Shown piece by piece: positions 1 through 59,006 of a stretch of 59,006 nucleotides of DNA. Below the pieces are notes generated by a model. It made no database searches. It was given only the letters and a program-made list of their open reading frames with translations, and was not told the origin of the DNA. Location of the stretch: assembly GCA_009926305.1 (NCBI GenBank), contig RFPC01000007.1, positions 1-59,006 of the forward strand, read 5' to 3'. Source of the stretch: a bacterium (GTDB lineage: Bacteria; Bdellovibrionota_C; UBA2361; RFPC01). The position numbers and the translations under genes were made by a program. The first letter of the stretch is position 1; each line of letters opens with the position of its first letter.

Positions 1-290
1 TGAACAAGAATCGCAGGAAGAGCTGAGCGTAACTCTGCTCCTTGGAGCGTCATCACGGTGAATTCTCTAGAGAGGGTATCCTTGCTTCCTAAAAAATTTA
101 AGTCTACTGGAGCATCACCCTCTCTCAATGCGCTATCATCTATTACAAGATCATAGGCGTAGTTCTTGCCATCACGCTCGAAAGTAAATTGCAGGTAGCG
201 CAGCGAAGGATGATACGGTTCCTCCCCACCTTTTGACAGACCACCGTGGGGCATAGATACATCGGAGCGTTTTGGCTGCTGTCTGTCCAA
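1..290 (-). CDS. Hypothetical protein, 5' part only (runs off the left edge)
   Basis: An open frame on the reverse strand runs from a TTG start at 290 off the window edge. A good ribosome binding site, GGAGG (complement of 296-300), lies 5 bases before the TTG, which decides this start; an in-frame ATG at 254 is an alternative. The visible ~96 residues begin LDRQQPKRSDVSMPHG and contain no signal peptide or family motif I recognise. The gene diverges from the DUF6502-like unit to the right. Function unknown. Confidence 0.6.
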   Translation of the reverse strand, partial: MDRQQPKRSDVSMPHGGLSKGGEEPYHPSLRYLQFTFERDGKNYAYDLVIDDSALREGDAPVDLNFLGSKDTLSREFTVMTLQGAELRSALPAILV

Positions 291-402
291 AGATACCTCC
301 AATTCATCAATTCATTAATCAAAATAAGATGGTGTTCTAGTACTATCGCGGTTCAGAAGGATTGAATCAACTGGAACTCCTCAAAACGGTCGCAGAGCAT
401 CC

Positions 403-438
403 GTCTCCAGGGCGAATTGGAGACCCTTCAATTTTTTT
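403..438 (+). terminator. Hairpin followed by a T-run, terminator-like or leader element
   Basis: A perfect 7-bp inverted repeat (GTCTCCA at 403-409, TGGAGAC at 418-424, 8-base loop) is followed by ACCCTTCAA-type sequence and then seven Ts at 432-438. It lies in the gap between two divergent genes, so no forward gene inside the window feeds into it. It could be a leader attenuator for the downstream unit or a chance hairpin, since the T-run starts several bases after the stem. Confidence 0.3.
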
Positions 439-528
439 ATATGAGCTATATCAGCTGGTTACCTAAAATATTACTTTTTTTTTGCAATCCTATGCAATAA
501 TGTGATATTTTCACACTATAACATCTTT

Positions 529-1455
529 ATGAACGCTATGGCGAACAAAGAAAAAATTGTGGGTGCAACGGTCAGGCTTCTTTTAAAACCAATAGCGAGA
601 CTATGTATCCGACATTCGTTGAAGCACCAAGAGGTTGTAGAAATGTTAAAAGGCGTACTTGTCCAAGTTGCTCGTGAAGAGCTACAGAAGGAAAAGGATA
701 CACTTCCGAGTGTTAGTAAGATAAGCCTTGCAACAGGAGTCCATAGAAAGGATGTAACACGCCTTGAGCGCACATCGCTGGAATATCGACACCCAGAGAA
801 TATTATCTCCAAAGTCATGACCCAGTGGCAATGCGACCCACGCTTCACAACGAAAGCAGGAAAGCCCCGCTCACTATCGGTCATTGGACAAAACAGCGAG
901 TTCTCAAATCTCGTCGATAGTATTACTGGCTCAAATGTGAGCAGCTATTCAGTGCTCTTTGAAATGGAGCGTGCCGGTATCCTCGAGAAAAAAGGGCAGC
1001 GAGTTAAGCTCCTGGGCAGAGATCTTATTCATTCCGAGGATGTACAAGCAGGACTGTCCGTCATGGCCGCCGATGCGAATGACTTAGTAGCAGCCGTAGA
1101 GAATAATCTCTTTGGAAATCCTAGAATCTCTCACCTTCACCTCAGAACTGAGTTCGATAAAATTCCAGCAGATGAATTAGAACGAGCACGAGAGTGGATC
1201 CTGAACGAAGGAAGCTTGTTTCACAAACGTATACGAAAATTTCTGAGTTCCTTAGATCTTGATTCCGTCCAGTCAGACTCTACGACAATCAGCAAAGTCT
1301 CTACAAAACCTAAAGGTGACCAGACGAATACGCCGATAGCAGACGGGACGATTCAAACTGGGCGAATATCAATTGGCACATTCAGCTTCGACCAATCGCT
1401 TGATGGCGCTATTCCTCAGTCAAAACCAGTAGAGCCAATGGGGGGGCAGTACTGA
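529..1455 (+). CDS. DUF6502-like cytoplasmic protein
   Basis: The N-terminal half resembles DUF6502 proteins: a segment of the type LLLKPIARLCIRHSLKHQEV, then a helix-turn-helix-like stretch with SVSKISLATGVHRKDVTRL. There is no signal peptide or membrane segment, so it should be cytoplasmic. The HTH-like part suggests a DNA-binding or regulatory role, but I know of no established function for the family. The frame is open from a GTG at 502; ATGs at 529 and 538 are more likely starts, though neither has a clear ribosome binding site. The stop overlaps the next start as TGATG at 1453-1457, preceded by a G-rich stretch, so the downstream lipoprotein is probably translationally coupled. The C-terminal ~80 residues are polar and low in complexity. 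Confidence 0.75.
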   Translation: MNAMANKEKIVGATVRLLLKPIARLCIRHSLKHQEVVEMLKGVLVQVAREELQKEKDTLPSVSKISLATGVHRKDVTRLERTSLEYRHPENIISKVMTQWQCDPRFTTKAGKPRSLSVIGQNSEFSNLVDSITGSNVSSYSVLFEMERAGILEKKGQRVKLLGRDLIHSEDVQAGLSVMAADANDLVAAVENNLFGNPRISHLHLRTEFDKIPADELERAREWILNEGSLFHKRIRKFLSSLDLDSVQSDSTTISKVSTKPKGDQTNTPIADGTIQTGRISIGTFSFDQSLDGAIPQSKPVEPMGGQY

Positions 1456-2351
1456 TGAATATTCTAAACAGAACAGTATCGCGTATTCTTGTCATGAGCT
1501 GTGTTCTCCTGACCCTTTTTGCTGTTATTGGATGTGGTGGGGGCACTCAAGGAACTGGTGGCATCGCCATTGAAGGTCGAATCCTCAAAACAGATGGGAC
1601 AGCGCTAGCGAATACAAAAGTAACCGTAGCGCAAACAGGGGATAGTACAACTACCGATGCGAATGGAGACTTCTCTCTTACTGCAAAAGTCACTGGCACA
1701 ACCAGCCTGCTAGTTGAATCGGATACAGTAAGTACAGAGGTTGCTATCGGAGATATTTCGGCTCAGGCAAGCACTGTCCGCGTCACCATATCAGTAGATG
1801 AAAACGAAAACAGCGGAACCGTTGAAGAGATAGAGATAGAAGAGCGAGATGATAATAGCAACTCAAATGAAAATGCTGGCTCTAATAGTGGCATAGAAGA
1901 CGACGATACCTCTCAAGAGTTCTCAACAGAAGAAGATGATACGTCTCTTGATGAAGACGAAAATGATGATTCGTCCCAAGAAGAATCAAATTCAGGCTCT
2001 TCAAACTCGAATAATAGCGACTCCGATAGCCAAGAGTCCAGCAATAGCGGCTCCAGTAATAGCGGTTCCAGCAATAGCGGCTCCAGTAATAGCGGTTCCG
2101 GAAATGGCGGCTCCGGAAATAGTGAGGTCGAGACATGTGAAGATCAGGACATTATCGGTACGATCAGTGACCTCAATACGGATTCCATCACGGTGAGTGG
2201 CATTACCTTTCTTATTAACACCGAAACACGTGTTGAGGATATCAATGAGAATCCAATTTCTCTTCAATCGCTGACCACAGGTATGAGTGTCCGCGTAAAG
2301 GGAGATTGTATTAATGACATATTGGTAGCCGAGAGAATCAGACTTGTATAA
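1455..2351 (+). CDS. DUF5666-type lipoprotein with carboxypeptidase-regulatory-like domain
   Basis: A lipoprotein signal ends in the lipobox VIGC with Cys27. Residues ~35-115 look like a beta-sandwich of the carboxypeptidase-regulatory type (GRILKTDGTALANTKVTV). Residues ~120-225 are an acidic Ser/Asn/Gly linker with tandem SNSGS repeats. The last ~70 residues (IIGTISDLNTDSITVSGITF onward) match the DUF5666 pattern. The protein is therefore likely anchored in the outer membrane with a flexible linker separating two small beta domains. The start overlaps the preceding stop, and the next gene begins 22 bases downstream and carries the same domain twice. Ligand or partner unknown. Confidence 0.8.
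   Translation: MNILNRTVSRILVMSCVLLTLFAVIGCGGGTQGTGGIAIEGRILKTDGTALANTKVTVAQTGDSTTTDANGDFSLTAKVTGTTSLLVESDTVSTEVAIGDISAQASTVRVTISVDENENSGTVEEIEIEERDDNSNSNENAGSNSGIEDDDTSQEFSTEEDDTSLDEDENDDSSQEESNSGSSNSNNSDSDSQESSNSGSSNSGSSNSGSSNSGSGNGGSGNSEVETCEDQDIIGTISDLNTDSITVSGITFLINTETRVEDINENPISLQSLTTGMSVRVKGDCINDILVAERIRLV
2040..2114 (+). repeat. Five 15-bp in-frame tandem units coding for SNSGS-type repeats
   Basis: The units AGCAATAGCGGCTCC and AGTAATAGCGGTTCC alternate from 2040 to 2099, followed by a diverged copy at 2100-2114. The unit length keeps the frame, so copy number can change the lipoprotein's linker length without disrupting the gene. The alternation suggests that a 30-bp pair was duplicated. 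Confidence 0.8.
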
Positions 2352-2373
2352 CGATTTTATAAGGAGAGAAAAA

Positions 2374-3471
2374 ATGAAACATAAATATTCAAACCTTGCA
2401 AAGAGCGGAATTATAGCACTAAGCAGCTGCTTGTTTTGTTTGCCTTCTTTGGCAGATGAAATAAGGATTTGTGGATACCTACAAACCATTGATCCCTCTC
2501 AAGTTACGGTGAACAACATTAGTTACCCAATAACTGGCGAGACCGAGTTCAAAGATGAAAATGATGTCGTCATTACCGTCTCTGACTTTATAGCAGGCGA
2601 ACTCATTAAAGTTGAGATTGAAGAAGGAGTTGTTGATGAAGTAGAAAAGGAAGACGGTACTTCATGTTCAAGTGATGAAAATAGCGGACTAGACGACAAT
2701 AGCGAGGATGATAACAGCGAAGATGACAACAATCTGTCAGGACCAAAGACTCGAATTTGCGGAGCAGTCGATGCCATTAATTCTCAAGAGATAACGGTAA
2801 AAGGAGTTACATATCCATTTACCTCCTCTACCGAGTTTGAATCACTCTCAGGAGCGGCCATCTCGCCTGAGGCTTTTACTGTCGGAGATTACGTAAAATT
2901 AAAACTGATTTCTGGTATCCTCGACGAGGTGGAGCAAGAAAATGATGTTAGCTGCAAAGCCTATAAGCAATCGAAAAAAGCAAAAAAGCGCGGTGACGAA
3001 AATTCAAGCAAGGTAAGACAAACCAAGAATCGAGCAACTACTACCTCAACGCTATCGAGTGTAACAGGCAAAGCAAGATATCGCTCCGAGGCAAGATCCA
3101 AAGAGGGTCGTGATCCTAAAGTAGATTCTCGATTTGTGATCAACATCGGAGTCTTAGTAGGTCAAGAGCAGCCAATCCTTCAGACTGAAGAACAAGCAGC
3201 TCAGTTAAGCCTTCAGGCATTTATCACACGCAATGGCAGTCATATTGCGGTCTGTACATTAGCATTTGACGAAGTAAACGACCTCGGTAAGGCAGAGTAC
3301 AAAGTAAAGCTTCGGGAAAAACGCGGAACCCTTCGAGAAAAGAAAGGTATATGCAGCATTGACCCATCATCTCCGGACGGTGTCTCTGGACTACCAACTG
3401 TTCAAGATGGTGACATTGTAACGGTATACAATACCGATGGACTCGTAGAATTTATCAAGATGAGCTTCTAA
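2374..3471 (+). CDS. Exported protein with two DUF5666-type domains
   Basis: The ATG at 2374 follows a strong AAGGAGAG at 2361-2368 and opens a signal peptide ending near LPSLADE, so the upstream TTG frame extension is not used. Two homologous domains follow: one begins RICGYLQTIDPSQVTVN (about residues 31-95) and the other RICGAVDAINSQEITVK (about 125-190), joined by an acidic Asp/Asn/Ser linker. A third, Lys/Arg-rich and then mixed region fills residues ~195-365. It is predicted to be periplasmic or secreted. It is the last gene of the DUF6502-DUF5666 unit and is followed by a clear terminator. Function unknown. Confidence 0.75.
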   Translation: MKHKYSNLAKSGIIALSSCLFCLPSLADEIRICGYLQTIDPSQVTVNNISYPITGETEFKDENDVVITVSDFIAGELIKVEIEEGVVDEVEKEDGTSCSSDENSGLDDNSEDDNSEDDNNLSGPKTRICGAVDAINSQEITVKGVTYPFTSSTEFESLSGAAISPEAFTVGDYVKLKLISGILDEVEQENDVSCKAYKQSKKAKKRGDENSSKVRQTKNRATTTSTLSSVTGKARYRSEARSKEGRDPKVDSRFVINIGVLVGQEQPILQTEEQAAQLSLQAFITRNGSHIAVCTLAFDEVNDLGKAEYKVKLREKRGTLREKKGICSIDPSSPDGVSGLPTVQDGDIVTVYNTDGLVEFIKMSF

Positions 3472-3482
3472 AGGTCATCATC

Positions 3483-3520
3483 GGATGGGGCGTCCCCCAA
3501 CGCCCCATCCACTTTTCTTT
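3483..3520 (+). terminator. Intrinsic terminator after the DUF5666 unit
   Basis: An 11-bp perfect stem (GGATGGGGCGT at 3483-3493, ACGCCCCATCC at 3500-3510) with a 6-base loop is followed by ACTTTTCTTT. It starts 12 bases after the stop of the exported DUF5666-type protein and separates that unit from prfC. Confidence 0.9.
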
Positions 3521-3632
3521 ACCCTGTTCAGATATCTCCCCCTTTCCCTGTCTTAGTTCTTCCTTATTCTCCGCATCCCATTGCCTCGCGTCCCCCTATC
3601 ACGATACAACCATAGAGTGAAAGGACGCATGT

Positions 3633-5255
3633 ATGTCAGATAATCAAAATATTCAGTCGGAGATTGAACGGCGCCGAACCTTCGCTATTATCAGTCATCC
3701 TGATGCGGGAAAGACAACCTTAACCGAGAAACTACTCCTTTATGCGGGCATGATTCGCACTGCCGGAATGGTTCATGCGAGAAAACAACAACATAACACC
3801 TCCTCAGATTGGATGCAGATGGAGCAAGAACGGGGGATCTCGATCACTGCTTCTGCGATGCAGTTCATTTATAAAGATACGGTGATTAATGTTCTTGATA
3901 CACCAGGACACCAGGACTTCTCTGAAGACACCTATCGAACACTGACCGCTGCTGATAGCGCTGTAATGGTAATCGATGCAGCAAAGGGCGTAGAGCCCCA
4001 AACCCTCAAACTTTTTAAAGTTTGTAGAATGCGGGGCATTCCGATTCTTACCTTCATTAATAAGCTCGATCTTCCAAGCCAAGAACCGATCGATCTTCTC
4101 GCTGAACTAGAGGAGGCACTGGGCATCCAATCCTCACCCCTGTTTTGGCCAATCGGACAAGGAGAGGACTTCGTTGGGGTATATGATCTGAGAAGAGATA
4201 CCGTCCTCCTTTTTTCGCGGTCAGAAAAAGGTGGGGCCGCAGCAGCACATATGGAACAGTGCACTCTTACGGAATTGAAACAAAAATCGATTCAACCTGA
4301 GGTGCTCAACACATTCTTTGAATCATTAGAACTCATTCGAGAGGCTGGAAATCCCTTCAATCATGAAGAGTTTCTCCATGGAAACCTGACTCCAGTTTTC
4401 TTTGGCTCTGCACTGACAAATTTTGGGATCGAGCCATTCTTCGACTCTTTTTCAGAGCTTGCACCGACTCCCACTTCTCGCAAAGCCTTCGCTACTTCGC
4501 AGAAGGGAGAAATTCTTGAAGAGCAGATCCTTGTTCATCCTGCTCATGAACCATTTAGCGGTTATGTTTTTAAGATCCAGGCAAACATGGATTTAAAGCA
4601 TCGAGATAGCATGGCATTCATCCGAGTATGTTCTGGGAAATTCGAGCGAGATCTCGTGATTAAGAATCGACGCCTAAAGAAAGATGTGCGTCTATCTCGT
4701 TCACACAATATGTTCGGAGGCGAACGTCAGACTGTAAATGCTGCTTACCCAGGAGATATTATCGGGGTTGTTAATCCAGGGGTTTTTACCATTGGAGATA
4801 CCGTCTCTGTATCTGGCAGATTTTCCTATCCGCCCCTTCCAAAGTTTCCCCCTGAAGTAGTGTGTCGGCTTAGTCCCACAGATGCTTTAAAGCGGAAAGC
4901 TTTTGAAAAGGGCATGAATCAATTTCGTAGTGAGGGGGCAGTACTTATCTTGGAACCTCTCTCCTCCTCTGTTCAAGGGCCATTGGTTGCTGCAGTGGGA
5001 CCGCTTCAATTCGAAGTACTCGAATTTCGCTTAAAAACCGAGTATGGCGTCGAAACAAGACGAGAATCAATGCCATATCAACATGGCGTCTGGTTACTGG
5101 GTGATATTACTGGTTTCGACAAGCCTTCGGGAGCACTCCTTGCAGAAGACCGTGACGGTGAAAAGATTATGCTACATACCAGTAGCTGGGAGCGACAACA
5201 CGCTGCTGAGCGAAATCCCAATGTCGAGTTCGCAGATTTTCTATCTGTTACATAG
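3633..5255 (+). CDS. prfC: Peptide chain release factor 3
   Basis: This 540-residue translational GTPase removes RF1 or RF2 from the ribosome after peptide release. The G1 P-loop is SHPDAGKTTLTEKL (residues ~21-34), G3 is DTPGHQDFSEDTYRTL, and G4 is NKLD. The family insert and C-terminal EF-G-like domains are present, and the length is that of bacterial RF3. The ATG at 3633 follows AAGGA (3621-3625) at normal spacing. It appears to be transcribed alone, between the terminator on its left and a small gene ~100 bases to the right. Confidence 0.95.
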   Translation: MSDNQNIQSEIERRRTFAIISHPDAGKTTLTEKLLLYAGMIRTAGMVHARKQQHNTSSDWMQMEQERGISITASAMQFIYKDTVINVLDTPGHQDFSEDTYRTLTAADSAVMVIDAAKGVEPQTLKLFKVCRMRGIPILTFINKLDLPSQEPIDLLAELEEALGIQSSPLFWPIGQGEDFVGVYDLRRDTVLLFSRSEKGGAAAAHMEQCTLTELKQKSIQPEVLNTFFESLELIREAGNPFNHEEFLHGNLTPVFFGSALTNFGIEPFFDSFSELAPTPTSRKAFATSQKGEILEEQILVHPAHEPFSGYVFKIQANMDLKHRDSMAFIRVCSGKFERDLVIKNRRLKKDVRLSRSHNMFGGERQTVNAAYPGDIIGVVNPGVFTIGDTVSVSGRFSYPPLPKFPPEVVCRLSPTDALKRKAFEKGMNQFRSEGAVLILEPLSSSVQGPLVAAVGPLQFEVLEFRLKTEYGVETRRESMPYQHGVWLLGDITGFDKPSGALLAEDRDGEKIMLHTSSWERQHAAERNPNVEFADFLSVT

Positions 5256-5361
5256 GTTGATTCCTATGACAGTCGTTCAAAAGCTCCCTTGGGGGAATTT
5301 CATTCCAGTGAAATGCCTCAAAAGATAAACTCCTCCAGCTATTCTTCCGATAAATAAGTAT

Positions 5362-5610
5362 ATGATCACGAACAGTCTTTCACCATCTGCAACCGCCCTT
5401 CATGCCGTTCATCGAGACTTGCAAGCTCTCGCTGAGAAAGTTGCGCAGGTAGGTCGTGCGAGCATCATAGATTCACCGTCTCTAGAAACTCCATCACTTG
5501 CTGACTCACTCATTGGGATTAAGGGCGATACGATTTCCATTCGTGCGAATTTAAAGGCGCTCGATTATGTCAATACTATTGAAAGTACACTTCTCGATAT
5601 TTTCGCTTAA
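5362..5610 (+). CDS. Small flagellar rod/hook-like protein (82 aa)
   Basis: The protein has the two ends of an axial flagellar protein and nothing between. Residues ~6-30 (PSATALHAVHRDLQALAEKV) resemble the N-terminal helix of rod and hook proteins. Residues ~50-82 (IRANLKALDYVNTIESTLLD) match the C-terminal helix of FlgB/FlgC/FlgE-type proteins, which normally reads like EANLKVIKTADEMLGTLLDI. It is shorter than FlgC (~130-140 aa). No flagellar genes flank it. It may be a mini-FlgC-like structural protein or a decayed paralogue; assignment by eye only. Confidence 0.5.
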   Translation: MITNSLSPSATALHAVHRDLQALAEKVAQVGRASIIDSPSLETPSLADSLIGIKGDTISIRANLKALDYVNTIESTLLDIFA

Positions 5611-5712
5611 AGTTTGTTCTACAGTCTCTCGACTCATTCGCCGCTCTCATGGTACAAAAGGGTATCAAGAGTTTGTTGGGCCTAACCAGCACCTTAGGAA
5701 TGGAGAGATACT

Positions 5713-6225
5713 ATGGCGACAATCACCTTAAAAGGTACACCGTACAATACATCAGGAGACCTAATCTCAGAAGGTCAGGCTGTCGGTGAATTTCAACTTA
5801 CCAACTCAAGCCTTGAGCCTGTCACTCTAAAATCGCTGGCGGGTGATAAAATCATTTTAAATTGTTTTCCGAGTATTGATACGCCTGTTTGTGCAAATTC
5901 AGTTCGTAAATTCAATGAGGAAGCAGGAGCTCTTGAAGGCGTTAAAGTGCTTTGCGTTTCTCAAGACCTTCCTTTTGCTCTCAATCGCTTTTGTAGTGGT
6001 GAGGGAATTGAGGATGTTATTCCAGCCTCCGCATTTCGAGATCATGAATTAGGGGAAAAGCTCGGAATACTAATCACTGATGGCCCACTGCAAGGACTTT
6101 TTGCTCGTGCGGTGATTGTTCTGAATGCAGAGGGAACAGTTCTTTACTCGCAACTCGTTCCCGAAATTGCCCAAGAGCCAGACTATGAAGCTGTGCTCAG
6201 TGCTGTAAAAAGCTCAGTGCTGTAA
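5713..6225 (+). CDS. tpx: Thiol peroxidase (Tpx family peroxiredoxin)
   Basis: The 170-residue protein reduces hydrogen and alkyl hydroperoxides using thioredoxin. The peroxidatic cysteine is Cys60 in PSIDTPVCANSV and the resolving cysteine is Cys94 in NRFCSGEGIE, the spacing expected for atypical 2-Cys Tpx. Length matches the family. GGAGAG precedes the ATG at 5713. The 3' end is altered by a 17-bp tandem duplication covering the stop codon, which changes only the last few residues. Confidence 0.93.
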   Translation: MATITLKGTPYNTSGDLISEGQAVGEFQLTNSSLEPVTLKSLAGDKIILNCFPSIDTPVCANSVRKFNEEAGALEGVKVLCVSQDLPFALNRFCSGEGIEDVIPASAFRDHELGEKLGILITDGPLQGLFARAVIVLNAEGTVLYSQLVPEIAQEPDYEAVLSAVKSSVL

Positions 6226-6229
6226 AAAG
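6196..6229 (+). repeat. 17-bp perfect tandem duplication across the tpx stop codon
   Basis: CTCAGTGCTGTAAAAAG occurs at 6196-6212 and again at 6213-6229 with no gap. The present frame stops inside the second copy and ends in KSSVL. Removing one copy would give an ending of SAVKSC and stop at the TAA now at 6233-6235. Because 17 is not a multiple of three, the copy number determines the C-terminus. Confidence 0.85.
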
Positions 6230-6530
6230 CTGCTAAGAGATATAAATTACGAGACGCTACTCTCGTTCAATGTTTCTTACTACCCGTGAGAGTTGTAACG
6301 CACAGCTCTAGTGCGCCGTTTCATGAATGGCACCCGTACTTTTTGTACATGCTGCTCAAGTGATTGTTCGGCGGTTCTTTCCGTTAAACCATCAAAGGAG
6401 CCGCATCACCATAACCTGTTGGATTCATGCCATATTATGGCAATAACGGTATTTCTTTTGCTTACCGAACCAGTACCCTTACACTAAAGCTTGCTTAGAA
6501 AAACTTCCTTAGTAACTTCTGGTGACAAAT
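6226..6530. other. Intergenic gap with no gene seen
   Basis: About 300 bases between tpx and the SH3-like protein hold no convincing reading frame, tRNA-like T-loop or terminator. A promoter for the next gene is expected here, but I see no clear -35/-10 pair. Confidence 0.5.
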
Positions 6531-7343
6531 ATGTGCGTAAAAAACCTTTTGATCATCTCTCTTTCTCTTATATCGGCGATGTCCAGTATGTCGACCGTAG
6601 TCCTCGCTGATGGCTCTTTCCCGTCAGAGAACTCAGTAAGTGGCTATGCTCGACTAGAACGTGAAATTGAACAAGACCAGGAAAAGAGCATCAATGCACA
6701 ACATCATAACAGTCGTTATTACTCTACCTCCCAACAACAATATGAGGCAGATGCAGTTCTCTTATACCGACAAAATAGTGAGCTTCAAGCTCTTGCTCAA
6801 GAATTTCAAGAACTCGAAAAAGCAAGTTTTAGAATCGAACAGCTCTTACATGAGTTAGAAGAGAGCAAATTACGAGTGGCGAGAGCAGAGAATAGGCACG
6901 CTTCAACTGATGCACTTCCAATAGATAATGAGCAGGTGGATTCCGCCGGTATTATCGAGCAAAAAGCATTTGATATACCCCTCACTCAAATCGAGGAGGA
7001 TCATCGTGCCGACCGCGTGCGACAAGAGGAGCTCTTGTTTGTAGACAAACGTATTGGTGTAGAGATGCCAATAGCGATCGTTCGAGTGCCCGCAGCACCA
7101 CTGCTTGCCGGTCCTACTCCAGAACGAGAAGCACTTTACAGAGCGAAGGAGGGTGAGATAGTTGCTATTGAAAGACGATTTGAGGAATGGTACCGCGTGA
7201 TCCACGAGAGTGGTATCAGAGGCTGGATTTCAGCGGACGAACTTCTATTCGGACCAGATAGCCGTTCGCTTCCCGGAAAGATTGTTCGAATTCATGGTTA
7301 TGATATCTCGAGTGATCGAAACGATTGGGAACCTGCGAGTTGA
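6531..7343 (+). CDS. Exported protein with coiled coil and SH3-like domain
   Basis: The ATG at 6531 opens a signal peptide (LLIISLSLISAMSSMS, cleavage likely after VVLA); an upstream GTG at 6522 is in frame but adds only three residues. Residues ~60-125 are rich in Glu, Gln and Leu and should form a coiled coil. Residues ~185-255 resemble a bacterial SH3 domain (VPAAPLLAGPTPEREALYRA, then EEWYRVIHESGIRGWISADE). Such domains usually bind peptidoglycan or proteins in the periplasm. Partner unknown. It converges with the photolyase gene. Confidence 0.7.
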   Translation: MCVKNLLIISLSLISAMSSMSTVVLADGSFPSENSVSGYARLEREIEQDQEKSINAQHHNSRYYSTSQQQYEADAVLLYRQNSELQALAQEFQELEKASFRIEQLLHELEESKLRVARAENRHASTDALPIDNEQVDSAGIIEQKAFDIPLTQIEEDHRADRVRQEELLFVDKRIGVEMPIAIVRVPAAPLLAGPTPEREALYRAKEGEIVAIERRFEEWYRVIHESGIRGWISADELLFGPDSRSLPGKIVRIHGYDISSDRNDWEPAS

Positions 7344-7363
7344 CTGAAGATGCTGTGAACATG

Positions 7364-8860
7364 TTAGCCCGCGGTGCTAACCCGATCTCGAAAAGCCATT
7401 CCTGCTTTGAAGATACGCTCCTTTCTCTCCCCCGCCATACGGTTTAAATTGCCGATCATAGTGCTTAAGCGAGGATTCTTTGAAAAAAAGTCTCGGTGAT
7501 CATCAATGAACTTCCAGTAGAGTCCGTCAAGCTCATCGCACCAATCCCCAACGGGATAATCACGAGACATCTTGCGAATATAGTTCGATCCGCAAAGGTA
7601 AGGCTTTGTCGCAAATATTCCGCCATCACTAAACTGCCCCATGCCATAAACATTCGGTCCCATAACCCAATCCGACGAATCGACGTACATCTCCATAAAC
7701 CAACGATGCACCTCTGTCGGATCAATATTACAAAGCAACATTGTATTACTCAGGATCATCAGTCGCTCTATGTGGTGGTTATATCCGTATCGAAGCACTT
7801 TGTTTAACGCATCATCCAGCGGTGGCATTCCAGTGGAAGCAGAGTACCAACAAGCCGAGAGCTTTCGTGAATGTCCCCAGAAATTTCTTTGTTCCTGAAC
7901 ATCCGAATACTGTTGATAAATTCCCCGAATAAATTCTCGCCAACCAAGCACTTGCCTGACAAAGCCCTCAAGCGAGTTGAGCGGTATCTGTTCGGAACTG
8001 ACGATACGCTCAAGTAGTTCCTTGGGAGTGATAAGTCCAATATTGAGTAATGGACTTATCACAGAATGAAATAAAAACGGACTTTGTTTTGAAATTGCAT
8101 CTTCATAGTCTCCAAATGCATGGAAACGCTCTTCCACAAAATGCGTAATCCATGTATTCACATCATCCCGGGTCACCGGAATCCAAAAACTTTCGCTCTC
8201 TCCAGGATGATCACGAAAAAGCTCGTCAACAAGTAGTGATACGTGCTTTACATGAGAGGTTTTTTCGGGAAATCGAAGCTCTGGAATCGAAAGTTCCTTA
8301 GGCAATTTCTTCCTATTTTCGGCATCGAAACTGTACTTCCCACCTAAGGGCTTACCGTCAGCATCCATTAAGATTTTGTGCTCCTTTCGAAGACTTTCAT
8401 AAAATGTCTTCATGAAGGGTCTCTTTACTGACTGATTATATTTTTCGAATTGCAGCCGCGATACAAGAAACATGGGGCTCGGTAAGATTTTCAGAACAAC
8501 CGAGTGTTGTTCTGCGCACTCCTGAATCCGACTCTCAAAAAACTTGTCCTCTATTTCATAAAGATAAAGTTCCTGAACAGAGTGCCGAGTGATAAAAGAT
8601 TCCAGTTTATCCTCAAACGTTAGCTCTCGATTGCCAGCCTCCAGCTCGACGTAGTCTACTTGCGCTCCGACTTCGTGCCGTAACTCATCGCAGTAATGCC
8701 GCATGGCTGCCAAGAAAAATATGAGTTTATGCTTATGATAGCGATAGTGGGTACACAGCCCGTAATCCTCTGCCATAAAGACCCGGTCATTGGCTGCAAC
8801 ACACGAGACGTCGGGCGGAAATAGTTGATTACCGAGAATAAGAACATGTTTCATACTCAT
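7364..8860 (-). CDS. Cryptochrome/photolyase family protein (FeS-BCP/CryPro-related)
   Basis: The 498 residues match the bacterial photolyase-related family that includes (6-4) photolyases: an N-terminal domain starting KHVLILGNQLFPPDVS, and a C-terminal FAD domain with FVRQVLGWREFIRGIYQ and SDWVMGPNVYGMGQFSDGG. Classical members carry a [4Fe-4S] cluster. Here the candidate cysteines are C377, C423 (KPYLCGSNYI) and C441 (GDWCDELDGLYW), and the CxxC pair expected between the last two is missing. The protein may therefore belong to the subgroup lacking a normal cluster. Predicted role: light-dependent DNA repair or blue-light sensing. Starts at 8860 or 8854 are both possible. Confidence 0.88.
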   Translation of the reverse strand: MSMKHVLILGNQLFPPDVSCVAANDRVFMAEDYGLCTHYRYHKHKLIFFLAAMRHYCDELRHEVGAQVDYVELEAGNRELTFEDKLESFITRHSVQELYLYEIEDKFFESRIQECAEQHSVVLKILPSPMFLVSRLQFEKYNQSVKRPFMKTFYESLRKEHKILMDADGKPLGGKYSFDAENRKKLPKELSIPELRFPEKTSHVKHVSLLVDELFRDHPGESESFWIPVTRDDVNTWITHFVEERFHAFGDYEDAISKQSPFLFHSVISPLLNIGLITPKELLERIVSSEQIPLNSLEGFVRQVLGWREFIRGIYQQYSDVQEQRNFWGHSRKLSACWYSASTGMPPLDDALNKVLRYGYNHHIERLMILSNTMLLCNIDPTEVHRWFMEMYVDSSDWVMGPNVYGMGQFSDGGIFATKPYLCGSNYIRKMSRDYPVGDWCDELDGLYWKFIDDHRDFFSKNPRLSTMIGNLNRMAGERKERIFKAGMAFRDRVSTAG

Positions 8861-8991
8861 ACGGTTGTACTAATATCGTTTTCATTACACCAGAAGGCTA
8901 TAAAGCAGCGCAGAATCAGGATGTTAGGGCACTTCCAGACTCCTCGGGATCTTTCGCTGCTTTTTGCTGCTCACGATCATCTCAACACTAT

Positions 8992-9918
8992 ATGGTTTCT
9001 ATTCAAAAGATAGTGAATGAACAGTTTCTGGAGCGAGTAGCTGCACTTGATAAGGGTGAAAAACGGCGAGGGGCTGCCATCAGTAAAGCACTCTCTGATA
9101 CGAATGCTGACACAAAGATCAGCATTAGCGTGCGCGCGGGATCACAGATGTATGCCAGAGCACTTACTGGTATCAATTTTGGTGTTTCATTTATTAACTT
9201 TGCCCAGTCTGATCTCGAGAGTATTCAGAAGCTAACCAGAGAGATCATCCGTTCAGTAGAAAAAACTGCTTCACCCAATAGTTCACGAGCAGAAAGAGTT
9301 GAAGCCCAGAGAACTATAGACGAACACGGTGCTGTCATAAAAGATACCATTCGAAATTCTTACTTCGGAAAGAAAAACTATCTTGAAAAAGATGTTCTCA
9401 TTAATATCTTCGAAGAAATTGGGCTCGTAGCAGACAAGTCTGAGCCATTACAAAATGCCTTTGATCAGCTGCTGACCATTGGGAAAGACGGCGCGCTTGC
9501 CGATCTTGATATTAAGGGAGTCAATAGCAATCTTCCAAGGGAAGTTGGAAAACCAAGTTCATTCCATAATGACGAGCCCCTCTTTGGAGGTCGGAGAACA
9601 ATTACAAAGGCAGCCGATGCCTATGCCATTCTTGATGATCTTAAGGCATTTGACGCACAACTCACGAGCAATCTGAATGCATTGAACAGTCTCTCGGAGG
9701 TGCTTGGACAAAATTCTCTTCTCGTGAGAAGTACTGCTCTCGCCTTCATTGAGATCGGCAAGTCAATCAATTCCGAAACAGATGCGGGCGACGTCGCTCG
9801 GAAACTTCAGGGAATGATTCTCAAAGATGCACGAGCTGCCCTATCACAAGCAGAGAATCTGGAGCCTCTTATCGTTGCAACACTCAATTATAAAGACGCT
9901 GGAATCACAAAAGAGTAA
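8992..9918 (+). CDS. Flagellin-like protein
   Basis: The layout is that of flagellin. Residues ~40-135 resemble the D0/D1 N-terminal part (TGINFGVSFINFAQSDLESI, then SRAERVEAQRTIDEHG and a YFGKKNYL turn). The last ~75 residues resemble the C-terminal D1/D0 helix (DARAALSQAENLEPLIVATL, compare QILQQAGTSVLAQANQVPQN). There is a short variable centre and no signal peptide, as expected for type III export. It is divergent: the usual N-terminal NTN and SSGLRI motifs are absent. It stands alone without FliD or FliS. The ATG at 8992 lacks a visible ribosome binding site. Predicted filament or filament-cap-proximal protein. Confidence 0.65.
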   Translation: MVSIQKIVNEQFLERVAALDKGEKRRGAAISKALSDTNADTKISISVRAGSQMYARALTGINFGVSFINFAQSDLESIQKLTREIIRSVEKTASPNSSRAERVEAQRTIDEHGAVIKDTIRNSYFGKKNYLEKDVLINIFEEIGLVADKSEPLQNAFDQLLTIGKDGALADLDIKGVNSNLPREVGKPSSFHNDEPLFGGRRTITKAADAYAILDDLKAFDAQLTSNLNALNSLSEVLGQNSLLVRSTALAFIEIGKSINSETDAGDVARKLQGMILKDARAALSQAENLEPLIVATLNYKDAGITKE

Positions 9919-9931
9919 TGTATCGGAAGTA

Positions 9932-11863
9932 CTAAGACTGCTTAAGGGGAAGTCGGAAAGAAAACACACTCCCCTCACCGAGCTGGGAACGCACCGTCAG
10001 TGAGCTGCCGTGAGCTTCTATTATGGTTTTTGCAGTAGCAAGCCCTACCCCAAGACCTCCGGAGCGAAAGGCATAATCTCCAGAGCTATGTACTAATGCA
10101 TCACCGACCTCATAAAATTTTTCAAAGATAAGTTCATGCTCAGTTTCTGCAATCCCGATACCTGTATCCGCGACTTCAAAGTGGAGCAACTCGTGCTCAG
10201 ACCAAACACGCAAAATAATACTACCACCATCTTCAGTGAATCGAATTGCATTCGATAGAAGGTTTCCAAGTACGAGCGTCAGAAGCGCTTCATCGCCTTG
10301 AATATGCTGCTCTCGATTATCACATTCAACGCTAAACTGAAGGTTTCTCACTTCAGTGGGAGTCTTATAGCGCTCCTCTATTGTTTGAAGAATTTGTCCG
10401 ATTGAAAATACTGCTCGCTGAATACTTACTTCACTCCCTTCTATGCGAGAGAGGCTCTGTAGTTGTTGCGAAAGCTTGACGAGTCGAACAACACCGCGCT
10501 GGAGAGTCTGCGACATTTTATCTCGCGTTTTCGTCTCAGTAATCTCCGAATTCGCTAAGATATCTGCTGCGCCTTGAATTACATTTAGTGGGGTTCGCAA
10601 CTCGTGAGTTAGTACCGTAATCATCTCACCTTTTCTTTTATCGAGACGCATGAGCTGATTCCGCATCTTCTCGGACTGCTGATAGAGCTGAGAGTTATCT
10701 ATTGCGAGAGCCAGTTGGTGACTAAAGCGTTCCGTAAACAAAAGATCTCTTTCGCTGAATTCAGACCGATTACTTTTATTGAGTACTTGTAACGCCCCAA
10801 TAATCTCTTGAGAGCGTACCAATAGTGGAACACACACCAGATTTTGCGTTTGAAAATCTGTCTCCTGGTCAAAGCCACTATAAAATCGACTGTCATTCTG
10901 AGGATCATTCGAAATGAGTGACTGCTTATTTTGAATAACCCAACCAACTAAACCTCGATCCGAAGGTAAGACCTTGTCCTGCAAGCTCGCTTCGTCCCCT
11001 TCTAAGGCCCAAAAGCGAAGGCTCTTCCCACCGTCATCCAGTATGAACACAGTAGCGGCTTCTGCTTGGAGCTCTTGACAGAGGTGCTTCAAAGCCTGTC
11101 TGACTACCACATCGGTCTTCAGTGAGGAATTCAGTAATAGAGGCAAACGGCTAAGAGAAAGCAACTGAGGAAGTTCAAGCCCATCATCACTTGCATCATC
11201 CCCACATTTCTGAAGTGACTCATTATATTCCCTCAAGCGAAGAACATTTTCCTGCTGCGAAGTCCGTCTCAGATCTCTACCAGCACGCGTCAACCAAAGA
11301 TGCGACTCGATAAAGTTCAATACATCAGGATAAAAGAGTTGGCGAGAGATCCCTAATTCTTGACGAAGTAACTCTGATTTATCAAAAAAGTCCTCTCTGC
11401 CTAAATTACCAAGGTCTGCATCTATTAGATATCTTCCAAGCGGCGAAACCACGGAAGTGAGATGCGGCTGTGAGATATTAATTAAGCGTGTATCGAGAAT
11501 CATCTCTCTAACTTTTAGTATGGCACTGTCGTCAAAACTGCCCGAACTCCGCATGGATTGTTCCGCCATTTCAGCAGCTAATGCTTCATTATCCACCAAC
11601 TTGTGTATGAAACCAGTGTCATGAAAGGCTGCTCCTATTGCCAAAAGTTGCAACTCCTCATGGCTAAGCTCATCGTAGATACCAAGATGAAGCACTTCTC
11701 GAAGAACATCACGAGAATGCTCAGATGAGTGATATAACAAAGATCTCGAAAGTCCCTGTTCGAGCAGAGCAAATGCCTCTTGAACGACGGGGATTTGCAA
11801 TACTTCCTTTTGAAGGTTTTCTATCCTATCCTCTATTGCATCACGGGACATAGCGCTACTCAC
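9932..11863 (-). CDS. HD-domain/GAF hybrid sensor histidine kinase
   Basis: Order of domains: an HD phosphohydrolase-like domain (YHSSEHSRDV, then AAFHDTGF with His81-Asp82) over residues ~20-190; a GAF domain (~240-395, LVGWVIQNKQSLISNDPQND); HisKA with the phospho-acceptor His420 in LTHELRTPLN; and HATPase_c with NLLSNAIRFTEDGGS and GGLGVGLATAKTI. There is no membrane segment, so it should be a cytoplasmic sensor. No response regulator lies next to it, making it an orphan kinase here. An HD domain fused in front of a GAF kinase is unusual, and whether it hydrolyses a nucleotide is not visible. It converges with the flagellin-like gene, ending 13 bases away. Confidence 0.9.
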   Translation of the reverse strand: MSSAMSRDAIEDRIENLQKEVLQIPVVQEAFALLEQGLSRSLLYHSSEHSRDVLREVLHLGIYDELSHEELQLLAIGAAFHDTGFIHKLVDNEALAAEMAEQSMRSSGSFDDSAILKVREMILDTRLINISQPHLTSVVSPLGRYLIDADLGNLGREDFFDKSELLRQELGISRQLFYPDVLNFIESHLWLTRAGRDLRRTSQQENVLRLREYNESLQKCGDDASDDGLELPQLLSLSRLPLLLNSSLKTDVVVRQALKHLCQELQAEAATVFILDDGGKSLRFWALEGDEASLQDKVLPSDRGLVGWVIQNKQSLISNDPQNDSRFYSGFDQETDFQTQNLVCVPLLVRSQEIIGALQVLNKSNRSEFSERDLLFTERFSHQLALAIDNSQLYQQSEKMRNQLMRLDKRKGEMITVLTHELRTPLNVIQGAADILANSEITETKTRDKMSQTLQRGVVRLVKLSQQLQSLSRIEGSEVSIQRAVFSIGQILQTIEERYKTPTEVRNLQFSVECDNREQHIQGDEALLTLVLGNLLSNAIRFTEDGGSIILRVWSEHELLHFEVADTGIGIAETEHELIFEKFYEVGDALVHSSGDYAFRSGGLGVGLATAKTIIEAHGSSLTVRSQLGEGSVFSFRLPLKQS

Positions 11864-12039
11864 TCCTGTTCGATTTACCCTGATGATACGGCGACACTCT
11901 CGTCATTCGCAATCGATAATAGCCTCATTTTGACATTGCTATCGACACCGTTTGCACAGAATACCTCAGGAAGAATCAGAATGAGTCCTTTTTTAAAGAG
12001 GGGAGCTAATAAATCGCTAAACCCCTTGCATTTCCATGA

Positions 12040-13917
12040 TTGAAATATTGTGATGTAAGCAAGATTTCGAGATTATTCCTCTCGGAGAATCGAGAAGACA
12101 AAACGGCAATACCATTGAAAGCATCCAATACCAATACAGATGTGCCAACTTCGGCAACTACTGCGCCAGGTTCAAAAGCGAAGTTTATTCGCCTCGTCGA
12201 TGTTGTTAAGCTCGCATATCCCTACAAGGGCACCTTATGCCTTGCGATGGTCGCTCTTCTCCTTGCTGGAGGAGTGAACCTTGCAATTCCAGAAGTCATC
12301 AGGCGTTTCCTTAATAGCGAAAACTCGCTGAGCCGTGTCAACGACCAGCCGATTCTTATAGGCAGCGCGCTGATAAGTATCTTCTTACTCCAAGCCATCG
12401 CTTTCTACCTGCGAACATATTGGTTCGGAAAAGTTGGGCACTCAGTGGTCTTCGATCTGCGCAAGCGACTCTACTCATCTCTCCTTCGCAAGCCATTACA
12501 GTTTTTCGATGGGGAGCGTACGGGTGACTTAATCTCGCGCATCAATGCAGATACGTTGATGCTACAAGATGTTGTAAGCATCCGCTTATCTGTTTTGATT
12601 CGATATTTCCTACAAGTAATAATAGGAATTGTTTTAATGGCGCTCTTGTCGCCTCGTCTCACTATTCTTATAGCGCTTGTGCTGCCCATCGTAGTTGCAG
12701 CCTCTCGCATTCTCGGAAAGAGACTTCGGGCCTTAAGCAAGGAGCAACAAGCAAGACTTGGCGAAGCCACAACAAGTGCGGACGAATCGATTGGTGGTAT
12801 TAGAACAGTAAAAGCGTTCACTGGTGAAAAGTTTGAGCTCGATAGATTTGTAAGGCAGATACGTGCCGTACGAGAACTCGGATTTGCCCGCTCGCAGTTT
12901 GCTGCCTTCTTTGCCTCCAGCATAAACTTTTTAATGAATGGGGTTCTCGTATTTATTCTCCTACTCGGCATTCAATCCGTAACATCAGGCACTCTATCAT
13001 CTGGCGATCTTACAGCCTTCCTGCTCTATGGCGCTATTGTAGCGATCTCTTTCGCGTTCCTTGCAGGAAGTCTTGGGGAGCTCTATCAAGCCTCGGGTGC
13101 GGCAGAACGTATCTTTGAAACACTTGCTGCCGAAGAAGAAAGAGTGAACACTGCTGAGCCGATTGACTCTCAGTCTGTTGTAAATAGTCTTCGCTTCCAA
13201 CACGTATCGTTCTCGTACCCGACGCGTGAGGATGTGCGTGCTGTCGATGATATTTCGTTCTCAGCGCACAAAGGGGAATTCATAGCTTTCGTTGGCCCAT
13301 CAGGCGCTGGAAAGTCTACCATCATGAATCTGCTGTTACGATTCTACGAGCTTCAAGAGGGCGAGATTCTCTATGATGATGTCGATATTGCCTCAAGGCC
13401 TATCCATGAGACTCGTTCGAGAATAGGACTCGTTCCCCAAGAGCCATTACTGTTTGCAGATACCATAGAAGCAAACCTGAAATATGGAGCTGAAAATGTC
13501 TCTCGGGAGGAGCTCGAGTCTGTCTGCAAGCAGGTTGCCATCTTAGATTTTATTCGTTCACTTCCCGATGGTTTTCAGACCTATGTTGGAGAAAGAGGTG
13601 TTCAGTTAAGTGGTGGACAAAGGCAGCGTCTTGCCATTGCCAGGGCATTGTTGAGAAAGCCTGACATTCTGTTATTAGATGAAGCTACCTCCGCTCTTGA
13701 TAGCGAAAGTGAAGCAGCAATTAAGAGCTCCATATCAAGTATGAAGAATGAGTGTATTCTGATTGCAATAGCCCATCGTCTTTCTACTGTGCAGAAGGCA
13801 GATAGAATATATGTACTTCATCACGGAAAAATAATTGAAGAGGGCAGTCATCACGAGCTGCTGGGGCTTAACGGAGTCTATCAAGAGCTAGTTTCTTATC
13901 AAGCGCTCATGACATAA
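12040..13917 (+). CDS. ABC exporter, fused permease and ATPase (MsbA/ABCB-like)
   Basis: An N-terminal six-helix exporter domain (~residues 60-350) is followed by a nucleotide-binding domain. The latter has Walker A GPSGAGKST near residue 419, signature LSGGQRQRLAIARAL near 523, Walker B ILLLDEATSALD and H-loop IAHRLST. Such half-transporters work as homodimers and export lipids, drugs or peptides; the substrate is not visible. The frame opens with TTG at 12040 and has no ATG before the first membrane helix, so the true start is uncertain. The first ~50 residues are a polar extension. It diverges from the histidine kinase across 176 bases. Confidence 0.9.
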   Translation: MKYCDVSKISRLFLSENREDKTAIPLKASNTNTDVPTSATTAPGSKAKFIRLVDVVKLAYPYKGTLCLAMVALLLAGGVNLAIPEVIRRFLNSENSLSRVNDQPILIGSALISIFLLQAIAFYLRTYWFGKVGHSVVFDLRKRLYSSLLRKPLQFFDGERTGDLISRINADTLMLQDVVSIRLSVLIRYFLQVIIGIVLMALLSPRLTILIALVLPIVVAASRILGKRLRALSKEQQARLGEATTSADESIGGIRTVKAFTGEKFELDRFVRQIRAVRELGFARSQFAAFFASSINFLMNGVLVFILLLGIQSVTSGTLSSGDLTAFLLYGAIVAISFAFLAGSLGELYQASGAAERIFETLAAEEERVNTAEPIDSQSVVNSLRFQHVSFSYPTREDVRAVDDISFSAHKGEFIAFVGPSGAGKSTIMNLLLRFYELQEGEILYDDVDIASRPIHETRSRIGLVPQEPLLFADTIEANLKYGAENVSREELESVCKQVAILDFIRSLPDGFQTYVGERGVQLSGGQRQRLAIARALLRKPDILLLDEATSALDSESEAAIKSSISSMKNECILIAIAHRLSTVQKADRIYVLHHGKIIEEGSHHELLGLNGVYQELVSYQALMT

Positions 13918-13979
13918 CCGCGCGACTCTCTCGGCGTTCCTTTTGTGAAGCGGTGTGTATTGCTTATAACCGAAAGATT

Positions 13980-14648
13980 CTACCACTGACTTCCTGGCAC
14001 TTTTTCTTCCCTTACGTCCATCACCTGCTTCATCAATCTTTTGAACTCAGACACAAAGCTACCGATATCAGGAAGTCGTGAAATTTGAAGAGAGCAGAGA
14101 AAGTCTCTATAGAGCTCCTCCGGCGAAGTAAGCACTACGAGAGTAAAATCCTGAGTCAATGGACTATTACTCAGCACCTCCATTCTACTTTCCACGTATT
14201 GTTCTGTTAAACATCTTCTTAGACGTTCATAGGTTTGGTCTCTTAGCTTACGAGACACTCCCCTCTTCCGAAGAAGCCCTCGAAGACGGCGAATCTCACG
14301 TGATTCTTTTCGCAACACCTTTGCTCTCCGAGAGACTTGATGAATACGTGGCGGATGATACTCAACAAAGATATCGCGTAAACGAAAATCAATAGTTTGT
14401 ACATCACCACCGCATCCGACACCGATTGGCACCTGAAAGGAGGTGCCAGGGATAATCTTATAGTCAGGAATATACTTCTCCATCAGGGCACCGCAGGCTG
14501 CTTCTGGTCGACTATGGTATCGCACTCCATTGAGTAGGCAGTGGCCGTCTGGCTGAAAGTGAATGGGTCGCAGATCAGGAGTGGAACGGGAAAGTATTCG
14601 AAGATTTGCTAGCAACTGCCTGTCGTAACCATAATTAACAAACTTCAT
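13980..14648 (-). CDS. Hypothetical protein, possible PD-(D/E)XK nuclease-like fold
   Basis: I chose ATG 14648 (222 aa, starting MKFVNYGYDRQLLANL), which has GGAG upstream; the frame is open further to 14750. I do not recognise the family. The spacing of Glu49 (YHSRPEAACGALMEKY), Asp87 (DVQTIDFRL) and Glu96-x-His98 (IFVEYHPPR) resembles the E-D-ExK active site of PD-(D/E)XK nucleases with the Lys replaced by His. The second half is Arg/Lys-rich and helical, which would fit nucleic-acid binding. Nuclease activity is inference. Confidence 0.6.
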   Translation of the reverse strand: MKFVNYGYDRQLLANLRILSRSTPDLRPIHFQPDGHCLLNGVRYHSRPEAACGALMEKYIPDYKIIPGTSFQVPIGVGCGGDVQTIDFRLRDIFVEYHPPRIHQVSRRAKVLRKESREIRRLRGLLRKRGVSRKLRDQTYERLRRCLTEQYVESRMEVLSNSPLTQDFTLVVLTSPEELYRDFLCSLQISRLPDIGSFVSEFKRLMKQVMDVREEKVPGSQW

Positions 14649-14782
14649 AGGATGGTTTCTCCATTTTAGGGTTGAAGTTAACAGGGTGGCATATCGGGCA
14701 CTTTGGCTCGTAAGAGAACAGAGGTCTAAATGATTGCCTGTAAGAGGCACTAAAAACTCGCTCGCCGGCAGTAAGAAGCAGT

Positions 14783-15040
14783 CTAGGCGGCATGCAGATA
14801 TCGCCTCCTAACAGGATAAGGGCTGAGAATACTCATCACATCAGAGAGAGAGGGGTCATGCACTAGAGCGATAGTAGATCCTAGAGCGATAGTAGATCCT
14901 AGAGCGGTAGTAGACCCTAGAGAGATAGGAGGTACTAAAGCCACCTCGAAGTAAGAAGGAGGGCATGAGCTCTCCAAGCGCGCATACTTCTTATGGCACG
15001 CGTACACTGTACTGGAACCGATGCTAGTGAGCAGCTTCAT
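14783..15040 (-). CDS. Possible small protein with LGSTIA repeats
   Basis: The 85-residue frame starts at ATG 15040 with GGAGAG seven bases upstream, which is better than most chance frames. Its centre is an in-frame 18-bp tandem repeat coding for LGSTTA/LGSTIA units. No family is recognised and no signal peptide is clear. It lies upstream of, and in the same direction as, the PD-(D/E)XK-like gene. It could instead be non-coding repeat sequence. Confidence 0.35.
   Translation of the reverse strand: MKLLTSIGSSTVYACHKKYARLESSCPPSYFEVALVPPISLGSTTALGSTIALGSTIALVHDPSLSDVMSILSPYPVRRRYLHAA
14863..14934. repeat. 18-bp tandem repeat, about four units
   Basis: CTAGAGCGATAGTAGATC occurs at 14863-14880 and 14881-14898, with a near copy at 14899-14916 and a decayed copy at 14917-14934. 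The unit length is a multiple of three, so it is compatible with the reverse-strand frame that spans it. Confidence 0.85.
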
Positions 15041-15243
15041 TCAATAGCTCTCCGCTTTCTCGAATACCTTCCTTTTTTATGCCAGCTCATCGGTATTTTC
15101 GACAGATGCTTTTTTATTTATTTATCTGCCTGTTAGACTAATTCCTTGTAAAGATTACCTGAATGGTAGCGTCTTCTACTAAGATTTTTTTATCCTGCGT
15201 TTTACGACGATGAACACTATTTTGTACTTTACCGTAACGATCG

Positions 15244-18200
15244 ATGAACAGCGAGCAGCCTAGGCACATGAGCACAAAGCATCTTCCTTTAAAAATTAGA
15301 GCAGCCGCTGAAAACAACCTTAAGGATATATCTCTAGATATTGAACACGACCTGCTGACAGTCATCACGGGATTGTCCGGGTCTGGAAAATCTTCTCTGG
15401 CTTTCTCCACAGTTTATGCAGAAGGACAGCGTCGTTATATCGAGACCTTCTCACCATATACTCGTCAGTTTCTCGACAGGCTAAAGAAACCAAATGTTCT
15501 CTCCGTCGAGAATGTTCGTCCTGCAATTGCTATCCAGCAAAAGACACGGATTATAAGTTCGCGATCTACCGTAGGTTCAATCACAAATATAAATGATCTC
15601 CTGAAAATTTTATGGGCAAACCTTTCAGTCCCGTGCTGTCCTCACACAGGAACCGAACTCATAGCGTTTTCTCCGCAGGATGTCTTCTCATTACTTAAAG
15701 AGTGGTTGAGCTCCCTAAAAGAGAATCGTGAAATAATTATTGCGAGCCCAATATTTCTCCCGAAGCCGAAAAAAAAGCGTGGCGATGAGTTAAGCCGACT
15801 TTCTCTCCTTGGTTATAGCCGATACTTTGATGAAGAGAAGAACCGCTTGCAAAAACTTGAGGACATCAGTGACGTTAGCGTACTGCCCGATAACCTTTTG
15901 ATTGCAATTTCTCGACATAAAACAGGAAAGCTACGAGACAATGAACTCAAAGAGAATCTCGTACAGACCTATGAACTATCACGGGGAAGAGCTCGTGTAA
16001 TCTTCCCGGATAGCATAGAAGAAGAGCTCTTACTATTCCCAAGAAGAAGGGGCAACCAAGTATTCTTCTCGGAGACATACGAACTTCCTAATATTGATGC
16101 TGAACCGCTTTCATTCGAAGTACCCAAACGGCGCGCGGCTCTCTTTGATTCAAATAGCAATATTGGTGCATGTTCCTTGTGCACTGGATTTGGATATCAA
16201 CTTCTCATCGATGAACAAAAAATAATTCCTCATGACGGACTTTCCTTAAAAGAAGGAGCAATTCATCCATGGAAAGTATCTTCTGACTCCTCTCTTCAAA
16301 AAAAGCTTCTACGATTTTGTGATGATAATGATATTCCGACTTCTCTCTCATGGCATAAACTTTCACCATCACAAAAAGAACTCATTCTTTCACATAAAGA
16401 CAAAACATATACTGGTGTCTATCCCTGGTTTTCAAAATTAGAGAAGAAGAAGCATCGAATGCATATTCGAGTACTTCTTTCCCGTTATCGCTCACAGATT
16501 CTATGCCAAGGGTGCAATGGCGGTCGCTTAAAGAACGAAGCGCACCTCTTTCAAATTTGTGGCTCCTCACTTCCCGAAATATGGAATACTCCGATAAAGA
16601 AGCTTTCTCCCTGGATTCAAAGAGTAGAAGAACAAATTCATTCTCGAGACATCCCATCCAGAGACCTGCAAGAAGTTCTCGCTCGGTTACGAGGGAGATT
16701 GCAATATTTGGACGATCTCGGACTCTCTTATCTGACGCTTGGAAGACCATCTCGTACTCTTTCAGGAGGAGAAACTCAGAGAGTAAACCTCACGACAGCC
16801 CTTGGAAGTGAGCTTATCTCTACCCATTTTGTTCTCGATGAACCCTCCGTCGGACTGCATCCACGAGATACAGAACGACTGATGCATTCTGTTCGAGCTC
16901 TCCAGGCAAAGGGGAACTCACTTCTGGTGGTAGAGCATGATACGGACTGCATTGATGCAGCTGATCGAGTTATAGAACTTGGACCACTGGCCGGAGCTGA
17001 GGGAGGCTCGATTACATTTAATGGCTCAAAAGAGGAATGGTCTGGTATTGCTCATCGTGCAGCTCTTCCAGAACCAAGAGAAATTCCCGATACATGGGGA
17101 GATACATTAACTCTCTGGAACCTTAATGCTCGAAACCTGAAAGACATCAAGGTCGAATTTCCTATTGGATATTTTTCGACGATTACGGGAGTCTCTGGCT
17201 CTGGAAAAAGCACACTTGTCTCCGAAGGACTTTTGAATGCATGGAGTATCTATAAGCAACGGGGGCAGGTAGAGAATGCCAGAGGATTTGACCATCTCTC
17301 TCAAGTCTTGCTCGTTGACCAGACTGGGCTCACTAAAAGTCCGCGAGCAAATATTGCGACGTATTCAGGCGTATGGGATATATTCCGCAATGCGCTGGCT
17401 GCCACTCCAGAAGCTGAGCGTCGTTCGCTAACACGCTCTTCTTTCTCTTTTAATGTTGAAGGAGGTCGCTGTCCAGTTTGTAAAGGAGCAGGCCATCTTA
17501 AAGAAGACATGCAGTTTTTGAGTGATGTCTACATTCAATGTGAAGAGTGCTTAGGAAGGCGTTTTCAACCAACGGTTTTAGAGGTTTCCCTCTACGACAA
17601 AAATGTAGCTGAATGGTTAGATTGCACCGTCACATCGCTTTTAGAACTGTTTCCAGATCAGAAGGGAATTACAGATACCGTAAGTCTGTTGGAACGTCTT
17701 GGGCTTGGGCATCTTCGCTTGGGACATCCACTAAGCGAACTCTCTGGGGGAGAAGCGCAAAGACTCAAACTGATTCCATTCTTAAAAAGAGCAAATGCCG
17801 CAAACTCCTTACTGATTTTCGATGAGCCTACCACTGGATTACACCTACATGATGTGAGAAGGCTTATTGGCCTCCTGAGAGATCTCACAATAAATGGACA
17901 TACGGTTATTTGCATTGAACACAATCAGGAGCTGATCCTTGGTTCTGATTATCTGATTGACTTAGGTCCTGAAGGGGGTGCAGCAGGCGGTGAGGTGATA
18001 CTGACGGGATCACCAACAGCGTTTTTGGATGCCTCAAAAAGCGTGTCACATACTGCGCGTTGCTTACAGGAATATGTGGAAACCGCTAAAGCATTGACTC
18101 CGCGCAAAGAAAGCGCCAAGAAACATTCTCGGTCATCTCCAGCCTTTTCTGAAGTAAAGCCTCTTTCCATTCGGGGAGCTCGTGAACATAACTTGCAAAA

Positions 18201-20640
18201 TATCGATGTTGATATTCCTCATAATTCGATAGTAGCAATCACAGGAGTCTCGGGATCTGGAAAATCAACGCTTGCTAAGGATATCATATATGCAGAAGGA
18301 CAGCGGAGATATCTCGATTGTCTTTCTCCTTACGCTCGTCAATTTATTCGTGAGCTCAGTAAGCCTGATATAGATGAAATTACGAATATCAGACCAACAA
18401 TCTGTGTATATCAGCACACTTTTCAACCAGGAATCCGCTCCACTATCGGAACAATGTCGGAAGTCTATAACTTCTTACGCTTGCTCTACTCAAAAGCAGG
18501 GCAGCAATACTGTCCTAACCATCCAGAACAGCAGGTGGAAGCTCTCTCTGCTGAAACAGTCAGCGACGTTATTCGGAGTAAAGGAGATGAGACCGTAAAG
18601 CTCCTTGCTCCGGTCATCAAAGGGAAAAAAGGAGCTCATCGCGATATTTTCCGTCGGGCATTAAAGAGTGAAATTTTTGAAGTCCGAGTAGATGGACATT
18701 TCTTCGAAACAGGAAAACTTGCAAGCGAGGGGGTCGCGCGACAAAAACAGCATGACATCGAATATGTCTGGGCTACCATCAATCCTTCGCGAGTTCCTCA
18801 CGAGTTTATTACCGGAGCTATTGAGGAGATATTTGCTATTAGCGGCGGTACCGTGATTCTTCATACACAGGACGCGGAAGAAGTTTTTAGTAGGGAACGA
18901 GCCTGTCCATCGTGTCAGCAGGGATTCTTTCGTCCGGATCCAGAGGATCTCTCTTTTCACTCTCGAAGAGGAAGATGCGAGAACTGTGATGGCACTGGAT
19001 TTATTCGGGGACGAAACTGCTCGGCATGTAATGGTACGCGCCTGAAATCTGTCGGACAACATGTTCGAATCAATCACAAAAATATTGCCGAATTGTGCCT
19101 ACTGACTCCATCAGATATGCGGATATTTCTTGAAGAATGTAACTATGACAAAAGAGTTCAAGATATCGCAACTCCTATTTTACAAGAGATTTATGCGCGC
19201 TTAGAGGTATTAGAGCGTATCGGACTTGAGTACCTTCCACTCGCTCGAAGCTGTGAACATCTCTCTGGGGGAGAGCTGCAGCGCCTGAGGCTTGCGGCAG
19301 CTTTAGGAACACCTCTCAATGGAGCGCTATATATTTTTGACGAGCCGAGTGCCGGGTTACATCCTGATGACAATGAGCGTATTCTTCACGAATTCAAAAG
19401 ACTAAGAGAAAGGGATAACACCATTCTTCTCATTGAACACGATGAATCTCTGATCCAATGTGCTGATCATGTTATCGAAGTAGGTCCAGAGGGCGGAACA
19501 CTGGGGGGTACCATTACTTTCAACGGACCTCAAAAACAATTTGTATATCCTTCCGTATCACCAGTTGAGTTAAGCAGCACCTCACCCGAGAATAGCGGAG
19601 GCACTCTGGCTCTTACGATAGAAGCCATAAATAATGTCGATTCTCTTGCGATTAACATCCCTCTTAACCAACTTGTAACCGTCATAGGGGTATCAGGAGC
19701 TGGAAAAAGTACTCTCATTCATGAAGGACTTTTACCAGTTGCGATGGAAGCATGTGAAAATGGTCTCCTGAAGTACAGAGGAGAACACTCTTCAATATCA
19801 CTGACCGAAGAATTTGAAAGAGTCCTGGTCGTGGATCAAAGTCCAATCGGCAAAAATGCTCGCTCAACTCCAGCGTCTTATCTTAAAGTCTTTGATGAAA
19901 TACGAAAGCTCTTTGCAACTACTGTCGAAGCGAAAGCCCGCGGATGGACCGCGAGCTTCTTCTCCTATAACTCAGGCAATGGCAGATGTGGCGAATGCAA
20001 AGGACTGGGTCGCATTCAGCTTGAAATGACATTTCTCTCGGAGGCTTATGTTACCTGCGATCACTGCCGTGGTCGCCGTTACGGCGATGATGCGCTCTCT
20101 ATTCGATATCAAGGAAGAACTATTGCTGATGTTCTTGAAATGACATTTGAAGAAGCAAAAGAAGCGTTTTCAGCGCATAGAAAGATCCACAGAATAATTC
20201 ATACTGCATGCGAACTCGGCCTCGGATACCTTTCTCTTGGACAAAGTTCCTCAACTCTCTCTGGTGGGGAATCTCAGAGAATGAAACTTGTCATCGAGCT
20301 TGCAAAACCCCAACGAGGCCACACGCTGTACGTACTTGATGAACCCACTGTGGGACTTCACCGTAAAGATGTTCAGAGATTATTGAAGTTCCTCAATTCT
20401 CTTGTACGTCAGGGGAACAGTGTAGTGCTGATAGAGCATGACCACGATGTGATAAGGGGATCTCACCATCTTATCGAAATGGGCCCAGGCCCGGGAGCTC
20501 GTGGAGGAAAAGTTATCTTCGAGGGAACTCCAAGTAAACTCGTGAAAGCGAGCTCTACCCCATGGGGGAAGCGTCTGGGTCAGGAAAAGCAGATGGCGAC
20601 ATCATCGAGTATGCATAGAGAGTCGGCTACGGCTCCCTAA
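15244..20640 (+). CDS. uvrA: Double-length UvrA, excinuclease ABC subunit A (1798 aa)
   Basis: UvrA recognises bulky DNA lesions and loads UvrB in nucleotide excision repair; the normal subunit is ~940 aa and works as a dimer. This chain holds two complete UvrA units in tandem. Walker A motifs lie near residues 43 (GLSGSGKSS), 649 (GVSGSGKST), 1001 (GVSGSGKST) and 1482 (GVSGAGKST). Four LSGGE signatures are present (LSGGETQ, LSGGEAQ, LSGGELQ, LSGGESQ). Zinc-finger cysteines occur in both halves (CSLC/CQGC and CPVC/CEEC in the first; CPSC/CENC/CSAC and CGEC/CDHC in the second). A linker of charged residues joins the halves near 950-975. Long UvrA of this type is known from Chlamydiae and some other phyla. 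Starts 15244 and 15268 are both possible. No uvrB or uvrC nearby. Confidence 0.93.
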   Translation: MNSEQPRHMSTKHLPLKIRAAAENNLKDISLDIEHDLLTVITGLSGSGKSSLAFSTVYAEGQRRYIETFSPYTRQFLDRLKKPNVLSVENVRPAIAIQQKTRIISSRSTVGSITNINDLLKILWANLSVPCCPHTGTELIAFSPQDVFSLLKEWLSSLKENREIIIASPIFLPKPKKKRGDELSRLSLLGYSRYFDEEKNRLQKLEDISDVSVLPDNLLIAISRHKTGKLRDNELKENLVQTYELSRGRARVIFPDSIEEELLLFPRRRGNQVFFSETYELPNIDAEPLSFEVPKRRAALFDSNSNIGACSLCTGFGYQLLIDEQKIIPHDGLSLKEGAIHPWKVSSDSSLQKKLLRFCDDNDIPTSLSWHKLSPSQKELILSHKDKTYTGVYPWFSKLEKKKHRMHIRVLLSRYRSQILCQGCNGGRLKNEAHLFQICGSSLPEIWNTPIKKLSPWIQRVEEQIHSRDIPSRDLQEVLARLRGRLQYLDDLGLSYLTLGRPSRTLSGGETQRVNLTTALGSELISTHFVLDEPSVGLHPRDTERLMHSVRALQAKGNSLLVVEHDTDCIDAADRVIELGPLAGAEGGSITFNGSKEEWSGIAHRAALPEPREIPDTWGDTLTLWNLNARNLKDIKVEFPIGYFSTITGVSGSGKSTLVSEGLLNAWSIYKQRGQVENARGFDHLSQVLLVDQTGLTKSPRANIATYSGVWDIFRNALAATPEAERRSLTRSSFSFNVEGGRCPVCKGAGHLKEDMQFLSDVYIQCEECLGRRFQPTVLEVSLYDKNVAEWLDCTVTSLLELFPDQKGITDTVSLLERLGLGHLRLGHPLSELSGGEAQRLKLIPFLKRANAANSLLIFDEPTTGLHLHDVRRLIGLLRDLTINGHTVICIEHNQELILGSDYLIDLGPEGGAAGGEVILTGSPTAFLDASKSVSHTARCLQEYVETAKALTPRKESAKKHSRSSPAFSEVKPLSIRGAREHNLQNIDVDIPHNSIVAITGVSGSGKSTLAKDIIYAEGQRRYLDCLSPYARQFIRELSKPDIDEITNIRPTICVYQHTFQPGIRSTIGTMSEVYNFLRLLYSKAGQQYCPNHPEQQVEALSAETVSDVIRSKGDETVKLLAPVIKGKKGAHRDIFRRALKSEIFEVRVDGHFFETGKLASEGVARQKQHDIEYVWATINPSRVPHEFITGAIEEIFAISGGTVILHTQDAEEVFSRERACPSCQQGFFRPDPEDLSFHSRRGRCENCDGTGFIRGRNCSACNGTRLKSVGQHVRINHKNIAELCLLTPSDMRIFLEECNYDKRVQDIATPILQEIYARLEVLERIGLEYLPLARSCEHLSGGELQRLRLAAALGTPLNGALYIFDEPSAGLHPDDNERILHEFKRLRERDNTILLIEHDESLIQCADHVIEVGPEGGTLGGTITFNGPQKQFVYPSVSPVELSSTSPENSGGTLALTIEAINNVDSLAINIPLNQLVTVIGVSGAGKSTLIHEGLLPVAMEACENGLLKYRGEHSSISLTEEFERVLVVDQSPIGKNARSTPASYLKVFDEIRKLFATTVEAKARGWTASFFSYNSGNGRCGECKGLGRIQLEMTFLSEAYVTCDHCRGRRYGDDALSIRYQGRTIADVLEMTFEEAKEAFSAHRKIHRIIHTACELGLGYLSLGQSSSTLSGGESQRMKLVIELAKPQRGHTLYVLDEPTVGLHRKDVQRLLKFLNSLVRQGNSVVLIEHDHDVIRGSHHLIEMGPGPGARGGKVIFEGTPSKLVKASSTPWGKRLGQEKQMATSSSMHRESATAP

Positions 20641-20683
20641 ATCTGACGGGGATTCTCAATGCATTGTATCTCAGACGTGAATA

Positions 20684-20710
20684 GGGTAAGAGCCATTTTG
20701 GCTCTTACCC
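20684..20710. terminator. Perfect hairpin between convergent genes
   Basis: GGGTAAGAGCC (20684-20694) and GGCTCTTACCC (20700-20710) form an 11-bp stem with a 5-base ATTTT loop. It sits between the convergent ends of uvrA (20640) and the next reverse gene (20728), so it probably serves both. Neither side has a strong T-run, so termination may be Rho-assisted or the hairpin may protect the 3' end. Confidence 0.65.
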
Positions 20711-20727
20711 TCAGATTAGTGGCTCTG

Positions 20728-21642
20728 CTAAAGAGCTCTTCCCTTAATGGGCGTGGCACCGTTGAGCGCGGTAAAGATATGATCAAAAGCTTTGTTGATG
20801 GCTTTAAAAACCTTATCTACGGCCGCATCTGTTCCTAATCGCCCACCAAGTTTTTTACCACGATCATCTAATTGAGCCGCTCTAAAAGTCAGACCATTGA
20901 TATTTTCAGCCTGCTCTTGGGTGAGGGTACCCGTACGAACTAACTCCTTGAGAGCCCCCGATGTTTTCTCCTCTACACGATTTGTCTGGTCAGTAACCCG
21001 AACGCCCTTCCGCATCTCTAAATAGGCAGCAAGAACATCATCGCCATGCATATGCTTGAGTAAAAAGGCAACAAGTCCGTGCTGGAGTCGCTCTTCACTA
21101 ACGAGGTCTCCCTTCTTTTTCCCGAGCAAGTCAGCAACAAACGTTCTACAGCTAGACTTTTCTAGCCAAGGATATTCTTGCTGAGAGGTCTCAACTTCCG
21201 AACTCTGAGTATCAACGGCTGGCGACCCGCTATTTGCCCCTGTATTCTCTACAGGAGCAGGCTCTCCCGCACTGGGATCTGATCCAGAATCTCCAACTCC
21301 ATCAGTACTTGAATGTTCACATCCAGGTTTCTCTAATGGCTTGTCTTCAGAAGCATTTCCGCATCGTACTTCAGCCTCAGACTGCTTCTTCAAGAATCGC
21401 TCAAGCATTGATATAAATTGTTCGAGCTTCCCAGACAGAAAATTTATTTGGCGACGCAGAAAAACTGATCGTTGATAGCCGTTTCTATCTCCACACCAAA
21501 AATTCTGGCTAACACACCCTCTTCCCCAATTTCCCACGCTATGATCGGCATTGAGTTCCTTTTGGGCAGCCTGATATTCCTTCAGCTCGGTCTTTACTTG
21601 TGCAATATTCGTTCTAAAAAAGGATTCGTTTATTTCAGTCAC
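20728..21642 (-). CDS. Hypothetical two-domain protein with Pro/Ser/Gly-rich linker
   Basis: 304 residues, not recognised. Residues ~1-90 are charged and helical, with a Cys/Trp-containing stretch (GNWGRGCVSQNFWCGDRNGY). Residues ~95-160 are a low-complexity linker rich in Ser, Gly, Glu, Asp and Pro. Residues ~160-304 form a second helical domain (LVSEERLQHGLVAFLLKHM, TLTQEQAENINGLTFRAAQ). There is no signal peptide. It lies between the uvrA hairpin and the suf genes, with the same direction as suf but separated by ~100 bases containing another hairpin. It could be a secreted effector-like or structural protein; no basis to choose. Confidence 0.6.
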   Translation of the reverse strand: MTEINESFFRTNIAQVKTELKEYQAAQKELNADHSVGNWGRGCVSQNFWCGDRNGYQRSVFLRRQINFLSGKLEQFISMLERFLKKQSEAEVRCGNASEDKPLEKPGCEHSSTDGVGDSGSDPSAGEPAPVENTGANSGSPAVDTQSSEVETSQQEYPWLEKSSCRTFVADLLGKKKGDLVSEERLQHGLVAFLLKHMHGDDVLAAYLEMRKGVRVTDQTNRVEEKTSGALKELVRTGTLTQEQAENINGLTFRAAQLDDRGKKLGGRLGTDAAVDKVFKAINKAFDHIFTALNGATPIKGRAL

Positions 21643-21664
21643 TTTTTACTCCTATAGATTATCT

Positions 21665-21703
21665 CTGTGAAGAGCAGTCTGTAAAAAGTAGCTTCACAGA
21701 CTG
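21665..21703. terminator. Two mutually exclusive hairpins downstream of sufD
   Basis: CTGTGAAG (21665-21672) can pair with CTTCACAG (21692-21699). CAGTCTGT (21675-21682) can pair with ACAGACTG (21696-21703). The right-hand arm is shared, so only one can form at a time. The element lies between the sufD stop and the next reverse gene. It could be a suf terminator or a switch between two RNA structures; there is no adjacent T-run. Confidence 0.4.
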
Positions 21704-21746
21704 AGACTCTATAAAGCTAATCGGAAAAAGTGCTGATTTGTGTCCT

Positions 21747-23090
21747 CTAGAGACTTAATTTCTCCACGACCCGATCCTCAATCAGGACTCTAAGGGATTC
21801 GAGGTCGATTTCTTGCGTAACATCGCCAGCAAATGCTCTCAACAGCATATTCTTAGCATCTCGCTCACTAACACCGCGTGATCTCAGATAAAAGAGCTGT
21901 TGCATATCCAGCGCGCCAACGGTTGCACCGTGGGTACACTTCACGTCATCTGCCCAGATTTTGAGCTGTGGTTTTGCATTGATTCGCGCCTTATCGGAGA
22001 GCACTACAGCTGCGTTATTTTGAATGGCATTCGTTTTTTGCGCATCCGGCCTAACGATTATCGTGCCACAGAAAACTCCTTGAGAACGATCATCATAGAT
22101 GCCCTTATAGCGCTCATCACTTTCACAGTGTGGAACAGCATGGTCTAGCACGGTGTGATTATCAACATGCTGATTATGCTTGAGAACAGACAATCCGTAC
22201 ATGCATGTTCGTCCATTTTGACCAAGGAGGGAGGGATGAACTTCGTTCCTCACCAATTTTCCACCGAATGTGAAAGAGTGCATCCGACAGACGGAGTCTT
22301 TCTCTTGGTGAGCCATTACTCGACTAAACCGGATATTTTCTAGGGAATCCTCTCCAACTTGATAATGAGAAAGATGGGCATTCTTTCCCACAAATAGCTC
22401 TGACACACTGGCACAGAATGAAGAGCTACCAGTTACTGCCGTAAAGTGCTCAATCACCGAAGCTTGGGCCCCTTCCTCAACCACTACTAACAACCGTGGA
22501 AAACTCGCTGTGTGATCACTTAACCCCGAAGAAATGTGCTGAATGTATAGTGGCTTATCAAGCACCGTTCCCTTGGAAACTTTTAGTACAATCCCGTCTT
22601 GAATAAATGCGGTATTCAATGCCGCAACAGAATCACTCGTAATCGTGAGAGAGCTCCCAAAGTACTGCTCCAAGAGCTGAGACTGACTCGCACTCGCCTC
22701 ACTCAACTGCACAACCTCAACTCCCTCCGGCAAGGCAGCCTGCAGCTGTGATAGGTGCGTCGCTACAAATCCATCAACCGTATCAATTCTGTAAACCTCA
22801 TCTAAGGGCAGCGCTCGCAATTGACGCACATCTTCATCAACCTGTGATACAGACTCAGGCATTGCCAGTGCAAAATTTCCAGCTCGTACATCCCTAATAT
22901 CAGTGTATTTCCAATCTTCTGACTTCGCTGAGGGAAGACCCATTCGCAGGAGAGTAGCCTGGGCCTCCAGACGTCTTTCATGCAAAAGACTCGGCACCTG
23001 ACTCCCACCTTTCTCCTCAAGTATTCGGATACTTCTATCATACCATGGAATGGTATTCTCTTCGCTATCTGTACTCATGGCTTCCTTCAT
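21747..23090 (-). CDS. sufD: Fe-S cluster assembly protein SufD
   Basis: SufD pairs with SufB and SufC in the SufBC2D scaffold that builds Fe-S clusters. The C-terminal SufBD core is evident (KTNAIQNNAAVVLSDKARIN, KCTHGATVGALDMQQLFYLR, SRGVSERDAKNMLLRAFAGD). Length 447 is normal for the family. It is the last gene of the sufBCD run, 35 bases after sufC. Starts at 23090 or at the second ATG, 23078, are both possible. Confidence 0.93.
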   Translation of the reverse strand: MKEAMSTDSEENTIPWYDRSIRILEEKGGSQVPSLLHERRLEAQATLLRMGLPSAKSEDWKYTDIRDVRAGNFALAMPESVSQVDEDVRQLRALPLDEVYRIDTVDGFVATHLSQLQAALPEGVEVVQLSEASASQSQLLEQYFGSSLTITSDSVAALNTAFIQDGIVLKVSKGTVLDKPLYIQHISSGLSDHTASFPRLLVVVEEGAQASVIEHFTAVTGSSSFCASVSELFVGKNAHLSHYQVGEDSLENIRFSRVMAHQEKDSVCRMHSFTFGGKLVRNEVHPSLLGQNGRTCMYGLSVLKHNQHVDNHTVLDHAVPHCESDERYKGIYDDRSQGVFCGTIIVRPDAQKTNAIQNNAAVVLSDKARINAKPQLKIWADDVKCTHGATVGALDMQQLFYLRSRGVSERDAKNMLLRAFAGDVTQEIDLESLRVLIEDRVVEKLSL

Positions 23091-23125
23091 TCGATAGAGC
23101 TCCTTAGGTTCGTCACTAAGATACG

Positions 23126-23887
23126 TTATGCCGCTGATGATGATTGAAAGGCTGAATAGCCCTTCTCTTCAAGCTCAAGAGCAAGTTCTTTTCCACCGCT
23201 TTTAACGATTTTTCCATCGATCATCACATGTACATAGTCCGGCACAATATAGTTCAATAATCGTTGATAGTGAGTGATGAGAAGAAATGATCGCTCAGGG
23301 TCTTCCTGCTTTAACGTATTAACTCCCTCCGATACAATTTGGAGTGCATCAATATCGAGACCAGAGTCTGTTTCATCAAGAATACACAGCTTCGGCTCAA
23401 GAATCGCCATCTGGAAAATCTCATTTCGCTTTTTCTCACCACCTGAGAAACCTTCATTCACTGAGCGCTTTAAGAGCTCTGGACTGAGTTGAAGGAGCTT
23501 TGACTTCTCTTGAATGAGCTTATTGAACTCTCTTACCTGAACAGCAGCCTCTCCCCTGTGCTCGCGGATAGCGTTATACGCAGTACGAAGAAAATAAGAA
23601 ATTAAGACCCCAGGCAGCTCTACTGGGTATTGAAAAGCAAGAAAAAGCCCTTCACGAGCCCTTTCCTCAGGATCCATTTCCAACAGATCCTTACCGAGAA
23701 ACTCAACAGAACCGCCAGTGACTTCGTACTCCTCACGTCCGCCCAACACATTCGCCAATGTGCTTTTTCCCGAACCGTTTACACCCATGATCGCATGAGT
23801 CTCTCCTGGCTTAATCTCAAGATTGAGCCCCTTTATGATCTCTTTCTCTTCAATCCGTGCCTGTAGATTTGAAATTTTTAACATCAT
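23126..23887 (-). CDS. sufC: Fe-S cluster assembly ATPase SufC
   Basis: This ABC-type ATPase of the SufBCD complex has Walker A GVNGSGKST, signature FSGGEKKRNEIFQMA typical of SufC, Walker B LCILDETDSGLD and the H-loop ITHYQRLL. Length 253 is standard. It follows sufB by 49 bases and precedes sufD by 35, so the three are probably co-transcribed. Two adjacent ATGs (23887 and 23884) follow an AGAGAGAGGA stretch. Confidence 0.96.
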   Translation of the reverse strand: MMLKISNLQARIEEKEIIKGLNLEIKPGETHAIMGVNGSGKSTLANVLGGREEYEVTGGSVEFLGKDLLEMDPEERAREGLFLAFQYPVELPGVLISYFLRTAYNAIREHRGEAAVQVREFNKLIQEKSKLLQLSPELLKRSVNEGFSGGEKKRNEIFQMAILEPKLCILDETDSGLDIDALQIVSEGVNTLKQEDPERSFLLITHYQRLLNYIVPDYVHVMIDGKIVKSGGKELALELEEKGYSAFQSSSAA

Positions 23888-23936
23888 TCCTCTCTCTTCT
23901 CTTTGATTTCTAGAAATACTTCTCTCTGTTGAAAAA

Positions 23937-25379
23937 TTATCCGACGCTTCCCTCTAGGCTTATTGCAAGTAATTGCCTTGCCTCTAGCGCAAATTCCATC
24001 GGAAGCTCATTGAGTACCTCTTTACAAAAACCATGAACTATCATGCCGATGGCATCCTCAGTCGAAATCCCTCTCTGATTACAATAGAACAACTGGTCCT
24101 CTCCAATTTTAGAAGTAGTGGCCTCATGCTCTACCTGAGCAGTTGGATTATCAACTTCAATGTAGGGAAAGGTATGCGCCCCACACTTATCGCCCATCAG
24201 CATTGAATCACACTGTGAGAAGTTTCTCGCGTTGTCTGCTCCCCGCAATACCTTTACGAGTCCTCGATAACTGTTCTGCGCAGTGCCAGCTGAAATCCCC
24301 TTCGAGATAATGGTACTCTTGGTATTTTTACCGATGTGGATCATTTTGGTGCCAGTATCCGCTTGCTGCTTGTTATTCGTAATCGCTACGGAATAAAATT
24401 CTCCAACTGAGTTGTCTCCCTTTAAAATGCAACTCGGATATTTCCATGTAATGGCAGAGCCCGTTTCAACCTGAGTCCAAGAGATCTTTGCATTCTCCTC
24501 AGCGACTCCTCGTTTCGTAACAAAATTGTAGATGCCACCTTTCCCAGACTTATCACCAGGGTACCAATTTTGGATTGTAGAATATTTAATCTGAGAGCCT
24601 TCCAACGCGACAAGTTCAACCACAGCAGCGTGGAGCTGGTTCTCATCCCGCATTGGCGCAGTACACCCTTCGAGGTAACTTACCGAAGACCCCTCATCAG
24701 CAATAATCAATGTTCTCTCAAACTGACCAGTGTTTTGGGCATTGATACGAAAGTACGTCGAAAGTTCAAGTGGGCACTGAACACCCTTCGGAACATAAAC
24801 GAACGTTCCATCACTAAACACCGCAGAGTTCAGTGTTGCAAAATAATTATCGGTGTAGGGAACCACAGAACCAAGATATTTCTTTACAAGCTCTGGGTGT
24901 TCACGAACTGCCTCCGAAATGGAACAGAAGATCACTCCAGCTTTGTGCAGCTCCTCTTTGTAGGTAGTAGCGATACTGACACTATCGAAGACTGCATCAA
25001 CTGCAACACCCGCTAACCGCTTTTGTTCCTCCAGTGGAATTCCCAATCGCTCGTATGTCTCAAGTAACTTCGGATCAACTTCATCAAGACTCTTTAATTC
25101 TGCTTTTTGTTTCGGGGCCGAGTAGTACTTTAATCCTTGATAGTCAATCGGCTCAATTTCTAAGAAAGCCCACTCTGGCGACTTCATGGTTAACCACTTT
25201 TTGTATGCCTTCAGCCGCCATTCAAGCATGAATTCAGGCTCGTCTTTCTTCGCCGACAGGGCACGGATAATCTCTTCATTCAGTCCGGTAGGAAGCTCAT
25301 CTGCCTCTATATCGACGGTAAATCCGTACTTGTAGTCCTGACTAGTAAAATTCTCTAGTGTTTCTGTATCACTCGACAT
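23937..25379 (-). CDS. sufB: Fe-S cluster assembly protein SufB
   Basis: SufB is the scaffold subunit on which the cluster is built. Recognised by [18 protein letters not shown], the C-terminal region [18 protein letters not shown] and [20 protein letters not shown]. The ATG at 25379 gives 480 residues, close to the family length; the frame extends to a TTG at 25457, but that stretch overlaps the palindrome and is unlike SufB. First gene of sufBCD. SufS, SufU/SufE, SufA and a SufR/IscR gene are not in the window. Confidence 0.95.
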
Positions 25380-25435
25380 GCGGTGTGTTTCCGTGTTTCT
25401 GACTGTAAAAAAACAGAGGGCGAAATGACCCCCTT

Positions 25436-25462
25436 TATACTTGAATGCAAAATTCAAGTATA
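25436..25462. promoter_or_regulatory. Perfect 11-bp-arm palindrome upstream of sufB, candidate operator
   Basis: TATACTTGAAT (25436-25446) and ATTCAAGTATA (25452-25462) are exact inverted repeats around a 5-base spacer. The element ends 57 bases before the sufB ATG. On the reverse strand the outer arm contains TATACT, a possible -10 box, so a bound protein would block the promoter. Length and symmetry fit an Rrf2-family (IscR/SufR-type) or other iron regulator site; which regulator is not determined. Confidence 0.6.
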
Positions 25463-25726
25463 CTGACTCTCCTTTCAGAAGAGAATGATAACTCTACATT
25501 TTTTTCCCTTCTTAAGATACTGAGACGCTCGGTATGGCAAATTCCTAGCAGTTACAGCAAACAATTATGCGGGTTACGAGAAGGCATCGACTTGGTAGAG
25601 GTTTTATATTGAAATTTCAGCAACTTAGGACTGTCTGTCCTCGGGAAAAATAGAATCACAACCGAACGTGCTCACCGGACGTGCAGCTTGGAGATCAACA
25701 GGAAATTTCTTCGGATGCCCAAAAAA

Positions 25727-26656
25727 CTAAAATTCCTCTCTATTCCCCGTTATCCCTATTCGCTTATCTCTTAGCTGTTCGCAAATCGCTTCAACTTGCT
25801 TCGACTTATTGAGCGTATAGAAGTGGATTGCAGGAACGCCATTTGCCATCAAGACCTCACACAATTCCACAGCCGCTTTCACTCCGTACGCCCTTACCGC
25901 TTCCTTATCGGAAGCAATATCCTCTAAGTCACCAACAATCTTATCTGGGATAGTGGCACCACACATTACCGTAAATTTCTTAAGTTGCTTCACATTACCG
26001 ATCGGCATGATACCTGGAATAATGGGGGCTGTTATTCCAACATCTCTTGCATCACCCACAAAAGCCAAATATGCATCTGCATCAAAGAAGAGTTGAGTCA
26101 AAATAATCTCAGCTCCCGCTTCTATTTTTTGTCGTAAATACTCTAGCTCCTCAGTACGCGATTGAGCCTCAGGATGTCCTTCAGGATAGCCAGCTACCGC
26201 TATCGAAAATGTTCGCCGCTGTTGGATGTGGGCAACAAGATCACGCGCACATGAGAATCCCTCTGGATGAGGTCTAAACACTCCCTCTTCATTATCCGGG
26301 TCACCTCGCAATGCCAATATGTATCGAATTCCGAGGGTTTCATATTCGTCTAGAATTTTATCAATCTCTTCTCGAGAATGTCCGACGCAAGTCAGATGGG
26401 CAACAGCTGGAATCCCGAGGTCTTTTTGAATAAAGGTCGTTAACTCCCGAGTGAGATGCCTCGTTCCACCTCCCGCGCCATAAGTAACGGTCATGAAACA
26501 AGGCCTCTGAGCGGTATAGCGGCGGAGCGTTGCTTTTACTTTCGGCAACTCTTCCTCGCTCTTCGGTGGAAAGAATTCAAACGAGCATCTCGAAGAACCG
26601 TTTCCTAGTAGTTGAATAAATGAAGTCGGCTCTTTCATAACGCTCACAGGAGTCAT
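25727..26656 (-). CDS. metF: 5,10-methylenetetrahydrofolate reductase
   Basis: This enzyme makes 5-methyl-THF for methionine synthesis, using FAD and NAD(P)H. It has CSFEFFPPKSEEEL near the N-terminus, VTYGAGGGTR, HLTCVGHSREEI, LALRGDP and the C-terminal AIHFYTLNKS, all typical MetF signatures. Length 309 matches. ATG at 26656 or 26638. It lies 92 bases downstream of a methyltransferase gene in the same direction, which may be coincidental. Confidence 0.95.
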   Translation of the reverse strand: MTPVSVMKEPTSFIQLLGNGSSRCSFEFFPPKSEEELPKVKATLRRYTAQRPCFMTVTYGAGGGTRHLTRELTTFIQKDLGIPAVAHLTCVGHSREEIDKILDEYETLGIRYILALRGDPDNEEGVFRPHPEGFSCARDLVAHIQQRRTFSIAVAGYPEGHPEAQSRTEELEYLRQKIEAGAEIILTQLFFDADAYLAFVGDARDVGITAPIIPGIMPIGNVKQLKKFTVMCGATIPDKIVGDLEDIASDKEAVRAYGVKAAVELCEVLMANGVPAIHFYTLNKSKQVEAICEQLRDKRIGITGNREEF

Positions 26657-26748
26657 ATCCAGGAAACAGGGTTGAGCTCAAGGGTATACCAAGGAAAGAC
26701 ACCTTTGAAAAGAGCAGCAGACATTGAAGATAGGATTCTTCGAGTGAC

Positions 26749-28344
26749 TTATCTTATTGGCTCACAATCAGCAATAAAAAGTCCACGATCAAGATATTGC
26801 GCAAAACGCTCTTCCACTGCTTCTCGTACCAGTTGCTCTATCTCATTCGCTTCTATATTTCCCTCACTGCCCTTCATCCGCAGCTCTTTTGCATGAACTG
26901 CCTTCAGCACCGCCTGTTTACAATTGTCCATTGTCTGCGTGCCATCTAGAAGGGGGATCAGTAACTGGTCTAGAGCGTCAGTTTTATACAACTCTCCTCT
27001 GAGTGTGATCGTCCAGTCTCCCGCAGCCTTTAACCTCCTGAATGGGGACACCACTGGCAACTCCGGAAGAACATTTGCAACTGCAAGCTCATCACTGTGC
27101 ACCTCAAGTAGATTCCTGAAGTACAACTTAAGCAACTCTCGCATGAGATATTCCCGTTCCGATGAGGAAATATCGCATCGACTCTCCACACGTTCAAAAA
27201 GTGAGGAGAGCAAAATTCCACGAGGCCAGAGCTGAGAAAGCTCAACAAGTAAGTACTTGTAGGCTGGCGCTTTCACCTCTATCACTTCCTCGGAGGGTCC
27301 GTAAAAAGGGATCATTCGCAATGAAGAAAGATCCTCGTCCTTAACGGAACTGCTCACAAGGGGGGAACTGACGTAACAGCCATCAAGCGCCTTCGCTTCA
27401 GGCGTGACTAACGCTCTCCCACCATTCTTCACAAAGACACTGCCGCGGAAGCTTGATGGATATAAAATATCAAAGTATTGAACCGCACTCTCTACGGAAT
27501 CAAATTGTTCTTGGGGTGTATGCTCTGAATAATGAACCTCTTCACTCAGAGCATGATTTCTCTGGGGATGAGCATCGCCTGCATAGAAAAAATCAAGACG
27601 TTGAAGAGTGCCGATTGTTTCCGAAATCCATTCGGCATCAGCAGCAGGATTGAGAAGTTCATGAAGAATAAAACTATCTGAACGCGCTATATTCCGCTCA
27701 ATCTCCTCCCGGAGCTGCATACCATAAGGGCGATGCGCGTCTACTACACGCATCTCGCTGGACTTCAAATACTCTCGAGCATGTTGGATACGCTCTTCTA
27801 TCGGTGCATGAGGATTATCGATCGTCCTCATCATTTGCCAAACACTCGAACGAGCATTACATCCAGGCATAGAGTTGTGACTAAGATACAGCGCTCCTTT
27901 TTCGGAGAGGCAGTCTGCGATTGACTGGAGTAATGCCGCTCTCTCATTCAGGGGAATCCAAGAATACACCCCATGACAAATAATATAATCAAAGGTTCCC
28001 AAGGAGTCTGCTAATACTTCCAGTCTCTCAGAGAAAAAGCTAACATTCTGCCGTTTCACCTGCGTTGCCCAATCCTTGGCTTGGTCTATCTGTTCTTGAC
28101 AGGGATCAATCCCAACGAACTCGATGGTGGGATACTGTTCCGCCATACTTATCAGGTGAATACCTGTTGAGCAGCCCACCTCGAGCACTCTCGACTGAAT
28201 GGGTCGGGGCACTGAAACTCCCCGCAGCCTTGCCGTCCACCACAGCCTCTCTAGCGACCTCTCCGGTGACGGGAAACTCTCAAATGGTAGTGTATTGTAA
28301 TGTGAGGTCAATCGATTCTCGTCTCTCGTATTATTTAGCAACAC
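26749..28344 (-). CDS. SAM-dependent methyltransferase with methyltransferase-regulatory domain
   Basis: A class I Rossmann methyltransferase comes first: motif I VLEVGCSTGIHLISMA near residue 50 and motif II VGIDPCQEQIDQA. It is followed by a region resembling the methyltransferase regulatory domain (about residues 215-300, FILHELLNPAADAEWISET) and a C-terminal winged-helix-like part. Proteins of this build occur in many Gram-negative bacteria; the substrate is unknown. Start is GTG at 28344, with no in-frame ATG nearby. It precedes metF in the same direction. Confidence 0.85.
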   Translation of the reverse strand: MLLNNTRDENRLTSHYNTLPFESFPSPERSLERLWWTARLRGVSVPRPIQSRVLEVGCSTGIHLISMAEQYPTIEFVGIDPCQEQIDQAKDWATQVKRQNVSFFSERLEVLADSLGTFDYIICHGVYSWIPLNERAALLQSIADCLSEKGALYLSHNSMPGCNARSSVWQMMRTIDNPHAPIEERIQHAREYLKSSEMRVVDAHRPYGMQLREEIERNIARSDSFILHELLNPAADAEWISETIGTLQRLDFFYAGDAHPQRNHALSEEVHYSEHTPQEQFDSVESAVQYFDILYPSSFRGSVFVKNGGRALVTPEAKALDGCYVSSPLVSSSVKDEDLSSLRMIPFYGPSEEVIEVKAPAYKYLLVELSQLWPRGILLSSLFERVESRCDISSSEREYLMRELLKLYFRNLLEVHSDELAVANVLPELPVVSPFRRLKAAGDWTITLRGELYKTDALDQLLIPLLDGTQTMDNCKQAVLKAVHAKELRMKGSEGNIEANEIEQLVREAVEERFAQYLDRGLFIADCEPIR

Positions 28345-28610
28345 ACATACATAATGTATGAAACACTCATTGCACTACCTTCGCACTCGCTTGCTGTTCC
28401 AACAATACAAACTTGTTCCGCGAAGCTCTCTTTCGCAAAAAGACCTCGTCCTGGTGAAATGACGGCTCCTAACTCTCACATATTATCATAAGCTGACGAT
28501 AGTTAGGAAAACACGATGCGCTTCCTCACGTTATAGCGTACGTTCTTAGCAGGCACTGAGCACTTTGTAGCGCTTTTTTAATCGGTATACGAAAAATTCG
28601 TAATAAGAAA

Positions 28611-29765
28611 ATGGGTCCAGTTAGCGAACAATCAGCCTACGTGATGAGTGTCTTTAAAGCTGATGATCTCATAATTAACCGTTATCAGATCATCAAAACG
28701 CTCGGACGCGGCACATCGGGTATGGTATACCAAGCGAAAGACCTACAGGTCGGACGGGATATAGCCCTAAAACTGATCTTTATTGATGGTCCTCATCAAG
28801 AAACAACGAAACAGCGACTTCATCAAGAGATTAGGATCGCGTTCAAAATTGATAGTGATTATGTCATCAAGCTCTATGACTGCTTTACTTGGGGCTGTTA
28901 CGTTGGACTGGTCCTTGAATACGTGGATGGAACATCTCTATTTGACATCACTCAATCAAAAAAAACTCTCACGTGGCGAGAGATTACCAGTGTTGGAAGG
29001 CAAGTTGCTCTTGGGTTACACGCAATTCATCAAGCTGGCATCGTTCACCGTGATATAAAGTTAGAAAACGTGCTCTTGAATTCAAATGGTATTGCCAAAA
29101 TAACTGACTTTGGAGTTTCTATCCGTGAAACAATGCTCGAACCTCAATCTCAGGATGAGAGCATTCAAAACCACTCCCCAGATATGAAAGCGAATCATCG
29201 ACTCACTGAAGATGGTCGTGTAGTAGGAACGATACACTATCTTAGCCCTGAATATCTTAAAACTCAGAAGTGTGACTCTCGGGGCGATATCTATGCTCTG
29301 GGAATCCTTCTCTATGAACTCGTCACGAATAGATACCCATTTGATTATTCAAACATGCCTGATCTCGTGCGGAAAAAAATTGAAGAGGAGCCTCTTTCAC
29401 TCCTCGAATTTAGAGAAGATTGTCCGAATTGGCTTCATGACTTAATCATGAGGTGCATGGATAAAAATCCAGCGAAGCGGCCTCCATCAGCGGAATCAGT
29501 TTACAAGGCATTGGCAGGAGCCCTCTCGCACCAACCTCAATTAAGCCCAAACGTGAGGAAAAAGCGGCTGAATAAATTCCATCCAGAGCTTATTAAGCTC
29601 CGCCGGCAGCGAAAAAGAGTACGCATCTATAGAACTGTCGGAACGCTTCTCATTATTCTCCTTCTCGCACTCAGTCTATTCCGTTGGGACCTTGTTGTTA
29701 TGATTTTCTATCAGGTTCTTACTACTCTCTCTATCACTATCGATAAGCTTTTTTATTACCTGTGA
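28611..29765 (+). CDS. Membrane-anchored Hanks-type Ser/Thr protein kinase
   Basis: The kinase domain covers residues ~20-300: glycine loop LGRGTSGMVYQAKD, catalytic Lys54 in IALKLIF, HRDIKLENVLLN with Asp148, DFG with Asp166, and DSRGDIYALGILLYELVTN. A basic stretch (RKKRLNKFHPELIKLRRQRK) precedes one C-terminal membrane helix (~344-365, GTLLIILLLALSLFRW). This leaves only ~20 residues beyond the membrane and no PASTA-type sensor domain. It probably phosphorylates cytoplasmic proteins at the membrane. Start at 28611 or 28644. No partner phosphatase adjacent. Confidence 0.93.
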   Translation: MGPVSEQSAYVMSVFKADDLIINRYQIIKTLGRGTSGMVYQAKDLQVGRDIALKLIFIDGPHQETTKQRLHQEIRIAFKIDSDYVIKLYDCFTWGCYVGLVLEYVDGTSLFDITQSKKTLTWREITSVGRQVALGLHAIHQAGIVHRDIKLENVLLNSNGIAKITDFGVSIRETMLEPQSQDESIQNHSPDMKANHRLTEDGRVVGTIHYLSPEYLKTQKCDSRGDIYALGILLYELVTNRYPFDYSNMPDLVRKKIEEEPLSLLEFREDCPNWLHDLIMRCMDKNPAKRPPSAESVYKALAGALSHQPQLSPNVRKKRLNKFHPELIKLRRQRKRVRIYRTVGTLLIILLLALSLFRWDLVVMIFYQVLTTLSITIDKLFYYL

Positions 29766-29834
29766 TCTCTTGGCTGTCCCACCTAGTTTTGCAGAGTTCT
29801 CCTACTATTCTTCATTTCGTCATCGTTGAGTAGC

Positions 29835-30317
29835 CTATCCAACCCTCGTGTATTCTACATGAACGATTTCTAAATCTTCATCACCCTTCGGCATTCGAAC
29901 CGTTACAACATCTCCTACTCTTTTTCGTAAAAGAGCTCTCGCCACAGGGGACTTCCAGCTAATTCTCTTCTGCTCAAGATCTATTTCGTCTGTTCCTACT
30001 ATTGTAAAAGTCTTTTCAATCTCATTTTCGTCTAGAACTGTAACCGTTGCTCCAAATTTTACATCACTTCCAGACTGCATGACTGGATCAATAACTTCCG
30101 CATTCTCTATGCGTTTTAAAAGAAAACGAATCCTTCGATCAATCTCCCGAAGCCGCTTCTTACCGTATAGGTAATCGCCATTTTCAGAGCGGTCACCATT
30201 CGCGGCTGCCCAAGCAATAGTCTCTGTTAACTTTGGACGTTCATCAGTGCGCAACGCCTTCAGCTCCTCTTTGAGCTTACGCAATCCTGATGGGGTAATG
30301 TAGTTCTTGTCATCCAT
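29835..30317 (-). CDS. greB: Transcription elongation factor GreB
   Basis: The 160-residue protein rescues backtracked RNA polymerase by stimulating transcript cleavage. It has an N-terminal coiled coil with the conserved acidic tip in AANGDRSENGDYLYGKKRL and a C-terminal FKBP-like domain (KRISWKSPVARALLRKRVGD). The YGKKRLREIDRR segment favours GreB over GreA. It diverges from the nucleotidyltransferase-like gene, starts 114 bases apart. Confidence 0.93.
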   Translation of the reverse strand: MDDKNYITPSGLRKLKEELKALRTDERPKLTETIAWAAANGDRSENGDYLYGKKRLREIDRRIRFLLKRIENAEVIDPVMQSGSDVKFGATVTVLDENEIEKTFTIVGTDEIDLEQKRISWKSPVARALLRKRVGDVVTVRMPKGDEDLEIVHVEYTRVG

Positions 30318-30430
30318 GCTTTTGTCTTATCAATTTATCTTCAAAAACGCCACTAACTAACTGAATATACGTATATTTATCGGCCATTTTCGATGCCACT
30401 CCCCATGCAACCGCTTCCATAACAGTAATA

Positions 30431-31360
30431 ATGGAAACGTTCGCAACACTTGAAGCCATACGAGCCACCATGAGAGACCGCACGCGGTTTAAGGCTCTTA
30501 AGACAATCCTTCTCGGACGAGAGCAATACCTTAATGCCTCGGAATGTGGGATTGCGTCCAAAAGAAAGTTTTTCTTTCAGCACTTTCCTGAGGCACGAGT
30601 GCGAAGTATTCATCCGTGGGGAGTAACGCTGGAAGCTCCTACTATGAAACATCTTCCATTACCTCCAGCTGGATATGGATACAAAGGGGGAGCAGCGCGC
30701 TTGGCACTCCAGACTGCGTTAGGTCTTCCACATCATCGCCAGCGGATTCGAGACCTCGACCTCATACGAGTCACACTTCGAGTAGATTCAATTGATAACT
30801 CTATGGCAAAAAAACTTAGTCCAGATGATGCGCGATATGGCTTCGGGGTTGAGTGCATTTCAGACTTTCAACAATATCTTACCTCTCGAGATCTGACAAT
30901 TAATGAAGGGATTGTGTTTCAAGATCGCGTTATTGCTTCTCATCAAGCGATAAGCGATACAAAAGAAAGAATTCTACGGATGACTCAATATGCCAAATCA
31001 CAAAATCAAGAGTCTCAAAATCGTATTATAGCGAAAATGCTCCGCCTCAGTGCAGAAGCTGTTTATTATGGAGAAGATTCATATAGTCTTGACCTGCCAC
31101 CAATATCGGAGCTCTCCTTATTTGCTTTCCTCCTCCATCTGGAGCGCACACTCAATGAAAAAAAGAAGCTTTCTGAGCTTTTTATTGGCGCCGTATCAGA
31201 AAGAGGCATTCTTCCCAAAGAACTCATGCAAGCGACTAATCTGCATCATACCGTAAAGCTCTTACGCAACCTGCCGTCCTCTCAAACAAGACAATTTCCA
31301 CTCTTGTCACAACTGATTAACTCCAAGCAAGAGAAAGGGAAAAAAGTAATTCGGTTATAG
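30431..31360 (+). CDS. Hypothetical protein, possible nucleotidyltransferase fold
   Basis: 309 residues, no family recognised. Residues 85-112 read KGGAARLALQTALG, then a short insert, then RDLDLIRV. This is the GG-x-x-R ... D-x-D arrangement of the pol-beta nucleotidyltransferase superfamily as seen in poly(A) polymerase and CCA-adding enzymes (Gly86-Gly87, Arg90, Asp108, Asp110). The rest is helical with no motif I know. If the fold is right it would transfer a nucleotide to RNA, protein or a small molecule. It diverges from greB and lies just upstream of mnmC, a tRNA-modifying enzyme; a link is speculation. Confidence 0.6.
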   Translation: METFATLEAIRATMRDRTRFKALKTILLGREQYLNASECGIASKRKFFFQHFPEARVRSIHPWGVTLEAPTMKHLPLPPAGYGYKGGAARLALQTALGLPHHRQRIRDLDLIRVTLRVDSIDNSMAKKLSPDDARYGFGVECISDFQQYLTSRDLTINEGIVFQDRVIASHQAISDTKERILRMTQYAKSQNQESQNRIIAKMLRLSAEAVYYGEDSYSLDLPPISELSLFAFLLHLERTLNEKKKLSELFIGAVSERGILPKELMQATNLHHTVKLLRNLPSSQTRQFPLLSQLINSKQEKGKKVIRL

Positions 31361-31444
31361 CAATTCAGGTTTAACCTATTCCTTTCTTTCTTCTACGTTC
31401 TTCCTATACACTCTGCAGAGAAACATCGTTCAAAGCTGCGATTT

Positions 31445-33298
31445 ATGTATAGTGTCCCGTACGCCAAGCTAAAATGGATTGAAGGAGTAGTCCCGTTCTC
31501 ATCTGAATTTGATGACATCTACTACCCATCCGAAAATCCTCTTCAACAAACACAGGCAGTCTTCCTCGAGGGCAATACGCTTCTGCAACGTTGGACAAAG
31601 GATACGTTTCAGGGACCTCCTCGCAACGCATTCGTCATTGGAGAGCTTGGATTTGGAACAGGTCTGAACTTTCTTGCCACGCTTCATCTTTGGCGCAAGA
31701 CAGTCACTCAAAGTGCTCATCTCTATTATGTTGCTTTCGAATCAAATCCTTTATCAATCACCGACCTGCAGAAAGCACTTGCGCCATTCTCTGAGTTTTC
31801 ATCAGAAGTGACACATCTGCTCAATAGCTATCCCCCTCCCCTGCGAGGAAGCCATCGCCTATCGTTCCCACAGTATCAAGCCACGCTCGATCTTGTTCTT
31901 GGAGATGCAAATGAAACAATCCAAAGACAGCTATTCCTGGCGGATGCATGGTATTTTGATGGGTTTAATCCAGCTTCAAATTCGGAGCTATGGAACCCTG
32001 AACTCTTTGAAATACTACGAACAAAATCTCACTCCGAAACCACCTTCGCTACATATTCATCGGCAGGGTGGCTCAGACGAGCACTTGAAAGCGTTGGTTG
32101 TCTCGTTACCAAAGTGAAGCATCCCGAGGGAAAACGAGAGACTATTCGTGGAGTCTTCAAATCAGCAAGTCAAAAACTGAATGTAACAAAAATAAAACGA
32201 GCGAGTATTATTGGGGGTGGATATGCCGGGGTAACTCTTGCATATACTCTCGCTACGCGGGGCGTATCCGTTCATATTTACGAACAGGAATCTCGTATCT
32301 GCTCGAAGGCCTCTGGAAATCCCCAGGGCGTTATCTTACCGTACATATCGAGAAAGCCCTCTGCCGCCAGCAGCCTTTATCTCCCAGCATTTTTATATGC
32401 GCGCCAACAGCTAGCTCACCTGGAAAGACACTCTGATTCATCGCTCTTCAATACAGCTGGGATTATTCATTTTCCTTCAACGGCTCGTCTTGCAGCCCTA
32501 CTAAACGAACTAGAAACCCTGATGATGCCGCCCGAAATTGCGCGACGAATCGAGTCAACAGAACTTTGTAACATCTTGGGCACCTCGATCCAATCTCCTG
32601 CATTTTTCTACGAGCTCGGAGGCTGGATTCAACCTTCTTCAGTTGCCAAAACTATGCTCAACGAACATGGGAATCTCATTGACGTCATTACAAACTCATC
32701 AATTACCTCCGAAAAGCTGCTCACACTGGAAAAGGAGAGTGACGTTGTTATTTATGCGAACGCCTTTGAAGCAGCCAAATTGTTTGATTCAAGCGATCTG
32801 CCGGTAGAAGCCGTTCGAGGCCAGCTCGCATTCATTGATGAAAGTCAACATTCAACCAGCTTAGAGCAAATACTGTGTTATGATGGCTACCTTTTACCAT
32901 CACAAGACGGGAAACATCTGCTCGGTGCGTCCTATGATCACGGGTCATATGAGGAAACACCACGAGAGCATGAAAACGGAGAGATGCTGCGGAACCTGTG
33001 TCACTGGACACCAGAGTTATTTTCAGAGACAGCTCAAGCAACTACGGCCAGAGTGGCATTTCGTACGTCAACAAGAGACAGGCTCCCGATCGTTGGTTCA
33101 ATAACATCTCAGGAAGATATATCTCCAAATCATGCGTTTTTCATCGGATTTGGCTCACGTGGTCTGAGCTCGATTCCATTACTGGCGCAACAGCTTACGA
33201 GCTCGTTATTACAAGAGCCTCAACCACTTTCCGCTGCAGAGGCAAAAGCAGTCAACGCTAACCGTTTTCAGGAAAGGCGCCTCAAAAAGGAGAGCTAA
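31445..33298 (+). CDS. mnmC: Bifunctional tRNA mnm5s2U34 biosynthesis protein MnmC
   Basis: The N-terminal MnmD methyltransferase domain has GELGFGTGLNFLATL (residues 66-80) and YFDGFNPASNSELWN. The C-terminal FAD oxidoreductase begins with the dinucleotide fold IIGGGYAGVTLAYTL near residue 257 and contains CSKASGNPQGVILPY and TRDRLPIVG. Together they convert cmnm5s2U to mnm5s2U at the wobble position of several tRNAs. Length 617 is normal for the fused form. Its 3' end overlaps the convergent GT2 gene by 17 bases. Confidence 0.95.
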   Translation: MYSVPYAKLKWIEGVVPFSSEFDDIYYPSENPLQQTQAVFLEGNTLLQRWTKDTFQGPPRNAFVIGELGFGTGLNFLATLHLWRKTVTQSAHLYYVAFESNPLSITDLQKALAPFSEFSSEVTHLLNSYPPPLRGSHRLSFPQYQATLDLVLGDANETIQRQLFLADAWYFDGFNPASNSELWNPELFEILRTKSHSETTFATYSSAGWLRRALESVGCLVTKVKHPEGKRETIRGVFKSASQKLNVTKIKRASIIGGGYAGVTLAYTLATRGVSVHIYEQESRICSKASGNPQGVILPYISRKPSAASSLYLPAFLYARQQLAHLERHSDSSLFNTAGIIHFPSTARLAALLNELETLMMPPEIARRIESTELCNILGTSIQSPAFFYELGGWIQPSSVAKTMLNEHGNLIDVITNSSITSEKLLTLEKESDVVIYANAFEAAKLFDSSDLPVEAVRGQLAFIDESQHSTSLEQILCYDGYLLPSQDGKHLLGASYDHGSYEETPREHENGEMLRNLCHWTPELFSETAQATTARVAFRTSTRDRLPIVGSITSQEDISPNHAFFIGFGSRGLSSIPLLAQQLTSSLLQEPQPLSAAEAKAVNANRFQERRLKKES

Positions 33299-34430
33299 GC
33301 TGAAGGCTGGCCTCAAGACGAATATCTTCCCACGATGAATTACTGAGTTGGCGCAAGTTATGTGATACTGAAGCATCCTCGCCAACAGTGTGCTCTATCT
33401 CTCCAAGCGCCTTAAGGCTTTCGAGAACACGGCGAGCATCTGCCTCCCTTTCAATTTGCTGAAGTGCAACGGCAAAGTTATTCATCAAGGTGGGATTTTT
33501 TGAATCCAAAGCAATCGCTGCACTAATGGCAATAAGGGCTAAATCTGGATCACTGTCTACACAATGAGGACGCCATGGATAACGAACACTGAGTGCGCGA
33601 AGAGAGATATCATGAAAGATACTAATTTTACTCGCATCTGAGGTCGTGTCATACCCTTCAAGCGAATAGAGATTGAGGATTCCCTCAGGTGTCGCATACC
33701 GTTGCCTCAGCATCATCTGTTCATCGAGGGAAGTACTATCTGCGAGGGATAACGAGTCATCTCGCTCAAGGAAGCTGCCAAGCGCTTCATCAATATGAAT
33801 GGCTTTACAACCCGCAAGCGCAAAGCGGTAGTTAAATTCATAATCGCTCGCTGCTCGCAAGTCTTTATTGAAATAGCCAATCTTCTCATGAAGCGATGCT
33901 CGCCAAAGCGGCTGGCATCCAAATTGGTAGTGGAGAAATACTTCTGGCGCAAAAAATGGTTTGTATCGATAAATGATCTCTTTTTGATTCTCTCTGAATG
34001 ACTCATTCGGCTTTGTACTCTGATATACATTCGCATACGAAAGGTCAGCCTCTGGATGCGCCTTTAGGGCGAGTGACAACTTTTCAAGGCACTCGGGATG
34101 ATGTCTATCATCGGTATTTGCATTCGTTAAAAACTGGCCTCTCGCATACGCAGCTCCAATGTTCCATGCTCCAGCAAGCGTTTCTCGCTCTGAGATTCTA
34201 ACGTGACTGATATTGGGATACCGTGCCTGAAAATCGCGTATGATTCTCCCCTCGTCTTCGGGTGATGCACAGTCAATCACCAAAATCTCCAAAAGCCCCT
34301 TTTGGAATAAGGTTTGTTCGACAAGATCTTCCAAGCAACCTCTCATAAAGGATTCGGATGCATAGGTAGATACAATCGCTGTGACCTCCACATTTTCTCT
34401 GAACTGCATCTGACTATCGGATAAACTCAT
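33282..34430 (-). CDS. Family 2 glycosyltransferase with C-terminal helical extension
   Basis: A GT-A domain (residues ~10-260) has VTAIVSTYASESFMRGCLED, ILVIDCASPEDEG and a metal-binding DD in TNANTDDRHH. The last ~120 residues look like TPR-type helices (NNFAVALQQIEREADARRVL). Sugar and acceptor unknown. Its start overlaps the stop of the upstream GT4 gene by 4 bases, so the two are translationally coupled. Confidence 0.88.
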   Translation of the reverse strand: MSLSDSQMQFRENVEVTAIVSTYASESFMRGCLEDLVEQTLFQKGLLEILVIDCASPEDEGRIIRDFQARYPNISHVRISERETLAGAWNIGAAYARGQFLTNANTDDRHHPECLEKLSLALKAHPEADLSYANVYQSTKPNESFRENQKEIIYRYKPFFAPEVFLHYQFGCQPLWRASLHEKIGYFNKDLRAASDYEFNYRFALAGCKAIHIDEALGSFLERDDSLSLADSTSLDEQMMLRQRYATPEGILNLYSLEGYDTTSDASKISIFHDISLRALSVRYPWRPHCVDSDPDLALIAISAAIALDSKNPTLMNNFAVALQQIEREADARRVLESLKALGEIEHTVGEDASVSHNLRQLSNSSWEDIRLEASLQLSSPF

Positions 34431-35968
34431 GACCGAGCCTCTAAGCAGAGTGACGCCTTGTCAACAAACCGTTCAAGATCTCCCTTCAATGGAAAATCAG
34501 GAAACTCATTGAGGAGCTGCTGTGCGTAGCTCTTCGCTTCAGGAATCTCCTCAAGGTCTACACTGATGAGTGTCAGGTAAAAAAGACTCTGCCAATCATC
34601 TTTTGTACGACGGGAATACGCCCTTTTCATCTCTTCATACGCTTCCTGCTTTCGATCCTGAGCATCAAGTCGAAGCCCTTTCCACAGGTGCACGAGACCA
34701 TGGGTATCAGGAGTTAACTCAAAAAGCTGCGTATCAGAAATGGCACTTCCTGCACTAATTACTTCATGGTCAGCGAGTACCTGCTCAACTGAGAACTGAT
34801 TGCTTCTCCAGCTTCGCATGAAAACAGGGCTCTGTTGGGTGACCTCGATAATGTGATCAGCAGATGAGCTACTATCCTCGGCTACTGGCACATCTGTGCT
34901 CAATCGTGCGGTCGGCGTAGAAAAAAGCTGCGCGATGGACCGAGCAACTGCATCCCATGTCTGTTCTCTTACCAATGCTCCCTTACGAGACATCTCGGAT
35001 AAGCTATCTGTATTCGATAAGACTCGTTCGAGAGCGCTTTGGAGGCTCTCATGGCTTATATCTGGCACTAGAACTCCAGCGGAGGGATTCAGATACTCTC
35101 TAACACCCCCCACATCAGAGGCGATCACTGGACATCCTGAAGCTTGCGCGTCTAAAACTGACAAACCTGCTGATTCAAAACTCAGAGAAGGGAATACAAG
35201 ACATCCGGCACGTTGTAACTGGGTAGCGATTTCTTGCTGTGGTACCTTCCCGTGAAATACAAGTCCGGGGTGCGATGACTGAAGATCCTCAATCTGTTCT
35301 TGCAGCTGTGGCCAAAAGGATGCGTCCCCGTATACATCCAGACTCAGCCGAGGAAACTTTTGTTTTAAATTGAGAAACGCATTCAGAAGCAGGTGTATTC
35401 CCTTTGAATACTCCAGCCTTCCTGCGTACATCAGCTGGTTCCAATCACGGTTTTCGGGTCCGGCATAAACGAATCGTTCTGGATCAAATCCATTTTGAAT
35501 AACATGAATTCTTTCTTCGGGAACATCTCCACGTGCGAGCACAATTTCTTTCTGGGCTTCTGAAACACAAACAAAGTGATCTACCATATGCATCACTGTG
35601 CTTGATTCGAGGCCACTTGGATTCACCCCCGGAGAATGGTTGATCAGAATTTTCTTCAAGCACTGTGGATCATCACCAAGAACGAGAAAGGGATGTACCA
35701 GAGTCGCTGCGATCGCGTAGTAACTCCCAAGCTCTTGAATCCGATTACGAAGCCGATGAACTCCATAGTCTTGACCAAAATCCCAGTATTGAACCCCACG
35801 AACTACCGTCTCACCATTCGGAAGATCGCCGCAGGCTATCGTTTCAAACCCCCGCTGAGCGAAGGCCTCAGCCAATGAAATGGTTGCGGTTTCTCCACCA
35901 CCACAATTCGCACCCGACGGGTATACTGGCCAATCATTAAAGAAAATAAGTACCTTTGGTTTTTCCAT
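34427..35968 (-). CDS. Family 4 glycosyltransferase with TPR-like tail
   Basis: A GT-B fold: N-terminal half with GGGETATISLAEAFAQRGFE, then a Rossmann half with MYAGRLEYSKGIHLLLNAF and the nucleotide-sugar binding region SFESAGLSVLDAQASGCPVI. About 150 further residues include TPR-like helices (AYEEMKRAYSRRTKDDWQSL). Together with the coupled GT2 gene it probably acts on one glycan, possibly surface or flagellar; the acceptor is not identifiable. Confidence 0.9.
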   Translation of the reverse strand: MEKPKVLIFFNDWPVYPSGANCGGGETATISLAEAFAQRGFETIACGDLPNGETVVRGVQYWDFGQDYGVHRLRNRIQELGSYYAIAATLVHPFLVLGDDPQCLKKILINHSPGVNPSGLESSTVMHMVDHFVCVSEAQKEIVLARGDVPEERIHVIQNGFDPERFVYAGPENRDWNQLMYAGRLEYSKGIHLLLNAFLNLKQKFPRLSLDVYGDASFWPQLQEQIEDLQSSHPGLVFHGKVPQQEIATQLQRAGCLVFPSLSFESAGLSVLDAQASGCPVIASDVGGVREYLNPSAGVLVPDISHESLQSALERVLSNTDSLSEMSRKGALVREQTWDAVARSIAQLFSTPTARLSTDVPVAEDSSSSADHIIEVTQQSPVFMRSWRSNQFSVEQVLADHEVISAGSAISDTQLFELTPDTHGLVHLWKGLRLDAQDRKQEAYEEMKRAYSRRTKDDWQSLFYLTLISVDLEEIPEAKSYAQQLLNEFPDFPLKGDLERFVDKASLCLEARS

Positions 35969-36077
35969 CTATGCCCTTCATCGAAAAAGTCCTCTATTTA
36001 AGATGATCTCCGAGAGCTGAGAGATGCGAAGAGAACGGATAGGATACATTGACCACAATGACTGTATTATCAATGGG

Positions 36078-36959
36078 TTATGATAGTAGTTGAATATCGT
36101 GTGGAATTACTTCCCCTAATAGTCGAGCGACTTCCTCCCGATATGAACCGCCGTAAATATTGGCGTGATTCATCAGATGATACAGATTGTAGATCGAAAA
36201 TCGGCGAGAGGCATCCGGAAGGAGCGGATACACCCGATTGTATGATTCAAGCGTATTCGTTGAAAACCCACCAAAGAGATACATAAAGGCAATATCTGTT
36301 TCACGATTACTGTATGAAACCGCTGGATCAATCAAATATACCGACTCGTTACCTGAGGCGAGTGTATTGCCACTCCATAAATCACCATGACATAAAACGG
36401 GAGGCTCCTGGATGTGATCAAGCACCTGTATAATTATTTCCTTCAATTCAGAAATAGCATCATCTAATTCAGGCGTTAACCATCCCGTCTTTATTCCCAA
36501 CATTCGTTGAGGCTCAACCCTGTTCATGTAAAAGAACTTACCCCATGACCATTGAGATGGATTATTTTTTTGAGGAGTCGAGCCAATAAAGTTGTCATGA
36601 ACGAAGCCAAAAGAAGAGGCTCTACATGAATGAAGCTTTGCCAGTAATTCTCCGAAACCGAGCTCATGCTTTTCGGTCCATGATATCTCAGAAACAAAAG
36701 GAGTCATGAGTAAAGCTCCTTCATCATGAGTCTCTAAGAAGAATACTTCCGTCAACACTGCCTCTGGAACTGCTTCTCTGAGAGCATCCAGCCCCCTTTT
36801 TTCAGCCACAATCCGCTCAGGAAAATCATGAGAGTACTTTACAAAATATCGTTCAGAATGGGAGATAACCTCAAAGGTCTCAGCAAATCCACTGCTCTGG
36901 ATTGCATGAATGACGGACACTGGCACCGACGAACCTTCCAACAGCTCTCGGACTTTCAT
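36078..36959 (-). CDS. Fructosamine/ketosamine 3-kinase family protein
   Basis: APH-like kinase fold with the catalytic loop LCHGDLWSGNTLA and YLIDPAVSYSNRETDIAF, diagnostic of the fructosamine kinase family. Bacterial members phosphorylate ribulosamines and related ketosamines on proteins, destabilising the adduct and so repairing glycated proteins. It starts 3 bases after the stop of the low-molecular-weight phosphatase gene, so the two form an operon. Confidence 0.92.
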   Translation of the reverse strand: MKVRELLEGSSVPVSVIHAIQSSGFAETFEVISHSERYFVKYSHDFPERIVAEKRGLDALREAVPEAVLTEVFFLETHDEGALLMTPFVSEISWTEKHELGFGELLAKLHSCRASSFGFVHDNFIGSTPQKNNPSQWSWGKFFYMNRVEPQRMLGIKTGWLTPELDDAISELKEIIIQVLDHIQEPPVLCHGDLWSGNTLASGNESVYLIDPAVSYSNRETDIAFMYLFGGFSTNTLESYNRVYPLLPDASRRFSIYNLYHLMNHANIYGGSYREEVARLLGEVIPHDIQLLS

Positions 36960-36962
36960 CGA

Positions 36963-37460
36963 CTACTCTGCCAACTCTTGGCGTATATGCTCAAGGAGAG
37001 GTTCTATTGAACGATTAATAATGATAGCCACTTCCTTAAAACCATCTACTGCACCAAAATACGGGTCTGGCACATCAAGAGCATCACGATCTGAAGGACT
37101 GCGCTCGGGATCAAATTCCCGAAGACAGTGCACTTTTATACCTTCACCGAGCATACTCTGGATGTCATTTTTATTGGCTCTATCCATAGCGATGAATAAT
37201 GAGAAATCCTTTGTATCTTCAGAGCTCAGCCTGCGGGCTCGTTGAGCGGAAATATCGATTCCAAAAGAACGAGCCACGTTTTGACTCTCAATGTGGGGAG
37301 GCTTTCCAACATGCCATTCTCCAGTTCCGCACGAGTCAACTAACAGACGAGCTCTTAAGCTCTCATCTTCTTCCAGCTGAGCCCTAAACAGCCCCTCCGC
37401 GAGAGGCGAACGGCATAAATTTCCAAGACAAACGAAGAGAATCCCATAGGGAGAATGCAT
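36963..37460 (-). CDS. Low-molecular-weight protein-tyrosine-phosphatase family protein
   Basis: The CX5R signature is at Cys11-Arg17 (FVCLGNLCRSPLAEGLF), and the general-acid loop DVPDPYFG is near the C-terminus. Length 165 is typical. Immediately upstream of the fructosamine kinase gene. In some bacteria LMW-PTPs next to such kinases dephosphorylate ketosamine 5-phosphates, so a role in deglycation is more likely here than classical tyrosine phosphatase signalling; this is inference from context. Confidence 0.93.
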   Translation of the reverse strand: MHSPYGILFVCLGNLCRSPLAEGLFRAQLEEDESLRARLLVDSCGTGEWHVGKPPHIESQNVARSFGIDISAQRARRLSSEDTKDFSLFIAMDRANKNDIQSMLGEGIKVHCLREFDPERSPSDRDALDVPDPYFGAVDGFKEVAIIINRSIEPLLEHIRQELAE

Positions 37461-37613
37461 GTGTGACCGCCCTTTTATTCAGTACGAGGAGTAAATTCTC
37501 GTCTAACATATTGATAATACGAGATGTGAAAGGGTAGGTAGATTGCTTTAACCAGCATCTTCTCTCCCCTCTCCCGCATCTTAACAAGCAGAAGCTAGGA
37601 AGGACAATCTTAT

Positions 37614-37940
37614 ATGAGCGAAGAAACACTCGTCGAAAGCACCACAGGAGAGCTTGTCTCGGAAGAAAAACCAGAGACTCTTACGGGAACACCGATTGAA
37701 TTCATCGGTGATGTAAGACTTGATGTCTCTGTTGAGCTCGGACGAACAGAGCTGAGCATTGACCAACTCTTGAAGCTTCAAAAAGGTGGCATTATCGAAC
37801 TGACGAAGCTCAGTGAGGAACCACTCGACCTTCGAGTGAATGGCAGACTGATGGCCCGTGGAGAAGCAGTGATTGTGAATGAGATGTTTGGAACTCGGAT
37901 CACCCAGATTCTTAATCCCGATGGACATGAAGGAATTTAA
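37614..37940 (+). CDS. fliN: Flagellar motor switch protein FliN
   Basis: The 108 residues consist of a short acidic N-terminus and a SpoA/FliN domain (residues ~25-98; DVRLDVSVELGRTELSIDQL, then LDLRVNGRLMARGEAVIVN). FliN forms the lower C-ring of the flagellar switch complex with FliM and FliG. AAGGA lies just upstream of the ATG. The length fits FliN rather than a type III secretion SctQ. It stands alone here, with no fliM, fliP or other export genes beside it. The stop overlaps the convergent HemN-like gene by 4 bases. Confidence 0.88.
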   Translation: MSEETLVESTTGELVSEEKPETLTGTPIEFIGDVRLDVSVELGRTELSIDQLLKLQKGGIIELTKLSEEPLDLRVNGRLMARGEAVIVNEMFGTRITQILNPDGHEGI

Positions 37941-39247
37941 GAGTTTACGGTCTTAGCTTCAGTGGAAGTGTCTTTGGCAGATGAACGGGCACTCATTCGA
38001 GTGATATCTTTCTCTTGCAAGAAAAAATTTCTTGCAACCTGGTCGACATAACGCCTCGAATCTGAAGAGATGCGGAGATATCTTCCTTCTTCGGTCATTA
38101 AGCCCGCCTCTTGCATAACGGCTGATAGTCCAGGATGCAGTACTTCTAAGTCAATCCCGAAAAGTCTCTCTACCGCTTCGTAGGAAAGACCTCGTTTATA
38201 ACGGAACTGGTGATCAATATATGTATTGATCTCTGTAATACGACTGGCATTACGAAATTGATTCCTATTTTGATAATACTTCTGATCACGTCGATAATAT
38301 TCAGTGATCTCACAGGGATTTCTAAATAGTACAGGCCGCTTCGAACGATCCAGTCGATAACTTTCTGCTCCAATTCCAAGCCCTAAAACAACATCTGGGA
38401 GCTCTATTTGGACTATAGGTCTCTCAAAACATCGAGAAAGAATAAGACTATGAGAACAGGCTGCTACCGGCTCGTAGCCGAGGCGCGCAAACGCCGCAAC
38501 ATCACGAGACAAACTATTGAGAAGCTCTTCGGGAGAAAAGAGAACCGGACACCGAACCTCCGTGCTTCTGCGCTGAACAATTCTTAAAAAGTGTGGTTGC
38601 GCTAAGGATACAGCTCGAAGTTGTTCTCTAAATGCAGCTCTATTAGCGCGATAACGCGCACTTTGAAGCTCAAATCCCAAAAGAGCGTTCTTCTGACCCA
38701 TGAGAGTAGATTCTTCGACGTTTCGCCACATTGGTTTTTTATTGTGAAGCGAGAGATCAGAAATGACTACCACAGGAAACGTCAGAATCTGTGTATAGGA
38801 TTCAAGATATAAGAGATCATCTGCTGAAATTACAATCTCTGGAATGACAGATCTTTCGCTAGAAATGCATTTATCTTGGCTTGGCGTTCTTGATAAAAAC
38901 AGCTTCTCAATGAACTGAATAAGACTTCTGGTATGTTGAATATGATCCAGCCAATCTCTGTGCACACGCAGGCTCACTTTTTGCGGCTTAAAACATCTCC
39001 ATTGCGGCAAGTCATGTTTCATCTGCGCTTCTCTTCGAAGGACCTTGATGTACTTGGAAAACGCATCTTGACCGCGAGGTAATCGTCTGGTGCCTATTGA
39101 CGGGCTTTGACTACTAGAATCCGAAAGGAGTGTGCTATCCTTAAGGCGCATCACGTGTTTCCTATTCCCCCGTATATGGGAGAGCATGCTTGGAAATGTA
39201 ATATCTAATATTCCACGCATAAGTCCGACATCTCTCAACCGAATCAC
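37937..39247 (-). CDS. HemN-like protein lacking a visible radical-SAM cluster motif
   Basis: The C-terminal ~180 residues resemble coproporphyrinogen dehydrogenase-type HemN: ARLGYEPVAACSHSL, then DVVLGLGIGAESY, and a terminal HemN_C-like helical domain (KRGLSYEAVERLFGIDLEVL, LMTEEGRYLRISSDSRRYVD). The N-terminal half has no CxxxCxxC, so the [4Fe-4S]/SAM site typical of HemN is absent or unrecognisable. It may be a scaffold or haem-binding relative, or have a different chemistry. Start position uncertain; ATGs at 39247 and 39220 are both in frame. Converges with fliN. Confidence 0.55.
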   Translation of the reverse strand: MIRLRDVGLMRGILDITFPSMLSHIRGNRKHVMRLKDSTLLSDSSSQSPSIGTRRLPRGQDAFSKYIKVLRREAQMKHDLPQWRCFKPQKVSLRVHRDWLDHIQHTRSLIQFIEKLFLSRTPSQDKCISSERSVIPEIVISADDLLYLESYTQILTFPVVVISDLSLHNKKPMWRNVEESTLMGQKNALLGFELQSARYRANRAAFREQLRAVSLAQPHFLRIVQRRSTEVRCPVLFSPEELLNSLSRDVAAFARLGYEPVAACSHSLILSRCFERPIVQIELPDVVLGLGIGAESYRLDRSKRPVLFRNPCEITEYYRRDQKYYQNRNQFRNASRITEINTYIDHQFRYKRGLSYEAVERLFGIDLEVLHPGLSAVMQEAGLMTEEGRYLRISSDSRRYVDQVARNFFLQEKDITRMSARSSAKDTSTEAKTVNS

Positions 39248-39408
39248 CTAAGGCACAATAGTAACAAAATTCTTGTTCTCACTATAAAAATATTCTCGAT
39301 CCTGTGGTGAAAATTTCAAAAAGCCTACGTTCTCAGGGACTTGTTGCATAGTCTCACGAATTGTTTACCCTTAAACCCAAACCACTAAACGGGTAAGGGC
39401 ACCAAACT

Positions 39409-40380
39409 ATGAATAAGGCTCGAGTCGTGAAAAAGCTCAGATCGCAAATAGGAGTGTTGTCTTACGCGGCAAACATGACCATTGGCATGCTACTGGGAGC
39501 TGCCCTTCTTTTGGTTCCTGTCATTCCAGAAGTACGAGCAGCTGAGAAAGAGTCGAAACTCGTTGAGGATACCAGAACATATAAGTTTGCTGTCACAGAT
39601 ATTGTCGGGCTTGAAGAATTACAACGAGAGTTTACCGCCTTTCAAAATACTTTGGAGAAAACTACCGGCTACCACTTTCAGCTTTTTCCGGTAACTGGTC
39701 GAACGGTAGTTGTCGAATCATTTCGAAGCCAACGGCTTGATTTTGCTCTGATAGGTCCTGCTGAATATGTAGCAATTCGCTCACGAACAAATGTCTCTCC
39801 TCTTATAGGACTTAAACGAGAAAATTATCGCTCCGCACTAATCACCAGAAAACAATCTGGAATAATCAGCGTTGGGCAGCTGGTTGATAAAAAAATTGCT
39901 TTCGGAGACTTTGGTTCCACGTCATATCACTTAGCGCCGCTACAACTTCTCGCTGATGATGGCGTTCTTCATCAAAAGACCAGTACCATGCGTACCGTCA
40001 ATCTCAATAAATACGTCGCATGGAAATCTCTCCTTCGGAAGCAGGTTGACGCGATAGGGTTTAACCTTAGTCGATTCGAGCAATTCATTGATGAAGATCC
40101 GAAGTTACACAGAGAGGACTTTACGGTACTTGCCACCACTCCAGACCTGCCAAGTGACCTCTTTGTAGCGGGTAAGCACGTGCCGATACCCGTACAAGAG
40201 AAGCTCCGAGAAGTTTTTGAGAAGGAGGGCGCCTTGATACTGGAAGCCATGCTACACGGCAAAAGGAATGCTAAGTACCTGAATATGAGCTTTAAAACGG
40301 ATATTACTGATAATGACTACGGTTACATTCGTAAAATGTATGTAACCGCTGGTCTTGAAACTCTTGCAGGTCATTCATAG
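39409..40380 (+). CDS. phnD: Phosphate/phosphonate ABC transporter substrate-binding protein PhnD
   Basis: A signal peptide (GMLLGAALLLVPVIPEVRAA) is followed by a PhnD-type periplasmic binding domain: DFALIGPAEYVAIRS, GQLVDKKIAFGDFGSTSYHL and VDAIGFNLSRFEQF. It captures an oxyanion such as phosphonate or phosphite; the exact ligand is not visible. First gene of phnDCE, with phnC following 74 bases later. The preceding 160 bases hold a possible small stem (TTACCC and GGGTAA near 39366-39400) but no clear promoter. Confidence 0.9.
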   Translation: MNKARVVKKLRSQIGVLSYAANMTIGMLLGAALLLVPVIPEVRAAEKESKLVEDTRTYKFAVTDIVGLEELQREFTAFQNTLEKTTGYHFQLFPVTGRTVVVESFRSQRLDFALIGPAEYVAIRSRTNVSPLIGLKRENYRSALITRKQSGIISVGQLVDKKIAFGDFGSTSYHLAPLQLLADDGVLHQKTSTMRTVNLNKYVAWKSLLRKQVDAIGFNLSRFEQFIDEDPKLHREDFTVLATTPDLPSDLFVAGKHVPIPVQEKLREVFEKEGALILEAMLHGKRNAKYLNMSFKTDITDNDYGYIRKMYVTAGLETLAGHS

Positions 40381-40454
40381 TATCTGACGTATTGAACAAT
40401 GAACTCATTCGTATAGAGACCCTGCTCGAAGCCCCAGTTTACTAGAGATACCAT

Positions 40455-41297
40455 ATGGCGACTCAATCCTCTACTCTTCCAGTCCAAGGTCCTCATGCGA
40501 CAGCAGAAACCGCGCATCCTTCAGAGATACTTTCTCCCAGAGATAACAGTAAGACTTCTCCGATTCTTTGCTTTCAAGGAGTAACAAAACAGTTTGGCAC
40601 TCAGCGGGTCTTACAAGGCGTGACGCTCTCAGTTCGTCCTGGGGAGGTAACTGCACTTCTTGGCTCAAACGGCTCAGGGAAGAGTACTCTGCTGAGAATG
40701 GTTCCAAAGCTTATGGTTGCAGATTCCGGAGATGTTCAAGTATTCGGTCAATCACTTTCCTCCATTCGGAGAAAGGAATTGCGTGCGATTCGATCACAGG
40801 TCGGATTTATTTTTCAGAAACATAATCTTGTTCCACGACTATCGGCACTAACGAATACACTCCATGGCGCGCTCGGAAGAACTCGTAGCCCTCAAGCATG
40901 GTTTCACTCTATTGCTCCGAGTAGGCTACGACAAGAAGCACTAGCATGTCTCTCTCAAGTCGGTTTACAAGAACACGCGTTAAAGGAAGCAAGATTTCTC
41001 TCTGGTGGACAGTCTCAGAGAGTTGCTATAGCGCGTGCTCTCATGCAACGACCAAAGCTCATACTTGCAGATGAGCCAGTTGCAAGCCTCGACCCCGATG
41101 CAGGTGAACACGTCATGCGACTATTACGTACTGTTGCCAAGGAGATGGGGATAGGACTGCTATTCTCCACGCACCATCTGGAACATGCCATCGGTTACTC
41201 TGATAACATTGTGGGTTTAGTTGGAGGAAAGATTAAGTTTAATAACCCTGCAAACGGGGTAAATATAGACAAGTTAAGGGCAGTGTATGAGAAATAA
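40455..41297 (+). CDS. phnC: Phosphonate-type ABC transporter ATPase PhnC
   Basis: Walker A GSNGSGKSTLLRM, signature LSGGQSQRVAIARAL and Walker B LILADEPVASLDP; FIFQKHNLVPRLSALTN is the family-typical region after the Q-loop. An unusual ~35-residue polar N-terminal extension precedes the domain. The 3' end overlaps phnE by 11 bases. Energises import of the PhnD ligand. Confidence 0.93.
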   Translation: MATQSSTLPVQGPHATAETAHPSEILSPRDNSKTSPILCFQGVTKQFGTQRVLQGVTLSVRPGEVTALLGSNGSGKSTLLRMVPKLMVADSGDVQVFGQSLSSIRRKELRAIRSQVGFIFQKHNLVPRLSALTNTLHGALGRTRSPQAWFHSIAPSRLRQEALACLSQVGLQEHALKEARFLSGGQSQRVAIARALMQRPKLILADEPVASLDPDAGEHVMRLLRTVAKEMGIGLLFSTHHLEHAIGYSDNIVGLVGGKIKFNNPANGVNIDKLRAVYEK

Positions 41298-42120
41298 TTC
41301 GATACAAGTTTTGCCACCCATATCGTCCCCTCAACTCTCGGTACCACCGCGCTATTCAAGCCCGAAATTTGCTCAAGTAGCGACAATACTGATTCTTTTC
41401 GTAGTCATCTATCCTGCCTTTCAAGGAGCCGAAGTTTCGCCACGAGCTCTGATTGAAGGCGCTCCATACATGCAAGAAGTACTTTTAGAAATGTTTCCGC
41501 CAAGTACAGAGCGGCTTCCACAAGTTCTCTCCCTACTTGTGAGCACATTTCATATGGCTGTTGCAGGGACAATCATAGGTATTCTCCTAGCACTTCCTCT
41601 TGCAATACTCGGAGCAAGAAAAACAACACCACACGTTCTCTTCTACCAATCATCCCGACTTATTGTTTCACTTGCTCGGACCATCCCCGATCTCGTCTGG
41701 GCCCTATTTTTTGTGGTAACCGTCGGAATCGGCCCCTTTGCGGGAGTTCTTACGATTGCTGTTGATACTCTAGGCTTTTGTGGTCGCTTTTTCGCGGAAG
41801 GTATTGAAGAAACTGAATCAAACCCTAAAGAAGCACTGGAAACACTGGGGGCGGGTCGCCGAGCCATTTTGGCTATTTTCATTCTTCCTTCCTCGGCTCC
41901 AAGTTTTATCAACACCGCACTCTTTTCACTTGAGAAAGCAGTTCGTTCCTCTGTTGTCCTTGGTCTCGTTGGAGCTGGTGGTATTGGAGTAGAGCTCAAA
42001 GTCGCAATGGACACATTCCGATATGATGAAGCGTGTACCATCATTCTCGCCATCTTTGCGCTCGTAATTGTTGTAGAGCAGGTCAGTATGCACGCTCGAA
42101 AGTGGATGGCTTCAGAGTAA
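41287..42120 (+). CDS. phnE: Phosphonate-type ABC transporter permease PhnE
   Basis: A 277-residue permease with about six membrane helices. The EAA-type loop that docks to the ATPase is KEALETLGAGRRAILAIFIL, and SRLIVSLARTIPDLVWALFF is typical of PhnE. Start overlaps the end of phnC, so the two are translationally coupled. No phosphonate-degradation genes are visible nearby, so only uptake can be claimed. Confidence 0.93.
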   Translation: MRNNSIQVLPPISSPQLSVPPRYSSPKFAQVATILILFVVIYPAFQGAEVSPRALIEGAPYMQEVLLEMFPPSTERLPQVLSLLVSTFHMAVAGTIIGILLALPLAILGARKTTPHVLFYQSSRLIVSLARTIPDLVWALFFVVTVGIGPFAGVLTIAVDTLGFCGRFFAEGIEETESNPKEALETLGAGRRAILAIFILPSSAPSFINTALFSLEKAVRSSVVLGLVGAGGIGVELKVAMDTFRYDEACTIILAIFALVIVVEQVSMHARKWMASE

Positions 42121-42142
42121 CGGTTGAGGACAAGAGCTCCTC

Positions 42143-42541
42143 TTAGTTAAGCTGAGCGCGTCCGTCTTTATCACCAAGGGCACATTGCCCGAGCTCAGCC
42201 TCTCTCTCAAGCTCTAAGAATAATTCTCGAAGATACGTTGAACGCACCTTGCCCAGGTCGTCCTCTCCAAGTTCTTCAGCTAAAATACGGAGACATCGAG
42301 GAATAGCTTCTGCTAATATGAGAGCCCCATCAAGCCCGAATTCTCCCTGACTGATTCCCTCTAAAATATGAGACGATACTTTTTCCGATCTCTTCTTATG
42401 AGCTTCACTCTTCAGAACTCCTCGCTGCTCTCGTTCGGCCGGAGTGCGCTGCATTTCACGGGCAACTTGAGCATCAAGGGTTTCTAAAACTCGGCTCAAC
42501 GCCTGCTCTAGAGTCATGCTTCCTTTTTGTTTTCTTGCCAT
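42143..42541 (-). CDS. Hypothetical protein (132 aa)
   Basis: A charged, largely helical protein rich in Glu, Arg and Leu (MTLEQALSRVLETLDAQVAR, LGKVRSTYLRELFLELEREA). No signal peptide and no recognised motif. It converges with phnE and diverges from the TPR gene. It could be a small cytoplasmic adaptor; function unknown. Confidence 0.6.
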   Translation of the reverse strand: MARKQKGSMTLEQALSRVLETLDAQVAREMQRTPAEREQRGVLKSEAHKKRSEKVSSHILEGISQGEFGLDGALILAEAIPRCLRILAEELGEDDLGKVRSTYLRELFLELEREAELGQCALGDKDGRAQLN

Positions 42542-42643
42542 CTGTTCTCCCGTTTCTCTCCGTAGACCTCCGTAAGGCTAACAAATCAAAAATACAATCT
42601 AAAGCTCCTTTCCCTGCGTTCATTTTCACTGGATAATGCACCT

Positions 42644-43402
42644 ATGAAGCGGTTACATATTCTTCTCCTATTAATTGCTATTCCAGTCTTTTATTTCATG
42701 CCGGTCTTATTTTCATCGGACGGAGAAAGCAACCTATCTCTCGAGTATTGGTTTCCTGCTCTCTTTTCCTCCGAAGAAAGCGCTGAAAACCACATAAAGG
42801 CAGGAAAAGCATTTCTAACTGAAGACAATCTGTGGAAAGCGCGCCAGTCTTTTCATCGTGCCACTAAGTTTGACCCTCAAAATTCAGAAGCAAAATTCCT
42901 GCATGGAACGACTCAACTGTCTCTTAAGTATTTTGAAGAAGCAATTCGTGACTTCACTGAATGTCTTCAGCTTGATCCATCTAATGGAAATGCCTATTAC
43001 AATCGAGCGATAAGCTTTGCTCACCTCCAAAACTTCTCTTCAGCTATCCGTGATTTCACCGAAGCCATTAAGCTTAATCCAAGTGATGTAGCAGCGTATC
43101 GTGACCGCGGTGTCGCAAAACAACGGCTTGGTGATAAGCGCAATGCGTTGGCGGATTTTCAAAAAGCAGTGGCACTACAGCCAAACTATGTACAAGCTCA
43201 GGTAAGCCTTGGCTATCTTCTTGTTCAGATGGGCTCTGTTGAAGAAGGACTGAACCATTTAAACCTTGCTGCTTCCTTAGACCCGCAAGTCAGGGGCAAT
43301 TTTATAACCGATAAAACCTGTGGACTTGCCTGGGCAGAAGAAACCCAGCGAATAATTTATAGAGCATGTGAAAAACTGAGGCCCGAAGAGAATCCTCTAT
43401 GA
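42644..43402 (+). CDS. Exported or membrane-anchored TPR protein
   Basis: An N-terminal hydrophobic segment (LHILLLLIAIPVFYFMPVLF) is a signal anchor or signal peptide. About five TPR repeats follow, with typical spacing (AKFLHGTTQLSLKYFEEAIR, GNAYYNRAISFAHLQNFSSA, AAYRDRGVAKQRLGDKRNAL). It most likely scaffolds a periplasmic or inner-membrane complex; partner unknown. It converges with the CgeB-like gene. Confidence 0.8.
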   Translation: MKRLHILLLLIAIPVFYFMPVLFSSDGESNLSLEYWFPALFSSEESAENHIKAGKAFLTEDNLWKARQSFHRATKFDPQNSEAKFLHGTTQLSLKYFEEAIRDFTECLQLDPSNGNAYYNRAISFAHLQNFSSAIRDFTEAIKLNPSDVAAYRDRGVAKQRLGDKRNALADFQKAVALQPNYVQAQVSLGYLLVQMGSVEEGLNHLNLAASLDPQVRGNFITDKTCGLAWAEETQRIIYRACEKLRPEENPL

Positions 43403-43413
43403 CAACAGATAGA

Positions 43414-44727
43414 TTATTGTTGAGAACGCTCAACAAAAAATTTGTCTAATTGGCTACTGAATAGCTCAGCGACGACTTGCTCCGATACGGGAAACAATCC
43501 ATCAGGATTAGTAGGATCCAGAACAGCTGCAAACTGTCTTGCGAGCTCTACTGCCCCTCTATTCAAACAAGAGCGAATCAGTGCTAGTGATAGTATCGGA
43601 TATTCGGGATAGTAGGAGATAGCTTTCTTAAGAAGCGTTTCTCCAGAGTCATCGCTTAAGGTCATATCAGCTAAAAGACAGGTAAAAGCAAATACACATG
43701 CACTCACCTCATCAAGCGGCTCTCGTTTATCTACAATGCGTTCAGCGCTCTGTAATCCTTTCTCCAGACACCGTGAAATTAGTTGACTGCTAGTACGATT
43801 TGAACGACACACAATCCCAAAATAATTATGAAGCCATCCAACTCTACTCCTCGGCTTTGATTTCTGACATTGTAATGTCTCAAAAATACTGATTAAGCGT
43901 TTTGCGCGATGGATGGGCAGATGCATCTCAAGTATTTTTTCTCGGCCAGCAGCTCCAATCCTTCGAGCTTCATCTTTATGCTTGAGAAAATAGCGGATTT
44001 TCTCAGCAGCTTCCTCGACATTTCCCTTTTCATAGGTAATCAGGTGGGTTCCATCTTCAAAGAGCTCAGGAAGACCATTTTCCGTCCGCTCAGTAAGCAA
44101 CAAAGCTCCAGACATCATCGCTTCAAAAACCCTGAAATTGACATCTTTCTTCACGGTCTGATTGATTACAATCTCTGACTGGGGGAACATCGTTTGCCAG
44201 CTTCCAGGTTGGCATACTATCTCTACTTCCTTTTGTAACTTCTCAAAAAAGTCACAACGCTCAGCATTTAAGTAAGGTTCCAGAGTTCCAATAAAAACTG
44301 CTCCATACTCCTTTGTTTCACAAGGCTCTACGTAATCACTAGCCCAAAGAGGCATCCAATCTACCGATGAATCCGAGATACTTTGTATTTCGGGTATGAA
44401 ATCTTTCTGAGCCACCAGAACTTTATCAAAGATTCTGCCCAGATTTCCGTGGAGAGAGGAGTGATGGTGAGTATCTATTGATAAAAAGACTGTTGGGATA
44501 CCACATTCTGGAAATCCCTCCACATAAAATGGCGCGCTATCATCATGAATTAAGATTATATCTGGCGTCCAGCCATTCAGATAATCTGCAATGACTTCAT
44601 CAATATGAATAAAAGGTTCAGCTAGGTTCACATCGGTATGAGCCTTCAGCCCAATACTTCGGACATCATGACCTAAGCTTCGGAACTCATCACAGAACCA
44701 ATTCTGGCTAAAGACAAGAATCTTCAT
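43414..44727 (-). CDS. CgeB-like glycosyltransferase
   Basis: GT-B fold of the CgeB/DUF3880 type: N-terminal MKILVFSQNWFCDEFRSLGH, middle DIILIHDDSAPFYVEGF and IPTVFLSIDTHHHSSLHG, then the acceptor/nucleotide half with VNFRVFEAMMSGALLLTERT. The last ~120 residues are a helical tail. The ATG at 44727 is preferred over an in-frame TTG at 44784, which would overlap the upstream gene by 44 bases. Last gene of the reverse-strand glycosylation cluster. Confidence 0.85.
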   Translation of the reverse strand: MKILVFSQNWFCDEFRSLGHDVRSIGLKAHTDVNLAEPFIHIDEVIADYLNGWTPDIILIHDDSAPFYVEGFPECGIPTVFLSIDTHHHSSLHGNLGRIFDKVLVAQKDFIPEIQSISDSSVDWMPLWASDYVEPCETKEYGAVFIGTLEPYLNAERCDFFEKLQKEVEIVCQPGSWQTMFPQSEIVINQTVKKDVNFRVFEAMMSGALLLTERTENGLPELFEDGTHLITYEKGNVEEAAEKIRYFLKHKDEARRIGAAGREKILEMHLPIHRAKRLISIFETLQCQKSKPRSRVGWLHNYFGIVCRSNRTSSQLISRCLEKGLQSAERIVDKREPLDEVSACVFAFTCLLADMTLSDDSGETLLKKAISYYPEYPILSLALIRSCLNRGAVELARQFAAVLDPTNPDGLFPVSEQVVAELFSSQLDKFFVERSQQ

Positions 44728-44740
44728 GGCAGAAAACCGA

Positions 44741-47362
44741 CTAAGAAGATATCTCCCCAGAGACTGCACTCTCTGGCGAAACAATAAGATCTCGTAACTC
44801 TATGGCTCGTTCATGTTGTGGAGAGAAAATGAGTATTTTCTGTACCTCGAGAAGCGCTTCCTCCATTCTTTGTTGTGCATAGAGACAACCAGCATAAGAG
44901 TACACCATGTCAAGATCCGCTGGGTGAAGCTCAAGATAACCTTCGAGACGTCGCTCTAGCGTTTTCAGATCTCCCCTGTCATAACATAACTGCATCATTC
45001 CATATAACGCATTGAGATTCTCTGAATTTTCATCAAGAGCCTGGCTATACCAATGCCACGCAAGGTCCATGTCTTTTCTAAAGTATGCACACAACCCGAG
45101 GCCTGTCATCGCCGTATCACAACGAGCGTCTGATTGAAGTGCCTTTTGAAAGAGTTCTTGGGCAGATTGCAGCTCATTGTAACTGGCAGCAATAGCGGCG
45201 ATTCCACAAAGTGCTCTAGAGCAGCTCGCATCAAGCGCATGATATCGCTCAAATATTGCTTTTGCTTGCTCTCGCTCACCGGTGACTGCTAACAACTCTG
45301 CATGTAGCAACTCCGAACTCTTACGCTGTGCATCGTTCAAGACGCTGCGTTCTAAAAGCTCTGAAGTTCCTTCAAGGGCCTCTTGATAGGACTTGCGATG
45401 CTTTAACTCCTCAAGCTCAGACACCCGAACATCAATACTATCAAATGCCATTGCAGCGCTCGTTGAACTTGTCTCTTCAACAATTTGATTTTTCAGTGAT
45501 ACTGTGGGCTCGCTCTTATTGAATCCTTGCGGTTCGCTATTCCTTATCTCAGAGGTAGTCTGATTCATACCTGAAGTATTTGTCTCAACACGTTGAGCAG
45601 AGAGCTTTGCCTCCACTGCCTCTTCAATCATCTGCTTGAGCTTTTTGTAGCCCTCATTAAAAGGAGCAGCAACGAGCAACCTCTCCGTCTCTTCCATTGC
45701 TTCTCCATACTTTGCTTGCCTGAACAGACAGCCAGCGAGACAATAGCGCATTTCGCAATTTTCCGAGTCATTTCTCACTGCTTGGCGTAATACCCGCTCT
45801 AGGTCAGTATACTTTTCTAAAGAATATGAACAGTCGATTAGCTGAAGAATTGCGAGCATATCCATTGGGTCGCGCGCGAGAATATCCAGGAAGCAACCGT
45901 AGGCTGCTTCCTTATTTCCTTCCATCATAAAGCACATTCCAATACCAGACTGTGCTTTTATATCTGATGGATCTATCGCTGTTGCACGAGTGAAGTATTC
46001 TTTCGCTTCTTGGACTTTTTCTTCAGCGAGATATACTGCAGCACGATTACATAAAACCCGGAGCGCATTCGGATTCATTGCCTCAGCCTTGGCGAGTAAG
46101 GTGTGGGCTTTCTCGAAGTCTCGCTCACGAGCAGCTTCAAAGCCTTCTTGCGACAGCTGTTCGAAGTTCTGGTCAGAATTTGATAGAGTCGTTGTCGATT
46201 GATTTAGCCCTTGAGTAATTCTGATTGAACTCGGTTCTGTTGCGAAGATCTTTCTCTGTAGAACTGTTTCATATACTTCAATTGTCTTTTTGGTTGCCTC
46301 GCTCCATGAAAATGTACGCACTCGCTCCGCTAATTCATGACGGATCGGGCTATAGTAAGCTGCAAGAACTGCATTCCTAACAGAGTCAACATCTCCTGGC
46401 TTACAGTAGAAGCCATGCTCACCAAGATAATCACGCGTTGTTCCCGTATCGGCCGCAACAATATTACATCCCTTGTTGGCAGCTTCGAGAGATACAAGTC
46501 CTGGAAGCTCATACCAACTTGGTAGAGCATGAACTCGTGCTGCGGCATACGCTGAAAGAAGCATCTCAGGAGAAATTCGATCAAGAACAAGAGTCTCTCC
46601 TGCCCGCTTAAACTCTCTCACTGCTTTTGCATACTCAGGCTGGTAGGAGAATCCTCCGCCTGCAAAAACTACTGGAAGAGTCGAACCCTCAAGAGCAAGT
46701 TGAAGCATCAACTGGTTCTTTCTTGATTCAAGTCTTCCGACACAAAGAATAAAATCTTTTAAGCCATACTCTCGAACAAATAGGCTCTCATCTGCATCTG
46801 CTTGAATTTCGTAACCAACGGGGACAATGGAAATAGGTGCATGATTTGGATACGTGCGTGTGACCACCCTCTGTTCGCCGGCACCGTTCACAATCAGATG
46901 TGCGGCATTGCTCGCACTCCATGCATTCTGAAACGGGAGAGAATTTTGAGCATGTTCAAACCGAAGAAGGTTCTCATTTAACCATTCTTTGTTCTGACCC
47001 GTGAATACATAATCAATCAATGTTTCTGCAAGAACAGCAGACTGAGTACTAAACTGTGGGATGTCTTCACAAAGAGTTGTAACAACAAAAGGCACTCCCG
47101 CACCCTTTACAAACTTACCGCAGGTCTCAACCATTTGAGGAATAGCAAAATTCAGGATGTGAACAAGATCGTAATCCGCAGGATTTTTCTCGGCCTTTAA
47201 GTCGACGTCAACATGAATACCATAACTACGCAGCCCTTCAACGAGCTGCTCAACTACTACGGTATCACCTCCACGCTGGGTGAACATGTTACTTCGGTTC
47301 TGAATTAAGATTCGACACGAAGACGTTGTCTTGAGTTGTTGGCTATCTTTCCCGTTACTCAC
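44741..47362 (-). CDS. Family 4 glycosyltransferase fused to TPR repeats (873 aa)
   Basis: The GT4 domain covers residues ~15-390: MFTQRGGDTVVVEQLVEGL, then FILCVGRLESRKNQLMLQLA and SWYELPGLVSLEAANKGCNI. Residues ~400-860 hold two blocks of TPR-like repeats split by a Ser/Thr-rich linker near 600-640. TPR-fused glycosyltransferases often act on protein acceptors held by the repeats, which would fit protein (for example flagellin) glycosylation; not proven here. The GTG at 47362 follows AAGGAG at good spacing. Confidence 0.9.
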   Translation of the reverse strand: MSNGKDSQQLKTTSSCRILIQNRSNMFTQRGGDTVVVEQLVEGLRSYGIHVDVDLKAEKNPADYDLVHILNFAIPQMVETCGKFVKGAGVPFVVTTLCEDIPQFSTQSAVLAETLIDYVFTGQNKEWLNENLLRFEHAQNSLPFQNAWSASNAAHLIVNGAGEQRVVTRTYPNHAPISIVPVGYEIQADADESLFVREYGLKDFILCVGRLESRKNQLMLQLALEGSTLPVVFAGGGFSYQPEYAKAVREFKRAGETLVLDRISPEMLLSAYAAARVHALPSWYELPGLVSLEAANKGCNIVAADTGTTRDYLGEHGFYCKPGDVDSVRNAVLAAYYSPIRHELAERVRTFSWSEATKKTIEVYETVLQRKIFATEPSSIRITQGLNQSTTTLSNSDQNFEQLSQEGFEAARERDFEKAHTLLAKAEAMNPNALRVLCNRAAVYLAEEKVQEAKEYFTRATAIDPSDIKAQSGIGMCFMMEGNKEAAYGCFLDILARDPMDMLAILQLIDCSYSLEKYTDLERVLRQAVRNDSENCEMRYCLAGCLFRQAKYGEAMEETERLLVAAPFNEGYKKLKQMIEEAVEAKLSAQRVETNTSGMNQTTSEIRNSEPQGFNKSEPTVSLKNQIVEETSSTSAAMAFDSIDVRVSELEELKHRKSYQEALEGTSELLERSVLNDAQRKSSELLHAELLAVTGEREQAKAIFERYHALDASCSRALCGIAAIAASYNELQSAQELFQKALQSDARCDTAMTGLGLCAYFRKDMDLAWHWYSQALDENSENLNALYGMMQLCYDRGDLKTLERRLEGYLELHPADLDMVYSYAGCLYAQQRMEEALLEVQKILIFSPQHERAIELRDLIVSPESAVSGEISS

Positions 47363-47727
47363 TTCTCACTCCTTTTTCTGCTCTCTTTCTACCGTCAGAT
47401 TTCCATCAGTCTGAGACCCTGATACAAAGAGGCCATCTGGTAAGGTATTCACATAACACACTGCTTACACTACATCTTTATGCATTCATCCCCCTAGTAA
47501 GTTCTCCGTACAGGGGATGCCACACACTATAAGATGCAAAAGCCATGCTAACTTTTTCGCTTGAAGAGATTTCTTCTATGAAAAAATGGGGCCTACACAT
47601 GAGGAATTCCGTTGCATGTCAAAGCAATGACGCGCCATCAGAATCTACGAGACAGTAACGTCTCAGCCTAGCGTATACTATGAACGTTAAAATGTGAGTA
47701 AAGAACTCAACAAACTCAGCTAAACAC
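47363..47727. other. Intergenic gap, probable promoter region
   Basis: About 365 bases between two same-direction genes of the glycosylation cluster hold no convincing gene or RNA. The gap likely contains the promoter of the GT4-TPR gene and splits the cluster into two transcription units. No specific -10/-35 pair stands out. Confidence 0.5.
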
Positions 47728-48315
47728 CTACTTGGCGTAAAAGCCCTTACATCGCTCGACAAGCGTCTCGAGCTGCGGCTCTAGCTTTTGTTCAAGAGAC
47801 TCTCCGAGCGCCCACCAAGACTGATAGAGTTGTTGCTGACAAATAGATTTACATGTTTCAGAGATCTCATTTACTTCCTCAGTAAGATCGAAGGCTATGC
47901 GATTTTCCTCTGGGAGAAGCTCGACCAGAGTTCCGTACCACTGGAAAAATGCTTGCAGTGCTTGAACAGCTTCAACAAGTTGCTTATTACCTTCTACTGA
48001 CTGACCACTCTGAAACTTTCCGCGCGCACCTCGAAATTCCAACAAGCAGCTCTGTACAATCTGGTCCGAACGAACTAACCGCTCAAAAACGAATTCATGC
48101 TGGTTACCTGTTTCAACTTCAATAAGTGCCGTATCCAGCGTATTCATGGAACGAGACCAGTCGCTATCTTCGAATTGCTCTCCGTTCAAGAGTATAGAAG
48201 TAATCATGTGCTCAGGATCGATTACTGACTTAATCAGCTCGACGACTTCTGCCATCTGTCCACAGTTATTTGCTTGGATAGGTGCTGTTTCACCGTTAAT
48301 CTGAACTGAAACCAT
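47728..48315 (-). CDS. Hypothetical protein of the glycosylation cluster (195 aa)
   Basis: Not recognised. Residues ~1-75 alternate short strands and one helix (MVSVQINGETAPIQANNCGQ, ITSILLNGEQFEDSDW), which would fit a small beta-grasp-like domain. Residues ~80-195 are helical (LVEAVQALQAFFQWYGTLVE, EEVNEISETCKSICQQQLYQ). No signal peptide. It starts 31 bases after the GT9 stop, so it is co-transcribed with the glycosyltransferases. A chaperone or adaptor for the glycosylated protein is one possibility. Confidence 0.65.
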   Translation of the reverse strand: MVSVQINGETAPIQANNCGQMAEVVELIKSVIDPEHMITSILLNGEQFEDSDWSRSMNTLDTALIEVETGNQHEFVFERLVRSDQIVQSCLLEFRGARGKFQSGQSVEGNKQLVEAVQALQAFFQWYGTLVELLPEENRIAFDLTEEVNEISETCKSICQQQLYQSWWALGESLEQKLEPQLETLVERCKGFYAK

Positions 48316-48346
48316 CGCTCTTAAACTCCCGTAAGAAATCTACTTC

Positions 48347-50008
48347 TTATTGCACGTTATTCGATAAAGCTTGTGTATAATATCTTTGAAGCTTACCAGT
48401 GCGTCTCTCTAAGGCCTGGTATACTCCCATCATTTGAGATGCAAGTTCCTCGGCATCGGTTCCCAGAATATTTTCTTTGCCAAATATAAACATTCTCGTG
48501 ATTGGTCCAAGATGTGGGTAATAAAACCCTATTTGCTCTATTTCTCTGTCTAATTCTTGAAGTTCTTCACTTTTTTCGCCTAAAGAGGCTGCTGGAGCAT
48601 TTCTATCAAGAATGAGAGCCTGCAATTCGCCCAACAGTTCTTGCCCAGCTCTTGCTGTCTCAGCAACTATCTCAAGACCTTCTATTGGAGACCCAGTGAT
48701 GATTGGCAACTTACTCCGTGGAGACTCTTCAAAGGAGTAACCCCCGAGATCGTCGAGCCATAATTTCCGGTAGGCCGCCCGAAATTGCTCCATAGCTGAA
48801 TTCTCAATGCGATTAAGAGGCTCTAGATCATAGAAACCGAACTCATCAAAACAGGTTCGATAGATAACTGCTCCGCGATAATCACGAAGTGTTATAGGAA
48901 GCTCGCTGCAATCACCCTGTACTCGCAACATCGCGAGCTCTGCTAATACCTCTGGTGAAATGGTATCGTGACATTCTGGTTGCGAACATGGCTTGTTAGG
49001 ATTACACGGTCCGCATCCAATGACTGGCTGAAGAACAATATTGCCCTCCGCATAGGGGCCCGTTTCATAGCCAAATGCTGAGGCAAGAAACATTGAAATG
49101 ACAGGAGTACCAACCGCAACACTCATGTGCATTGGTCCAGTATCTCCCGTGATCAATAAATCACTCATCGAAAGAAATGCTGCTAGCTCATCAATACCTG
49201 TTTCTCCTGCGACAGAAAAAACGCGCGGTGATGTAACCTGTTGCATAATTGGATCAATGATATTGAGCTCTTTTTTCGTGCCTGTCAGTAAGACTCTACA
49301 GTTATACCTTGATGTCAAGATTTCAATAAGCTGGACAAACTTCTCTGGCTGCCACTGGCGCTTGCGTTGACTCGCTCCTGCTTGAAGCATCACCATCGGC
49401 CCATCTTGTGGGAACTCCATTTCTGTAAGCATCTGTGAAGCACGCTCCTTTGCTTCCTCTTTGATATCGATGAGCAGAGAGCGTGGGTGTTCTTCTACGT
49501 CTGCAGAGCAGCGGAATACATCAACCAGGTTAAGCGAATTATACTGTCGATTCTGGTGAAAAACAGAAGTTGCAAACAACTGTGCCCACTCAGATTCTAT
49601 AACTCGGTGACCTTCTGCATCTGCTGCCCATCCACCTTTCCGCTCAATTCCAACGAGGTGCAAAAGAAGTGCTGTATAGGCTGAAGACGACATATTCAAA
49701 GCATAGTCGAAATTTCGGGAACGCAAATCATCTACAAATTCCGAAACATACTCATATGCATCGATCATCCCCTCTTTCTCGCGAGCCAGTGCTCTCACTG
49801 CCATACTGAGATCTATAGAGAGCACCTCATCCACATACGGGATAGAGTGACAGACAGATTCAAACTGTTTCTCGACAAGGACCGTGATTTTACAATCAGG
49901 ATTTTCTTTTTTAATCCCCGCAATCGTAGGGGTTGCCTGCAGCATATCTCCGAGTCTCGTGATGTTGACAAGAAGTACATTTGATTTCTTTGGGTGCCGC
50001 TTTTTCAT
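48347..50008 (-). CDS. Family 9 (heptosyltransferase-like) glycosyltransferase
   Basis: GT9 features: NVLLVNITRLGDMLQATPTI at the N-terminus, VMLQAGASQRKRQWQPEKFV and the donor-binding LLITGDTGPMHMSVAVGTPV. A Cys-rich stretch, CGPCNPNKPCSQPECHD, follows, as in some GT9 proteins. The C-terminal ~200 residues are helical and not assigned. It lies 34 bases downstream of the methyltransferase/CgeB-like gene. Probably transfers heptose or a related sugar to LPS or a protein. Confidence 0.9.
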   Translation of the reverse strand: MKKRHPKKSNVLLVNITRLGDMLQATPTIAGIKKENPDCKITVLVEKQFESVCHSIPYVDEVLSIDLSMAVRALAREKEGMIDAYEYVSEFVDDLRSRNFDYALNMSSSAYTALLLHLVGIERKGGWAADAEGHRVIESEWAQLFATSVFHQNRQYNSLNLVDVFRCSADVEEHPRSLLIDIKEEAKERASQMLTEMEFPQDGPMVMLQAGASQRKRQWQPEKFVQLIEILTSRYNCRVLLTGTKKELNIIDPIMQQVTSPRVFSVAGETGIDELAAFLSMSDLLITGDTGPMHMSVAVGTPVISMFLASAFGYETGPYAEGNIVLQPVIGCGPCNPNKPCSQPECHDTISPEVLAELAMLRVQGDCSELPITLRDYRGAVIYRTCFDEFGFYDLEPLNRIENSAMEQFRAAYRKLWLDDLGGYSFEESPRSKLPIITGSPIEGLEIVAETARAGQELLGELQALILDRNAPAASLGEKSEELQELDREIEQIGFYYPHLGPITRMFIFGKENILGTDAEELASQMMGVYQALERRTGKLQRYYTQALSNNVQ

Positions 50009-50042
50009 TTTACCTATTCCTGCACTTTCACCAATTGATTCA

Positions 50043-52847
50043 CTAAGATTTTACCCTTCCATGTTCCTTCATCCGGATCATTTGCTTCCGTATGTGGAAT
50101 AGGAACAAGAGCTTTTGTTCTGTTTCTGTCAGGTTTCCCTCACCAGTAACGATATCAGCCACCAATCCATCAAGGTTAGCATCTTCTCCGCGGCGATAGG
50201 CTATTTCACACCGTTCTTTCAACTCGGGATGCGGCTCTGCACGCTCGATTACTCGCTTCCATGGCGACTCACCAATCCGTTTTCGCAACTGCGAATACCG
50301 TGAGCTATAAATTATCGAGAGCATTTCAGTAATACGATGTTGATAAGTATGCTCTCTTAAGACTCGCGCACGGGCCTTCTCGATAAATGGTTGTCGTGCC
50401 TCGGGGTGAGCAAGATAGTACTCTATTTTTTCAATCAGCTCTTTCCGAGATTCAAACGTTTCTACCTCTTCACCTGGTGTAAATACCTCACTAAGCAGGC
50501 TACGTTTATCGACTAATTGAAATGCACCACATGCAGCCAACTCAAATGTTCGAGGATTTATAAAATCACCAGCAGGATCAACTCCATCCCGCTCAGTTGA
50601 AGAATGGAGATTAAGATTGATAGAAGTGGAGTTAAAAATCTTAACATATTCTTGCGGCTTTAAACGCCTTCCCTCTTCCTGCACCATTCGATCAAAAGGC
50701 TTACACTCTGGCCACTCAGTGCCCCAAAGCTTGATAGGTAAACCGCTCAGGGAAGCGAACATCTGCTGTCGATTGTGATATCCTGCTCCTACAAAAGAAA
50801 CAGGTGAGCCCCACCGCTCTCGCTCTTCGGCACTCAGTTGAAGAGGAAGATGCACTGCCGGATCTGCCGCAGTTGGAAGATAGTGAACCTCGCCTGCACC
50901 AGCAGCCTTAATAGCTTCAATGCACTCGCCTCTCTGAATTGTAAAAACAAAATCATAGTGCTTTGCGAGAAACTTCCAGGCTGGAAAGCGGAGATAATCT
51001 TCTACGAACCACAGTACCGTAATAACTCCTCGTGAACGGAGCTCTTCCAAAGTTTTTACGGTGATTGGTGCTTGCGCCATGCAGATCAGAATGTCCATCG
51101 GCTTCTCATTGGCGATTTCACTCACCATATCCGATAGGTTTTCTGAAAACTTTCCTCTTAATAATCTTTGGCGCATATCGTCAAAGACTAAATCAGAGAT
51201 GCCGTTAAAACCGGTTGCAAATGGACTCATATCGATACTACGAACTCTCTGGTGCAGCTGAGAAAGTGCGTGAACGGTATAACCAAGAATCGGAAGCGTA
51301 CCTCCCATCATGGGACCCAGCACAGAAATATTGGGAGAGAGAAGCCCTATTCCTTTGGACTTGAAAAAGCTCGTCTTCGTCTGTGAAGCTTGCTCTGGAT
51401 AGAGGTTTGCCGTCTGGGGTCTGAGAAGAATCTCACTTTTTCCATCGCATGAGAAGTCAACACTCTCAGCACCAAGAAGCAGTCCCTCAAGCCGCTCAAG
51501 TAATGGAGCACAATCTCTGGAAGACAGTGTTGCCCGCAGTACTGCAAGAGACGGTTCGATCGCCGTTAATTTCGCCTCAGGTCTCTTTTCCAATAGCGTC
51601 TCTAAGTGATGTCCGCCAGCAAACCCAAAAACGAAGAGATTGTCAGCATCTCGCACTTCGGGAACTTGCAACTGTGCTTTGGTCCAGTTTACTGCGGCAC
51701 GAACAGGTGCAGTAGGATGATCAAGCACCTGTCCATTTTCAACAAGCACTATTCCCTCTTCGGTATCACGCACTTCAACTGATTGAGATGACGTATCACC
51801 AAATGAAGTAATTTGACGATACGCCTCTGGAAATCGTTTTTGAATAATCGCAATATTTCTCTGAAAGATATCGCTATCATTATTATTATCAGGCTCAGGG
51901 GTGAGCACTTGCTTCTTTTTAGCCTCAAGAGCTTCAATCATTCCTACAATTCGATCTAACAGATCTTGAATATCGAGATTTATGGATTTTGCATGAGCGA
52001 CTGCAAAATTCAATGTTTCACGAGCTCTTTCGACATCTCCGCACTCGGCAAGCTCTCTGGCATAATTCAGTGACATCCAACACTCAACTTCCAGACCAGT
52101 AATAGCATCAGCAGTTTGTGGCTCTCCATCTGGCAACAAAAGCTTTCCAACTTGAGTGTAATCGCTCGTCGGCTCGCTAATTTTCCGGAATGAGCCGATC
52201 TTGGCAAAAATACCCGCTTCTTCAAATGAGACTTCGAAAGGAAGTTTTAATTCATCAATCCACTCAACGGTAAATCCTGCAGCAGCAATTGCTTTTCGAA
52301 AGTTCTCTTCATCAAAACATCGCAAATGAAGAGTGTCATCGCTTGTTACTCGCTGCTCTTTACCAAGATATATCTGTAACCTTACAAGACCGCCATCTTT
52401 AAGAACTCTATTTGCCTCTAGCAGATATCGAGAAAAAATCTCTAAGGGTGTACTTGTAATCGCAGCAAAGCTGTAAACCACATCAACGGACTGAGAGGAG
52501 ATCTGAGAGAGTGAATAGCCATCTCCTGCAACCAGCTCCAGATGAGAATGCGATCCAACAAGGGATGTAGCTCTTTCCAGGGCGACTGATGAGATATCGA
52601 GACCGATAACTTTTTGATAATGATCAATAGCAGATTTCAAAAGGCGGCCAACACCGCATCCGATCTCGAGAATTGTTTTATCTGAAGTATCTTCAATATC
52701 ACGGGTAATGATATTAAAATCTCGCTCTCCAGTTTCCCACATCACCTGATCGCTTTGGTATCCATCGCTCATCCAAAAGCGATAGTCATGAGCGATTCGT
52801 CTATCCCAGTCTGCTCTCATTCGAGAAGCGAGTTCTCTTTCATTCAT
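50043..52847 (-). CDS. Methyltransferase/CgeB-like glycosyltransferase fusion (934 aa)
   Basis: Residues ~40-200 form a class I methyltransferase (ILEIGCGVGRLLKSAIDHYQ, VVYSFAAITS). Residues ~400-500 (LFVFGFAGGHHLETLLEKRP, AIEPSLAVLRATL) resemble the N-terminal part of Maf/DUF115 motility accessory proteins. Residues ~520-880 are CgeB-like (GAGYHNRQQMFASLSGLPIK, INPRTFELAACGAFQLVDKR, YLAHPEARQPFIEKARARVL). A single chain that could both methylate and transfer a sugar. The Maf-like segment is the best hint that the cluster serves flagellin, but it is read by eye only. First gene of the cluster. Confidence 0.85.
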   Translation of the reverse strand: MNERELASRMRADWDRRIAHDYRFWMSDGYQSDQVMWETGERDFNIITRDIEDTSDKTILEIGCGVGRLLKSAIDHYQKVIGLDISSVALERATSLVGSHSHLELVAGDGYSLSQISSQSVDVVYSFAAITSTPLEIFSRYLLEANRVLKDGGLVRLQIYLGKEQRVTSDDTLHLRCFDEENFRKAIAAAGFTVEWIDELKLPFEVSFEEAGIFAKIGSFRKISEPTSDYTQVGKLLLPDGEPQTADAITGLEVECWMSLNYARELAECGDVERARETLNFAVAHAKSINLDIQDLLDRIVGMIEALEAKKKQVLTPEPDNNNDSDIFQRNIAIIQKRFPEAYRQITSFGDTSSQSVEVRDTEEGIVLVENGQVLDHPTAPVRAAVNWTKAQLQVPEVRDADNLFVFGFAGGHHLETLLEKRPEAKLTAIEPSLAVLRATLSSRDCAPLLERLEGLLLGAESVDFSCDGKSEILLRPQTANLYPEQASQTKTSFFKSKGIGLLSPNISVLGPMMGGTLPILGYTVHALSQLHQRVRSIDMSPFATGFNGISDLVFDDMRQRLLRGKFSENLSDMVSEIANEKPMDILICMAQAPITVKTLEELRSRGVITVLWFVEDYLRFPAWKFLAKHYDFVFTIQRGECIEAIKAAGAGEVHYLPTAADPAVHLPLQLSAEERERWGSPVSFVGAGYHNRQQMFASLSGLPIKLWGTEWPECKPFDRMVQEEGRRLKPQEYVKIFNSTSINLNLHSSTERDGVDPAGDFINPRTFELAACGAFQLVDKRSLLSEVFTPGEEVETFESRKELIEKIEYYLAHPEARQPFIEKARARVLREHTYQHRITEMLSIIYSSRYSQLRKRIGESPWKRVIERAEPHPELKERCEIAYRRGEDANLDGLVADIVTGEGNLTETEQKLLFLFHIRKQMIRMKEHGRVKS

Positions 52848-52981
52848 ACAAGTCTCTTCTTTATTTCACCTGCTTCACACGTATTCACCGTGCCTCTTTT
52901 TTGATGTTCAGATTCATCAGACTGGTTCAGAGACATGCTGAAACAGTTGAGACACCAGAGAATTGTCAATATATCCACTAA

Positions 52982-53836
52982 TTACTGGAGGTTACCTTGC
53001 TCAAGCGCGACTCCTGACTGTTGGAGATAGTCCTCCATCATCTGTTGTTGACTCATAGACCCTGGATTTTTTGGAAAACCAGCTGGAGCTGCAATCTCTT
53101 CTTCAAAATAATAAGGGTTGAGCGTCATAGGATAGGTGTACATCCCAAGGCGCTTCACTGGAATCCTTTCGAGGGTTGGAGAAAAGGCTCCACCCCGCAC
53201 AAGTCTCTTAATTTCATCAGTTTTTGCCATCTCTACTGATCCTGCTGAAAGCACTTTTGAGGTCGCTGGGTCAACAAGTCTGGCATTGATGTAGACTCGA
53301 ACAGGAGAAACCACATAGGTTCCGACTATGATGGCACCAAGGTCTCGCTCTCGTCTTACCTGTGCTACATCGCGACTCAACGCGAATTCTCCGTTATTTG
53401 AAAGAAACTGTAACGCATCAGCATGTCGAAGCTCTACAACATCGTAACCTCTCATGGCCAACTCGCTCATGAGCTGTTCACCATAGATGCGGCCAAAAGA
53501 AGAGGTGGTTTTGAGGTCATCGAGATTTACAAAGGTCGTTATCCCGATTGGGCCTGGGTGAACTCCCTGATAGTACTCATCAATCTGTTGCGCTAGGAAA
53601 GAGGTTTTAAACCTCCCAACAGACTCATTTTCATAATCTTTAAACTCAAAAGGCCAGAAAGCTGGCACATTGTCGTATCTCTTGCTACATCCACCTAAAA
53701 CGAGGCAGAGGCTCAAAAGAAGCATCATTCCAATCTGGCACGAGAGTTGAAACCCCGTTACTATCTTCTTACGAGAGACAGTATCAGTTTTTAAAGAGTA
53801 ACCTGTGAAAAATTCTCGACTTAATTCCTTATTCAT
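52982..53836 (-). CDS. FlgO-family outer-membrane lipoprotein
   Basis: An FlgO domain is evident (GITTFVNLDDLKTTSSFGRI, YGEQLMSELAMRGYDVVELR, LGAIIVGTYVVSPVRVYINA). The lipobox LGGC lies at about residue 50 of the longest frame, so the signal is long or translation starts later, at ATG 53728 or 53725. FlgO-type proteins are associated with the flagellar outer rings and motility in Vibrio. The chosen ATG at 53836 has GGAG 10 bases upstream. The 5' end overlaps the divergent lipoprotein gene. Confidence 0.78.
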   Translation of the reverse strand: MNKELSREFFTGYSLKTDTVSRKKIVTGFQLSCQIGMMLLLSLCLVLGGCSKRYDNVPAFWPFEFKDYENESVGRFKTSFLAQQIDEYYQGVHPGPIGITTFVNLDDLKTTSSFGRIYGEQLMSELAMRGYDVVELRHADALQFLSNNGEFALSRDVAQVRRERDLGAIIVGTYVVSPVRVYINARLVDPATSKVLSAGSVEMAKTDEIKRLVRGGAFSPTLERIPVKRLGMYTYPMTLNPYYFEEEIAAPAGFPKNPGSMSQQQMMEDYLQQSGVALEQGNLQ

Positions 53837-54527
53837 CGCCAAAAGACTCCCTTTCCGTGTGTCTTATAAACGTCTTTTTGTGCTGATCACCGCCAGTGTT
53901 TTGACAGTGGTAGCTTTTACCGCCTGTAGCACGCTTAATCTTCAACAGGAGGAAGTGTGCAATTCCCATGCACACATTCGTGTCCCGTTGGATGAATTTG
54001 TAAACCAGCGATTTCCTACTGGAATCCCTGTAAGGCTCGGAATCATTCCCTTTGCAACCCCGGTAAATCTTGCCGCACAGAGTGATAGACAGCCAGGCGC
54101 GGGAAAGCAACTGGCTCGTTATTTACAACGAGAGTTTCTCAGCAGCCAGACTTCCGCCAATATAGTGGAGGTAATGGATCGCTCAGACTGGCCTGGACAA
54201 GCAGAGCAGTTCTTTCATGGAAACTTTAATGCGATCAGTATGGCACGTGATGCTGGTTTTGATCTCGTGCTGGTGGGGGTCATTGAAAGCCCAAGGTCTA
54301 TTGATGCAGTCTCTGCTTTCTCAAAATTAATAGAGGTTGAAAGCGGAATTACTGTTTGGAATGGAAGGAGTGAGGCATCAACCAACGCAAATGTTCGCTC
54401 GCGCTCAGGAATCTCTTCGTGGTGGGCTAGTGATGAACAGCGCTATCCGAGAACAAATCTTTTATTAGAGAGTTTGGCATTTTGTATTACTCAAAACGCT
54501 CTAACAGACACCCCTGTACCAGAGTAA
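53805..54527 (+). CDS. Lipoprotein with FlgO/CsgG-like fold (240 aa)
   Basis: A lipobox at FTAC follows a hydrophobic stretch (FVLITASVLTVVAFTA). The mature part (RLGIIPFATPVNLAAQSDRQ, FDLVLVGVIESPRSIDAVSA) resembles the small alpha/beta domains of FlgO and CsgG-type lipoproteins. The GTG at 53805 is the longest start; a later start would shorten the polar N-terminus ahead of the signal. The FlgO-like gene diverges from it, which suggests the two products act together at the outer membrane. Confidence 0.65.
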   Translation: MKNSRLNSLFIAKRLPFRVSYKRLFVLITASVLTVVAFTACSTLNLQQEEVCNSHAHIRVPLDEFVNQRFPTGIPVRLGIIPFATPVNLAAQSDRQPGAGKQLARYLQREFLSSQTSANIVEVMDRSDWPGQAEQFFHGNFNAISMARDAGFDLVLVGVIESPRSIDAVSAFSKLIEVESGITVWNGRSEASTNANVRSRSGISSWWASDEQRYPRTNLLLESLAFCITQNALTDTPVPE

Positions 54528-54591
54528 GAAAGGAACGAGCAAGGGAAACACTCATGTTATCTGCTCAAGACCTCTCTTCCTAAAATATGGG

Positions 54592-54613
54592 CACCTTCGG
54601 TAAAAGGTGTTTT
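54592..54613 (+). terminator. Hairpin with short T-run downstream of the lipoprotein
   Basis: CACCTT (54592-54597) and AAGGTG (54604-54609) form a 6-bp stem with a 6-base loop, followed directly by TTTT (54610-54613). It starts 65 bases after the stop at 54527. The stem is short, so it is a candidate only. Confidence 0.4.
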
Positions 54614-54786
54614 CGGAAGACCTCACTGCTTTGCCTTTCTGATAACTAATTCAGCATTTTCAAATACATAGAAAAATTGATTAGCGCTCCTTAAATTCAT
54701 AGACTAGAACCTCATTTACGGTCTGTGTGAGATAGCTGTTATCACTTACTTGGGGAAATAGCGAAGACTCGCTATTGGTGGGGTAT

Positions 54787-56325
54787 ATGGAATTTAAACG
54801 CGATCTGACAGCCTTTGTCGCCATCTCTCTCTCCGCGCTGACTGGGCCTGCCAGCGGACAAACAAAGAGACCAGAGCCTGAATTTCATTTAAAATCACAG
54901 TCAGTAGAAAACACCTCTCCGAACGAAGATTTCCGACTACCACCAATTGAGTCCATAACACCAGAGGTTATAAAACTCTTTAAAGAGTTTCATCAGATGA
55001 GCATCCGAGCACCAAAGCTTCAGATGCAATACACCTCACCCCAATTAGAGCACGAGTCTCAAGTCTTAAATTTGGGCAGAGAAGTAGCGTTACTCGCTCC
55101 TGATGAGCAACTCGAACTCTTGAATACGCTGAACGAGTGGTGGGCTAACGACGGAAACATAACCGCAACAAGGCAAAATATTAGCGAAGAGCTCAAAGCG
55201 AAACAACATTGGACCCTGGGTCTTTTGTTAGGAGGCATTGCTCTCGGCAATGAGGCGATTGTAGCCCGCAATGGAGGCAAGGACGATGACGTTCATCATC
55301 AGTTTGCGCTTATCTCGATGCTTGCTGCGCTGCACGAAACAGATAATCCCTTTCCACAAGCCTATACGGGCACTGCGATAGGCTTGACGACCAATATCGG
55401 TAATGCCTCTATCATTTTAAAAACGCACTCACAGTCAAGTATGATTGCGAGACTCGATAGCCTACTGACCGAAGCCCTAAAGTATGAAGCCGTAAATATC
55501 TCGACAGAAGCTCCAACTTCTGAGCAAACAAGCACCCTTGGGCTCTACCAGACTACCGTCGAGAGCCATCTCTATTATCTTTCAAAACAGGGCGGCTTCA
55601 GCGAGTCAAACATGAGTAAGCTACTCAAGATCCTTGATCACCCATCATTAACCAAACCCCTGAAGGAAAATAATAGAGCAATTATCACTATTGATGGTCT
55701 ACGTCCCAAGTTTGAACGCTTACTCGTTAAGGTTATTGATCAAATAGAAGCAAGAGCGACTAATCAGCCTACCAACGAAGAACTGCCTCTTCGCCCCGTA
55801 ACCGTAGTCAGTTATGCGAGGCTATTTGCCCAAGCATTACAAGATCCAAGAGGGAGCATCTATAAAAAACAAATCGCTCTTGCTGGGTTAAGTGGCTCTA
55901 AGGCAGAACTGCTACAAAGAGAAAGCGGTGTCAATATTCCGGAAATGATTCTCACAGAGCTTAAATCTTGGAGTGAATCACCCAAGAGCAAAACTGAGAT
56001 CTCTTTTCTCAAGAAAGAATACGAGCAATTTGGTATCTTACTGTTAGACGCTCTTGAGGTGAGTAATACTGCATCTCAAATGACAATAGTTCGAGGTGCT
56101 AAAATACTTGCTGAAAAAAGTAGAGAGTTTTCCCCAGAGTTATTTGCCGAAACCCAGAGTCTGTGTCTGAAGACAATTCAGAAGGCGATGAATCCGACCA
56201 TGGAAACATTTACCAAAGACGAGGTCAAAGAAGTATTAAAGGCTTTAGACAGCCTACGACTAACGGAAGCAGAGGATCATCAACTTCACTTTCGATTACG
56301 AACAATTTGTTTCATTTATCTCTGA
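54787..56325 (+). CDS. Exported protein of unknown function (512 aa)
   Basis: The ATG at 54787 follows GGTGGGG and opens a signal peptide (LTAFVAISLSALTGPASGQ); a TTG and a GTG just upstream are in frame but less likely. The rest is mainly helical with no recognised domain: for example LGREVALLAPDEQLELLNTL and YARLFAQALQDPRGSIYKKQ. A possible helical-repeat, scaffold-like periplasmic protein. It is not near a gene that explains it. Confidence 0.65.
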   Translation: MEFKRDLTAFVAISLSALTGPASGQTKRPEPEFHLKSQSVENTSPNEDFRLPPIESITPEVIKLFKEFHQMSIRAPKLQMQYTSPQLEHESQVLNLGREVALLAPDEQLELLNTLNEWWANDGNITATRQNISEELKAKQHWTLGLLLGGIALGNEAIVARNGGKDDDVHHQFALISMLAALHETDNPFPQAYTGTAIGLTTNIGNASIILKTHSQSSMIARLDSLLTEALKYEAVNISTEAPTSEQTSTLGLYQTTVESHLYYLSKQGGFSESNMSKLLKILDHPSLTKPLKENNRAIITIDGLRPKFERLLVKVIDQIEARATNQPTNEELPLRPVTVVSYARLFAQALQDPRGSIYKKQIALAGLSGSKAELLQRESGVNIPEMILTELKSWSESPKSKTEISFLKKEYEQFGILLLDALEVSNTASQMTIVRGAKILAEKSREFSPELFAETQSLCLKTIQKAMNPTMETFTKDEVKEVLKALDSLRLTEAEDHQLHFRLRTICFIYL

Positions 56326-56701
56326 GCGTTAGTTTATAGCCGGGCTTTTTATCGCTAGCACTGAACTCTCCGAAATCAAATCATTACGTTTTATTCAGAC
56401 CGAACATCTCTTCGGCATCTTCTCATCTATTTACTTCATCACTCGATCTCTTTAAATGTGCTGACAAAATGATATTCATAAAGAGTGTACAAATGTAGAT
56501 TATTTTTTGACTTGTATTGAGCGCAGCGTGCCTAAGCATATGAACACTTCCTCTCCTAAAGGGATCCACATTCTCCTTCATGAGTCACGGTAGAATCGAA
56601 ACTTTTCGCGGCACACGGGGGCAAATTTTCGGCAGCTCAGTTGCACTATTGCAGAGGCTTAGCCACAAGAGGTAAGGTCTTCTCACCAAGGCGAGGTTAC
56701 A
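56326..56701. other. Intergenic region upstream of the TRAP operon
   Basis: About 375 bases without a convincing gene. TTGACT near 56507 looks like a -35 box, but no -10 hexamer sits at normal spacing. The TRAP operon promoter is expected here. I see no riboswitch or tRNA. Confidence 0.5.
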
Positions 56702-57787
56702 GTGAAACGACGAAATTTCCTCAAAAAAACTATACTCTATCCAGCTGCTGTCTCTGCGACCGCGCTAGCCTCATCTCTTACTGCTCGCTCTTCAGCGTTT
56801 GCGCAAAAAAAGAAATATCGGTGGAGACTCGCACTTGGCGTTCCCCGTACACTGCCCATTTGGGGTCCTGGAATTGAACGCTTTGCCAAACTGGTGAAAG
56901 AACTCACTGATTCTGCGCTGAATATTCGCGTATATGGAGCGGGCGAACTCGTTCCAGCAATGGAGACATTCGATGCGGTTCGCTCTCAAAAAATTGAAAT
57001 GGGACACTCCGCTGCATATTATTGGCAAGGGAAAATTCCTGCTTCTCCTTTTTTTACAGCTGTTCCATTCAATACTGGAGCGCTCGAAACCTTAGCATGG
57101 CTACAAGCTGGTGGCGGACAGGAACTTTATGAAGAGTTAATGCAACCTCACGGCGTCGTAGCACTGGCATGTGGTGCGACCCCAGCGCAAATGGCTGGAT
57201 GGTTTAATAAACGTATAGAAACTCAGGAAGACCTTAAGGGTTTAAAAATTCGTATCGCAGGATTTGCCAACCGCATATACAAGGCCGCTGGGGCGTCCCC
57301 TGTTCTTGTGCCCGGAGGCGAAGTCTTTACCAGTCTCTCAACAGGGGTCATCGATGCTGCCGAATGGGTTGGTCCTTACCATGACTATACAATAGGCCTT
57401 CATAAAGCAGCGAAGTATTACTATGGCCCGGGCTGGCAAGAACAGGGTCCCCTACTCGAACTTATGATCAATAAAAAGGCATGGGAATCACTTCCAAAGC
57501 CATTTCAAAACGCAATTCGTGTCGCTGCTAATGATACGACACTATGGATGTTGAATGAATTCAATGCAAAAAATGCTGAGTATCTTCAAAAAATTCGCAT
57601 GAGCTCAAAACTAGAGATATTACGACTACCCGATTCTATTCTCACTCTTCTTAAACAACTCTCCTCCGAAATCATGCAAGAGGTTGCTGCGAGAGATCCG
57701 ATGGCTGAGAAGGTACGAAGCTCTCTATTAGCCTTTCAAAAGAATTATCAAGACTGCTACTCTGTGACTAAATTGTCCTCTCACTAA
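56702..57787 (+). CDS. TRAP transporter substrate-binding protein (DctP family)
   Basis: A Tat-type signal with twin arginines (KRRNFLKK at residues 2-9) is followed by a DctP-family domain: GAGELVPAMETFDAVRSQKI, EDLKGLKIRIAGFANRIYKA and VIDAAEWVGPYHDYTIGLHK. The pattern fits TakP/alpha-keto-acid-type or mannitol/chloroaromatic-type receptors, with the Arg in GLKIRI likely binding a carboxylate. The GTG at 56702 has GCGAGG upstream. First gene of a DctPQM operon. Confidence 0.93.
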   Translation: MKRRNFLKKTILYPAAVSATALASSLTARSSAFAQKKKYRWRLALGVPRTLPIWGPGIERFAKLVKELTDSALNIRVYGAGELVPAMETFDAVRSQKIEMGHSAAYYWQGKIPASPFFTAVPFNTGALETLAWLQAGGGQELYEELMQPHGVVALACGATPAQMAGWFNKRIETQEDLKGLKIRIAGFANRIYKAAGASPVLVPGGEVFTSLSTGVIDAAEWVGPYHDYTIGLHKAAKYYYGPGWQEQGPLLELMINKKAWESLPKPFQNAIRVAANDTTLWMLNEFNAKNAEYLQKIRMSSKLEILRLPDSILTLLKQLSSEIMQEVAARDPMAEKVRSSLLAFQKNYQDCYSVTKLSSH

Positions 57788-57805
57788 GCTCTAATAATTC
57801 TGAAT

Positions 57806-58453
57806 ATGATGACACTACTTGCAACATGCATTAGAGGAATATCGAAACTCTCTGCATCCGCGTTCACATTTGCCATGCTACTCGTACCTCTCTTAGTGCT
57901 CCTCACTCTTCAACAAGTCATCAGCCGATATTTTTTTCAAGTAAACTCAATAGCCTTACAAGAACTTCAGTGGCATCTGTTTGGTTTTATCATCACTCTC
58001 AGCATAGCTCACACGCTTCAGATGAATCAGCATGTTCGTGTAGATATTCTGAGCACCACCTTCAGTTCAAGAATCAAAAACGTAATCCATATCACTGGAT
58101 TTTTATGTTTAATACCACTTGCTCTTACTCTCGCTTCATTTGGAATCGACGATGTTATGACTGCTAGAAACTACACCACTCCCACACCCCCCTCATTTTA
58201 TAGTGAAATGTTATTTGGGATAGACTCAGCGATATTCCCGATCGCAAATACTCTGGAGAACTTCCTAAGAGCCACTGTGCTTTTAGGAGAAAGCTCCTCG
58301 GATGCAGGTGGACTAGAAGCGCGTTGGATTATTAAATGTGCATTCCCCGTCGGAATGATTCTACTCGCTCTTCAATCATTCGCTCTCCTCCTGCTGTGCA
58401 TGATACCAACTCTTCGAGAAGCCTGCTCGACGAACACACAGTGGCTGGATTAA
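57806..58453 (+). CDS. TRAP transporter small permease (DctQ family)
   Basis: Four hydrophobic segments and the pattern LQELQWHLFGFIITLSIAHT followed by NQHVRVDIL, characteristic of DctQ. Length 215 is in the upper range of small permeases and matches those paired with TakP-type receptors. It starts 18 bases after the receptor gene and ends 5 bases before the large permease. Confidence 0.92.
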   Translation: MMTLLATCIRGISKLSASAFTFAMLLVPLLVLLTLQQVISRYFFQVNSIALQELQWHLFGFIITLSIAHTLQMNQHVRVDILSTTFSSRIKNVIHITGFLCLIPLALTLASFGIDDVMTARNYTTPTPPSFYSEMLFGIDSAIFPIANTLENFLRATVLLGESSSDAGGLEARWIIKCAFPVGMILLALQSFALLLLCMIPTLREACSTNTQWLD

Positions 58454-58458
58454 ACGCT

Positions 58459-58987
58459 ATGAGTTTCAGTATTGAAGAGTTCTTTCCTCTGCTTATGTTT
58501 CCTGTCCTATTTATCGGGATACTTTCGGGATTTCCCGTCGCATTTGTTTTAAGTGGCGTGGGTCTGCTCTTTGGATTACTAGGCCATTTCTGGCTGGATA
58601 TTTTCTCGCTCTCCGATTTTGGATTTATTTCATCAAAAATTTTTGGAGTGATTGAAAATGTAACTCTCATAGCAGTTCCCTTGTTTATCTTCATGGGTAT
58701 CACCCTCGAGTACTCGCAGATAGCAGAAGAACTGCTAGAAACCATGGAAAGGTTATTTTCTCGACTAAAAGGAGGTCTCCTCTACGGAATAGTGCTCGTT
58801 GGCGCACTCCTCGCGGCAAGTACTGGGATAGTCGGGGCTACAGTTGTAACGATGGGAGCCCTTTCTCTCCCAGTATTATTAAAGAGAGGATACCACCCAA
58901 GCCTTGCCGCCGGAACGATCTGTGCTGCTGGAACACTTGGTCAGATCATTCCTCCCTCAATAGTTCTGATTCTCCTCGCTGATATGA
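58459..58987 (+). CDS. TRAP transporter large permease (DctM family), truncated by the contig end
   Basis: The ATG at 58459 gives ~176 residues of DctM: GFPVAFVLSGVGLLFGLLGH, then FIFMGITLEYSQIAEELLET and GTLGQIIPPSIVLILLADM. The genuine frame ends at about 58987, where adapter sequence begins. The complete protein would be ~430 aa or more. It forms the Na+-coupled translocation pathway with DctQ. Confidence 0.92.
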
Positions 58988-59006
58988 CTGTCTCTTATAC
59001 ACATCT
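58988..59006. other. Tn5 mosaic-end (Nextera) adapter, assembly artefact
   Basis: CTGTCTCTTATACACATCT at 58988-59006 is identical to the 19-base Tn5 transposase mosaic end used in Nextera libraries. It replaces the DctM coding sequence abruptly (…LLAD then non-family residues), so it is library sequence left at the end of the contig rather than a biological element. Confidence 0.95.

Follow-up and report, generated by a model that had tools for sequence, protein, structure and literature searches.

A three-gene operon encoding a DUF6502 protein, a predicted lipoprotein and an exported protein is conserved within the Bdellovibrionota and is probably autoregulated, with DUF6502 acting as a dimeric helix-turn-helix (HTH) regulator of its own operon, which would supply a dedicated envelope protein. 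The operon lies on the forward strand of a 59,006-nucleotide stretch (hereafter the window), contig RFPC01000007.1 of assembly GCA_009926305.1. A survey of 46 genomes of the phylum places it within a wider pattern, in which a short peptide motif occurs almost exclusively on lipoproteins encoded beside DUF6502 genes, regulator lineages and partner types are co-inherited, and an operator-like palindrome is enriched upstream of DUF6502 genes.

The first gene (529-1455; start ATG at 529, stop codon 1453-1455) encodes a cytoplasmic protein of 308 amino acids, a probable HTH regulator with orthologues at loci L009, L010 and L069, which matches the DUF6502 profile (PF20112) far above its cut-off of 27 bits (87 bits, E=1.2e-24, model positions 4-242 of 268). 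The ATG of the second gene (1455-2351, 298 amino acids) shares one nucleotide with this stop codon. Its product is a predicted lipoprotein judging by its signal peptide, lipobox and cysteine: the lipobox VIGC (residues 24-27) lies behind a hydrophobic segment, and the lipidation cysteine together with the motif C-GGGTQGTGG (1533-1562), recognized in the sequence and by a genome-wide motif search, directly follows the signal peptide, with both the cysteine and its flank being conserved in orthologues. The remainder of the protein includes a CarboxypepD_reg-like beta-sandwich domain (1569-1778; PF13620, 33.8 bits, cut-off 32.3) and a DUF5666 domain (2157-2339; PF18914, 40.3-44.4 bits, cut-off 27). 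The third gene (2374-3471), whose ATG at 2374 is located 22 nt past the lipoprotein stop and is preceded by an AAGGAGA-type site, encodes an exported protein of 365 amino acids in which a signal peptide precedes two DUF5666-like units, with a beta domain at the C-terminus. Although the initial annotation assigned two DUF5666 domains to this protein (whole-protein score 48.8 bits), only the second unit (2761-2904, 37 bits) exceeds the cut-off, whereas the first (2473-2592, 19.8 bits) falls under it, so that the count of two relies partly on a predicted fold with two similar beta units. The C-terminal domain (3058-3468; AEYKVxLREKxGxxxxKKGxC) is of unknown family and is kept in orthologues; the model of the whole protein is all-beta, and its top hit in the PDB, to an S1 OB domain, is non-significant (E=0.015). 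An intrinsic terminator common to all three genes follows at 3483-3510, a hairpin with a perfect 11-bp stem, a T tail and a folding z of -5.3, while an Rfam scan of window positions 1-4000 gave no match. The linkage of the three genes by overlap, short gap and shared terminator, as well as the presence of DUF6502 and DUF5666 domains at the locus, thus agrees with what had been read from the DNA alone.

DUF6502 is a family without described function, whose name was not found in the literature searched, and in the literature found DUF5666 is named just in lists or in passing. The window protein has no Pfam match beyond DUF6502. With a mean pLDDT of 50, its structural model is poor, and no significant solved relative was recovered by a sequence search or by a fold search with this weak model, so that no fold or family match of significance accompanies the features that would fit DNA binding, namely an HTH-like order of helices, in tandem in the prediction, and conserved TGxHR residues. 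A predicted HTH containing SKISLATGVHRKDVTRLE spans residues 62-86 (712-786; model secondary structure, pLDDT about 65), and a putative second winged-helix-like unit with a helix-helix-strand-strand order spans residues 124-161 (898-1011; model m7f8986c53212, pLDDT mostly 70-85). The conserved HTH-like residues read TGxHRxDV, and neither G70 nor R73 varies among 25 sequences. An HTH-like N-terminus followed by a helical C-terminus is also the layout of TIGR02147/DUF4423 regulators. Membership in that group was rejected, as no DUF4423 (PF14394) match to the window protein was obtained at E<=1 and none of the 46 genomes scored over the cut-off.

DUF6502 genes are present in 32 of the 46 genomes, with a maximum of 31 copies in one genome, and inspection of about 130 of their flanks reveals two recurrent classes of partner. 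In type A, DUF6502 adjoins a lipoprotein gene whose product bears C[GA]GG[ST]xGTG straight behind the lipobox cysteine; the lipoprotein gene is mostly directly downstream of DUF6502, often with a 4-nt overlap, and occasionally divergent. Many type A partners contain a CarboxypepD_reg-like domain, and DUF5666 is found at the end of some only. In type B, which is mainly confined to a few genomes with large DUF6502 expansions, the partner is a short Flp-like prepilin (RGA[ST]xxEYxL followed by a hydrophobic helix) with a glycine-rich tail. A six-frame scan of 133 DUF6502 loci assigned type A partners downstream in 59 cases, divergently in 2 and upstream in 3, and type B partners in 27, with additional cases found by inspection. 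Divergent pairs, an arrangement typical of a regulator and its target, occur in four genomes (G009, G018, G021 and G045). No partner was recognized for 18 of 129 DUF6502 genes, some of which lie at contig ends. The genome of the window contains three DUF6502 genes and a single DUF5666 locus, the one described here; one DUF6502 paralogue (contig C10) is of type B and divergent, and the other (C121) has no recognized partner.

These neighbourhoods are clearly non-random, as the initial annotation had anticipated, but its proposed pairing of DUF6502 with DUF5666 holds in part: about 14 of the 29 DUF5666 loci of the phylum adjoin DUF6502, while DUF5666 is merely one of several partner domains. The remaining DUF5666 loci encode another protein, which has D-rich repeats of the calcium type and lacks the C[GA]GG[ST]xGTG motif. 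The regular companion of DUF6502 is a lipoprotein bearing CGGG[ST]xGTG or an Flp-like prepilin, and DUF5666 does not define the system, because it also occurs in proteins with neither a DUF6502 neighbour nor the motif. Likewise, within the earlier suggestion of a sensor or surface system with a dedicated cytoplasmic partner, the dedicated partnership with a surface protein is strongly supported, whereas a sensor role finds no counterpart in DUF6502, in which neither a predicted membrane segment nor a known ligand domain was detected.

The specificity of the type A motif was examined by a genome-wide DNA search of the 46 genomes, which returned 44 matches compared with 4 for the reversed pattern. 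Five of the 44 are not lipoproteins, two being interrupted by in-frame stops (G015:C49 and G016:C3) and three lacking a signal peptide (G014:C54, G014:C155 and G039:C114). Among the 39 true motif lipoproteins, 38 adjoin a DUF6502 gene that is either whole or truncated at a contig end, and the 39th (G040:C65) begins about 400 bases from the end of its contig; wherever it can be checked, the lipoprotein motif is therefore effectively exclusive to DUF6502 neighbourhoods. Under a strict gene-level rule, 79 of 136 DUF6502 genes have the motif nearby, compared with 8 of 230 other genes, and all or nearly all of these 8 cases are again lipoproteins adjoining a DUF6502 gene outside the cut locus. The codons of the motif vary at third positions and its serines are specified by both TCN and AGY codons, indicating selection on the peptide and excluding a motif that acts at the DNA level. 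A related motif is present in type B partners: GG[GDS][ST]xG[ST] occurs in 10 of 34 tails, compared with 1.1 in shuffles of the same tails, and a wider form in 17 of the 34, compared with 1.6, whereas among 29 canonical Flp pilins encoded in these genomes just 1 has even the loose GG[ST] core. Near-identical forms are seen on both classes, such as GGGTIGTS on a pilin and GGGTIGTG on a lipoprotein.

Partner type and regulator lineage are inherited together. In a tree built from 129 DUF6502 proteins, 109 genes have an A or B label, and the label changes twice among them; when A or B is each set against all others, 7-8 changes are required compared with approximately 36-43 in shuffles. The related motif is present on either side of the lipoprotein-to-pilin switch on this tree. 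The complete gene order of the window, DUF6502-lipoprotein-exported protein, recurs in related MAGs, namely HKST-UBA25 (L009), HKST-UBA20 (L010) and G042, with identities to the three window proteins in L009 and L010 of 55/52%, 38/39% and 40/33%, respectively (G044 and G041 are apparently the same genomes as L009 and L010 and were not treated as independent). All three genes are under selection, because the order has been kept while the proteins have diverged to 33-55% identity. Many DUF6502 genes have no third gene alongside, and a search for relatives of the exported protein among plasmid records found none.

Evidence from outside the phylum comes from such plasmid records. In Rhizobium, Methylocystis and Azospirillum plasmids, the gene immediately behind DUF6502 codes for an exported protein that has DUF5666 and GIGGTG-type motifs, the two genes overlapping by 4 nt in Azospirillum; a Microvirga plasmid contains DUF6502 and DUF5666 matches side by side, and in Variovorax a DUF5666 lipoprotein follows DUF6502. 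In Acinetobacter haemolyticus, a transposase gene lies between DUF6502 and a GGTG-bearing lipoprotein without a recognized DUF5666 domain. The pairing thus reaches the Alpha-, Beta- and Gammaproteobacteria, and its occurrence in plasmid records of other phyla implies that it is old. A viral origin was rejected after three scans of viral contigs yielded no relative. A phage collection gave a single match, on an Acinetobacter contig where ompA and a gene for a haemagglutinin are also found.

Upstream of DUF6502 genes, close to the start codon, a palindrome of the form RRTG[TG][GA]-A/T-rich-[TC][CA]CAYY recurs, with the consensus RRTGtgaAAWTTtcaCAYY. In the window, the candidate operator TGTGATATTTTCACA (501-515) lies within the 19-mer AATGTGATATTTTCACACT (from 499), 13 nt before the ATG of DUF6502, and this conserved, cross-validated site is an exact match in its own genome (C7:501). 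When a matrix trained on half of the DUF6502 upstream regions was used to score the other half, with 232 other upstream regions and shuffles as controls, 38% of the held-out DUF6502 regions reached 12 bits compared with 0.8% of controls and 0.4% of shuffles; at 8 bits, the corresponding values were 62%, 5.1% and 5.0%. Framed palindromes are found in 30 of 131 DUF6502 regions and 5 of 232 controls, a weaker test because the frame was picked after seeing the data. The half-sites differ by lineage yet stay symmetric (TGGGAA/TTCCCA, TGTGCA/TGCACA and TGTATA/TATACA), and a clear palindrome is missing from approximately one third of the regions upstream of DUF6502. Among the plasmid records, the palindrome precedes DUF6502 in Azospirillum (GTGGGAAAATTTCCCAC) and three such sites are present in Methylocystis, with none upstream of DUF6502 in Rhizobium, Variovorax or Acinetobacter. 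Two other exact sites in the window genome (C18:5456 and C68:330) are in or near unrelated genes, and hence no wider regulon is claimed. Residue 72 of DUF6502, which sits beside the invariant R73 where the predicted recognition helix starts, shows the strongest covariation with operator positions 5-6 jointly and is among the top five at each position alone, a suggestive but modest signal (z about 4, uncorrected for phylogeny). The held-out enrichment places an operator-like site at the DUF6502 promoter, the kind of site expected of an HTH transcription regulator, and binding to it is predicted.

The most probable interpretation is that DUF6502 is a cytoplasmic one-component regulator which, as a dimer, would contact DNA through its HTH at the palindrome on its own promoter, thereby setting the level of a dedicated envelope protein encoded in the same operon or in a divergent one. 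In the window, the envelope proteins under such control would be the DUF5666 lipoprotein and the exported protein with two DUF5666 units, which may reside on the outer membrane or the cell surface. DUF6502 itself presumably binds the palindrome and would act mainly as a repressor, because the site sits where the promoter core would be. Another regulator could also use this site, and the resemblance of TGTGA..TCACA to a CRP half-site, together with the weak, non-significant top Foldseek matches of DUF6502 to CRP/FNR proteins, raises the idea that the palindrome belongs to a CRP/FNR-type regulator and that DUF6502 does not bind DNA, being for example a chaperone or an export adaptor. This is improbable: the palindrome spacing is 5, whereas that of CRP sites is 6, the site tracks DUF6502 genes across classes with lineage-specific half-sites, and both the divergent pairs and the HTH-like conserved TGxHRxDV favour a regulator. 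The view that three conserved hypothetical genes are adjacent merely through local gene order is already contradicted by a pairing that recurs over many genera, two phyla and unrelated places, and it retains almost no probability; the lack of the third gene next to many DUF6502 genes, which might be cited in its favour, is not specific to it.

The meaning of the motif is a separate issue. Glycine-serine linkers past lipoboxes are common, and common ancestry of the type A partners is plausible given the CarboxypepD_reg-like domain in many of them, so GGG[ST]xGTG could be a mere inherited flexible tether in one old lipoprotein family with shuffled C-terminal domains. We consider this unlikely, though the least so of the alternatives, since a plain linker would drift and appear on other lipoproteins, whereas the T-x-G-T-G positions have stayed fixed in otherwise diverging sequences, and the motif, of which prepilins have a related form, is essentially missing from lipoproteins encoded away from DUF6502. 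Somewhat less likely is export-coupled feedback, in which DUF6502, or a common partner, would read GGG[ST]xGT on the cytoplasmic precursor or the cleaved peptide and couple transcription to lipoprotein or pilin export. Such a scheme would account for a motif that two unrelated export classes partnering DUF6502 share beyond composition and in near-identical forms, that is conserved at the protein level through both serine codon boxes, and that is rare in canonical Flp pilins and missing from DUF5666 proteins without a DUF6502 neighbour. An envelope factor could equally read the motif, however, its main position, past the lipid anchor, is in keeping with a function in the envelope, and type B tails are glycine-rich, with the stricter motif in only about half of them. 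A bolder extension, that each DUF6502 autoregulator recognizes GGG[ST]xGT[GS] as a portable tag on its own exported lipoprotein or prepilin within a modular system coupling transcription to export, is doubtful and ranks below the simple feedback.

Autoregulation by DUF6502 can be compared with several known systems. The window gene scores well above the cut-off of the DUF6502 family, to which the partner rule, the motif and the operator are additions, whereas DUF5666, of which the lipoprotein has one copy and the exported protein two (one below threshold), also occurs in proteins without DUF6502 or the motif. Type B partners resemble Flp/Fap pilins (PF04964, Tad system) in their GAxxxEY prepilin signature and match Flp_Fap weakly; they remain below the Flp_Fap cut-off (best 24.4 bits vs 32.2 among 8 partners scanned) and have long glycine-rich tails, while the canonical Flp pilins are separate genes of the same genomes without the motif. 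The likeness to CRP/FNR extends to palindromic TGTGA/TCACA half-sites and weak winged-helix fold similarity, but here the spacer is 5, no cyclic-nucleotide domain is present and the similarity is not significant. Exported proteins or peptides that feed back on their own regulators are exemplified by PilS-PilR sensing PilA and by enterococcal lipoprotein-derived pheromones. Their logic resembles that of export-coupled feedback, although the proteins differ and feedback is a proposal in the present case. The regulatory logic is of a known kind, and what appears to be new is the partner rule, together with the shared motif and the operator.

These observations offer, for an uncharacterized family, a concrete role that can be tested and is tied to a defined candidate operator, and in place of a DUF6502-DUF5666 pairing they put the sharper rule that DUF6502 accompanies exported proteins bearing the GGG[ST]xGT motif. 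They also reveal an unusually tight tie between a cytoplasmic protein and a short stretch of an envelope protein. Simple relatives in culturable Rhizobium and Methylocystis would ease experimental tests. The 31 copies in one genome suggest a surface-protein repertoire in the poorly known Bdellovibrionota and, if the modular reading were true, up to 31 DUF6502 genes per genome would represent a repertoire of separately controlled surface proteins.

In the genome that contains the window (G000), two DUF6502 paralogues, one at locus L008 (contig C10, 5354-6259) and the other at L001/L007 (contig C121), are neighboured by cytochrome-oxidase/SCO genes and by alternative complex III genes, and in genome G027 (locus L068) alternative complex III genes are likewise followed by a DUF6502-DUF5666 unit. 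At loci L076 and L078, DUF6502-lipoprotein pairs are preceded by apparent genes for a DUF3570-like outer-membrane protein and TlpA-like thioredoxins; at L074, the pair is preceded by a gene fragment for a related redox protein. In Acinetobacter haemolyticus, the transposase gene of an insertion sequence (4997-5869 of the plasmid locus L221) separates DUF6502 from its GGTG lipoprotein.

The DUF6502-linked prepilins of genomes G010 and G011 share a GGGTxE[ET] tail variant (e.g., loci L134, L161, L180, and L151), and many of them end in a C-terminal [FY]Y. At L115 and L125, from two genomes, the DUF6502-prepilin pair is followed by a gene, the second one downstream, for a curlin-like protein with QxGxxN repeats.

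Elsewhere in the window, a single ORF of 1798 aa (15244-20640) looks, from its translation read by eye, like a head-to-tail fusion of two UvrA-type ATPases comprising four ABC-type halves.

Free-standing DUF5666 proteins of approximately 180-250 aa with calcium-type D-rich repeats (loci L080, L081, and L083-L087), which lack both the GGG[ST]xGTG-type motif and a DUF6502 neighbour, constitute a DUF5666 family of their own.
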